A stretch of DNA of 64,000 nucleotides, from NCBI RefSeq assembly GCF_041146795.1, contig NC_135182.1, positions 498,501-562,500 of the forward strand. Reading direction: 5' to 3'. The notes under the pieces were generated by a model. It saw nothing but the letters and a program-made list of their open reading frames with translations, ran no database searches and was not told where the DNA came from. How positions within the stretch are numbered: position 1 is the first letter of the stretch; each line of letters starts with the position of its first letter. Source of the stretch: Maylandia zebra (Eukaryota; Chordata; Actinopteri; Cichliformes; Cichlidae). The position numbers were made by a program, and so were the translations under genes. Below are positions 1 to 64,000 of this stretch, one piece after another.

Positions 1-780
1 ACGAGCAGGCAGTGGAACTTTAACCTGGTGGTGCGCTCAGCGGGAGCGGGACGTCCCCTGCTGGCTTCCTCTGTTGACTTATAATAGAAAGACAATGGAA
101 AAAGCAATCAAAGATTTCCACCCACTTATTACATATATGTATATTTTTTAAATGTGCATTACGTATCTCAGTACTTTGACGAGCTTTCCAACTCACAGCC
201 CACGCTGCTAATTTGAAATGTCGGGACATTTTATTTTCATCCCCTTGCACAAAGCTGTGAGCTCGTCACTGGAGGAACAAGGGAAGGTTAATGGCTGCAC
301 ATGTACACACAGTGTGTGGTGTGTGTGTGTGTGTGTTCAACCCGTCTATGAAGATGCATATTTTAAATATCAACTCAACACATGAGATGGAAGCATAACC
401 ACATTATTAACCTTTCCACAGAGCAGACGTCTTCCTCCCCACACCTGCGGGTAGTGCTTGCTCATAGGGATCATCAACAAAGCACGTTGAAACGACTCTT
501 GCTGTAAACTGGCACCGTGTGAATTTATGTGGCTGAACTGAATCCACATTACTGAAACATTTATGTAAATTCTGAAAAACTGAATGTTTTAACATTGCGT
601 GTTAATTCTTCACGAGGCAACTTTGTTACAACTTTGACATGCCCTGTATGTTAGTACATGTACTAACATACAGGACAACTACTCACCAAATGAATTTCAC
701 TGTTGTGGATATAACGTCTTAACTGGTTCATTGTTAATTATAAACGGACTTATCCTTTACTTGTATTTATTAGAAATATT
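1..780. other. Non-coding, no gene recognised
   Basis: Only short chance open frames are seen, with a short GT tract at about 318-334 and the palindrome described separately. Nothing else is recognised. Confidence 0.5.
643..674. repeat. 32-bp perfect palindrome
   Basis: The 16 bases from 643 to 658 are the exact reverse complement of 659-674, centred on GTACATGTAC, with no spacer. No other element end was recognised next to it. Confidence 0.85.
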
Positions 781-781
781 A

Positions 782-2310
782 CAGGGAGTGCAGAATTATT
801 AGGCAAGTTGTATTTTTGAGGAATAATTTTATTATTGAACAACAACCATGTTCTCAATGAACCCAAAAAACTCATTAATATCAAAGCTGAATGTTGTTGG
901 AAGTAGTTTTTAGTTTGTTTTTAGTTTTAGCTATTTTAGGGGGATATCTGTGTGTGCAGGTGACTATTACTGTGCATAATTATTAGGCAACTTAACAAAA
1001 AACAAATATATACCCATTTCAATTATTTATTTTTACCAGTGACACCAATATAACATCTCCACATTCACAAATATACATTTCTGACATTCAAAAACAAAAC
1101 AAAAACAAATCAGCGACCAATATAGCCACCTTTCTTTGCAAGGACACTCAAAAGCCTGCCATCCATGGATTCTGTCAGTGTTTTGATCTGTTCACCATCA
1201 ACATTGCGTGCAGCAGCAACCACAGCCTCCCAGACACTGTTCAGAGAGGTGTACTGTTTTCCCTCCTTGTAAATCTCACATTTGATGATGGACCACAGGT
1301 TCTCAATGGGGTTCAGATCAGGTGAACAAGGAGGCCATGTCATGAGTTTCTCTTCTTTTATACCCTTTCTTGCAGCCACGCTGTGGAGTACTTGGACGCG
1401 TGTGATGGAGCATTGTCCTGCATGAAAATCGTGTTTTTCTTGAAGGATGCAGACTTCTTCCTGTACCACTGCTTGAAGAAGGTGTCTTCCAGAAACTGGC
1501 AGTAGGACTGGGAGTTGAGCTTGACTCCATCCTCAACCCGAAAAGGCCCCACAAGCTCATCTTTGATGATACCAGCCCAAACCAGTACTCCACCTCCACC
1601 TTGCTGGCGTCTGAGTGGGACTGGAGCTCTCTGCCCTTTACCAATCCAGCCACGGGCCCATCCATCTGGCCCATCAAGACTCACTCTCATTTCATTAGTC
1701 CATAAAACCTTAGAAAAACCAGTCTTGAGATATTTCTTGGCCCAGTCTTGACGTTTCAGCTTGTGTGTCTTGTTCAGTGGTGGTCGTCTTTCAGCCTTTC
1801 TTACCTTGGCCATGTCTCTGAGTATTGCACACCTTGTGCTTTTGGGCACTCCAGTGATGTTGCAGCTCTGAAATATGGCCAAACTGGTGGCAAGTGGCAT
1901 CTTGGCAGCTGCACGCTTGACTTTTCTCAGTTCACGGGCAGTTATTTTGCGCCTTGGTTTTTCCACACGCTTCTTGCGACCCTGTTGACTATTTTGAATG
2001 AAACGCTTGATTGTTCGATGATCACGCTTCAGAAGCTTTGCAATTTTGAGACTGCTGCATCCCTCTGCAAGATATCTCACTATTTCTGACTTTTCTGAGC
2101 CTGTCAAGTCCTTCTTTTGACCCATTTTGCCAAAGGAAAGGACATTGCCTAATAATTATGCACACCTGATATAGGGTGTTGATGTCATTAGACCACACCC
2201 CTTCTAATTACAGAGATGCACATCACCTAATATGCTTAATTGGTAGTAGGCTTTCGAGCCTATACAGCTTGGAGTAAGACAACATGCATGAAGAGGATGA
2301 TGTGGACTTA
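782..2310 (-). mobile_element. Degenerate Tc1/mariner-type transposon
   Basis: The left end follows a TA dinucleotide and starts CAGGGAGTGCAGAATTATTA. An inner copy of the motif (GCATAATTATTAGGCAA) is at about 973-990, and its inverted counterpart TTGCCTAATAATTATGCAC is at about 2145-2163. The transposase lies between them on the minus strand. The right terminal repeat is not visible; the sequence runs into the CTAT microsatellite at 2311, which seems to have replaced the end. The element sits upstream of cd28. Confidence 0.8.
1110..2125 (-). pseudogene. Tc1-type transposase, frameshifted
   Basis: The reading frame starts at 2125 (MGQKKDLTGSEKSEIVRYL) with the N-terminal helix-turn-helix region, and continues through LWTNEMRVSLDGPDGW and FMQDNAPSHAS. 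A frameshift near 1360-1390 moves the C-terminal part ([19 protein letters not shown], ending at 1110) into another frame. The first catalytic Asp of the DDE triad appears as Asn144 in TNE, where the family has TDE. Both defects point to an inactive copy. Confidence 0.85.
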
Positions 2311-2468
<158 letters not shown>

Positions 2469-2654
2469 CTTTTTAATTAATTAATTAATTAATACAGAAA
2501 GTGAGAGAGAGATAGGTTCATATGGGCCCCCCTTTTCATTTGTGTCAGTTTCTTTCATTGAAGCTGGTTTTCAAAACCCACAGATTTGGTCTTTTTTCCA
2601 TTTTGTTTTAATTTCTTAAAAGAATTAAAAAAAATGTGTGAAAGTGAAACATGT

Positions 2655-2655
<1 letters not shown>

Positions 2656-2743
<88 letters not shown>
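2656..2743. repeat. (CA)n microsatellite
   Basis: Uninterrupted CA/AC dinucleotide tract, about 600 bases upstream of the cd28 start codon. Confidence 0.97.
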
Positions 2744-2747
<4 letters not shown>

Positions 2748-3335
2748 ACAGGTGAGTCTGCAGCAACATGTACACCCATATAAACACGTCCAACAAACAT
2801 ATCCAGTCTGAAAGTGTACATTTGCACATACAATGGATTTTTCACACACGTGCGAGACAAACAAAACACACATGCAGTTAGTGGGTGAGGGAGAACTACA
2901 GACCACAGCAAGTCACACAGATGGGTGAAAGTGGATCACATCAAAAGTCTCTGTTTTGTGTTCTTTTTTGTTACTCTGCGAATAAAAGCTGACTGACAGC
3001 CAGTATCAGCTACAACAACAAAGTGCAGGTTTAGTTTCAGTGCCCACTGCTTCAAAAACAAAACAAACAAACAAAAGCAACTGTAACTGTGCGTGTGTGT
3101 GTGTGGGGACACGTGGGTATTCGTTTTCTATGGTTTCATAGCTTCACACAGGAAATGTTCCTACCTGACAGTCACTCACTTCTCTTTACTGAACATGGTG
3201 TTTGTTAGCACGTGGCAAATAGCATTCACGTAGTGAGGACTGTGATAACCCCCCTCACACCTTACAGGAAACAAAATCTGTCCTCGTCACAGACCAGCAT
3301 CAAACACGGGCAGCTTAGCTTCAGAGGACAGCAAG
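2744..3335 (+). other. cd28 upstream region and presumed 5' UTR
   Basis: No gene is seen. This stretch should hold the cd28 promoter, but no convincing TATA box or initiator could be placed by eye. Confidence 0.3.
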
Positions 3336-14258
<10,923 letters not shown>

Positions 14259-14989
14259 CTGCTGCTTATGGCAATCATCCATAAATATCACGAGTATTAA
14301 ACCTAGGAATGCTGCCAACACCATTTAGTACAAGTCAGAGGACTACTGCGTAGGTATGGAAAAGATTCACCTGTTGGGGTCTTTACCAAGTTGTTTTTTG
14401 ATGTTGTTTGTATGTTTTCTGATGGTTAGTCTAAACGGCGTGGACATGCACAGCACATTTAATGGTATGTCTGGATTTCAGGCATTTGTTTTATGGTTGG
14501 TGCTTCGTAGGATTAGGATTAGCACACGTGATGAGTTAGGCTTACCTAACACCATCACAAGGCTGTTTGTCTAAACCTTTCAATTTTTACAATTACCAAA
14601 AGGAAAAACAGTATAGACAGATAATAGTAGAATTATTGTTAATTATTCTTATTTAAACTTGTTGATATTAACCAGGTCACTGATGACCCATCCAGGGTAA
14701 GGGAGCAGAATCTGGGCTTAGAATCCCCATCTTTCTGTAGGACATTCATCCACCACCCAAAGGCCAAAAACTTTAATGGAAACAACAGTAATGACATTAA
14801 CTTAATCCAAGATGTAACATGTTCTGGTCCTGGAAGATTTGCCTGTTTAGCATGTACTCAAAGCAAAGTCCAACTCTGGATGACTCTGTGGGTGTCAACT
14901 GAAAATACTACATGTATACTGAGAAACCATCAGTTAGACACATTACTTATGTAGCAATGTCAACAGACTTTCAGACAAAGAATTGGGGA

Positions 14990-14995
14990 AATAAA
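14990..14995 (+). promoter_or_regulatory. Candidate polyadenylation signal of cd28
   Basis: This is the first AATAAA found downstream of the cd28 stop codon at 14256-14258, about 730 bases into the presumed 3' UTR. A second AATAAA lies at 15036-15041. Which one is used cannot be told from sequence. Confidence 0.35.
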
Positions 14996-17900
14996 ATATT
15001 TCAATACACAAAACTTAACACAAAAAGAAAATATAAATAAACAAATTTGTCAAACTGTTCTGACTTCAAAGCACTTTCAGCCTTTAGATCAGTTCACTGT
15101 AGCTTGAACCCTAGAAACCCTAGAAAGTCCCAGAACAGAAGAAGTGCACACTGAAAATGTATGTAAGAGTGTAAGTGTATGTAAGTGTGTAAATGTATGT
15201 AAGAGTGTAAGTGTATGTAAGAGTGATCCTTTAGCTTTGCTTTGCTTAATATGTGGCTAAGTGCAACCCTGAGTGGTTCAGCAGAGCACTGGTGGTTGTT
15301 AAAAGTTAAAATATTTAAGAACAGTTTAAAACATTTTGTTTGATCTTTACTTTTTTCTTATGTATTATTATTATTATTATTATTATTATTGTTGTTGTTG
15401 TTGTATTACTTGTTTAATTAATGATAAAGTCTGTCCCACTACTGTGAAGTATATGTACATTACATGTTGCACAGTAAACACCTTTGCTATAAACATGAGA
15501 TGTTTTAAAATAGAAAAAATCATGTGTATTTTTAGAACATTTTGCCATTATGTAATGACTGTGTTCACTTCTGGGACTGATGTGCTGAAAATCTATTTCC
15601 TTCTCTTGTTTGGTTGATATATGAGTAATTTTCCTTCATATTCAGCTACATTATGCTGTCGTGAGTTCAGAGATGCCTCACGCGTGTGTGGATTTACTCA
15701 GAAGTGACTGTATCTTTTTTCTTTGATGAAGATGACAAATGTCTTATTACTCAGAATAAGTGCGCTCATGGCTCTGCAGGAAACCGACACGTCTCAAGTC
15801 TCAATATAATCTTGCATATTTTTCTCGTCACTCACTAACATTTAAATGTTATTAATTCATTTATTTTTTAGTTTGTCTCTGTTGAAAATAAATGAATGAA
15901 TCATTCCTATGAGCAAGACAAGATGCAGCTGGACTCTGAGCTTTAGTTAAGTGGAAGCAACAAAAAGTCTGGGAACACCAGGAAAGATTTACAGCACTTA
16001 TTTTGAATTTCATAAAACATATTTTTATTATGAATGATTAAAGATGGATATGTCCAAAATACACGTCATGATGAGCTCAGAGCCTGTCAGTCAGTCAGCC
16101 GGGTCATGTTTTTACGAGTTTTCACACTAGTTTCACTCGAAAGTTAGCAACAAAGGCTAACCGTGTCATAGAGATACAACAGACTGAAGTCTGAGATGTA
16201 GTTTTTAAATGTGAGGTGTTAAAAAAAACCAGACTGTGTTATATCGGCTTACTTAAGTGGATGTGGGCTGACTTTGTACATTTGTTTATTTACAGATAAC
16301 TTGGTTAGATGGTGTTGACCCTTAGTGACATTATGGGATGTAGTTTATCAGCCTGTGTCAGTGTATCTACTGGGAATGTGATCAAATTAATACTGTCATA
16401 TGTTCAGAGTCTTGTTACATTTGGCTGTTAGAATAGATTCAGACAGAACTGAGAGTAAAAAAGCAGCAAATAGTCAGCCTTGAAAAAAATGGGCTAAATG
16501 AGTAATTGCAGTAAAAAACTGTATCATATTCATCAACAACATCTTGGCAGTATTACTGTATATTATTTATACCAATCCATAATGACCGACTGCACACGTG
16601 TAACGTCTGAGAGAGCAGACACCTGCCACAGTGGACACTGTGGACAACAAAGGAAACGGTGACATACTCTTCATCATTACACAATTACAATCAACGAGGA
16701 ACTCCATAACATTCAAAAACACAGAAAACAAATGTATTCATATGTGAATGGACCAAAACATGCTCAAAGGTGTAAACAGCCATTAAAACCACAAAGGTGC
16801 CTTGCTGCTGTATATCAAGAAGGAAGCTGACATGTTGGGCAGAGCCTGTGTTCTAATGTAGAAAGCAGATTTATTTGCATACAAAACAGAGACATTTCTG
16901 ACTGTGTTTCACAAAAAGTAGACGAAAACGTTTTGTTTTAGTGATTAAGTGTGCAGCATGTCACAGTCCTGCAGGACCCTCGCCCTTTCTCTCCCTACCC
17001 CCTCCCCTCTGTCGCTCTCATGTCATGACTGAGTTTGTGTGCCTCGGGTTTCAGAGGCGGCCTCAGAGACCTTCCTGCCACTAGCTTAGCCTCTAAGAAA
17101 GAACTGCGATCTCTGTCGCTGCACTTGTGTCCATCACTGTATTCACAGAGACACAGCACTGGCATGCTGTCGTCACTGATAGTCACCTGTGAGTCACACT
17201 GTGTCCCTCCTAAAACACTGAGTTATCCTAACACTGAAGAAAAATTGGGGCAGATGGAAAATATTTATTCTGCTCTATCAATATGTAGTAATAAATATTT
17301 GGATCTGACTGTTGTTGATTAGCAAGTATTGTTAGGAAGCTTTAGGAAAAGTCTGGGATACGTGCAGAGGGCAGCAGTCTTAAAACTAATTCTTGAATAT
17401 TTGACTGATGAATAAATATACAAAGATTTAAATTCATGTACCTCACTGTGGTATACACATTATTACTGCATGATTACTAATTACCCAAACTGTGTATTCA
17501 CACGATCTAATTGCCAACTGTTATCTTTAAAACCACGTGATGACCTGAAATCCCCTCTGACACTTCTTGGACTTACTCCAGGGCTCTGGATGAGCTAGAA
17601 ATCCCACAAAGGCTGCAGAGAAACATCTTCATCATCTCCAAGACTTCAGAGGAAACATTCTGTAGATCAACAAGACAAAAGCTGAACATTTAGAAAGACT
17701 GTGCTTCTTGCATCTGTTGTAAAACTGACACAGCTTTTCATATGATGTGACAGGTGAGACCTGAGCGTGGGAACCGGCCCTGGTAGGGTTCACGTCTAAA
17801 AGCCTTTCAGTGGGGCTGAATTTCAAAGACGAGTATTGCATTTACTCGAGAATCCTTGTCTAATGTTAAAATGTGTTTAATCAAACTTTCAGCTCTGAGA

Positions 17901-18889
17901 AAGGGTCGAAATCTTCACGGCACTATCGTTTATCATGGTAGACTAACTACCCGGCATAGCCTGCACTTACTGCCCAGTATAAACTTTGAATAGCATGGAA
18001 CCGTCATCACTTCATTTGCTTTAAAACAATATTTAGAAACATCTAGAAACCTTAAACACACGTACACATCCAGTATCCCATTCAAACAAAATCTAAAGTA
18101 ATTATTACATTTAGGCTTTAAATAGCTAACTTAGCAAAGCACCAGTTTACCGGAAGTGTTTTACAGAACAACAAAGGGACACATGGCAAACATGAAACAC
18201 AGATACAGTAGACACAGGCAGACACAGACCTTCAGCCTGCATTCTTTCCAGGAGCCAGCAGGGGGCGACCTCACTGCTTTCAAAAGGGGCCCAGATTTCT
18301 TACTTCTGTATAATAAACGACCCCCGGCTTCAAGAAAAGACACTCCTGATAAGGTCATGATCTCAGTCTTAATGAATACAACAGGATGTCTGCTTTGTAA
18401 ATAATAATCACAAATGTCAGAGCAGGGTTAGGCTGGGACTAGCTTGTGACTGACAAGTATGAGTGTGCAGAGTCACTCCTCACTCCATCTTCACAACCAG
18501 TTTCAAAAGGCCATCGCAGCACAAACATGCTGAGCTCAGTACTTTGAAACAGGACACAGTCATCAGTCCCACTGGGATCGATGACTGTGTCCATCTTTTC
18601 TATACAGTCTGCAGGGTCGCTGAATAACTTACTTGTTACTCAGAGTAGCAATTAACTTAGTTCCTTTGCTCAGAGAACCGAGTGAAAGGCACAATAATCA
18701 CAGTGCAGCTTAGTGTCAGCTGTTTCTAACAGGTGAACAAGTCAGTATCTTTAAACGTTTCCTATTATTCCCAGGTTTATGAGAAATCAGATGACCTGCA
18801 GGTAGCAAGCAGTCAGTAACATTAGAACATAAGGAGTGCTCTCAGAAGACTGATCTTTAAAACAGCGTGTGAGACGTACAGTTCAATAC
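14996..18889. other. cd28-ctla4 intergenic DNA, first part
   Basis: Apart from the TTA tract, no gene, RNA gene or clear element is recognised. Open frames are short, without splice or domain support. Confidence 0.4.
15363..15404. repeat. (TTA)n/(TTG)n microsatellite
   Basis: Short trinucleotide tract downstream of cd28. Confidence 0.9.
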
Positions 18890-19160
18890 AATCATAATGG
18901 ATTTATATAGCGCTTTTCCAGGAACCCAAAGTGCTTTACAATGCCACTGTGCATTCACTCTCACATTCACACTGGTGGAGGCAGCTACAGGTGTAGCCTC
19001 AGCTGCCCTGACAGAGGTGAGGCTGCCATATCGCGCCACCGGCCCCTCTGGCCATCACCAGTAGGCGGTAGGGTAAAGTGTCTTGCCCAAGGACACAACG
19101 ACCAGGACAGAGAGCCCGGGGATCGAACCGGCGACCTTCCGTTACAGATGTGATTACTAT
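18890..19160 (-). mobile_element. tRNA-derived SINE, minus strand (copy 1)
   Basis: Read on the minus strand, it holds a pol III B-box-like GGTTCGATCCCCGG near 19117-19130, and ends with the motif AGCGCTATATAAAT near 18903-18916. Copies at 25556-25800 and 27066-27378 share the body and end. Confidence 0.75.
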
Positions 19161-19791
19161 GTTGTCTCTTGCTTTTATATTTTCCTCTCCAATACAAGCT
19201 GCAATACAAGGATGCATTACACACAGACGGTTATACGAGTACTTTTTCTGTCATAAAGGAATCAAAAGTTCTAATTTCACTGAAAATAAAGCAGTTTCAC
19301 ATCTTTTAGATCCATTTTTAGTTTCCCAAGTTCTCATAACGTCAACTAAGAGTCGCAAAGAGAGAATCGAAAATTTGATTCATACTTCTGAAATCAGTCT
19401 TCCACAGCACGGAGGCGGCTCTAACTGGGTCACAGGCATATTGAGATGAAAAACTGTTCCTGGCCTTGTCGTAAACCACGGTTTAATTTTCATTATGTTT
19501 GGGAAAGACAGAATATATAGAAGATATAGCCACAGTGTTACATGGTTAGATAGCTATAGCTCTGGGTTCATGTGAAATATTTGCTGAGCTGATGCTGGTT
19601 CTTGTGTTTGGTCGGTGTGTGGAGCTCTCGTGTCTTCCCTGTGTTCCTCTTCCAGTTTTATAACATTTCATTATCCACAGTGGACACACTCAGAACAGTC
19701 AAAGCTGATCACACTGCAGCTCATCCAAAAGGTAATCACAGATATCACCTCATTCACTCACCAGATCACGGACTCACCACATAGCAAGGCA

Positions 19792-19792
<1 letters not shown>

Positions 19793-19825
<33 letters not shown>

Positions 19826-19838
19826 GTTATTGTTATTA

Positions 19839-19888
<50 letters not shown>

Positions 19889-19948
19889 GTTATTGTTATT
19901 ATTGTTATTATTATTATTATTATTATCATCATCATCATCATCATCAGA
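19793..19948. repeat. (TTA)n microsatellite with TTG and TCA interruptions
   Basis: About 50 trinucleotide units, mostly TTA, ending in (TCA)n. Confidence 0.95.
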
Positions 19949-20499
19949 TAATTATATTTTACATTCTCTATGAGACTCTAAAAGAACTTTACTGAGTTCT
20001 GTAAACAGGGCTGATTGGTATTTAATGGAAACCTATAAAAACATGGGTCTCACCTAAAAACGTTTCTGTACAGTAATTTAGAATTTCTCTCTCTCATTGC
20101 AGACATCTATTTAAAAAGTAAAGCAACTCAATAATGCTGATGGGTGGAAGTCTAAAACACTCTTTGGCACACTCAGTAGATAAAGACAGAGCAACAACCA
20201 GCCTGAGCCCTGGAACTGGCTCCATCAGAGTCACAGCTTCATTTAAGGAAAACAAATAGTACAATTAACAGCTATCCTCTTCAGGCTTGTTGTGCACCAG
20301 TGCACCACTCCCAGCACTCCTGCAACATCACCCAACAGCATTTCATCGAATGTTTCATCACACGCTGCTACTCTCTTTTATTCAGTTGCACAATACTGTC
20401 AAGAATCACCTGCACTGATAGTTAAGTTATTTATTTTTCAGGATATAGTTATATTGTTACTTTATTAGAGTTATTTGATATTATATTTGTATTACTGTA

Positions 20500-20664
20500 T
20501 ATTACTGTTACTACTATTCTTATTGTATATGTTGTATATCTTTTTCCTGTGCTCCTCTGTCTCTCCTGCTGCATTGAGCATGTGTACGACAAAAATTCCC
20601 TCGGGATAAATAAAGTTCTTCTTATCTTATCTTATCTTATCTTATCTTATCTTATCTTATCTTA
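20500..20664 (+). mobile_element. LINE/retroposon 3' end with (TTATC)n tail
   Basis: The motif AATTCCCTCGGGATAAATAAA followed by GTTCTTC and tandem TTATC units is a common fish retroposon 3' terminus. A related end is at 30895-30990. No coding sequence is seen upstream. Confidence 0.5.
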
Positions 20665-23600
20665 CATTTAAGCAGTTCTGCACTTTTGCATTTGGTGCAA
20701 ACTGTTCTAAATCGCTCATGTGCAATCATGCAAACATATCACGGTGCAAAAAGAGCAAATATTATATCCTGTAAGTATAACTATAGCAGCAGGAATCAAA
20801 GACAAGAGGGGAGAAAGCAACTGCATACTTTGAGCTATTACATTGGTGAAAATGAACACAAGATTTAAAGCTGTGGAGAGCTGAAGGCAGAGAGGCTTGG
20901 GTACGCTTCTTTGTTTGGAACCAGTCGTCCGTTAGTCGTTAACGAACTCTACAAATTCAAAAACACTGAAACAAAACAGTCACATGTCTTAGGATGGAAG
21001 GGCAGGGATAGACCCATTGGCATCAGTTTTCTACTTACCTCTCAAAGCACTTAAAACAAGCTACATTACCTCCACTCTCACACCCATGATCAATTTAAAC
21101 TCTCCAACAGCAACACTGTACTCTGGATTCATATTGCTGTCATGATAAGCAGAGCATCACCATATCACTCAAATATGTGTTTAAGATAAAACAGAAAGTA
21201 AAGTGATGGAGAAGTTTATAATCTTATGTAAAGTAGTAGAAATATATGCATGCCAGTCGAGATGCTGCAAAGTGCAAGTGTGGAGCTTCAAGCAGTGTCT
21301 CTCAGTTTTGGGCCTGAGGAGCGCTGCAGCTTTGACGGGAGGACGTCTGTTTATTATTTATATCACTGAGACGTTTGTGCATTTAACGAAAAACTGGATA
21401 AATGGAACCAAATGGGATTTTGCAGCTGTTAAACTGCTTTCGATAGTTTTGCATTTGCTTCGTGTTACAATTGCTGCATCAACACAATCTACTGAAGCTG
21501 AGCACAGAGCTGCCAATATAGATCATTACTCTCGTCTACGCGGTGTAAAGTAGGAACATCAGATGAGCACGTGCTTTTGCAACTTTGGCCTTTTTAAAGA
21601 CGCTTTGCAGAACTAAACAGTGAAACCATCTCCTTTCAATAGCTTTTTGCACATGCAGGGGCTGACGGCTTCTCATTACATGCATGCGCTTCATAGTAAA
21701 CCATCCTGAAACAATGACAGCAGCAGAAATAAACCACCATTTTCCGGGTGACTGTAGTGCTGACTGTAACTTCAGTCAGCTTTGTCAAAAACGGGGTTTA
21801 ACCCCACAGAGTGTTTCCAGGCAAAACACAGATGTGACGTCAGGACACCGAATGTCACAACATCAGCACTTTCACAGTGAACTATCTGAAAATGCACTTG
21901 CAAAATTAGCTGTTTTCCACTGTTTGCACCTTATCGTTGCATATTAGGTGCAGCAGGCCTGAGAGGAATGCATAAATGAAACTACGAAAATGATTGTTAT
22001 ATTCCAGAGAGAAATAGCAAATCAGCGATAATGTTAAAATACAACATGTGGGGAACTTGTGGGTGCTGATTGCATCATGCGCTGCATTATGCTGCAAGCA
22101 GGACTTGAATGCTGTTTTAAAAGTCCTTTAAAAGCTTTACAGGAACAAATGTGACAAATTAGTGACACAGTTTGCTTTTGCCTTGAAAGTAGTCAGAGTT
22201 ATTACGTTTTGGAGTTGATCTCTGCAAGCTACTTCAATCACAGGTTAAAAACGTAAACTTAAACATATACTTGTGCTAACCTGGACTAGACTAAGCTGTT
22301 ATTTTGGAGCTGAATGGACCCGCCTAAGTAGAGAACAACGTTTGTCTGTGTTTTTGCAGAAAACCATCCTGCTGTGATGAGGCAACACAGTTTTGGAAAA
22401 CAAAAACAGTTTCTACTGTACATCCCACTCACAGCTTTGTGTAGTCACTCTACTCCCCTACAAAGCTCAGTGTTCTGCTGTTTAGTTTAGTTAGCCTGCC
22501 TTGTTTTGTTTTTGTTTGTCTAAAAGCATATAAAGATGAATTAACCTCTTGATGCCACCAGTTCACGAGCGACTCCCCGGGGTTTGGTTTTTCAGACACT
22601 ACACAATGGTCCATCTGAGGTGAAGCCCAGTAAGTTTTGATCCTCCGGTTTTGTTGTTTCAAACAGGAGATAATTGTATAAAAAGAAGTTAAACTACAAC
22701 TAAAGACAATAAGACTATGTGCATGTAAAATATCAAATATTCAGCAAGAATACACAAGTATTCAGGAATATTCATTAACTTGGGAAGAGTCATGGACAGA
22801 AAATCATGTTAGCAATGGCTCAGTGAAAAACAACAGTGGGTTTGTTTTTATGCTTTACAGATTTTGCACTGTTATCTAAAACTTGGAAGGAAAATTCAAC
22901 AGTCACAGGAATTCAAACTAAATATTCACCCAGCAAAAGTTTCCACACGAACAAGTCATTTGTGCACGTTAGTTTCCACCCAAGATTCACCTGCCAAAGC
23001 CTCAATCAGCGACTGTGCCTCAGAGACGCGCTCACACGCTTCATGTAAAATCAACAAAACTCTAAAAACAATCAGATTTTGGAATTAGACACAAAAGCTT
23101 CAGTGAACAGAGCATTTAGTGTATATTTGAATAAAGCACTGAATCACTGAATTTTGCTGTATGAGCATATGCAAAGGATCTTAAATTATTCACAGAGTTG
23201 AAAGAGATGTAAAAATTCCCGAGCCAGCAGGTGTTACTTTGTTTTCAGTAGCTGTTCTGGAACATTCTTACGCTCTTCACATCCTTTAAAGAACATAAAC
23301 AGCATCATGTTTATTTTTTCTGTCTTATTAATATTGAAGTTTTCTTGAGAATTTAATTGACTGCTGTCATCTTTTACCATGATTTCCTTTCTTTGTTTTT
23401 TCATGTTTTGAGCAGCTTCTTCTGTTTTCTTCAGACAGAGGATGCTGCTATTAAACTAGTTCATTAAAATCATAGAAAAATGAAATTCATGTTTTTCTCA
23501 GTGTTCCAGCAGAACCACAACCACGTTGCCATCTCTCTTACCGGCAAAACCTCGTCATCATTTCCTGTGCTGCTGCACAGTTTCCATGACAGCACCGTAA

Positions 23601-23720
23601 GGAAATATAAAGATGAGTTTCACTCATTTTCATGTATTTCTGTCAAATTTGCTCAGTGTGAGTGATCGCCAGCTTAAGGATCATTTTAAGTGCCTGTGGC
23701 TTTCTGTGTAGCAGTGTAGG
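20665..23720. other. cd28-ctla4 intergenic DNA, last part and ctla4 upstream
   Basis: No gene or element is recognised. The last few hundred bases should contain the ctla4 promoter, but no core element could be placed with confidence. Confidence 0.4.
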
Positions 23721-26700
23721 ATGTTCCTGACTCACTGTATGATGGGATGGATTGTGTTGACAGCTCTTAGCTTCTGCCTGCCTGTGTGGAGCGGTGAGTA
23801 TAAACAGCCTTTTACTGATGATTTTTGTAACACTTTAAAAAACATTATTTTTAAGTTCATTACGAACAAGAAAAGCGAATGAGACTGGAATCAGATTAAA
23901 CAGCACTACAGATAAAGACAATGGTGCCACAGTCATGCAAAACCATTGAAGCTTTGTGTTCTGTGGGGCACATTGAAGAACCTGAGGGCAGTTCTGACAG
24001 GATTCGTTGGGACACCAAACATATGTTAACTAGCTGCTGGACCATGTACCACAGTGACTACATTTCCACATGAGCAGACATATAAAGCAGCTTGGAAGCT
24101 TTAATGGTGGAGCTGTGTAGACACACTTTGCTCCTACATGAGCAAGTTTAAGACTTACTGTTGACTTAAAACGTAAAACTGGTGCCAAGCCCAGCATCAG
24201 TGACGTGAAACATGTAAGGTTTTCAGGTGTCAGGTGGTATTTTCTGTATTTAAAAGAAGTCATCATTTCAGACGCGATACATGGAAAATATTAAATACAT
24301 GTGAAGACTGCTGAAACCTTTAGTTTGCAGGATGTAATCACAGAACGGGCATTCATTTGACAGGTGGAGTGACCCTTGGATCCAGACGTTTTGCCACCAG
24401 AATGACAAAACTGATCATAAAGTGAATCTTCAGCAATATTTCTTTTTGATAGATAGTTCAGCTGTCCTTAGCTGAACCGTTTTGCTGCTGTGGCTCTGAA
24501 GTTTACTGCTCCTTGTGGATTCAGCTAACTGTATTATAAGGCATTGTAATGTGGTTTTAGCTTTTAAAGTGCTAGCCAGGAAAGGAGCCAAGCAAATTTA
24601 ATGTATTCCAATTAATTTTCAACAAGCACATCATGAATCGTCGTGTGATGAAAAACATAAAAGAGTCATGGAATTTCTAATGTAGGATTAAACAATTCAG
24701 GTATATTAAATGTCACTGTTCAGCAGGCCTTCAGTAGGTCGGTGCTGAATTTAACTATCAGCTCGATAGACATTCAAACACAGAGTAACAGGAGGGGGTA
24801 AAGTAACATGACGCATGTTGAGTTTGTCAATGCCAAACTTCTGAGAATCTCTGAAAGGACTCGGCTTGGAGGAAAACCAATGAAACAACAATTCAAATTT
24901 GATAACTTTTGAACTGGAGGAGTCAGACGGCCTTTCCAAACACTCATCCTCACCTCAGCTCTCAGAAAGAAGAGCATCGTGTCTTAGCTCCTGTGAGGTT
25001 TTCCAAAGGTTGTGTCCTGTCTGTTTAATCCATACAAAGCTTACAAAACCCAGAATTTGCTCCCATAATTTTATTATTTCCTTGTGCTAGCTCATTTGTC
25101 GTTATATGAAAAGATTTATATATACGTTTCTTTCTTTGAGTGCTCCATTGGAACTGGACTCTGATATGTAAATGGTTTTAGCTGATAGTAATGTATTTGC
25201 TTCTTCATTGCTACTACTAATAGTCACTTATACCTTTTCTCACGCCAGCTACGAAAGTGACCCAGCCCTACAGAGTGGTCAGCACCAATGGTGTGGCACA
25301 GATTCAGTGTGTTATTCATCCACAAAGCCTGAAATACCCATACCCTGAGGAGGCCAGAGTCACTGTGCTGAAGGGCCTCCATGGCCACCAAGAAATCTGC
25401 TTCTCCATCCTTAACTTCACGGACCAGAGAGAGACACGTATGGAGCAAAAAGAACAGGTAATTATTGTTTTTGTGCTTTTTTGCCTGTTAAGGTTGAGTT
25501 TTCTTCAGGAATCTGCCACTGCGACCTGCTAGTGACACAAGATAACACTTTATGCTTAAAAACTCAGGTGGTCGAGCAGGTCACCTACTAATTGGAAGGT
25601 TGGTGGTTCCACCTCCTTCTGTTCCAGTCAGCATGCCAAATATCGTTGGGCGAGGTACTAAACCCCACGTTGCCCTCCGATGCATCCACTGGTGTGTGAA
25701 TGTTAGAAAGCAGAGAAAACAGTGCTCGTGGGAATGAAGTTATGAAAGTGCTTTCAGTGCTCAGAGTGGAAAAGCGCTATATAAACATATTTATATCATG
25801 GCTCACAACTGAAGAAGCCCACTTTCACTACACCCTTAATTTACCCTCAGTTACCAAACGAAGGTGGTTCATGTGCTCAGCAAACTGCATGCATGAGACG
25901 TCTTTAGTGAACAAGGTGTCAGACATTAAGAATCCAGATCCCGTCCTACAAATGTATATTTCTTCCTCCATAAATATTCTTTTTCTTCATTATACATTAA
26001 ACTGAAGATTGCACTCTTACAAATGGCACAAACATTAGACTGAAATACAAAATACAAAGTGTGAAACTTGTGCACGGAGTGTTGAGGTACAATGATGTCC
26101 TGCACATTTCAGGTGGAGTGCACTGCTGAGACCACACATGACACTGTGGAGGTGACACTCTCTGGACTGAATGCCACTGACACAGATATGTATCGCTGTG
26201 AAATACAGATCTTCTACCCACCACCGTACCTGCGGCTTATTGGCAATGGCACACTCATTCATGTCCTCGGTGAGGCGACCGCACTGCCATGTTTATCCAC
26301 AGAGCTGAAATTTTGAGTGCACATCACTTTTTCAGTCTTACGTTTCCTGTTCTGCGTTCACAGACAGCTCCAGCTGCCCCGTGCAGGAAACTCAGAGGCA
26401 AAGTCAGCACCAGGGTGAAGAAGAGGGAGATGATGATAACACGGCACCTGTCAGTGTTCCTGTGGTTGTCCTGGTGATCGCAATCATTTGTGTCTTAATC
26501 ATCATCATCTACTTCCAGGTCAGAACATTATTCATTTATTTTGTCTTTATCGGGAATTTGATTAGTATTTATTTCTAATTAGTAGTATCACAGCAACCTG
26601 ACTCCAACACAATGAACTGTTTCTGATGCAAAGAGTGTGACTCTGTGGTGTGAATCATCAGTCATTGGCTAACTGCCTTACAGAAGGTAACTGGTTCTAA

Positions 26701-28019
26701 TTTTTCACGTGGAATATTACAGTTTCACTTATGAAAGAGCAAACACGAGGCACTGAACCATGACGCTGCACGGGTTGTTTAAAAAGCAGTAAAGCAGTTT
26801 TGTGTTTTCTTTTAGCCTCGAGGCATTTATCAGCTGCGAGCCACTGATGTTTCGCTCCTCGTCCAGAGCAGTTTCAGAGACATGGAAACGTTTTTCTACC
26901 ATGCTATTTAGGAAAATCACTTCCTGTGTGCTCGGGCACCCCATGGGGTGTTCTGCCCTCTGCACAAACAAAATTGATGTTTCTAAAATTGTTTCTAGCA
27001 TGTTTTAAAATTTCAGCCAAAGCTACAAATTATTGTGGCTGTGCAGGATCAGGAAACTCAGCAAACGGCCTGTATTTATATAGCGCTTTACTAGTCCCTA
27101 AGGACCCCAAAGCACTTTACACAACCAGTCATTCACCCATTCACACACACATTCACACACTGGTGATGGCAGCTACATTGTAGCCACAGCCACCCTGGGG
27201 CGCACTGACAGAGGCGAGGCTGCCGGACACTGGCGCCACTCTGACCACCACCAGCAGGCAAACACGGGGTTAGCATCTTGCCCAAGGACATTTGGCATGC
27301 AGCCAGGAGGCAGCCGGGGATCGAACCACCGACCTTCTGATTAGTGGCTGACCTGCTCTGCCACCTGAGCTGCAGCCAGTGTTGCATGCTGCATCCTCCA
27401 CCTGCCGTCCCAGCTCAGCTGCCTGGTTTCCAGAAAGTAGTTCTCTTGTTGATACTGTAACAACTGTAAAGAGAACTCTTTCACTTTGTAGGGTTTTTTC
27501 TCCACTTTGACAGCCTTACAGCAACCTTGCAGAAACCTTTCTTGACCTCAGTTTGCCCCACTTATTTCTTTCCAATCACTTCTCAGTGTTTTAGCCTGTT
27601 TATCGGTTAAGGCATAAAGTAGTAGTATATTTATGCACATATTCATGGTTAACAGTCCAAGAGTACTAATGGCATGAAAGTCTTAGTGGTGTAAAGGATT
27701 ATTCAAGATCAACAAGAGAAACACAATATGTCAGGCTGACAGAAATCTTTATCCTTCAAAGGTCAAATCTTTCCATAAGCCTCTCGTGTCACAGACAAAT
27801 CATGTGACCTTTTCCTTCCACGTAGCTGTCAGGCTCTGCTGCATACTATCCATCGAAAGCAATGATAATTATTCACTCCATTAACATCTGCATGCTTTCC
27901 ATTTTCAGACTGTCCAATGTGAACGGGGGAGGAGAGAAATGCTGAGGCCGTGGCCTGGCACACTTCATAAGGTGGACGGAGCTTCAGGTCCATGTGAAAA
28001 CATCGTGTGTAACATGTGA
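23721..28019 (+). CDS. ctla4: CTLA-4-like inhibitory T-cell receptor
   Basis: Coding exons are 23721-23793, 25249-25457, 26113-26269 and 26364-26518, followed by one of two candidate last exons (26816-26911 or 27909-28019). Phases are 1, 0, 1, 0. Total length is 229 or 234 residues, against 223 in human CTLA4. Residues 1-24 are a signal peptide. The V domain begins VTQPYRVV, like VAQP in CTLA4, and has cysteines at 45, 75 (EIC), 97 (VEC) and 123 (MYRC), the four-cysteine pattern of CD28 and CTLA4. The YPPPY loop is at 129-133, followed by LIGNGTLIHV, which closely matches the CTLA4 sequence after its loop. Exon 4 begins with a stalk cysteine (SSSCPV), has an acidic run (GEEEGDDDN), and then a membrane segment at about 178-195 (VVVLVIAIICVLIIII). 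N-glycosylation sites are NFT, NAT and NGT. By family it competes with CD28 for B7 ligands and dampens T cells. The gene lies about 9.5 kb downstream of cd28 on the same strand, as in mammals. Confidence 0.88.
25556..25800 (+). mobile_element. tRNA-derived SINE, plus strand (copy 2) in ctla4 intron 2
   Basis: The A-box-like region GGTGGTCGAGCAGGTCACC and B-box-like GGTTGGTGGTTCCACC lie at the left, and the 3' motif AAAAGCGCTATATAAAC at the right. This is opposite in orientation to copies 1 and 3. Confidence 0.75.
26816..26911 (+). CDS. ctla4: ctla4 candidate last exon A (tyrosine-containing tail)
   Basis: A pyrimidine-rich tract ending in TTTTAG precedes this phase-0 open segment, which adds 31 residues after exon 4 and ends in TAG. 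It contains PRGIYQLRATDVSLL and ends DMETFFYHAI. GIYQL sits roughly where human CTLA4 has GVYVKM, and the terminal YHAI fits a YxxΦ sorting motif. There are few basic residues just after the membrane. Seen: acceptor, phase, stop and tyrosines. Inferred: that it is the CTLA4-type tail. It lies upstream of exon B, so the two would be alternatives. Confidence 0.5.
   Translation, partial: PRGIYQLRATDVSLLVQSSFRDMETFFYHAI
27066..27378 (-). mobile_element. tRNA-derived SINE, minus strand (copy 3) between ctla4 tail exons
   Basis: On the minus strand it begins CAGCTCAGGTGGCAGAGCAG (A box region), then GGTGGTTCGATCCCCGG (B box), and ends TATAGCGCT-like near 27080. It lies between candidate last exons A and B, so a transcript running through exon A to the AATAAA at 28416 would carry it. 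Confidence 0.8.
27909..28019 (+). CDS. ctla4: ctla4 candidate last exon B (tyrosine-free tail)
   Basis: A good acceptor (TTTCCATTTTCAG) precedes this phase-0 segment of 36 codons plus TGA. The tail has the basic stretch CERGRREMLR just after the membrane, as expected of a stop-transfer region, and ends CENIVCNM. It contains no tyrosine. An AATAAA signal follows 400 bases downstream, which supports this as a true terminal exon. It may be used instead of, or in addition to, exon A. Confidence 0.5.
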   Translation, partial: TVQCERGRREMLRPWPGTLHKVDGASGPCENIVCNM

Positions 28020-28415
28020 ACGCTGATGGTGGAGCTATCGTGTGCAGGGCAGATTTTTCTTTGGCTCAGAAGCGTTAGAATAATATTATTGCTTCTACCT
28101 AGTGAGCGGGGTGGGGATGATCATTTTCACCTCTTTGACGACTGATGAAAAACACCAAAATAACATTTTACTTTTTAAGTGAAAAAATAATGTTTACATT
28201 CTTGTAAACTCAAATGATGGTAAAAAGCTGTAGCTTTAATTTTCCATTGAGTTTAGATGTAAAATCACTTGTATTGTGCACAGCTTAAATGCAACTTAAA
28301 ATGCAATGCTTGGGATAATTAAAAGAGTACAATGATAGCTGTCTTTTACTGCAACTATTGTTATTGTTGTAATGCAAAGCAAATGTTCATGTATTCATGT
28401 TGGATGTTAACACAA

Positions 28416-28421
28416 AATAAA
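28416..28421 (+). promoter_or_regulatory. Candidate polyadenylation signal of ctla4
   Basis: AATAAA followed by a T-rich stretch (GTTTTTTGAC) lies about 400 bases after the stop of candidate last exon B. No comparable signal was noticed soon after exon A. Confidence 0.5.
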
Positions 28422-28756
28422 GTTTTTTGACTTTAAATTGTACTTTTGTTATTTGAAAAATATAAATATGTGTTGTTGCAACAGGAGACATTTTTGGAAA
28501 ACACTTTTTAATAGTTTTCAGGACTTTTCTAAAAGTCCTTTAAATCAGAATAAGCCTCGTTGTGTACAAACAGGCTATTTCTTTGCTCTTATGTCAAATA
28601 ACAGAGAAGCCAACAGATAAATACTGACAAGAGGATGTCCACATGGCACAGACAATAACGACACATATAGCATATTTATCATGTGTCTCACTGCATAAAC
28701 TATGGCTCATCAAAGGTGTTGGAGCCCTGCTTACTGACCTGTTGTTGTTCCTACAG

Positions 28757-28890
28757 GAGAATGGGAGGCAGAGCCTTCGGCGTTCAGGCTCCTTTTCCCT
28801 GGAACCAGCTCCCAGTTTGGGTTTGGGAGACAGACACCTTCTTTACTTTTAAGGTTAGGCTTCAAGCTTTTTTTGATACATCTTAAAGTT
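28757..28890 (+). mobile_element. L2-type LINE C-terminal fragment
   Basis: Reads GRAFGVQAPFPWNQLPVW then FFTFKVRLQAFFD, matching the C-terminal end of L2 reverse transcriptases (AFS..AP..WN.LP.......F...LK..L). Only this tail remains. Confidence 0.65.
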
Positions 28891-29845
28891 AGGGCTTGAT
28901 CAGCTGACTTAGTATGCATCATATGTATGATATATGGAGCTTTTTCCACTCATCTCTTTTCATAAAAGAATCCACAATAGCATCTAAAGAACTCCAGGCC
29001 TCACCTGCCTCGGTTAAGGTCAGTGGTCATGATTCAACTGTAATAAAGAGGCTAACAAGGTAAAAATGGATCCGAGGTGAAAACAGCTTACATGTGCAGC
29101 AGGGGTGGCAGGTGGGGGCATGTAAGATGCAGTGGAAATGAAATGGTTGACTGATCAGTCTCATCAGTCAGCAGTGTTCCCCAGGAACGTCCTCTCTCCC
29201 CTTTTCTGTGTATACAGTATATTGTCTGAATCATTGCAGAGCCATGGCTTCTTTTAAGATCACTTAAGTGTTTTCTTACTGCAGTAAAACTGCCTCTTTT
29301 AGTTCATTTCATTTCATTTTATTTATATAGCGTCAGCATCTAGTGACGGCCAAATGAAGCCGTCTGAAGCACTGAAGCTTGTGTTAGTGTTGTGTTCTGT
29401 TAGTCCTCTTTGGTGCCATCTTGTGGCCAAAAGCAAAAGTTGCGTGAAGAGCAGCTTGCATCTACAACTTGAAATGACAGCTTCTGTTTAATATCATAAA
29501 AACAACACATAAGGTTATTCTATTTATTTTTTATACAGCAGAACATCCTCTCTTTCTTGCTCGCTCCATGTCTCTCAGTATATCCCACATGGGTTTACGA
29601 TCTCTCACACAAAATCACCGCAACACAGCACAAATCCCACTAAAGATTCACTTCTGTATAAACCACTGAATCAGATACTGCAGCAGCAGCAGCTTCGGAC
29701 GTCACTGATCACTTGACAGCCCAACCAAGCCTGGATACACTGGGATGAAGACTGAAATATTGTTTGTCTGCTGCTGGTTCTCAAAATTATTGGTTCATAA
29801 AAACTGCATGTATAAAGTAAGTAAAAGGTTTGCTGTTTTTTTCCC
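28891..29845. other. Intergenic, nothing recognised
   Basis: No gene or element could be supported. Confidence 0.4.
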
Positions 29846-29848
29846 TTA

Positions 29849-30531
29849 TGCTGGGCTCACACTCTGCGATTTTTGGCCCATTTTGAGACGATTTTTGAGT
29901 CGTGCGACCGTTTTGGCGATCGGCCCGATTTTGGCCTTCATCGTGCGTCGTGCATCGTGTAGTATACGTGGGGTAACGAGACGCGATTGACACCTCACGA
30001 CCAGCTCCCGATCATCAATCGCTTGGTCGTGAGGGTGTCACCGCAGTTTGTCACACTGCGCACGCGCAAACACAAATGTCAGCGAAAAAGACGGAGCAGC
30101 ACGGCTGTGCAGCGTGTGATCTGGACACAAGCGATGGAGGCACAACTTGTAGAACTTTGGAAAGCTCATCCGAGCCTTTTCGATGTGGCCTCAGAAATTA
30201 TCACGACACAACAACCGTGAAAATAGTTGGATCGACACTGCTGCTCAATCACAGCTGCCTGGTCATGTTTTTCATTAGCAATTTAGCAAAGTTGATGGTG
30301 GTGGTGTGTCTGTGTGAGTGAAAGACAGAGAGAGCGAGCGACAGATTTTCTGTTATAACCTTCATGTTATGGAGGCACAGTGTGAGCACTCAGGTCGCAT
30401 CAGAGCATCGGGCCGTATAGTGTGAGACCTGCATCGTGACCTACCAACTTCTAACCCCTGCGAGTCAATTGTGCAGTTTGAGCAGGAGCTGAATAACGTG
30501 ACTGAAAAAATCGCACAGTGTCTGCCCAGCA
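29849..30531. mobile_element. Non-autonomous PIF/Harbinger-like element
   Basis: The left end TGCTGGGCTCACACTCTGCG and the reversed right end TGCTGGGCAGACACTGTGCG form an inverted repeat of about 26 bases with three differences. The element is flanked by TTA on both sides (29846-29848 and 30532-30534), the target duplication typical of PIF/Harbinger. Inside, a plus-strand frame reads WTQAMEAQLVELWKAHPSLF (about 30121-30180), resembling the start of the MADF/Myb-like second protein of Harbinger elements, but it is cut short. The length of 683 bases is too small for an autonomous copy. Confidence 0.8.
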
Positions 30532-30853
30532 TTAAACGTGGTCTTAAAATCCTTGGGGGCCTGTCATGGTCGCAGCTGAACAGAGCAGCCAAAAGAACAA
30601 CAACAACAATGAAAATGAAACTTTTTGAAATAAAGGAGACTCTCTCAGTTTTGTCTCAACATCAAATGAAATGTGCAAAGCATATTTATTTCCTGCTGAA
30701 GCTACAAGCCCAGAACCTTTATTTGAGCACCTCATTACATAACTTGTTACATACTTGAAATGTGCAATTCACTTGTATTTTTATTTTTTATTCCTATTTA
30801 TTCTATTTATCGACTTTGTATATTTTATTTATATTTGTCTCTGTATTTATATA

Positions 30854-30885
<32 letters not shown>

Positions 30886-30894
30886 ATTCTGTAA

Positions 30895-30992
30895 CTGTAA
30901 CTTCTGTCGGTGCTGTGCTTTTTGGAAATCGAATTTCCCAGAGGAACCCACCCGAGGGATTAATAAAGTTCTATCTTATCTTATCTTATAAC
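30895..30992 (+). mobile_element. Retroposon 3' end with (TTATC)n tail
   Basis: GAGGGATTAATAAAGTTC followed by TATCTTATCTTATC resembles the terminus at 20500-20664. No coding region accompanies it. Confidence 0.5.
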
Positions 30993-31484
30993 TTGTTGCC
31001 ACAATGGTTAAATCAGAATTATGAAAGCATTTTTGACAGAGTGTGACAGGGTAGCATGTAACACAGTGCTTTGGACTGTAGATGGTGCTAGTTAGAGCTT
31101 TAAATGATGAGAAAGCATTGTGCTGCAGTTTAGAGCCACTGACAGTTGCTGAAAAGTTGCTACTGGAAGTCTTGTGCACATGTGTGTGCGACATAAACCA
31201 CAGAGACATGCACGGTTCCTCTGTTTTTGTTGATAGTACAGATTAGTATCATACCATGAAAAAGTACCTGCAGCAGATCTGGATTTAACCCTGTGTAGGC
31301 TACAGACGTGTCTACCAGGACCATCTGCTAATTAGCGCTTTGAGAAAAACAATATAATAATGCTCTTTTTCAACTTGCAGTTGAAGGTTTTAGAGCACAG
31401 GTTACTCACTACTACACACGTATAAGGCTGTTGTATTAGTCTGAAGAAAAATCTGTTCGATGAGGATGCAGACTTTCAGTTGCA

Positions 31485-32255
31485 TTGAATGCCATACAAC
31501 ATAGATCAGATGTCCTTTAATGCATATATTAAACAAATGTGGGTTTTCTTAAATTTGTGCAGTCTGCATAAAGTTAGAAATATCCTGTCTCAGAGTGACG
31601 CTGAAAAACTAGTTCATGCATTTATTACTTCCAGGCTGGACGACTGTAATTCATTATTATCAGGAAGTCCTAAAAACTCCCTGAAAAGCCTTCAGCTGAT
31701 CCAAAATGCTGCAGCAAGAGTCCTGACAGGGACTAGAAAGAGAGAGCAGATTTCTCCTGTTTTGGCTTCCTGTTAAATCCAGAATTGAATTCAAAATCCT
31801 GCTCCTCACATACAAGGTCTTAAATAATCAGGCCCCATCTTATCTTAATGACCTTGTAGTACCATATCACCCTATTAGAACATCCAAGGGTATTTAAAAG
31901 CAGAAGCCTTCAGCTTCTTCAAGAGAAGCCTATAGGTAATTTATAGAGCACATGGAAATGAGAGCTTTATTAAAACTGGAAACTTCTGATAAAACATGTA
32001 TTTGGGCTGAATCAGGTGACCCTGAATCCTCTCTTATGCTATAATAGGTCAGTGCTGCTGGCGAGTGTTTCTTCTTCACTGACCTTTTTAGCTCACTATG
32101 TGTTTATACACCACTCTGCATTTAATCATTAGTTATTATTAATCTCTGGTTCTCTTCAGCAGCTCCTGATCCTCCCCTCACCCCAGTCACAGTGCCTGGA
32201 GGTTTCTTCCTGTTACCAGGGAGTTTTTCCCTCCCACTGTCACCAAAGGTGTTAT
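31485..32255 (+). mobile_element. L2-type LINE 3' fragment, internally deleted
   Basis: The frame at 31489-31776 reads KVRNILSQSDAEKLVHAFIT then SRLDDCNSLLSG and LQLIQNAAARVLTGTRKRE, the C-terminal region of fish L2 reverse transcriptase. The 3' part (CTGTTACCAGGGAGTTTTTC at about 32211-32230) follows after a deletion. Nearly the same protein stretch occurs in the minus-strand copy at 40085-41266. Confidence 0.85.
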
Positions 32256-32632
32256 TCATGGATAATCCTGATGACTGCTGTCAAACAGCTTCTGAATAAC
32301 AGTTTTAGAGTGACTGACTGGAAAATTGAAAAAACAAAACAAATCCAGAAAGTACCCCATTTAAAAAGAGCTGAATCTGGCTGGCAGAGATGGTCATATT
32401 TAATGGTCGGAATTACTTTAAAATGAATTTTATAATCTTTAAAATTACTTTCAAATAACCATTTCAATAATCAGCAACCTATTTAACATGATGGTAAATC
32501 ACTCAATCAGCTTGAGATGCAACTCGTGTAACTTGGTTTATCAACTGATAAGAGCTGCCCTACTTCTGCTGCTAATGGGACTTTCCGCAGCAATTTCCTA
32601 ATGTTGTAAACCTCAACATCTGGCAATAAACC

Positions 32633-32668
32633 CATTCTGATTCTGATTCTGATTCTGATTCTGATTCA
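32633..32668. repeat. (CTGATT)n short tandem repeat
   Basis: About six tandem hexamers. Confidence 0.85.
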
Positions 32669-35600
32669 GGTTCCTGACTCAGCGGTTTTCTCACTGAGTG
32701 TTTTAAGGCTGAAACAATGTTACAATGTGAAAAACAATTATCATCACCGTCTTCGTTGAAGGAACTAAGACAATAAGAAACCTGAAAAGCCCCCAGAAAA
32801 AAATAACACAAGTCCATAGAATAGTTTTTTATAGCACAAATGCATTAGCATGTTGACACTCTGAGTCTCGTGTGTCTTTAGATCCTTATACACTCGGCCA
32901 TAAACCAGAGGACTGCAGCTACTAATCAGGCCCAGGTTAAAGTGGGTCAGCCACTTTAACCCCTCCAGCCACTTTTTGTCAGCTGAAACCAACTGCCTCT
33001 CCTGGTGACAGATATACTTATTAATGGATCACACTGGATTAACTTCACTGTGACATATTCATGCGCAGCTGCCACCTCAGGCTCACAGTGTTTTAGCATC
33101 TAAGGAGCTATGGTGCTGAGGAGAGGTGGCCGTAAACCAACATCACCGATTATAACCTTTTTTCTGTGACGTTGTGTTGAGTTGTTGATGAGTTGCTGAA
33201 TTGTGTTTTTTTGTGAAACCTCCTGCAAAATTACTTATTTTATTATTTAGAGAGAAAGTATCTCCATGCCATCAGCTAGATGCAACACCAGTCTTCAGCA
33301 AATGAAACATTAGCCCTTCACTGTATTTGTATTTACATGCCTAAAAATATAATTACGGATTTGTTCCCAAATCATTCCCAATTTGTACACCAGATTTTTC
33401 AGTTGAAAAGTTATTTAAAAGGTAAATGTGACAATCTTTGCATTAGTCATTAAAAGCCCCAGAGTACCACAGCGTTCATGCCTTCGATGCACGTAAGTAA
33501 GTTACCGACCACAGCTGTTATATAGTAGATCACTGGTTAGGTTTATGCACTGGAAAGAAGCTGTTGAGGTTTGGGAAAATAGAGTGGTAGGGTTTGTCTC
33601 CCCTCAACACTGTCTAGAACACTGTCTTATGGATAAACCTCTGGTCTTTGACTTTAAGCTCATGGGAGACTACTGTGTGCCACAGGCCTTTTAAAGGCTC
33701 TGAGATCAGTAACGACCTGCCGTTCATGTAAAAGTACAGCAAGCATTAGCAAGTAAATGAGCTTCATTGATTTAGCATTGTAACAAATAAGGCTCCTCTC
33801 CACCATGGTCAACATGTGTGATATAGTGAAGATGGGATTTAAAGAAGTCATTAATAACTCTGACCTCGATAGAGAGGGCAACAGCTTTGACCACATCCGG
33901 TCTATTAAAACATGCAAATCGAGCAGGTGCAGGTTCAGCAGCATTTTCGAATTAGCATCAATGACAGTGTCTGAATGAAATACTTCTGAAATATCAGGAT
34001 TCATGCCTGCATCTTTGAGCTCATGAACGCCTGCCTGTCCAGCAGTTATAATCGTGTATACAGTATAACAGAATAATTATTTTCACCGATGACCTCATAT
34101 GTCTATAAGCCATGGCAGACATGTTAGCAAAAAACAGAACTCGTGGTACCGACGCCAACGGCATCTGTGTGAATCATCGACACAGGGCGAGGAGGCTCCA
34201 GAGATTCATGCATTTGATTCTGCCCTTCAGCAGCCTCAGCAGAAACACAACTTCCTCCACTGACCACAGCACAATCTTATTTCTGTTCCTGGCAGGCAAA
34301 GACGGAAACCAACATGGTTTATGAGTTTGAGCTGCTTTCCTGCTCAGCACACGTGTAATTACTGAGTTACTAAACTTTTTTTGCTGGCTCCAACAAGTCT
34401 GAGCTTTTTTATCAACAGGTTCTTTCTGGAAGCCACTTTTGTACTTTCTGTGCTTCTGAACAAAGACGTAGTAAATCTCATCTGATACCAGAAATCCTGC
34501 TGCCATCTGGGGAGTTTTTGCAAAAAGACAAAAAGAAATGCAAAAAGGCAATGTAATATCTGATTTGCAAGGGGATCATGAAATGAACATAATATTTATG
34601 AGAATCAAAATAATTGGGATTTGTGATAAATCATTGCTAAAAACACAACTGTTACTTTTGGTGTGTGATGATGGTCATGAAAAGTGTTGCTCCGACTGGT
34701 CATAAACCTTCATTCCAGTTCAGTGTTTGTAATTACTCCCCCCCTGAACTTTCAGCCTCCACCTTGTACATTTTTATGTGGCACAGGTTATTGTCAGTGT
34801 CACACTTTTGAGTTAAAAATAGAAAAACATTGTGTTCCTTTGCCTTATCTGTAAAAGCAGCAACAGTGGGCTGGTAAGAAAAACCTCCCCACTGGTCAGT
34901 GTGGTGTAAGTTAAACAAATGGTTTGCTAAACAGCGTGTGCGACTGATCACTGCTGTCTGTGCTACAGTTGCGTGCATGTGTCCATGATCTTTATCAGCA
35001 AAAAGTATTTTTCTTTGAAAGAAACTGTGTTCTGTGATATGAATAATTATTCTCAGCAGTGTTAATCCACATCCTGTTGTTGACAGTTTGTGTGTCTGTA
35101 AAATCTTTGTCTGCATGAGCAAGATGATTACAACACACAGACAAAATCAGGGTTACAAATCTCCTACAGTTCTGGTTTCTGGTGTATCTGAGGTCCGTTT
35201 TTCTTTGAGATAAAACAAAAAAGCAAATTCAGCCTCCTCCAGTCTCTTTTTGTTTTTATAGCGAAGCACTTTTCTATGATTGTTGATAACTATGCCATCC
35301 AGATTGTCAAGAAATATACTCTAAAACACTTCTTCAGCAAAGACTCAGAGAAGAGAAACACACAGAACTTCTTGCTAGCAAGGGCAGCCTCCAGACTGAG
35401 ACTCGCGCTGAGAAACTGCCCCGGTCTTTATTTATACTTGTGTGTGTGTGTGTTCAAAGTGTGACCCCTTAAACAACTTCCCTTAACCTGCTGGTCTGGA
35501 AAATCCAACAGTTCATCTATATGTAAAAAAGCACTTAGACTAAAACTGACATAGCTACGTTAATCCTACCGTAAAACAATAAAACAAGGTACGACCTCTC

Positions 35601-35808
35601 CCATGCGCCCAGGATGTGGGGGTGAATGCTAGAACACTTTGGAATGTCACAGACCCCCTAGGATGAGACATTCTTTCAATATGCCACCAACTATATACTT
35701 CTAAACACTAATGATTACATGCAGTATTCTACCATATGCAAACTTATATCATTAAAAGATTATACTGACTACTGAGTACAATTTTCCATTGACACAGATT
35801 ATACAACT
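32669..35808. other. Intergenic, nothing recognised
   Basis: Open frames up to about 129 codons exist on the minus strand (for example 33660-34004 and 34733-35122) but show no domain, no splice-supported continuation and no relatives that I recognise. Confidence 0.4.
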
Positions 35809-35810
35809 TA

Positions 35811-37403
35811 CAGTGGGGCAAAAAAGTATTTAGTCAGCCACCGATTGTGCAAGTTCCCCCACCTAAAATGATGACAGAGGTCAGTAATTTGCACCAGAGG
35901 TACACTTCAACTGTGAGAGACAGAATGTGAAAAAAAAATCCATGAATTCACATGGTAGGATTTGTAAAGAATTTATTCGTAAATCAGGGTGGAAAATAAG
36001 TATTTGGTCAACAACAAAAATACAACTCAATACTTTGTAACATAACCTTTGTTGGCAATAACAGAGGTCAAACGTGTACTATAGGTCTTTACCAGGTTTG
36101 CACACACAGTAGCTGGTATTTTGGCCCATTCCTCCATGCAGATCTTCTCGAGAGCAGTGATGTTTTGGGGCAACACGGACTTTCAACTCCCGCCACAGAT
36201 TTTCTATGGGGTTGAGGTCTGGAGACTGGCTAGGCCACTCCAGGACTTTCAAATGCTTCTTACGGAACCACTCCTTTGTTGCCCGGGCGGTGTGTTTTGG
36301 ACCATTGTCATGTTGGAAGACCCAGCCTTGTTTCATCTTCAAAGTTCTCACTGATGGAAGGAGGTTTTGGCTCAAAATCTCACGATACATGGCCCCATTC
36401 ATTCTGTCCTTAACACGGATCAGTCGTCCTGTCCCCTTGGCAGGAAAACAGCCCCATAGCATGATGTTTCCACCCCCATGCTTCACAGTAGGTATGGTGT
36501 TCTTGGGATGCAACTCAGTATTCTTCTTCCTCCAAACACGACGAGTTGAGTTTATACCAAAAAGTTCTACTTTGGTTTCATCTGACCACATGACATTCTC
36601 CCAATCCTCTGCTGTATCATCCATGTGCTCTCTGGCAAACTTCAGACGGGCCTGGACATGCACTGGCTTCAGCAGCGGAACACGTCTGGCACTGCGGGAT
36701 TTGATTCCCTGCCGTTGTAGTGTGTTACTGATGGTGACCTTTGTTACTTTGGTCCCAGCTCTCTGCAGGTCATTCACCAGGTCCCCCCGTGTGGTTCTGG
36801 GATCTTTGCTCACCGTTCTCATGATCATTTTGACCCCACGGGATGAGATCTTGCGTGGAGCCCCAGATGGAGGGAGATTATCAGTGGTCTTGTATGTCTT
36901 CCACTTTCTGATGATTGCTCCCACAGTTGATTTTTTCACACCAAGCTGCTTGCCTATTGTAGATTCACTCTTCCCAGTCTGGTGCAGGTCTACAATACTT
37001 TTCCTGGTGTCCTTCGAAAGCTCTTTGGTCTTGGCCATGGCGGAGTTTGGAGTCTGACTGTTTGAGGCTGTGGACAGGTGTCTTTTATACAGATGATGAG
37101 TTCAAACAGGTGCCATTCATACAGGTAACGAGTGGGGGACAGAAAAGCTTCTTACAGAAGACGTTACAGGTCTGTGAGAGCCAGAGATTTTCCTTGTTTG
37201 AGGTGACCAAATACTTATTTTCCACCCTAATTTACGAATAAATTCTTTACAAATCCTACCATGTGAATTCATGGATTTTTTTTTCACATTCTGTCTCTCA
37301 CAGTTGAAGTGTACCTCTGGTGCAAATTACTGACCTCTGTCATCATTTTAAGTGGGGGAACTTGCACAATCGGTGGCTGACTAAATACTTTTTTGCCCCA
37401 CTG
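35811..37403 (-). mobile_element. Complete young Tc1/mariner transposon with 200-bp inverted repeats
   Basis: The element is flanked by TA on both sides (35809-35810 and 37404-37405) and starts CAGTGGGGCAAAAAAGTATT. The arms 35811-36010 and 37204-37403 are inverted repeats of 200 bases; by eye they differ at two positions (a C/T near 35863 and a C/T near 35984). Such similarity suggests recent insertion. The transposase is on the minus strand between the arms. Confidence 0.95.
36079..37038 (-). pseudogene. Tc1-type DD34E transposase, C-terminal frameshift
   Basis: The 319-codon frame starts [20 protein letters not shown] with the paired helix-turn-helix DNA-binding region (about 1-120). It then carries the catalytic triad Asp153 ([11 protein letters not shown]), Asp244 ([10 protein letters not shown]) and Glu279 ([11 protein letters not shown]), with 34 residues between the last two. 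After ELKVRVAPK the frame goes off; the expected end ([14 protein letters not shown] to [11 protein letters not shown]) is intact in the next frame, so a single-base deletion near 36155-36170 accounts for the defect. All catalytic residues are present. Confidence 0.9.
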
Positions 37404-38070
37404 TATATGTTGGCTTTGGAAATTGACTTTAAAAATGTTGTTCTTGTCACGTCTAATGGCCAGAAGATCAGTGCGTTTATTAACCGTGCCAAAAATCTTT
37501 CCAACAATCACAAATGTGAAAAGGGGAAAAGGTGCTCTGGGGGAAGGGGTTCAAAGTGTCTCACTCTCACACTCAGAGTCAGCCTCACCACACCAGCTGA
37601 AAACCTGTGCCCAGGGAAACAGAGGGTCAATATCCACAAAGGTGAAAGTAGAGCAAAAACACACGATGAAGCCAGTGTTTCGGTTTAACGATCCAGCAAA
37701 CATTGATCCTCAGCCAATACCTTAAGTAGCTGCTTTTACAACAAGGTGATCAAGAGCAGGTTGTGCTTCATAGCAGGTGTGCTCAATCAGGGGTTTGGAC
37801 CCACAACGAGTCCTGTGCAGGAACACAGAGACAAACAAAACAAACACCAGGAGAAGGGAGGAGGGAGAGAGACAGCAGGGAAGACAGAGGGACCGCGACA
37901 GTACCCTCTGACAGACATGTGGCTGCCTTGGCCGTTCAAGAAAATTCCACTTCTTTGCTTTAATAAACTCTGTATTTACTTTCATGCAGTCTTCTCTTTA
38001 TGATAGACTTGGATATGTCCACCTCCTGGAGAGCCTTGTACACTTGGTTGGCTATTGTGGAAACTATCAA

Positions 38071-38181
38071 TCAATCATCAAAACTCACCCCTAGAAACAG
38101 TGGATCAAGGATGATCCCAGAATCATCTTCCAACGTTGTTCTCGTGGTCCACTGTTTCTCGGGGTGAGTTTTGATAATTGA
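38071..38181. repeat. Inverted repeat with 37-nt arms and 37-nt loop
   Basis: Arms 38071-38107 and 38145-38181 pair with three mismatches (shared core ATCAAAACTCACCCC). The arms can form a long hairpin. No known RNA or transposon terminus is recognised. Confidence 0.8.
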
Positions 38182-38373
38182 TTTTCCAATAAAAATAGAT
38201 ACTACACAGCAAAATCTCCAGTGTTAAATTAACACTAGAGAGTGTCTATATGGGTCCACAACTCTGAGTGTTAAATACAACACTGTTGAGTGTTAAATTA
38301 ACACTTTTGACAGTGTTATATGTTTAAAAGTAACCTAGTCAGTTTTTAAAATTAACAATGGCTAACACTGAGC

Positions 38374-38444
38374 AGTGCTGATTTTCTAACACTGGAAAAT
38401 AACTCAAAATGTTAGAAATATTCCAGTGTTAGAAAATCAGCACT
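38374..38444. repeat. Perfect 23-nt inverted repeat with 25-nt loop
   Basis: Arms 38374-38396 and 38422-38444 are exact reverse complements (AGTGCTGATTTTCTAACACT core). Upstream, at 38219-38330, several GTGTTAAATTAACACT-like palindromic units occur, so the whole of about 38215-38450 may be one MITE-like repeat. Confidence 0.8.
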
Positions 38445-40084
38445 ATACAGATTCTGCACAAGGGCATAAACACGAAGCGTCGACCTGACGCAGCAGAATC
38501 AGTGAGATGTCTGCGTTCTGACCCGACGGCACGTCACAGACACGCTGTTGGGGCTGAAAGCCGATATTTCACTGATTCTTTTTTTTTTTTCGCCTGTCCC
38601 GTTTGGATCTTTTGCCATCAGAATTATTGTCTAGAGCCCAGAAAGATGCCCAATGGATTTATTTTATCAAATGGGCCATCCCGGCCTTGCCGTATTGGTC
38701 CATTTGATTGACCTTTGTTTTTATTGTTTATTTTATTTTATTTTCAGTTGTTACATACGGGACAGACATGACTGGGGGAAGGGAGAAAGAGAGAGAGGGA
38801 GGAATAAAAACAGCGGGGAAGAGGAACGGTGATAAAGGGTTTCACTGATTTCACTGATTTCACTGATTCTGATGCTTTGGATCCGCGCTTTGTGTTTGTC
38901 TTTTTTTGCGCTTTTTGCGATTCTGAAGCTGCAGGTTTTGTCTCTTTCCATTCAAAATTGACTGAAGCAGCAGCAAAAGAAAATCCAAACTACAATTCAC
39001 ATTTCACTTCACATAAACGTTGTCATGAATTCTCTCTTACTTTTGCTGTTTTGCTTCCACCACGATAAAATGACACTTCATGCATAACTCTCTATCTTTC
39101 TCTCTCAGTGTACTTCAAGAAGTTTCCCATCTAAAAATCTCTGTTTTCTGCATTAGTCGCTTGCTTATTCGGTCGTTAAGCCTGACGTCACTAGCCGTGT
39201 CTGAGCCTAAACTCCACTGCAGGTCCATATATCAAACGATCACTATGGCATTACTGAGAGTTGAAAAACTGTCTAAAGTCTTTCATCTTTAATAAAATGA
39301 TCAGCGTTCTGCTCTACCAGGTGTAACAACTGAGTTTAACATCCAGGCATCCATGAAAACGGAATTTATGACATTTAACGGAGTTAGAAGTTAGCAGGGA
39401 GTTAGCTCGCTAGTTTCCATCTAAATACAATATAGCATGTTCTGACTGAGAGATTTCTGAAACAATTCAAACGTACAGCTCTGCTATCACTTCCAACATA
39501 AATGAAGACAGAAAACTAAACAGCAGTGACGTTTGTAGGGTTACTGAAGTTGGGCTAGCTGGTATATAATGATGTGCTACGTGACCGCTAGTGACACAGC
39601 TATGTTAGCATAATATAAACAAGCTAACTTTTCTTCCACTCGATAAAAGTTAACGTGAGTGTTCTCGGTGGTCAGGAACAAATGTAATCGCATGGCAGGA
39701 TGCTGTAAAAGAACCAAACTTCAGCCAGGAGAACAACTGAGATAATCCATCCACAATACGAGGTTAGTCATTCATATACTGCTGCATGGGCTGGGCTGTA
39801 GTTACATCGGAAAGGCTTAAAAACAGAGCTTAAATAAATGATTAGCGGTAATAAAAGCTGAGAGAGGCCAACAGTGAACACTGACTGTTTTAGGGGCTTT
39901 TGGAAATTAAATAGAAGAAGATACAAACTTTAAACATGTTAACAACACAAAAGCCATATTAAACGCAGACTACTTTGGGCCTGGAAGCAGGTCCAGGATT
40001 AATAACAGATATGGTTCAATGCAGAGAGGTCTATTAATACATAGTGAGTGAGAAAGGTGACTGGAAAGGAAAAACTTAATGCAT
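38445..40084. other. Intergenic, nothing recognised
   Basis: Contains a small TTCACTGAT triplicate near 38840-38868. No gene or element is supported. Confidence 0.4.
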
Positions 40085-41262
40085 CATGGGAATCCCCGGC
40101 AGCCTACGTCTATTGCAGCATAACTAAGGGAGGATTCAGGGTCACCTGGTCCAGCCCTAACTATATGCTTTAGCAAAAAGGAAAGTTTTAAGCCTAATCT
40201 TAAAAGTAGAGATAGTGTCTGTCTCCTGAATTCAAACTGGAAGCTGGTTCCACAGAAGAGGGGCCTGAAAACTGAAGGCTCTGCCTCCCATTCTACTTTT
40301 AAATACTCTAGGAACAACAAGTAGGCCTGCAGAGCGAGAGCGAAGTGCTCTAATAGGGTGATATGGTACTACAAGGTCATTAAGATAAGATGGGGCCTGA
40401 TTATTTAAGACCTTGTATGTGAGGAGCAGGATTTTGAATTCTGGATTTAACAGGAAGCCAATGAAGGGAAGCCAAAACAGGAGAAATATGCTCTCTCTTT
40501 CTAGTCCCTGTCAGGACTCTTGCTGCAGCATTTTGGATTAGCTGAAGGCTTTTCAGGGAGTTTTTAGGACTTCCTGATAATAATGAATTACAGTCGTCCA
40601 GCCTGGAAGTAATAAATGCATGAACTAGTTTTTCAGCGTCACTCTGAGACAGGATATTTCTAACTTTAGAGATGTTGCACAAATGGAAGAAAACAGTCTT
40701 ACATATTTGTTTAATATGTGCGTTGAAGGACATGTCCTGGTCAAAAATGACTCCAAGGTTCCTCACAGTGTTACTGGAGGCCAAGGTAATGCCATCCAGA
40801 GTAAGAATCTGGTTAGATACCATATTTCTAAGCTTTTCAGGGCCGAGTACAATAACCTCAGGTTTATCTGAATTAAGAAGCAGAAAGTTAGCGGCCATCC
40901 AGGTCTTTATGTCTTTAAGACATTCCTGCAGTTTAACTCATTGGTGTGTGTTATCTGGCTTCATGGACAGATAGAGCTGGGTGTCATCTGCATAGCAGTG
41001 AAAATGTATGCTATGTCTTCTAATGATGCTGCCTAAGGGAAGCATGTATAATGTAAACAGAATTGGTCCTAGCACTGAACCCTGTGGAACTCCATAATTA
41101 ACCTCAGTGTGTGAAGAGGACTCTCCATTTACATGCACAAACTGGAGTCTATTAGATAGATATGATACAAACCACTGCAGTGCAGTACCTGTAATACCTA
41201 CAGCATGTTCTAATCGCTCTAATAGGATATTATGGTCGACAGTATCGAACGCTGCACCAGTG

Positions 41263-41266
<4 letters not shown>
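40085..41266 (-). mobile_element. L2-type LINE, 5'-truncated (minus strand)
   Basis: Minus-strand frames read [44 protein letters not shown] (41324-40938) and then, after a frameshift, LGVIFDQDMSFNAHIKQIC and LQLIQNAAARVLTGTRKRE (40898-40401). These are reverse transcriptase domains; the FADD-type catalytic box is YADD. The 5' side stops abruptly at the CTTT microsatellite, so the N-terminal part is absent. Confidence 0.9.

Positions 41267-41320
<54 letters not shown>
41267..41320. repeat. (CTTT)n microsatellite
   Basis: About 13 CTTT units lying exactly between the truncated L2 element and the start of the first Tx1-like LINE. Confidence 0.97.
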
Positions 41321-44300
41321 GCATTGCATGCTGGGAGTTTGGTGGTGGAGCATGTCATGAGTAGGATTGAGAGCTGTTGTTTATTTCAAACTTTTTCGTC
41401 ATGTTTCTATTATTACATAGTAGGACTGTTTTCTCAGCCAGCACTTCGGTGGAGCAGGTGCTGTTGGTGGTGACTGTGGAAGAAACTGAACAGGTTGGAT
41501 TGGGGAGAAAGGTAGAGGGAGAATCTACGACGCAGACTGGTTGCCATGGTGACAGTATGGCAAACATAGAGCGTTTCTCAGTTGCGGAAAGTGTTTCCCA
41601 AACTGAAAATTTGTACTCTTTAGAAGAAATTAACTCATTCTTGGACGATAGTTATGGAAGATCAGTTTTGGTGACGGACTGTTTTCCTGACGTTGATAAG
41701 TTTATTCAGTCTGTGAAGACAATACAGAAAGTTGTTGATGTGGATCTCCTGAATGAGAAGAAACGATATTGTTTAAGGAAACATGTTACTAATTTAAGAC
41801 GGGGGGAAAAGAGCAGTTAAAACTCATTTGAGGAAAAAGTAAAATCTTATTATTAATCGCAAGATGGTCAGACATCACTCTGTGTTTCTTATATACTTTT
41901 TCTTCTTCACTGCTTTTCTTCCTTCTCTCAATATGGAACATCTAAAGGTGGCCTCTTTGAATATAAATGGGGGAGGGATGCACAGAAGAGAGCTTTGATT
42001 ACAGAAATTATCAAAGAGAAGAAGCTAGATGTATTTTTTTATTTCACAAGAAACCCATAGTGACAATGTTATTGAAATAGAAAGGGGGTAAGCTGGAAGG
42101 AGCAATGCATATTTAGTCATGGAACTAACTGCTGTGCAGGGGTCGGTATTTTATTTCACCAACTCTGGACATCCAAATTTTGGCAAGTGCAGAATATATT
42201 AATGGCAGAATTTTACAAGTCAAGGCAGAAATTCAAGGTGTTGTCATTCATTTTATTAAAGTGTAGGAATCAAATTATGGTCCAGAACAGAAACATCAAT
42301 TTAAAATGTTGGAAGACAACTTAAGTCTTATAGATTCCAGTGAATGTATTATTTTGGGTGTAGACTGGAATTGCTGTGTTGATTATATGCTGGACAGAAC
42401 AGGTCAGGAAACACATTTTGAGTCTTCCAACTTCTTGTCTCATGTTTTGACAAAGATGGACCTGATTGATGTGTGAAGAAGAAATAATTCAAGGAGTAGA
42501 CAGCATACCTGGGTCAGAATAGCTGAAGGTAGATGCCGTGCAGCCAGGTTAGACAGGTTTTATCTGTCTGGATCTTATAGCACTCGTGTAATGAATTGCC
42601 ACATTGTTTCTGTTGGGTTTACAGATCACGACACGATTTTAATGGAATTGGTTCCTACTGTTACAGGGACACAGAAATCTTTTTGGCATTTTAACACTGA
42701 ACTGTTACTTGATTTTACTTTTGTGAAAATTTTCTGGAGATCAAAGAAACATGATTTTCAATCCCTGATTGGGTGGTGGCAGGTAGTGGAAGTCCAAATC
42801 AGGAATTTCTGCCAGCAATATACTTATAAATCCACTGACAACATTAGGAGGGTGATTCGGCAACTGGAACAGGAAATAACAGACTTGGAGAGTGTTTCTG
42901 TTAGTCAGAATAATCAGCAGGATTTACTGTATCATAAAAGGATGAAGTTACTCTTCTTCAGGAGAGAGTTAACGAGGCTCTGATTCGTGCTCGGTTTACA
43001 AAGTTTAGGGACATGGACGCACCAATAACATTCTTTTTTAATTTGGAGAAGTCAGTCGCACGGAAGAGACAGATGGTCTGCCTTCATCTGCGAAACGACC
43101 AAGTTACAACAGATCCAGCTGAGATGAGAAGACTTGTAATGGAGTTTTACTAATCTCTTTTAGAATGCAACTGTGATGAAGCAGTGGTAGCAGAACTTCT
43201 TCAAGGGCTTCCTCAACTCACTTCAGAGGATCAGGAATCTTTAAACACGGACTTGACATTGGAGGAACTTACAACAGCGGTTACACAGATGGCTTCTGGG
43301 AGATCTCCAGGAATAGATGGTTTACCTGCGGACTTTTTAAACATTTCTGGAATGTATTAGGGAACGATCTTCTGGATGTGTTTAATGATTCTTTTGTTAG
43401 GGGTACACTTCCAGTTTCTTGCCAGCAGGGTGCACTCTCTCTGCTGCCTAAAAAGGGGGACCTTGCCTTGTTAAAAAACTGGAGACCAGTGACTTTTTTA
43501 TGTAGACTATAAAATTATTTCAAAGGTGTCATCCAACAGGCTGAAATGTTTTATTGAACTCCTGATTCCAGTGGATCAGTCTTCCTGTGTTCCAGACAGA
43601 TCTGTGTTAGACAACTTATTTCTTATGAGAGATGTTTTTGCTGTCTGTGAGACATGTGACCTAAATGTGGGGATTATCTCTGTTGATCAGGAGAAGGCTT
43701 TTGATCGTGTAGATTATACTTTTCTTTTTTCGGCCTTGCAAGCATTTGGTGTGGGAAATGTTTCTCTTTCTTGGGTGTCATTATTTTACACCAATGCTAG
43801 TTGTGTAGTGAAGGTGACAGGTAGGTTTAGTAACCTTGTATTAGTTCATAGAGGTATTAGGCAGGGTTGTCCCATTTCTGGTCAGCTATATAGTTTAGCC
43901 TCTTTTATTTGGATTGAGAAAATTAAAAGGTCTTTCCCTACCGGGAATGGGTCACAGTTCTTCGGTAGTTGTTTCTGCTTATGCTGATAATGTTAAAATC
44001 TTTATTAGTAATCAACATGATGTGAATGAACTGAGTGAGAGGTTAAATATGTATGAAAAGGCTTCTTCGGCCAAAGTTAACTGGGACAAAAGTGAGGCCT
44101 TATTGGTCAGTAAATGGTGGGTGGAGAACAGTCCAACCCTGCCAGGAAATATGTGCTGGGGAAGGAATGGTATTAAGACACTGAGACTTTTTATAGGTAA
44201 CGAACAATTTCAGAAAACGAACTGAGGGGCGTACAGGAAAAAGTTGAGTCCAAGTTGTCTAAATGGACATGGTTGCTACCCCAGCTGTCATATAGGGGTA

Positions 44301-45820
44301 GGGCTCTGATTGCCAATAATCTCGTCCCTGTGGCACAAGCTTGCGGGGTTGGTTCCACCTGCTGGGCTGGTTAAAGATGTTCATTGTGGATTTTTTCTGG
44401 TCCGGGCAGGATTGGCTTAAGGCATCTGTGTTCTTTCTTCCCGTGTCAGAGGGAGGTCAAGGACTTGTGGATATCTTGGCCAAGACCACTGCCTTCAGAT
44501 TACAAACCGCTCAGAAGCTGCTTTATGGAAGTAGTTACTGTTGGCTGCCTTTGGCTCGGCTGCTTCTCCTTATAGCTGGATATCCTGGACTGGATAAGCA
44601 TCTGTTTTTGCTTAAAACAGCAGAGCCTGATATGATGGGTTTAAGACCTTTTTATCATTCAGTGTTGGATGCTTGGGAAACGCTGAAGATTTTCTGTGAT
44701 CCTGACCTTAGACCTGGCTGGGGATTTTTGAGGAACCATTGTTTCACAATGACTTGTTGTACGGGATTGTTTGCTGTCATCACCTACAATAAGGACCAAG
44801 TTCATTCATGCTGGGATTGTGAAACTGGGTCACCTCGCAAAACTATTGATAGAAAGGATATGTGACCTTACTAACATCAAGTCCACCAGAATCTTAAAGA
44901 GGATCCTGGGAGAGGTCTGGGAGTCCTTACCCGTGTCACTGAAAGTATTTGCTGAAAACTGCGATCTAGCTGACCAGTGGCATAATGGATATGAGTACGT
45001 ATTTCCAGTACTTTCAGCTGCACCAGCTTTTGATGGATGGCATGAGGAGAATAGACTGCTTCTCTCTTTGAGAACACCAGTGTTGCGTGTTGAGGTGGAC
45101 ACAGGTTCTTGGTTCAGACCTTGCCCCGAAGAGCAGATGGAGGTTCCTGTATAAGCCACCTGTTGAGAAACAGGTTGGTGACCTCCAGTGGAGGATTATT
45201 CATGGATTTATAGCTACGAACAGACACAGAGCTCACTTTGACCCAACTACTAGGGGTGGATGTTTATTTTGTGAAGAACAGGAGTCGCTGGAGCGCTTGT
45301 TTTTGTCCTGTCTAAGGTTAAAAAGCCTGTTTTTGCAGGAATGGTTGGAAGCACTGGGTGACCACTTTTCTATGGCTGTTTTAGTTTTTAGTCTTATGTA
45401 CAGAGCTTTGAAAAAGAAGACTCATGTCTTAATCAATTTCCTTCTTGGTATGACTAAGGTAGCAATTTGGAAAACAATGAAGAGTAAAATGCTTGGACAG
45501 GGTTGGACTGATGCAGCACTTAGTTTTAAGGGCTTAGTTGCATTGAGATTGAAAGTGGATGCTTTTTATTGTGTTACTTGTAATCTACAGATGTTTACAG
45601 ATTTGTGGTGTATTCGAAATGTTTTATGTTCATTGAGGGAGGATGGTGCACTACTTTTGCATTTTTAGAGTGATATTATTATTCAGTGTATTTGTTTTGC
45701 TAACTACACATGGATCTACGTTTGTGTGGTTTTTGGGTGGTATGTGATGTTTCCTTTGACTTTGTGAGCATTTGTTTGTATTATTGAATTGTGATATGAA
45801 TAAATGCGTTTGTTAAAGGT
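41321..45820 (+). mobile_element. Tx1-like (L1 clade) LINE, copy 1, many frameshifts
   Basis: Starts GCATTGCATGCTGGGAGT directly after the CTTT repeat. A first-protein remnant runs to 41820. The endonuclease region starts near 41944 (LKVASLNINGGG, then QETHSD). Reverse transcriptase motifs are GIISVDQEKAFDRVDYTF (from about 43670), VHRGIRQGCPISGQLY and AYADNVKIF, where the catalytic YADD box is YADN. The C-terminal region (44341-45668) includes GGCLFCEEQESLERLFLSC. The 3' end has AATAAATGCGTTTG near 45800. Stops and shifts break every domain, so it is dead. Confidence 0.88.
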
Positions 45821-46110
45821 CCTTCTTTCTTGCATGCTGGGAGTGTTGGAGCGTGTGGTGAGTCTGAGAGATTGAGGACTTGTTTCCAACTTTACTTTTC
45901 TGTCTGTGTGTCAAAGGAAAATTGTTTTCATATAATGTGATCAGCTTCATGAAATGTGCTTTTTATTGATCACTAAGCAATCTACATGTCTACGTGACGT
46001 TTCACCTAATAACTTTTGTGATGATGAACTTATTCAGCTACTAACCGCTTCCTCTTTCTTTAAGAACATACAGATTTAGAAAAAGGGGAACCTCAACTCT
46101 GAGCTATTTG

Positions 46111-46112
<2 letters not shown>

Positions 46113-46182
<70 letters not shown>
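46113..46182. repeat. (CA)n microsatellite
   Basis: CA tract next to the 3' end of the inserted minus-strand LINE. Confidence 0.95.
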
Positions 46183-46185
<3 letters not shown>

Positions 46186-46194
46186 AAAAGTATA

Positions 46195-47495
46195 AATAAA
46201 GAATAGAATAGAATTCAACTTTATTGTCATTGCACATGCACAGGTACAGGGCAACGAAATGCAGTTTGCATCCATCCAGAAGTGCTTTAGTGATATAGAT
46301 ATATTACAATATATATTAGCAATAATATAGATATGTGAGTATATTACAGAAATGGGTCTATTATGTTATAATGAACACGGTATGAAGTATGTTATGAATA
46401 TTCTATAACTATAAGTATGTACAGGCTGTAGTGAGTACAAGCTATGTACAGGATATAAATATGAAATAAATAACTTTACAGAATCTGAGATATACAGCTA
46501 TACAGAAATGGGAACTATGCAAGTTGTAAACAGTTGTAGGATTAAAGATTATCGAATGTACAGAATGATTATTACAGAGCTATACAGTAGTGCAGTTAAG
46601 ATAAGTGAGGGTGTAGATAGTTTCTACAGAGGCTATATAAAGTGCTAGTGGTTGTGAGTGGTGGTTCAGTCCATGTTATTATTGTGTGTTTGAGGGTACA
46701 GTTGTCCATTGTGGGTGTGTGTATGTTCAGTCCATGAGTTAACGTGGGTCAGATGTCAGGAGGCAGAGTTCAGGAGTCTGACAGCTGTGGGGAAGAAGCT
46801 GTTCCGGTACCTGGTGGTCTTAGTCCGGAGGCTCCTGTGGCGCCTCCCAGAGGGCAGGAGGGTGAAGAGTCCATGTGATGGGTGACTGGGGTCTTTGATG
46901 ATGTTCCCAGCCCTTTTCAGACACCACTTCCTGTAGATGTCTTTTATGGCAGGAAGTGGTGCTCCGGCGATGCGCTGGGCAGTTTTCATGACCCTCTGCA
47001 ACGCCTTCCGGTCCGAGGCAGAGCAGTTCCCGTACCAGACTGTTATACAGTTGGTCAGGATGCTCTCGATGGTGCAACGATAGAAGTTCACCAGGATGTC
47101 TGAGGACAGGTGGTTCTTCCTCAGAGTCCTCAAGAAGAAGAGGCGCTGGTGAGCCTTCTTGACCAGCTTGGAGCAGTTGGTCGTCCAGGTGAGATCCTCG
47201 GAGATGTGGACTCCCAGGAACTTGAAGCTGCTCACACGCTCCACAGCAGTCCCCTTAATGTGGATGGGTGGATGTGGGTCAGCATTCCTCTTGTAGTCCA
47301 CGATGAGCTCCTTGGTCTTCTCGGTGTTAAGCAGCAGGTTGTTTGTGTCGCACCACTCAGCCAGACGATCCACCTCCTCCCTGTAGGCGGCCTCATCGTT
47401 GTCATTGATGAGGCCAATCACCGTGGTGTCATCTGCAAACTTAATGATGGTGTTGGAACCATCAGCAGGTCTGCAGTCGTGGGTGAAGTCTCATC
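46195..47495 (-). mobile_element. Jockey-superfamily LINE, 5'-truncated (minus strand)
   Basis: The 3' end is at the left (AATAGAATTCAACTTTATTG). The minus-strand frame holds DGSNTIIKFADDTTVIGL near 47460-47410, then EKTKELIVDYKRN, VSSFKFLGVHISEDLTW and IKDPSHPSHGLFTLLPSGRR, ending near 46756. This is the C-terminal half of a reverse transcriptase with a FADD catalytic box, related to the copy at 54233-56550. The N-terminal half is missing. Confidence 0.88.
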
Positions 47496-47520
47496 ACTGT
47501 CACGCAGACAGTGATGAGAT
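47493..47520. repeat. Short perfect hairpin at LINE/Tx1 boundary
   Basis: CTCATCACTGT and ACAGTGATGAG flank a short spacer, forming a perfect stem at the truncated 5' end of the inserted LINE. Confidence 0.7.
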
Positions 47521-50500
47521 GCAGGTCGTGCGTCCATGACTGCCCTCACGAGTGAAAGACAACTGCAGTGTTTGTGTTTTCTAACTCAGGTGTCTCAAGC
47601 TGAAGAACTACGGGGTGATTTAAAGAAATCCCCTGTCACTGTGTTTTTGCTGAATGCGTAAAACCAGCTTTGTGCTGGTTGGCGTTTGTATCGCCAAAAT
47701 GGACCTCGCTAACCTTACGAGACAACATGGTTTTAAGATCATACCTACTTGTCCTTGCTCTGTAGAGGAGTGTAGTCTATCGGTGGGTGAAATTCTGGGT
47801 CATAGCAGCATTAAATCTGCTGCTCGGATGAACAGTGCAGTGGTGATTTTTGTTGACAGTGTGGAGAAGACAAAGTGATTGAGAGGGGTATTGTCGTGAA
47901 TGAGATTTTTTTTCGGTTTGTCCTTTAAGCACACAAGCGAAAAAAGTCATGATTGCAAATATTCCTCCATTTATCAGTGATGAATGACTGGTGAGAGAAA
48001 AATGATTCTCTGATTAGAAAACTGTCATCGGCAGCAAATCCCAGCTGTTAAAGCACGTTGTCTCACAGAGGCGACAGGTTCCCATGATTCTAAATAAAAA
48101 GGATAAAGACCTAAATGTAGTGTTTAATGTGTGAGTGGATGATTTTGACTATAACTTATATGGGACTTCGGGCGTGTTGGTGCATTTTGGGTGTGGCAAT
48201 GTGGGCCATTTAGTTCGAGCGTGTCCTGGAAAATATGTCCCTTCAAATAATTTAGAACAAACTCGGGTGGAAGGAGGAGAAAAGAAGCAGAGAACAGCAG
48301 AATCCAGAGATTCGGCGAGCAATGAATTAAACGAAACAGGGAAGCAAAGTGGTGGGAAACTTGGTCAGAAACCAACTTAAGTGCAGAAAAAGGAGACTAC
48401 AGAAGAAGGGAATGTAGAGCAAATTGTCCACACTTAAAGTCAAACAGTGATAGATACACAGGATAATCAGGAGAATAACACAGGTGTGGTGAACGAGAGC
48501 TCAGGGAAAAACTGCAAATGATCCTGAGGACACAGAAGGTAGTCAGATGCTGTTAGAGGAGTCCTTTAAAGACAAAATCAGGGAGTGTAGCTAGCTCTCA
48601 AACTCAGAATGATGTTACAGATAAAATGGAGTTAGGAAGCTGATAGTGATACGGAAGAAGAGGATGAAGGTGAAAAGGAAGGCTGGACTGAAGATAGTCT
48701 GGCCAGTTCAATCTATAGAGCCTCTGTTAAACAGCAGAAGAAAGGTTACAGGGTGCGAAAAGTTAAACACTTTCTCAAGGTCACAAAAATACGAAAAATG
48801 TGAAAATAGAGGAATTTTTCCAGACAAGAAGTGGCTTCTGTTGCATGTGAGATCACAGTTGAGCAATAAAGGAAAGGATTATACGGACAAAGAAGTCTAC
48901 AGACTGAGAAAGATAGTTGCAAAACTTAAGCTGGAGTTTAATAATGATGAGGAGTATGATGGCATCTAAGGTTTTGTGTTTTGTGTATCCTTGTATCTTT
49001 GGTGATGAGTAACTTCAGAGTTTCTACTTTAAACCTGAATGGAGCCAGAGATATGAGGAACAGAGTCAGTGTGTATGAGTTAATGAAATTAAAGCACATG
49101 AATGTATTAATGGTCCAAGAAACGCACAGCGACTGTTTAAATGAGACAGACTGGAAGAGGGATTGGGACGGAGAAGTGATTTTGAGTCATTTAAATAGAG
49201 CCAGTGGTGGAGTGGCTGCTTTTTTCAAAAGACTTTCTACCAGAGTCCGATGATTTTCAGGAGGTGGTAAAGGGCAGGCTGATGGTGGTGAAGGCAAAGT
49301 ATGTTCCACGATTATGTTTGTGAATGTGTATGCTCCAAATACGAGGCCAGAGAGAGTTCTGTTTTTACAAAAGCTTGAGGATGTCTTACGCAAGTGTGAT
49401 CCAGAAGAGTTTCTTTTTGTGGCCGGAGACTTTAACTGTACAGAAAATGATGAATTCATTTAGAACCCAGACATTTCTAAAGCGTTTGACAGAAGCACAG
49501 TCTGTAGTTGATGTTTGGGGGAAATGCACAATAAAAAACACAATTTACATGGGTTAGGTGTAGAGGAAAATGTTTGACTGCAGCTAGATTAGACAGGATA
49601 TACTGTTTTAGACATCATTTTGGAATTTTTAAAGAGTGTAACATACATCTTGTTTCTTTCTCTGATCATGCTCTGGTTTCTTGTAATGCTTTTGTTGCAA
49701 ATCTTAAACACAAGTCTGCTTACTGTCGTTTTATCACTGCTTTGTTACTAGATGCAAATTTCAAGACAGCGTTTAGTTTTTCTGGAGAGTGTTTAAATCT
49801 AGGAAGATGATTTTATGTGTTTGCGGCAGTGGTGGGAGCAGGGAAAAGCTGAAACCAAAGACTTTTGTCATCAGTGCACTTTCAATGTCTCTTCGGACTT
49901 GGCCAAATCTATGAGAGATCTGGAGACTGAAATAGTGGAGCTGCAAATTCCACAGGAAACCGAGGTTGTTTTGAGAACCTCAATTCTAAAAAAGCTTTGT
50001 TGGCTGACTTGCTGGGCTCTAGAGCACAGGGTGCACAGATTTCAAAACCTTTCTTTGATGGATGCTCCTACGAAGTTTTTATTTTTGCTGGAAAAAAAAA
50101 AAGAAAGGACAGAGCAAGTTCATACATGGTTTGAAATCATCTGCTGGGGATCTTTTGACAGCGGATGGTGACATCAGGCGGAGAGCAGCAGATTTTTACT
50201 CAGAGCTTTATCATTCTGAGTACTTAGAGACGAAGAGACTTTTAATGCCTTCTGCAGCGGTCTCCCCAGAATTTCTGAGGATTTCACCAAGGAGCTGGGG
50301 GAGCCTCTAACAGTGACTGAAATTAATATTGCCTTACAAAGCATGCAAGGAGGGAAGGCCCCTGGCATAGACGAACTTCCAGTCGAATTTGATAAAGCTT
50401 TCTGACCTTGGTATTGATGTCATGGAGGTTTTTGAAGAGAGCTTTGCTACAGGATCTTTACCTCAGAGCTGCAGGAGAATGGTTTTAACACATTTACCTA

Positions 50501-51298
50501 AAAAAGGTGAGCTTCAGGATGTTAAGAACTGGAGGCCTGTCTCTTTGTTATGCGCTGATTATAAAATACTGTTGAAAGTGCTGGCAAACAGACTGAAGAA
50601 GGTGATGGATCAGATTGTCCATCAAAGGTCTAGGCCAAGCAGGTCTATCGTCGATAATGTGTCACTAGTCAGAGATATTTTGGAGGTCTCCAGTTCATTG
50701 GGATGTGATATTGGTCTAATTTCTCTGGACCAAGAAAAGACTTTTGACAGAGTTGAGCACCGTTACCTCTGCAGTGTGTTGGAAAGGTTTGGTCTCGGCA
50801 CTGACTTAAGATTATGGTGTTGTACAAGGACATTGAAAGTGTACTGAAAACGAACGACTGTTTGTGTAAACCTTTTAAAGTAACCAGAGGTATCAGGCTG
50901 TCTGGTATGTTATATGCTCTGTCTATTGAACCAGTGTTAAATAGGGTTAGGCGTTCTATTGCTGGGATGACTTGTAGGTTTTAACGCGTCTTTTAACCTA
51001 TCTGCATATGCTGATGTTGTTTTTGTTAGAAGTCCAAAAGATGTCAATAAGTTAGGAATGATTGTTGAAAACTTCTGCAGATTTTCAGCTGCATGAGCAA
51101 ACTGGGCTAAGAGTGAGGCTCTTGCAGTAGGAGATTGGCTGGATTGGCTGGACTCTTGTAACTTCCAGGTGGTTTGAAGTATTTGGGTGTGTACTTGGGG
51201 AAGATGATACAGTAAACAAGAACTGGGAAAAGGTGTTGGGGACAGTTAAGGGGAAATTAGGGAACTTGAGATGGTTATTACCCCAGACGTCATATAGA

Positions 51299-51325
51299 GG
51301 GGGGGGGGGGGGGGGGGGGGGGGGG
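51299..51325. repeat. Poly-G run
   Basis: More than 20 consecutive G at the right edge of the second Tx1-like element. Its length may be a sequencing or assembly artefact. Confidence 0.8.
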
Positions 51326-51354
51326 TGCTAATTATAAACAACTTAGTTGCTTCT

Positions 51355-53500
51355 GTATTCTAATAATAATACATTTTATTTAAAAATAGCTCCTTTCAAA
51401 GCACCCAAGGACACTGTACAGCAAATAAAAACACAAAAACTGGAAATATATATATAAGAATAACAGACAAAAGTTAGGAGCATACAGAGGTTTAAACATA
51501 AGCAATTTTAAACCGATGAGTTTTGAGGGTGGACTTAAAAAGAGGGAATGAACTAATATTTCTGAGGTCAGGGGGTAAGGAATTCCAAAGTCGAGGGGCA
51601 GAGCAACTAAAAGCCCCGCCCACCATTGTAATCAGACGAGCGGAAGGAAGAGAGAGAGAAAGAGGAGATGAAGATCTGAGGCACCGGGATGGGACGTTCA
51701 TCTGTACTAAATTGGAGAGGTATGGTGGAGAGAGAGAATGAAACTGTCAAGGCTCGGCTGTGTGGCAGGCAGGAGGAGGACCCAAAATGCAAAACTCACA
51801 CAAACGGGGATGAACTCAAAAGGCAGCTTTATTGCTGAAGAGGCAGAACATAGGAAATACAAAACTAAACTGGGAAAAGTAAACTAACACTCGGAGGGAG
51901 AGACACAGGGAAATCCACGCAGCATGAGGGACGACGTCACGCTGAACAGAGGGAGACGCAGACAGAAATACACAGAGGGTTAACGAGGGAAGTGGGAACA
52001 CACGGGGAACACAGGTGACACTGATAATCATAACGAGACAGGGCGGGGTGAACTGAACACTGACGGGAGAGGTGAAACAGGAAGTACAGAGGTTCAGACA
52101 GGAGGAGAGAGAGCACGAGTAGAACACCAACGTAACAGGCAGGGGAGACACGGAATAAACACGAAAGGGGACGAGGGCTCATAAATACACAGAGGGGCAC
52201 ACAGGGGGTAAAAGCCATGAAGGGAAAACACTTAGGGAACAACACAACAGGGCAACTCAGAAAACATGGCCTAAGCAAGGAACAAAATACAAACATACAA
52301 GAAAACTAAGAACACTGGGCCAACATGGCCCAGGACCATGACAGAATAGCCTTAAATGTATAAAGGATTATTTTAAAATGGATGCGAAATTTAACCGGAG
52401 CCAGTGAAGCTGCTTCAGGTTTGGGGAGATGTGGTGGGTAGAGGAAGTCCTAGTAATAATACGGGTACCAGAATTCTGGACACGTTGGAGCTTGTTAATG
52501 GATTTTTGTGTAAGGCCAAATAATAGTGAGTTACAGTAATCAATTCGAGAGATAACAAGATTATGGACGAGAATGGCAGTGGCATGAGGAGTGAGGAAAG
52601 GGCGGAGGCGATTGATGTTACGGAGTTGGAAATATGCTGCACGTGTGACATTATTGACATGTGAATTAAAGGATAATGTGCTATTGAGAATGACACCCAA
52701 GCTTTTCACGGAGGGAGAGATAGGGACCAGCGAATTATTGATGGTGAGAGAGAAATTGTTAATTCTGGATAGCAATCGTTTAGTGCCGACCAGGAGAAGT
52801 TCTGATTTATTGCTGTTGAGTTTAAGGAAGTTGGAGGAGAACCAGGAATTGAGTTCAGCTAAGCAGAGGGTAAGGGAGGGTGGAGGAAGAGTAGAATCGG
52901 GTTTGGTAGAGCGGTAAAGCTGGGTGTCATCGGCATAGCAGTGGAACTGAATATTATATTTATGAAAAATGTGTCCGAGTGGAAGAAGGTAAATGATGAA
53001 AAGAAGGGGCCCGAGGACAGATCCCTGGGGCACCCCAGTAGATGGAGGAGAAGGCTGAGAAGTGAAGGATTTTAATTGAATGAACTGAGTGCGGTCAGAC
53101 AGGTATGATTTAAACCAGGCTAATGGAGTATAAGAGAGAACAATAGAAGCTAATCTGCTAAGGAGAATGGGATGAGAGATGGTGTCAAAGGCTGCACTCA
53201 GATCAAGAAGAATAAGGATGGAGAGGAGACCAGAATCAGCTGCCATAAGAAGATCGTTTGTTATTTTTATAAGAGCAGTTTCGGTGCTATGCAGAGGACG
53301 GAAGCCAGTCTGGAACTGTTCGTAAAGGTTATTATCAGTTAGGTGTAGATGGACTTGTGAAGCAACTATTTTTTCAAGAATTTTTGAGAGGAATGGTAGA
53401 TTGGAGACAGGACGGAAATTATTAAAGTTGTTTGGATCTAGACCTGTTTTTTTCAGGATTGGGTTAGAGCCTCTTATCCAAACATGTCTCATATCTTCAA
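51355..53500 (-). mobile_element. L2-type LINE (minus strand), interrupted by a solo LTR
   Basis: A 374-codon frame (53492-52368) reads through [52 protein letters not shown] and [14 protein letters not shown], which is reverse transcriptase with a YADD box. The C-terminal end (SAPRLWNSLPPDLRNI) lies on the far side of the LTR at 51701-51492. The N-terminal endonuclease is missing. The sequence is fairly intact, suggesting moderate age. Confidence 0.9.
51745..52343 (-). mobile_element. Solo LTR, copy 1 (minus orientation), inside L2
   Basis: Ends are TGTCA...TGACA, length about 599. On the minus strand it starts TGTCATGGTCCTGGGCC and contains an AATAAA near its 3' part. The 5-base flanks (GAAAC and GAATA) agree only partly. 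It resembles the LTRs at 57795-58405 and 60352-60947. No internal retroelement genes are present. Confidence 0.75.
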
Positions 53501-54232
53501 CAGCTTAAGTAAATTCATACTTAAATTATACTGCACAGTTTTCTCATCATTATAAGAATATTTACTGCATCAGTTTGTCTTCCATTTTATCTGAAACATA
53601 CAAAGATCAAATCTTTTTTAGTTTATTTTGAGATATTGCCCTTAAAAACAGCTAAAGCTTTCAGACAGTGAGCATTGTATATTAACCATAGAACCAAGTC
53701 CGCCAGAGCTTATATTATATTTTTACATGCTGTGGAGCCATTTTTGGGAGCATTGTCAATACAACCATTATAGCCCAAATTTTAATAATATGTCTGCATT
53801 AAGTGCATAGTAATTACATAAATTGCAACAAAGTGCAATAAACTACAAAAAAATTGAAAATCGTTTTTGTTTTTTTAACATATATTTCTAGTTAGAGAAA
53901 TTTAAGAGACTTATCCCGCAAAACTGTAAATACAAAAAAGTTGCACAAACTAGTTTCCCACCACAGGAAATTTATTTTGAGTGTCTTCATAGTTTTATTT
54001 TTGAAATACACCAATTTCTATACACTGCAGAAAAAACGAAAATAAATATTATAATGCAAATTTGCAAAAAAGCAGCATCAAAATAAACTATTTCCAGCAG
54101 TGCAATATGAGTCCTGAGCATCCCAGAAACGACACAGAAAGTCATAAAGTCAAACATAACTTTTAAAAACACCAGTATAGGCTTACAAGGCACTGATGGT
54201 AAAGAACTACATTTCCACGACAATGACGTCAC
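53501..54232. other. AT-rich intergenic DNA, nothing recognised
   Basis: No gene or element could be supported. Confidence 0.4.
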
Positions 54233-54280
54233 TTCAAGGTTCAAGGTTCAAGGTTTTTTATTATTTGTCACATGCATAGT

Positions 54281-55244
54281 CAGTGTTGGGGAGTAACGGA
54301 ATACATGTACCGCCGTTACGTATTTAAAATACAAAATATGAGTAACTGTATTCCGTTACAGTTACCGTTTAAAAAGGTGGTATTCAGAATACAGTTACTT
54401 TGTTGAAATAAATGGATTACACTGCGGTACTTTCCTGTTTCATTTTGTCGCGGGTCAGGACTGTTTGGGTTTTGTTTGACAGCTGTTCCAGGCGGCAGCG
54501 TTACGGTTGCCATGGTTACAGGGCGACGCTCTCTCTCTGTGTGTTTCCTGGGTGAGAGAGCGCCTTTTCGTTGTTGTTGTTGTTGTTGTTGTGCTAAGCT
54601 AACAGGCAGAATGCTACAAGCATAGCTCTAAAGAATGTAGCATCATGGGCAGTGTAGTCCGTGCTGCAGGGAGAATGGACTGCCATACACGTTATGTGTC
54701 TGTGAGCGCGAGGAGGGAGAAAAAGGGGAGTGGAAAGGTACGAGTTGTCGTCGAGGAAAAACGGGAGCTGGAAGCATGTAAATATAATAATAACCACTGC
54801 AGCCAAGAAGAGAGCCTGACGAGCCCAGTTGTAAGTAAGCTATTAAGACTCGACTGTACGCCGTGTTCGTGTTTTCCTCCGAAAACAATAAGTTCCGTTG
54901 GAGCAGCCTTTCAACGCCTCTCTCTGTCTCTCACTAGAAAACTTGACCCACACAACAAAGTAAAGCTATTTTTGGGCTACGAGCCGACAGGGACCCCGCC
55001 GTATTAGTCAGAGGTCCCTTTACTACAGTTCGGAGTCGCGGACCTTCAGTAATAGTAATAAATCACAGCAATAGTACATTCACGTTGTTGTAAAAAGCAT
55101 GATAATATATTAAGTAATCCAAAGTATTCAGAATACGTTACTGTCATTGAGTAACGTAACGGAGTACGTTACAGAATACATTTTGGGGCATGTATTCTGT
55201 ATTCTGTAATGGAATACATTTTAAAAGTAACCTTCCCAACACTG
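54281..55244. mobile_element. Non-autonomous hAT-type transposon with 8-bp target duplication
   Basis: Starts CAGTGTTGGGGAGTAACG and ends AACCTTCCCAACACTG. The flanks carry an exact 8-base duplication, TGCATAGT, at 54273-54280 and 55245-55252, the hallmark of hAT insertion. It interrupts the 3' untranslated part of the minus-strand LINE. No transposase is encoded in its 964 bases. Confidence 0.93.
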
Positions 55245-55313
55245 TGCATAGTTATACAAGTATAACACACAGTGAAATGTAGCCTGACACGCTCCTCGAC
55301 ATGTGCAAAAATT

Positions 55314-55348
55314 GGGGGGGGGGGGGGGGGGGGGGTGTAGAGGATATA

Positions 55349-55384
<36 letters not shown>
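55314..55384. repeat. Poly-G run and (TA)n tract
   Basis: About 22 G followed by a TA-rich microsatellite, within the LINE 3' region. Confidence 0.9.
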
Positions 55385-55388
<4 letters not shown>

Positions 55389-56550
55389 GTATATACACTG
55401 GGTGAATGTGCAGTAGTAGCAGCAAGCAGGTGAATTCTGTACATTAATATGAATAGACATCTGACTATTTTACAGGATAGACAATATAAACATATTTAAA
55501 ATGAAAGGAATTGAAATGTACATTGTGCCTTGGTTTAGTGTCTGGAAGAGTCCTGTCTCAGTCAATTATAGATGATGTGAGAGGGCGGGTGTGTGTGTTT
55601 AGGGCACGGATGGCTTGGGGATAGAAGCTCCTCTTGAGTCTCTCTGTCCTTGCCCGGAAGATGCGGAACCTTCTACCAGATTGCAGAAGTTGGAACAGTT
55701 TGTTGCCAGGATGGGACGGGTCCTTCAGTATCTGCGCTGCTCTAGTCCGGCATCTCCTGGTGTAGGTGTCCTGAAGCGGGGGGAGAGCAATCCTGCAGCA
55801 GCGTTCTGCTGTATGGATCACTCTCTGGAGAGCTTTTTGGTCCTTCACACAGCTGTTCCCGAACCACGATGTCATGTTCTGTGTGAGGATGCTCTCCACA
55901 GCGCCTGTATAGAAAATCCTGAGGATCTTTGGAGAGACCCTGAACTTCCTCAGTTGTTGTAGGTGATACAGGCGCTGCCTAGCCTTTTTGGTCTGGACCT
56001 GAATGTGGGCAGCCCATGTCAGGTCTGAGGAGATGTGGACACCAAGATACTTGAAGGACTGCACCCTCTCCACTGGAGCTCCATTGATGATAATGGGCTT
56101 GTAGTCTCTGTGCTGACCCCTTCTGAAGTCCACCACCAGCTCCTTGGTCTTGCTGACGTTCAGCTGGAGGTGGTTGTCCTGGCACCACGATGCCAGATTC
56201 TTCACTTCATCCATGTAGGCCGCCTCATCGTTGTTGGAGATGGCACCCAACACCACTGTGTCGTCAGCAAACTTCACAATGGTGTTGGAGCCATGGGTGG
56301 CCACACAGTCTGAAGTGTAGAGGGAGTAGAGCAGTGGCGAGAGGACACATCCCTGAGGTGCTCCTGTGTTGATGGTGATGCTGTTGGAGAAGCACCTGCC
56401 CACCCTCACCACCTGAGTTCTGCCAGTGAGGAAGTCCAACACCCATGCACACAGACAGCTGTTAAGTCCCAGATCCCTGAGCTTTGTGAACAGTCTGCAG
56501 GGCACTATTGTGTTAAACGCTGAACTGTAATCAACAAACAGCATTCGCAC

Positions 56551-57036
56551 ACTTCCGGTTTCGGGCAGGTCATGGCGGACATGCGATAGTTTGCGCTGAC
56601 GTCTATTCCAATGTAGGAAGTGTTACAAACAGCTAATCGGATCGGCAAAGCGTGTTTCTGGAATATTATGTTTTTGTTGCTGCAAGTGCTTTTTATGCAG
56701 TTTTTGCAAGACTATATGTGGAAGGAAACTGTGACCGAGGATAAGCTGATGGCATAAAATGTAAGTACAACTCCTCCGGTTTCATATGCAAAAAAAATTA
56801 TTGCGCTAGCTTACGTGGTTGCAGTGCTACCGGGATTTAAACATAGTTAGGGAAAACGGAGCGTGCCCACTCCGACCGGCTTCAAAGGGTTAATATCTGT
56901 ATGTCAGACAGTCACAAGTTAGAAATTATATGAAATAAAAGTAAATACCTTGAATCTGAACTGAATTGTAATATTTGAGACAGGGTTAAATTCCACCGCT
57001 GAGCTTTTTTTTCCCCAAAAAAAACTTTTCAAAAAA
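56551..57036. other. Unassigned, possibly repeat-derived
   Basis: Begins ACTTCCGGTTTCGGGCAGGT at the LINE truncation point. No coding sequence or diagnostic terminus is seen. Confidence 0.3.
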
Positions 57037-57765
57037 GGTTTAAATGTCAGCGCCTCCAAATCTGAGGCCATGGTTCTCAGCTGGAAAAGGGTGGAGTGCC
57101 CACTCCGGGTCGGGGATGAGTTCCTGCCCCAAGTGGAGGAGTTCAAGTATCTCGGGGTCTTGTTCGCGAGTGATGGGAGAAGGGAGCCGGAGATCGACAG
57201 ACGGATTGGGGCTGCAGCTGCAGTAATGCAGACGCTGCACCGGTCCGTCGTGGTGAAGAGGGAGCTGAGTGTAAAAGCGAAGCTCTCAATTTACCGGTCG
57301 ATCTACGTCCCTACCCTCACCTATGGCCACGAGCTGTGGGTAGTGACCGAAAGAACGAGATCGCGGATATAAGCGGCAGAAATGAGCTTCCTCCGAAGGG
57401 TGGCTGGCCTCTCCCTTAGAGATAGGGTGAGAAGTTCGGCCATCCGGGAGGGGCTCAGAGTAGAGCAGCTGCTGCTCCACATCGAAAGGAGCCAGCTGAG
57501 GTGGTTCGGGCATCTGACAAGGATGCCCCCTGGGCGCCTCCTGGGTGAGGTGTTCCAGGCATGTCCCACCGGGAGGAGGCCCCGGGGCAGACCCAGGACA
57601 CGCTGGAGAGATTATATCTCTTGGCTGGCCTGGGAACGCCTTGGTGTTCCCCCGGATAAGCTGGAGGAGGTGGCTGGGGAGAGGGAGGTCTGGGCCTCTT
57701 TGCTTAGGCTGCTGCCCCCGCGACCCGGCCCCGTATAAAGCGGATGAAGATGGATGGATGGTTTA
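57037..57765 (+). mobile_element. RTE-type LINE 3' fragment
   Basis: The frame reads SKSEAMVLSWKRVECPL, VEEFKYLGVLFASDGRREPE, LTYGHELWVVTERTRSRI, then a stop where a glutamine is expected, then AAEMSFLRRVAG, LRWFGHLTRMPPGRLLGEVF and RPRGRPRTRWRDYISW, ending RPGPV. This is the C-terminal third of an RTE-like reverse transcriptase, with a GATGGATGGATGG tail. A nonsense mutation at about 57370 makes it inactive. Confidence 0.85.
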
Positions 57766-57794
57766 AATAGTAAACTATATATAATGTAAAATGT

Positions 57795-58405
57795 TGTCAT
57801 GGTCCTGGGTCGGTGACCCAGCGCTTTTAGTTCGTTATCATTTTCTAGATGATGATTGTTTAGGTTCTGTGTTATATTCGGTCTGCCTCTGAGTCTGCGT
57901 CTGTATCTGTCTGTCTATGGTGTCACCCCATCTGTTTGTGAATCTGTCTGTTTAGTTCAATGTCTTGTCTGGTTCCATGTGTCTGAGTTTCCTGTTTTAT
58001 TGTGAAGGTCTGTGTCGTATGTGCGTGTGTTCAGTTTTCCCCTGTCCCGTCAGCCCAGATTCCTCCCAGCTGTGTTGCCCTCCTGTCTCTCATCCCCTGA
58101 TTACTGGTGTGTGTATTTAAGCCCTGTGTGTTCTCCTGCCTGTTGCCGGTTCGTCTGTGTTCCTCCGTGTCAGTCTGTGTTACTCGGTGTCCTGCTCGTC
58201 TCTCTGCCTCTCATCCCTTTTTGTATCTTCTCAGGTTTGTCATTTAGCTTTCCCAGTTCAGGTCTTTAGTTTTGTCTTCCCTCTTGCCGGTTTTGCCTTC
58301 TCACCACTGTGTAAATAAATCATCACCAAGCGTTATCATCTACTGCCTGCGTTTTGGGTCCTTTTTCCCTTCAATACCACACGGCTCGTCTCAGCACCCG
58401 TGACA
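57795..58405 (+). mobile_element. Solo LTR, copy 2 (plus orientation)
   Basis: Runs TGTCATGGTCCTGGGTC to CCGTGACA, 611 bases, flanked by the 5-base duplication AATGT on both sides. A TATTTAA-like motif lies at about 58114-58120 and AATAAA near 58315. TG...CA ends plus a 5-base duplication are typical of LTR retroelements; no internal genes remain. Confidence 0.85.
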
Positions 58406-59289
58406 AATGTATTATATTTGTACTGTTACAATGAAATGAAACTAGTCTCATGAACTACTAGCTTACTAGCTAAAGGTAGGCTCATTTTTTGTTAAAGGCA
58501 CTCAGTGTTCTCTCAGATATTCTCTTGATGTTCTCTTAGATACATCACATGTAGATGAAACAAAACAATTTTCCCAGAGAAAGTCAAAGAAATGACATAA
58601 AATTAAGATTTTCTGTATTTCTGTTGAACATGCACTACAGCTGTAGCTGCTGCCATCATGGTTGCTAGGCAACAGGGAATGTGCAATGTAGGCTAGCCCA
58701 TCCAGTTTAACAAGCCTTGCACTTCCGGTCTTCCTGGACTTTGAAGGACCTGACATACGTAGACTGGGTAGGCTGGGTCCTTCGAAGGATGCAGCCCCTG
58801 AATGTGGACACAGCCTTGGAGAAGGGAAGACAGACGGACCCTGACAGTTCTTTACCCACGAGGAATTTCAACAGTGTTTGACATGACAACCACGTGTGAC
58901 TTTCCTTGGCCTTGGTGTCTCAATAGTTCAATCAGGTCATATTAACTTACTCTGTGAGGTCTAAGTCGTCATTAATATGGCCCAGACTCTATGTTAAGAA
59001 GAAAAGCAAAAAAGACACTTTGGAAAAACCTATTTTTAAAAATATATTTTGATAAAATTAAACATGGGACTATCATGGATGATGACTTAGAGCTCAGAGG
59101 GTTAATGAACACTGAAAACAGCCATTTTTTCAGTGTTCAAGAAATTTATTAAAGTGATCACAGCATCATCAACGCCCCTACAAGGCCTGTATGCAAATTG
59201 TAGTGGATCAGTCGTTGAGATTTGTTATAGCTGCACATGGCAGGTATAATTCCTTCCTAGGTAACATTTGATAACATCAGTGTCACTGC
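58406..59289. other. Intergenic, nothing recognised
   Basis: No supported gene or element. Minus-strand frames at 58502-58889 lack domain evidence. Confidence 0.4.
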
Positions 59290-60010
59290 CCAAAAGTTGA
59301 TTCTATTCATCTGGATGATTTCAGTGGGAGAAATGTTTCGTCATCATCCAAGTAACTTCTTCAGTCTCAGCTGACTGCAGGTTTACCCAATCACTGGCCT
59401 GTAGGTGTAAATAGACTGCAGAGTCCTGGCCTGACGAGGTGGCTCTTCTGTGCTGTGCCATCCGCTTCACCAGAGGTTGTTTGGTTTCCCCGATGTATAA
59501 ATCCTGGCAATCCTCCTGGCACTCAACAGCATACACTATGTTACTCCGTTTGTGTCGGGGGACACGATCCTTTGTGGTGGACCAGTTTTTGGCGCAGCAT
59601 GTTTTGGGGTTTAAAAGCCACAGAGACCTGGTGTTTAGGAAAAATGTGTCTCAGCTGCTCCGATACTCCTGACACATATGGGATTACTGCAGGTTTTTGC
59701 TTAGGCAGCGGTTGTCCTTCTCTCCTGGATCGGCTGGAGCTTTCTTTAGGAGCCTTCCCAGCTTTGACAAAAGTCCAGCTGGGATAACCACATTTACTCA
59801 GAGCCTTCTTGATGTTCTTCTACTTCTCTGGCTGCTGTGTCTGTGGGGATGGTGTTCGCTCTGTGTTATAGCGTCCTGATGACGCCCAGTTTGTGCTCCA
59901 GTGGATGATGAGAGTCAAACCTTAGATACTGATCCGTATGTGTAGGTTTACCGTACACGTCAGCTTTTAAATGTCCCCCATTACTGATGGAAATCTCACA
60001 GTCTAAGAAG
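59290..60010 (-). mobile_element. Penelope-like retroelement, GIY-YIG endonuclease fragment
   Basis: The minus-strand frame (59536-59321) reads YAVECQEDCQDLYIGETKQP then LVKRMAQHRRATSSGQDSAV and YLHLQASDW. LYIGET with the following R...HR pattern is the GIY-YIG endonuclease core at the C-terminus of Penelope-like elements. Upstream parts are frameshifted and the reverse transcriptase is not recognisable. Confidence 0.75.
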
Positions 60011-60351
60011 GCTAACTATGGGCAGAACTTTGTGCCATCAGAAACTGAATTTGAATAAGTTACATTTGAATTTGAATTGCTCAACTTGAATGAAAGCTTC
60101 TAAAACTCAATTAGAATTAGCATAATTTGAAATCCAATGTATTGATTTGGAAATGATCATCTCTAAATTGAAACTGAATTTTATATTTTGAAAATTAATT
60201 AATTTGAAACTGTCCTTCTTTAATTTTAGCAATTGAATGCTTTCAGTTTCACTTCGCACCATTCAATTTCAGTGGTACAATTCAGTTTTTGGGGTCATAC
60301 ATCCGGGTCATTCGTGAAAGTAATCGAGTGCTGATTAACAGAACTATGTTG
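60011..60351. other. Repeat-like AT-rich stretch with GAATTTGAA motifs
   Basis: Recurrent TTTGAATTTGAATT and related motifs suggest a decayed repeat; the family is not identified. Confidence 0.35.
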
Positions 60352-60947
60352 TGTCATGAACTGGCTGTGTGGAGGCAGAAGAGGACCCAAACGCAAAACT
60401 CATGGAGGCAGGAACTGAACTCAAAATCACTGCTTTTTTTGCAGGTTTCACAAAGAAACAGAACTAAACTGGGAATACTAACAGAAGACCGAGGGAACAC
60501 AGAAAGACACACAGGTTCGGGGAGGAGACATTGACGACGCGACACTGACCTGAGGGAGACATGCACATAAATACACAGAGGGTTAACGAGGGAAGTCGGA
60601 GCACACGGGGAACACAGCTGACACAGATAATCATAACGAGACAGGGCAGGAGTGAACACAACATGACACATACTGACGAGAGACTGTCAAAGTAAAACAG
60701 GAAGTACACGGAGGTTCAGACAGGAGGAGAGAGTACGGGGAGGACACAGGCATAACAGGCTGGGGAAAACATGGAATAAAACACAAGGAGAGACGAGGGT
60801 TCACAGATACACAGGGGCACACAGGAGGTAACCAAATAAGGAACATCTTAACTAAATAACCTAGGAACCAAGGCATAAATAGGGGACAAAATACAAAAAC
60901 ACACAAAAACTAAGAATACTGGGCCAACATGGCCCAGGACCATGACA
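60352..60947 (-). mobile_element. Solo LTR, copy 3 (minus orientation)
   Basis: Runs TGTCATGAACTGGCTGTGTG to CCCAGGACCATGACA, 596 bases, flanked by TGTTG on both sides as a 5-base duplication. It shares ends and body with copy 1, including GGGCCAACATGGCCCAGGAC. No internal genes. Confidence 0.85.
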
Positions 60948-61479
60948 TGTTGTACCTGCGGAGTGTCACTGAGTGGACCTACGGCATCTTGAGCTGAGGC
61001 GGGGTACAGATTAAGCATTCAGAAGTCATTCATCTTGTTATTATCTGTTATGCTTATTGTAGCTGTTACCTAAAAACACTAATTTAGCGTAGTTTGCCCT
61101 GGGTTCAGCTTTTACAAATGAATATGATCGACTGTTTCCAGCAGAATTCCACAGTTGTCATCGTGTACCCTCTCACAGCTCCGTATGCTTGCAGAGACCC
61201 CCACAGTAGGCAAATGTGAAAATGAATGCCCAAACCATTGTATTTTAGGGGTTTTTATGTCTTCCCAACTCTTTAGCTAACCTAATAACTTTAGCTAAAG
61301 TGAACAGTTAGTCTAATTCCTGAGTGCAGCATTACTGGATCACCTCTGTTAACAGACACTCAACCACACTTGTCATAATTTTTTGTATGTAATTTGTATA
61401 GTATTTTTTTCTCTCTTATTTCTTTTCTAAATGTACTTGTATATTGTTCACATGTTGAAATAAATTACCAATCAATCAA
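60948..61479. other. Intergenic, nothing recognised
   Basis: No supported gene; a short (AATC)n tract ends it near 61470-61488. Confidence 0.4.
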
Positions 61480-62170
61480 TCAATCAATATTCTGTATGGT
61501 GTTCATGTAATTTTCTACCCAACAGTTCAGCAAAAAACACATGATGATTTCAAGCATGTGATGACAAAGGCCTTCCATTATGGTCTTTGTCATCACAAGT
61601 CTGGCTGATCATGTTTAGATGACTGGCCTTTTGATGCCATGACACCCCTGACCCATCAAGACAAGTCTCCACTAGCTCCCTGAAGGTGTGCTGTGTCATC
61701 TGGCAATAAGATGTTAGTATGATGTGGTGTGAAATAGATTTGTTTGTCCTGAACATCCCACAGATGGTCAACTGGACAAATCTTCAAACTCTTTTTGAAC
61801 ATTTTTGGTTCATGGCAGGGTGCATTATCCTGATGAAGGAGGCCACAGCCATCAGGGGATGCCATTTCCAATAAAGGGTATTCATGGGTGTGTTTTCTTT
61901 TAAGGGGTGTACTGCAACAGTGCTAAGGTAAGTGGGATGTTTCAAAGTAGCACGCACAGGACCCAAGGTAGCAGAACATTGCCCAAAACTGCACACTACC
62001 TCAGCTGGTTTGCCTTCTTCCCATAGTTCCCTGTCACTGGTGCACCACCGTTCCTTCATTGAATCACTTTTGATTGATAGTAACCACTTCAGACCAGAAA
62101 CACCCCACAAGAACTACATTTTCCAGTTTTTCTTGATGATCAGTGTCATTCCTTTCACCTTTCAGTAGTC
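61480..62170 (-). mobile_element. Decayed Tc1-type transposase remnant
   Basis: Minus-strand frames keep LHQDNAPCHEPKMFKKSL, VDHLWDVQDKQ and TAHLQGASGDL-like pieces, and in another frame MTQHTFRELVETCLDG. These match the second catalytic Asp region (QDNAPCH) and the end of Tc1 transposases. Several frameshifts are present and no inverted repeats were seen. It lies just upstream of the third receptor gene. Confidence 0.75.
61557..61597. repeat. Tight hairpin, 16-nt arms, 9-nt loop
   Basis: TGTGATGACAAAGGCC pairs with GGTCTTTGTCATCACA with a single G-T position. Lies within or beside the decayed Tc1 remnant. Confidence 0.7.
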
Positions 62171-62651
62171 ATAGTGTTAGCTAAGTGTATGTTGGCCCGG
62201 TGCAAGCAATCATTGAAATATGTTTGGAAACTCATGACAGTAAGAACTGAGGCTGATAAAAGGTGCTTGGCTTAGTGTTTATATAGTATTTATAATAAAG
62301 TGCTTGCTAAGATCTAAATGGCTTAGGATTTTAGAGTGATGAGTTAAAAAAGTCTTTTCAGTCTTTTTCCAAAGCTGCACATAAAGCACCAGTAAAGTTG
62401 TAACTCCAAATAACGTAAACAGACAGTAAGAAATGCAAAATATTTCCTGTAGTCCCGGAAACAGTGTGATGTGAACTCTTCTGGCAGTGAACAAAAAGGA
62501 AAAAATGAATGTCTGTTATCTGACGACTACAGGAAAGAGCACAGCCCACAGAAACCAAAAGGTTCAAATGACAGTTTCTAATGCAGTCTCTGTACAAAAG
62601 GAGAATCTGGTGAGAATCAGCTTAGTGTTTTTTTACAACGGGGAGAAGACG

Positions 62652-64000
62652 ATGATACTTTCCAGCTTCAAAAGCTTCTTTATTTATTATTATTTGAGCT
62701 CCTTATTCTACCCAAGCAATGGTAAGACTTTCAGTTTCACCTTCTAAACTGTAGCAGTTTAATTTTAGTAATTAATTTTTCAACTTTAGTGATTAATGAG
62801 AACTGCTGGTCCAGTGAGTTAAAAAATGGCCACAGTAGAACACAAATATGGACTTGCATTTCTCATGGTCAGTGTGTTATGTTATTGAAAGGTACAGTAA
62901 ATAAAACATTTACCCTTAGATGTCTCTCCACATGGACTCTAATGACAGAAAGAAAAAACAGAAAGTTTTAACCTTGTTTCTGAATTTCTTTTTACCAGGT
63001 TTTGAGGTGATCCAGCCACAGAATAAGACTAATAACCCAGATACAGTTTTCATCAGCTGTAACTTTACAGCAAACACTGGGATAATTGTAGATGTTCGAC
63101 TCAACAAGGTTTTACCAGAGAAGTATGTCGAAGCATGTCTCTTGGTTTTAGTGAATTTGTGTTGTTTTTGAGATGACAAAAACAAGCTTTTCTCTTTCAC
63201 TGCAGGATGTTGAGAAATTCTCGTACTACTTGTATGAACTCATGTTTGCTGACTGAAGTTCTCTTTATGTTTTTGATCAAATGTTTGTATGACAAAAAGG
63301 TGTCTGTATGAAGTCTGTAGCAGTTCTATGTTCAAAAATCTGCAGGTTTTCTTTTCCCATTTTCAAGAATTCTGCCTGCTGCAATTTTAACATTATTTCA
63401 ATTAAAATAATTAGACTGGGTCATGCTAGCTGCATATCTAATATTTCTTTGTTTCCTTTCAGAAAGATGCTCTGCCAGACTGAATCTGAAGCCTGTCATA
63501 ACATTATCGTACTTAAAGACGCTCCATTCAAGTACATTTTCATCTTACTCAATGCTGGGCCAGAGGCATGGACCTCAAAGTATGAATGTGAGTGGTCAGC
63601 AACAAATAAGGATGGGACGGACAAAACCGTGACAAGTGCAGCAAACAAATTAATTAAACTGCAACTACAAGGTATGTATATACAAAAAGTGATAAAAACA
63701 GAAATTGCATTTTATTTATTTATTAATTTTTGTCTGCAGAAGTGAAAGATTGAAATGACAAATGATGCAACAGAACGTCCACATTTTAGAGCATCAAATA
63801 CTGTGATTCTGTTAGATGCTGTTAGAATAGTTGAGATTACAGTCTCCCTCCAAAGAGTAGTTTTCAGTTTGGAACAAGTCACAGTTGAGCTCTGCAGACA
63901 GCTTGTTCTGTTCATCAGAGCTGTGTTTTGCACTTCATTGCATACTTATCTGCTGGCTAGTTTTTGTTATGGGGGAGGGCAAAGTTCGGTTTCAGCCTAA
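62652..64000 (+). CDS. Third CD28/CTLA4-family-like receptor gene, incomplete at window end
   Basis: Readable exons are 62652-62721 (signal peptide, phase 1), 62999-63122 (phase 2) and 63463-63671 (phase 1), giving 134 residues so far; all introns are GT-AG. Exon 1 is 70 bases, the same as in cd28. The signal peptide has the core FFIYYYLSSLFY. The domain starts FEVIQPQNKT, like VAQP in CTLA4 and VTQP in the neighbouring ctla4. It has DVRLNKVLPEKKMLC in the place of EVRVTVL...EVC of CTLA4. Cysteines are at 44 (ISC), 69 (MLC), 76 (EAC) and 107 (KYEC); 62 residues lie between the first and last, normal for a V domain. There is no PPP ligand loop; the sequence after Cys107 is EWSATNKDG. Glycosylation sites are NKT and NFT. 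A hydrophobic stretch at about 63898-63960 may belong to the membrane exon, which would continue beyond the window. It could be an ICOS-like gene, a diverged ctla4 duplicate, or another Ig receptor. The family assignment is inference. Confidence 0.6.

Follow-up and report, generated by a model that had tools for sequence, protein, structure and literature searches.

Introduction

Does a teleost retain the third gene of the CD28-CTLA4-ICOS cassette? In parts of Quiniou et al. 2024 (PMC11599192), the three-gene cluster is described as conserved except in teleosts, with ICOS apparently lost in that group. The window, which is the whole 64,000-nucleotide stretch of Maylandia zebra DNA analysed here (C16:498501-562500 of a 962 Mb genome), carries cd28 (6098-14258), ctla4 (25249-26518) and a further gene that we call gene 3 (from 62652), all on the + strand. 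The earlier note, made from the letters of the window, had likened this order and strand to the mammalian cluster, and the likeness holds. Gene 3 is the third gene of the cassette, i.e. it lies in the ICOS position, and its presence in the window is confirmed.

We also read the DNA downstream of the window for further exons. These exons and a whole-protein profile support the main claim of the earlier note, namely that the ICOS position is occupied by a third CD28/CTLA4-like receptor gene, one without the proline loop. We conclude, with a probability of about 0.86, that gene 3 is a five-exon, single-pass CD28-family receptor gene in the third (ICOS) place of the cassette. Among the matches listed in the open-access literature, none describes a third cd28/ctla4-linked gene in teleosts; an automatic annotation of gene 3 may well exist.

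An Ig-like ectodomain without the proline loop

Three exons of gene 3 lie within the window on the + strand. Exon 1 (62652..62721) supplies the ATG and a signal peptide, MILSSFKSFFIYYYLSSLFYPSN(G), and ends in phase 1 at the donor ATG/GTAAGA. The first half of an Ig-like ectodomain, running from FEVIQP through VFISC44 to VDVRLNKVLPEK, is encoded by exon 2 (62999..63122), which ends in phase 2. The second half (KMLC69...C76...KYEC107EWSATNKDGTDK...) follows in exon 3 (63463..63671), which ends in phase 1. The phases (0->1, 1->2 and 2->1) are consistent, the borders are GT/AG, and the 134 residues encoded bear out the earlier reading of a signal peptide followed by a V-like domain; VIQP, DVRL and the cysteines at 44, 69, 76 and 107 are all where that reading had placed them. 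A V fold is suggested by the pattern of residues. The ectodomain has two N-glycosylation sequons (N32 and N45), the presumed C strand lacks tryptophan as in CD28, CTLA4 and ICOS, a cysteine occupies the C' place in profile alignments, and only 6 residues separate the second and third cysteines.

The PPP ligand loop is indeed missing, as the earlier note had said. After YEC, on the presumed F strand, there is no PPP, the proline motif of the CDR3 loop is absent (YECEWSATNKDGTDK), and exon 3 as read contains neither PPP nor GxG. Between exons 2 and 3, no cassette exon able to restore the C'-D stretch was found at the thresholds used. A putative degenerate copy of exon 3 near 63206 was rejected: its alignment score is 38, and 200 shuffles average 34.6 and reach up to 48.5.

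The ectodomain by itself, judged from its sequence, does not prove kinship with the CD28 family. Pfam gave no V-set match and only the NBR1 Ig model (E 0.03-0.05, under its cut-off), phmmer against PDB gave one irrelevant match (E 1.5), and NCBIfam gave none. The earlier note had foreseen that profiles might place the domain in an unrelated Ig family, but no Ig family reached its cut-off. Scored with a profile built from the V domains of CD28, CTLA4 and ICOS, gene 3 obtains 2.9 bits, which 40 of 500 shuffles match, as do 43 of 500 shuffles with the cysteines fixed; human PD-1 scores above it, at 5.3 bits. In a six-frame scan of the window with the V-domain profile, the V exons of gene 3 were not among the best 20 rows listed. 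For exon 3 (69 aa), relatives were sought in viral and genome contig sets, and none of the 25 and 221 pattern matches, respectively, was confirmed by tblastn. For comparison, the cd28 of this fish, as modelled, gets no further than Pfam Ig_2 (E 0.00036, under the cut-off), and its best CTLA4 chain in PDB (E 0.19) ranks behind contactin (0.054). In the portion of PMC11599192 drawn on here, recognition by a V-set or CD28-family profile is not a criterion of family membership, and PD-1 is a recognised member without conserved CDR3 prolines.

Stalk, transmembrane and tail exons downstream of the window

Extended past position 64000, as the earlier note had proposed, the sequence yields the remaining exons of gene 3, in phase and on the + strand. 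Exon 4 (C16:564083-564228, 1583-1728 bases past the window end, phase 1->0) encodes GHLETTPQCTPPPSPPPPQSHQLMWILIGLLALMFVYSCIITSFYMRLM, which comprises a stalk rich in prolines, containing a cysteine (Cys143), and then a transmembrane segment (TM) carrying YSCIIT. This is an instance of YxxxxT, given in parts of PMC11599192 as the dimerisation motif in the TM of the CD28 family. The donor of exon 4 (ATG/GTGACT) is middling. Exon 5 (C16:565773-565874, 3273-3374 bases past the window end) is terminal and in phase behind a strong acceptor, and encodes NSSKDCENSTYVEMRNVPVQLHPHHIYNTMQKA and then a stop; the tail has two YxxM sites, YVEM and YNTM, no YxNx site, and no ITIM or ITSM that we could see. 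A downstream break in the frame, which the earlier note had counted among possible failures, does not occur. The frame stays open through exons 4 and 5, and the complete gene comprises five exons and 651 nt including the stop, encoding 216 residues with no internal stop. The in-phase continuation into a stalk/TM exon of CD28 type and then a tail exon with YxxM is the stronger proof that gene 3 is a real receptor gene.

Such exons are infrequent in the surrounding DNA, according to scans whose thresholds were set after gene 3 had been seen. Exons of 100-180 nt that run from phase 1 to phase 0 could be formed by 271 acceptor-donor pairs in 162.5 kb (both strands); 18 of these encode a TM, and a stalk cysteine together with YxxxxT occurs in two, cd28 and gene 3. 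Terminal open frames of 15-70 codons behind acceptors number 790 in 82.5 kb (both strands), 12 of them with YxxM, and solely the gene 3 tail has two such sites in one frame. The window was also scanned for chains of a signal exon and a two-exon, four-cysteine Ig-like domain, with thresholds again chosen after viewing gene 3. On the + strand this returned ctla4 and gene 3 only; the - strand has no locus with a signal-exon donor score of at least 5 and two loci with a score of at least 4. Under the weaker donor rule, 100 shuffles of each kind were run, and at least one locus arose in 5 of the whole-window and 8 of the block type; under the stricter rule loci arose in one of eight shuffles (two loci there).

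Gene 3 was found once in the genome, as was ctla4. Its TM exon has five weaker matches elsewhere (E 0.018 and worse), and the three of these that were inspected contain no stalk cysteine with YxxxxT.

Might gene 3 nevertheless be a pseudogene in decay, or a set of open frames that line up by chance? Its coding bias is weak, and codon usage does little to back it. Of 147 open background windows, 20% do at least as well as exons 2 and 3 joined (38% for exon 2 alone and 18% for exon 3 alone); for the two V exons of ctla4 and exon 2 of cd28 the figure is 2.6-6%. In an ML tree of ten rows, the end branch of gene 3 is also very long, at 8.3 changes per site. Set against these signs are a 651-nt frame that runs uninterrupted through five exons whose phases match, and the rarity by chance of the exon chain and of the TM exon. 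We therefore regard decay or chance as improbable.

Other continuations of the gene were considered and set aside. An 81-nt exon 1813-1893 bases past the window end (MFVIILPGRN...) could be inserted in phase; as an alternative tail exon it was rejected, because it has no YxxM and would place another hydrophobic stretch after the TM. Reading on through the TM exon to form a tail gives no YxxM motif either. An in-window TM candidate (acceptors 63868/63898/63919, peptide ...CILICWL...) was dropped once the CD28-type TM exon was found 1.7 kb further on. Candidates of this kind occur at a background rate of 6 in 674 acceptors, this one included, and its frame, read unspliced, meets a stop ~40 codons after 63919. 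It resembles what we take to be the human ICOS TM; a literature search for the string CILICWL gave no match, and a comparison of the human ICOS TM and tail with PDB returned no ICOS entry covering that part.

Membership in the CD28 family

Evidence of kinship comes from the protein as a whole. A profile built from the human CD28, CTLA4 and ICOS proteins together with the fish's own cd28 and ctla4 gives gene 3 a score of 17.3 bits. Of 1000 region-preserving shuffles, in which ectodomain, stalk, TM and tail each retain their composition, none scores as high (maximum 13.0). Its TM was compared with what we take to be the TM sequences of human CTLA4, CD28 and ICOS and of eight unrelated human proteins. 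It scores 47 with CTLA4 (0 of 2000 shuffles as good), 35 with CD28 (15 of 2000) and 26 with ICOS (197 of 2000, not significant), and the unrelated segments score 15-26. Likeness to the TMs of the fish's own cd28 and ctla4 is not significant (317 and 1049 of 2000 shuffles as good, respectively). BLASTP of the stalk-TM-tail region, run as one-sequence comparisons without composition correction, gave E values of 2e-5 for human CTLA4, 0.002 for human CD28, 0.015 for own cd28, 0.08 for human ICOS and 1.4 for own ctla4.

With the CD28 family, gene 3 shares a TM, a tail with tyrosine motifs, a stalk cysteine, YxxxxT, its genomic place and a single ectodomain that its pattern suggests is V-type; an ectodomain recognised by profile and the CDR3 proline motif are lacking. 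PD-1 likewise has no CDR3 proline motif, but gene 3 differs from it in having YxxM and no visible ITIM/ITSM, in lying at another locus and in showing no profile link to it.

The failure of profiles to recognise the ectodomain would also suit an unrelated Ig receptor (NITR, CD300 or similar) that adjoins ctla4 by chance. Such a receptor is hard to reconcile with a YxxxxT TM, a stalk cysteine, a YxxM tail and the full-length profile support, or with the absence of a C-strand tryptophan and a J-like GxG. Furthermore, NITR genes form multigene clusters, whereas gene 3 was found once. The features by which we take NITR and CD300 receptors to be recognised (a V-set match, J-like GxG and a multigene cluster) are absent and set gene 3 apart, and a chance neighbour of this kind appears very improbable.

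The neighbouring genes and their V introns

The cd28 gene has its V domain on exon 2 (6098..6225, first part) and exon 3 (10454..10574, second part, with YPPPY; E 0.0033 with an HMM of PDB-derived CD28/CTLA4/ICOS V domains). Exon 4 (12269..12423) encodes the stalk and a TM with YSLTIT (YxxxxT), and exon 5 (14184..14258) the tail, KKQKKEEMESVVYENTRPRKSPKP, which has YENT, of the YxNx type, and no YxxM. In the V domain as modelled, only ~44 residues separate the cysteines of the B and F strands and the second disulfide is missing; no middle exon was found in 6098-10574 at the thresholds used.

The V domain of ctla4 is encoded by exon 2 (25249..25457, first part) and exon 3 (26113..26269, second part, with FYPPPY and GNG; HMM E 1.4e-17), and the stalk and a TM without YxxxxT by exon 4 (26364..26518). 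Fish CTLA4 is reported to have such a TM in parts of PMC11599192. The identity of this gene is secure as judged by sequence: the V domain joined from exons 2 and 3 matches a CTLA4-like PDB chain at E 4e-17, deposited as an uncharacterised protein, followed by a chain named CTLA4 (9e-15), and Pfam V-set_2 'ICOS V-set' at 1.8e-6. A possible ctla4 tail exon at 26816-26911, PRGIYQLRATDVSLLVQSSFRDMETFFYHAI, has a Yxx-hydrophobic site, YHAI; in the + frames of 26518-33000, a search for YxNF, the motif reported for teleosts, was negative. Elsewhere in the genome, two weak matches to the ctla4 V domain (L016 and L017, C6:29.10-29.11 Mb, E 0.04 and 0.15) lie within 14 kb in open frames of 132 and 141 codons, and are perhaps a small cluster of other Ig receptors.

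All three genes share a phase 1 boundary between V domain and TM and a phase 0 end of the TM exon. The V domain is split by an intron in each, at a different place: in phase 0 two residues before the third cysteine in ctla4, in phase 0 just before NHTAQFEV in cd28, and in phase 2 three residues before the second cysteine in gene 3. That three adjoining genes should differ in this way is odd. Parts of PMC8631826 give flounder cd28 four exons, citing the same for tongue sole, trout, medaka, zebrafish and sea bass, and describe published fish cd28 as having one Ig exon, unlike the split V exon here.

ICOS descendant or diverged duplicate?

Gene 3 could instead be a fast-diverged, lineage-specific tandem duplicate of ctla4 or cd28, which would still make it a CD28-family receptor but not a descendant of ICOS. 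In favour of this are a TM nearest to those of human CTLA4 and CD28 and not to that of ICOS, the absence of the ICOS motifs PxP and EYMxM, and a tail without the extra intron that human ICOS presumably has there. The V introns argue otherwise: that of gene 3 differs in position and phase from both neighbours, with which a recent duplicate would share it, and a recent origin from ctla4 or cd28 is disfavoured because the three introns sit at three different places. No V similarity to cd28 or ctla4 was detected among the matches listed in the six-frame profile scan. Parts of PMC11599192 also report YxxxxT for ICOS of gar, sterlet and paddlefish, as in gene 3, and the motif therefore does not point away from ICOS. 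We judge a duplicate possible but on the unlikely side.

Comparison with each family member gives a mixed picture. Gene 3 resembles ICOS in its third place in the cassette, on the same strand, in a single V-like domain, a TM and a short tail, and in having YxxM without YxNx. It departs from ICOS in lacking the P-[PAL]-P loop, in having TYVEM in place of EYM[DPF]M, in its intron-split V domain, in the gap between second and third cysteines (6 residues against 19 in human ICOS), and in a TM without significant likeness to that of human ICOS. Parts of PMC11599192 report EYM[D/P/F]M as fully conserved in ICOS.

The best TM match is human CTLA4 (LMWIL...YSCIIT in gene 3, against LLWIL...YSFLLT in CTLA4 as we take it to read). 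The CTLA4 tail motif, presumably YVKM, is close to YVEM, and the VTQP start of CTLA4 is close to IQP. Gene 3 nonetheless lacks the PPPY and G-strand GxG of CTLA4, and in this fish ctla4 exists as a gene of its own, at 25-26.5 kb, whose TM has no YxxxxT. CD28 shares with gene 3 the YxxxxT TM, the stalk cysteine and the exon phases at the V/TM and TM/tail boundaries, whereas gene 3 has neither PPP nor YxNx, and own cd28 is again a separate gene.

The earlier note had proposed an ICOS-like relative or a lineage-specific member. Position, YxxxxT and YxxM fit the ICOS slot, but PxP and EYM[D/P/F]M are absent and the ML tree gives no placement, with none of its seven inner branches starred. Because these motifs are absent and the tree is unresolved, we assign gene 3 to the CD28 family and to the ICOS position, without calling it a proven ICOS; the odds that it descends from ICOS itself are about even. 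Equally balanced is the broader proposal that ICOS was not lost in all teleosts and that the third gene of the cassette persists here, with an ectodomain remodelled without the proline loop, a PI3K-type tail and a ligand other than CD80/CD86.

Genomic context

The ~36 kb between ctla4 and gene 3 (26600-62600) contain many open frames that look transposon-like by eye, reverse transcriptases and others, and no further CD28-like exon stood out there by profile. Open frames of at least 110 aa in the 40 kb upstream and ~58 kb downstream of the window are, by eye, mostly transposon-like, and no marker genes were recognised by eye in these flanks. A 307-codon open frame at L004:7786-8706 (- strand; MEVFETLAIKIPNAVLIDGV...) appears by eye to be PNMA/Gag-derived-like.

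On a larger scale, Abi (8.1 Mb), hox11-type (20.2 Mb) and Par3-family (35.1 Mb) genes also lie on C16. Human 2q holds CD28-CTLA4-ICOS, HOXD, ABI2 and PARD3B, and macrosynteny therefore agrees. Abi and Par3 genes also occur on C22, as a duplicated partner would have them, but on C9 and C18 too. We take two homeodomains, on C11 and C21, to be of HoxA13 type, one on C20 to be of C13 type and one on C4 to be of B13 type; two HoxA13-type genes on different contigs fit the teleost genome duplication, and not gar.

Proposed function and implications

By analogy with the family, the gene 3 product would sit on T cells as a disulfide-linked homodimer, held together through Cys143 and the YxxxxT TM. With no MYPPPY loop, the usual mode of binding CD80/CD86 is unlikely; ICOS itself binds ICOSL and not CD80/CD86. 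The ligand, B7-like or other, may be bound by a V-type face other than that loop, and it may differ from the ligand of the neighbours. Src-family kinases would phosphorylate Tyr194 and perhaps Tyr210, and the phosphorylated YxxM sites may then recruit the p85 subunit of PI3K, which would give costimulation in the manner of ICOS, through PI3K and with no YxNx site for Grb2/GADS. Since the tail of the fish's own cd28 has YENT and no YxxM, cd28 and gene 3 may have divided the signalling tasks between them.

A gene of this kind could be overlooked because its ectodomain escapes the sequence and profile searches run here, and solely the TM and tail exons betray it. With a third family member in that slot of a teleost genome, the reported loss of ICOS becomes directly testable. 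If expressed in T cells, gene 3 would be a PI3K-type costimulator for this fish, of relevance to T-cell help and fish vaccines, and a naturally occurring example of a CD28-family receptor that lacks the MYPPPY loop.
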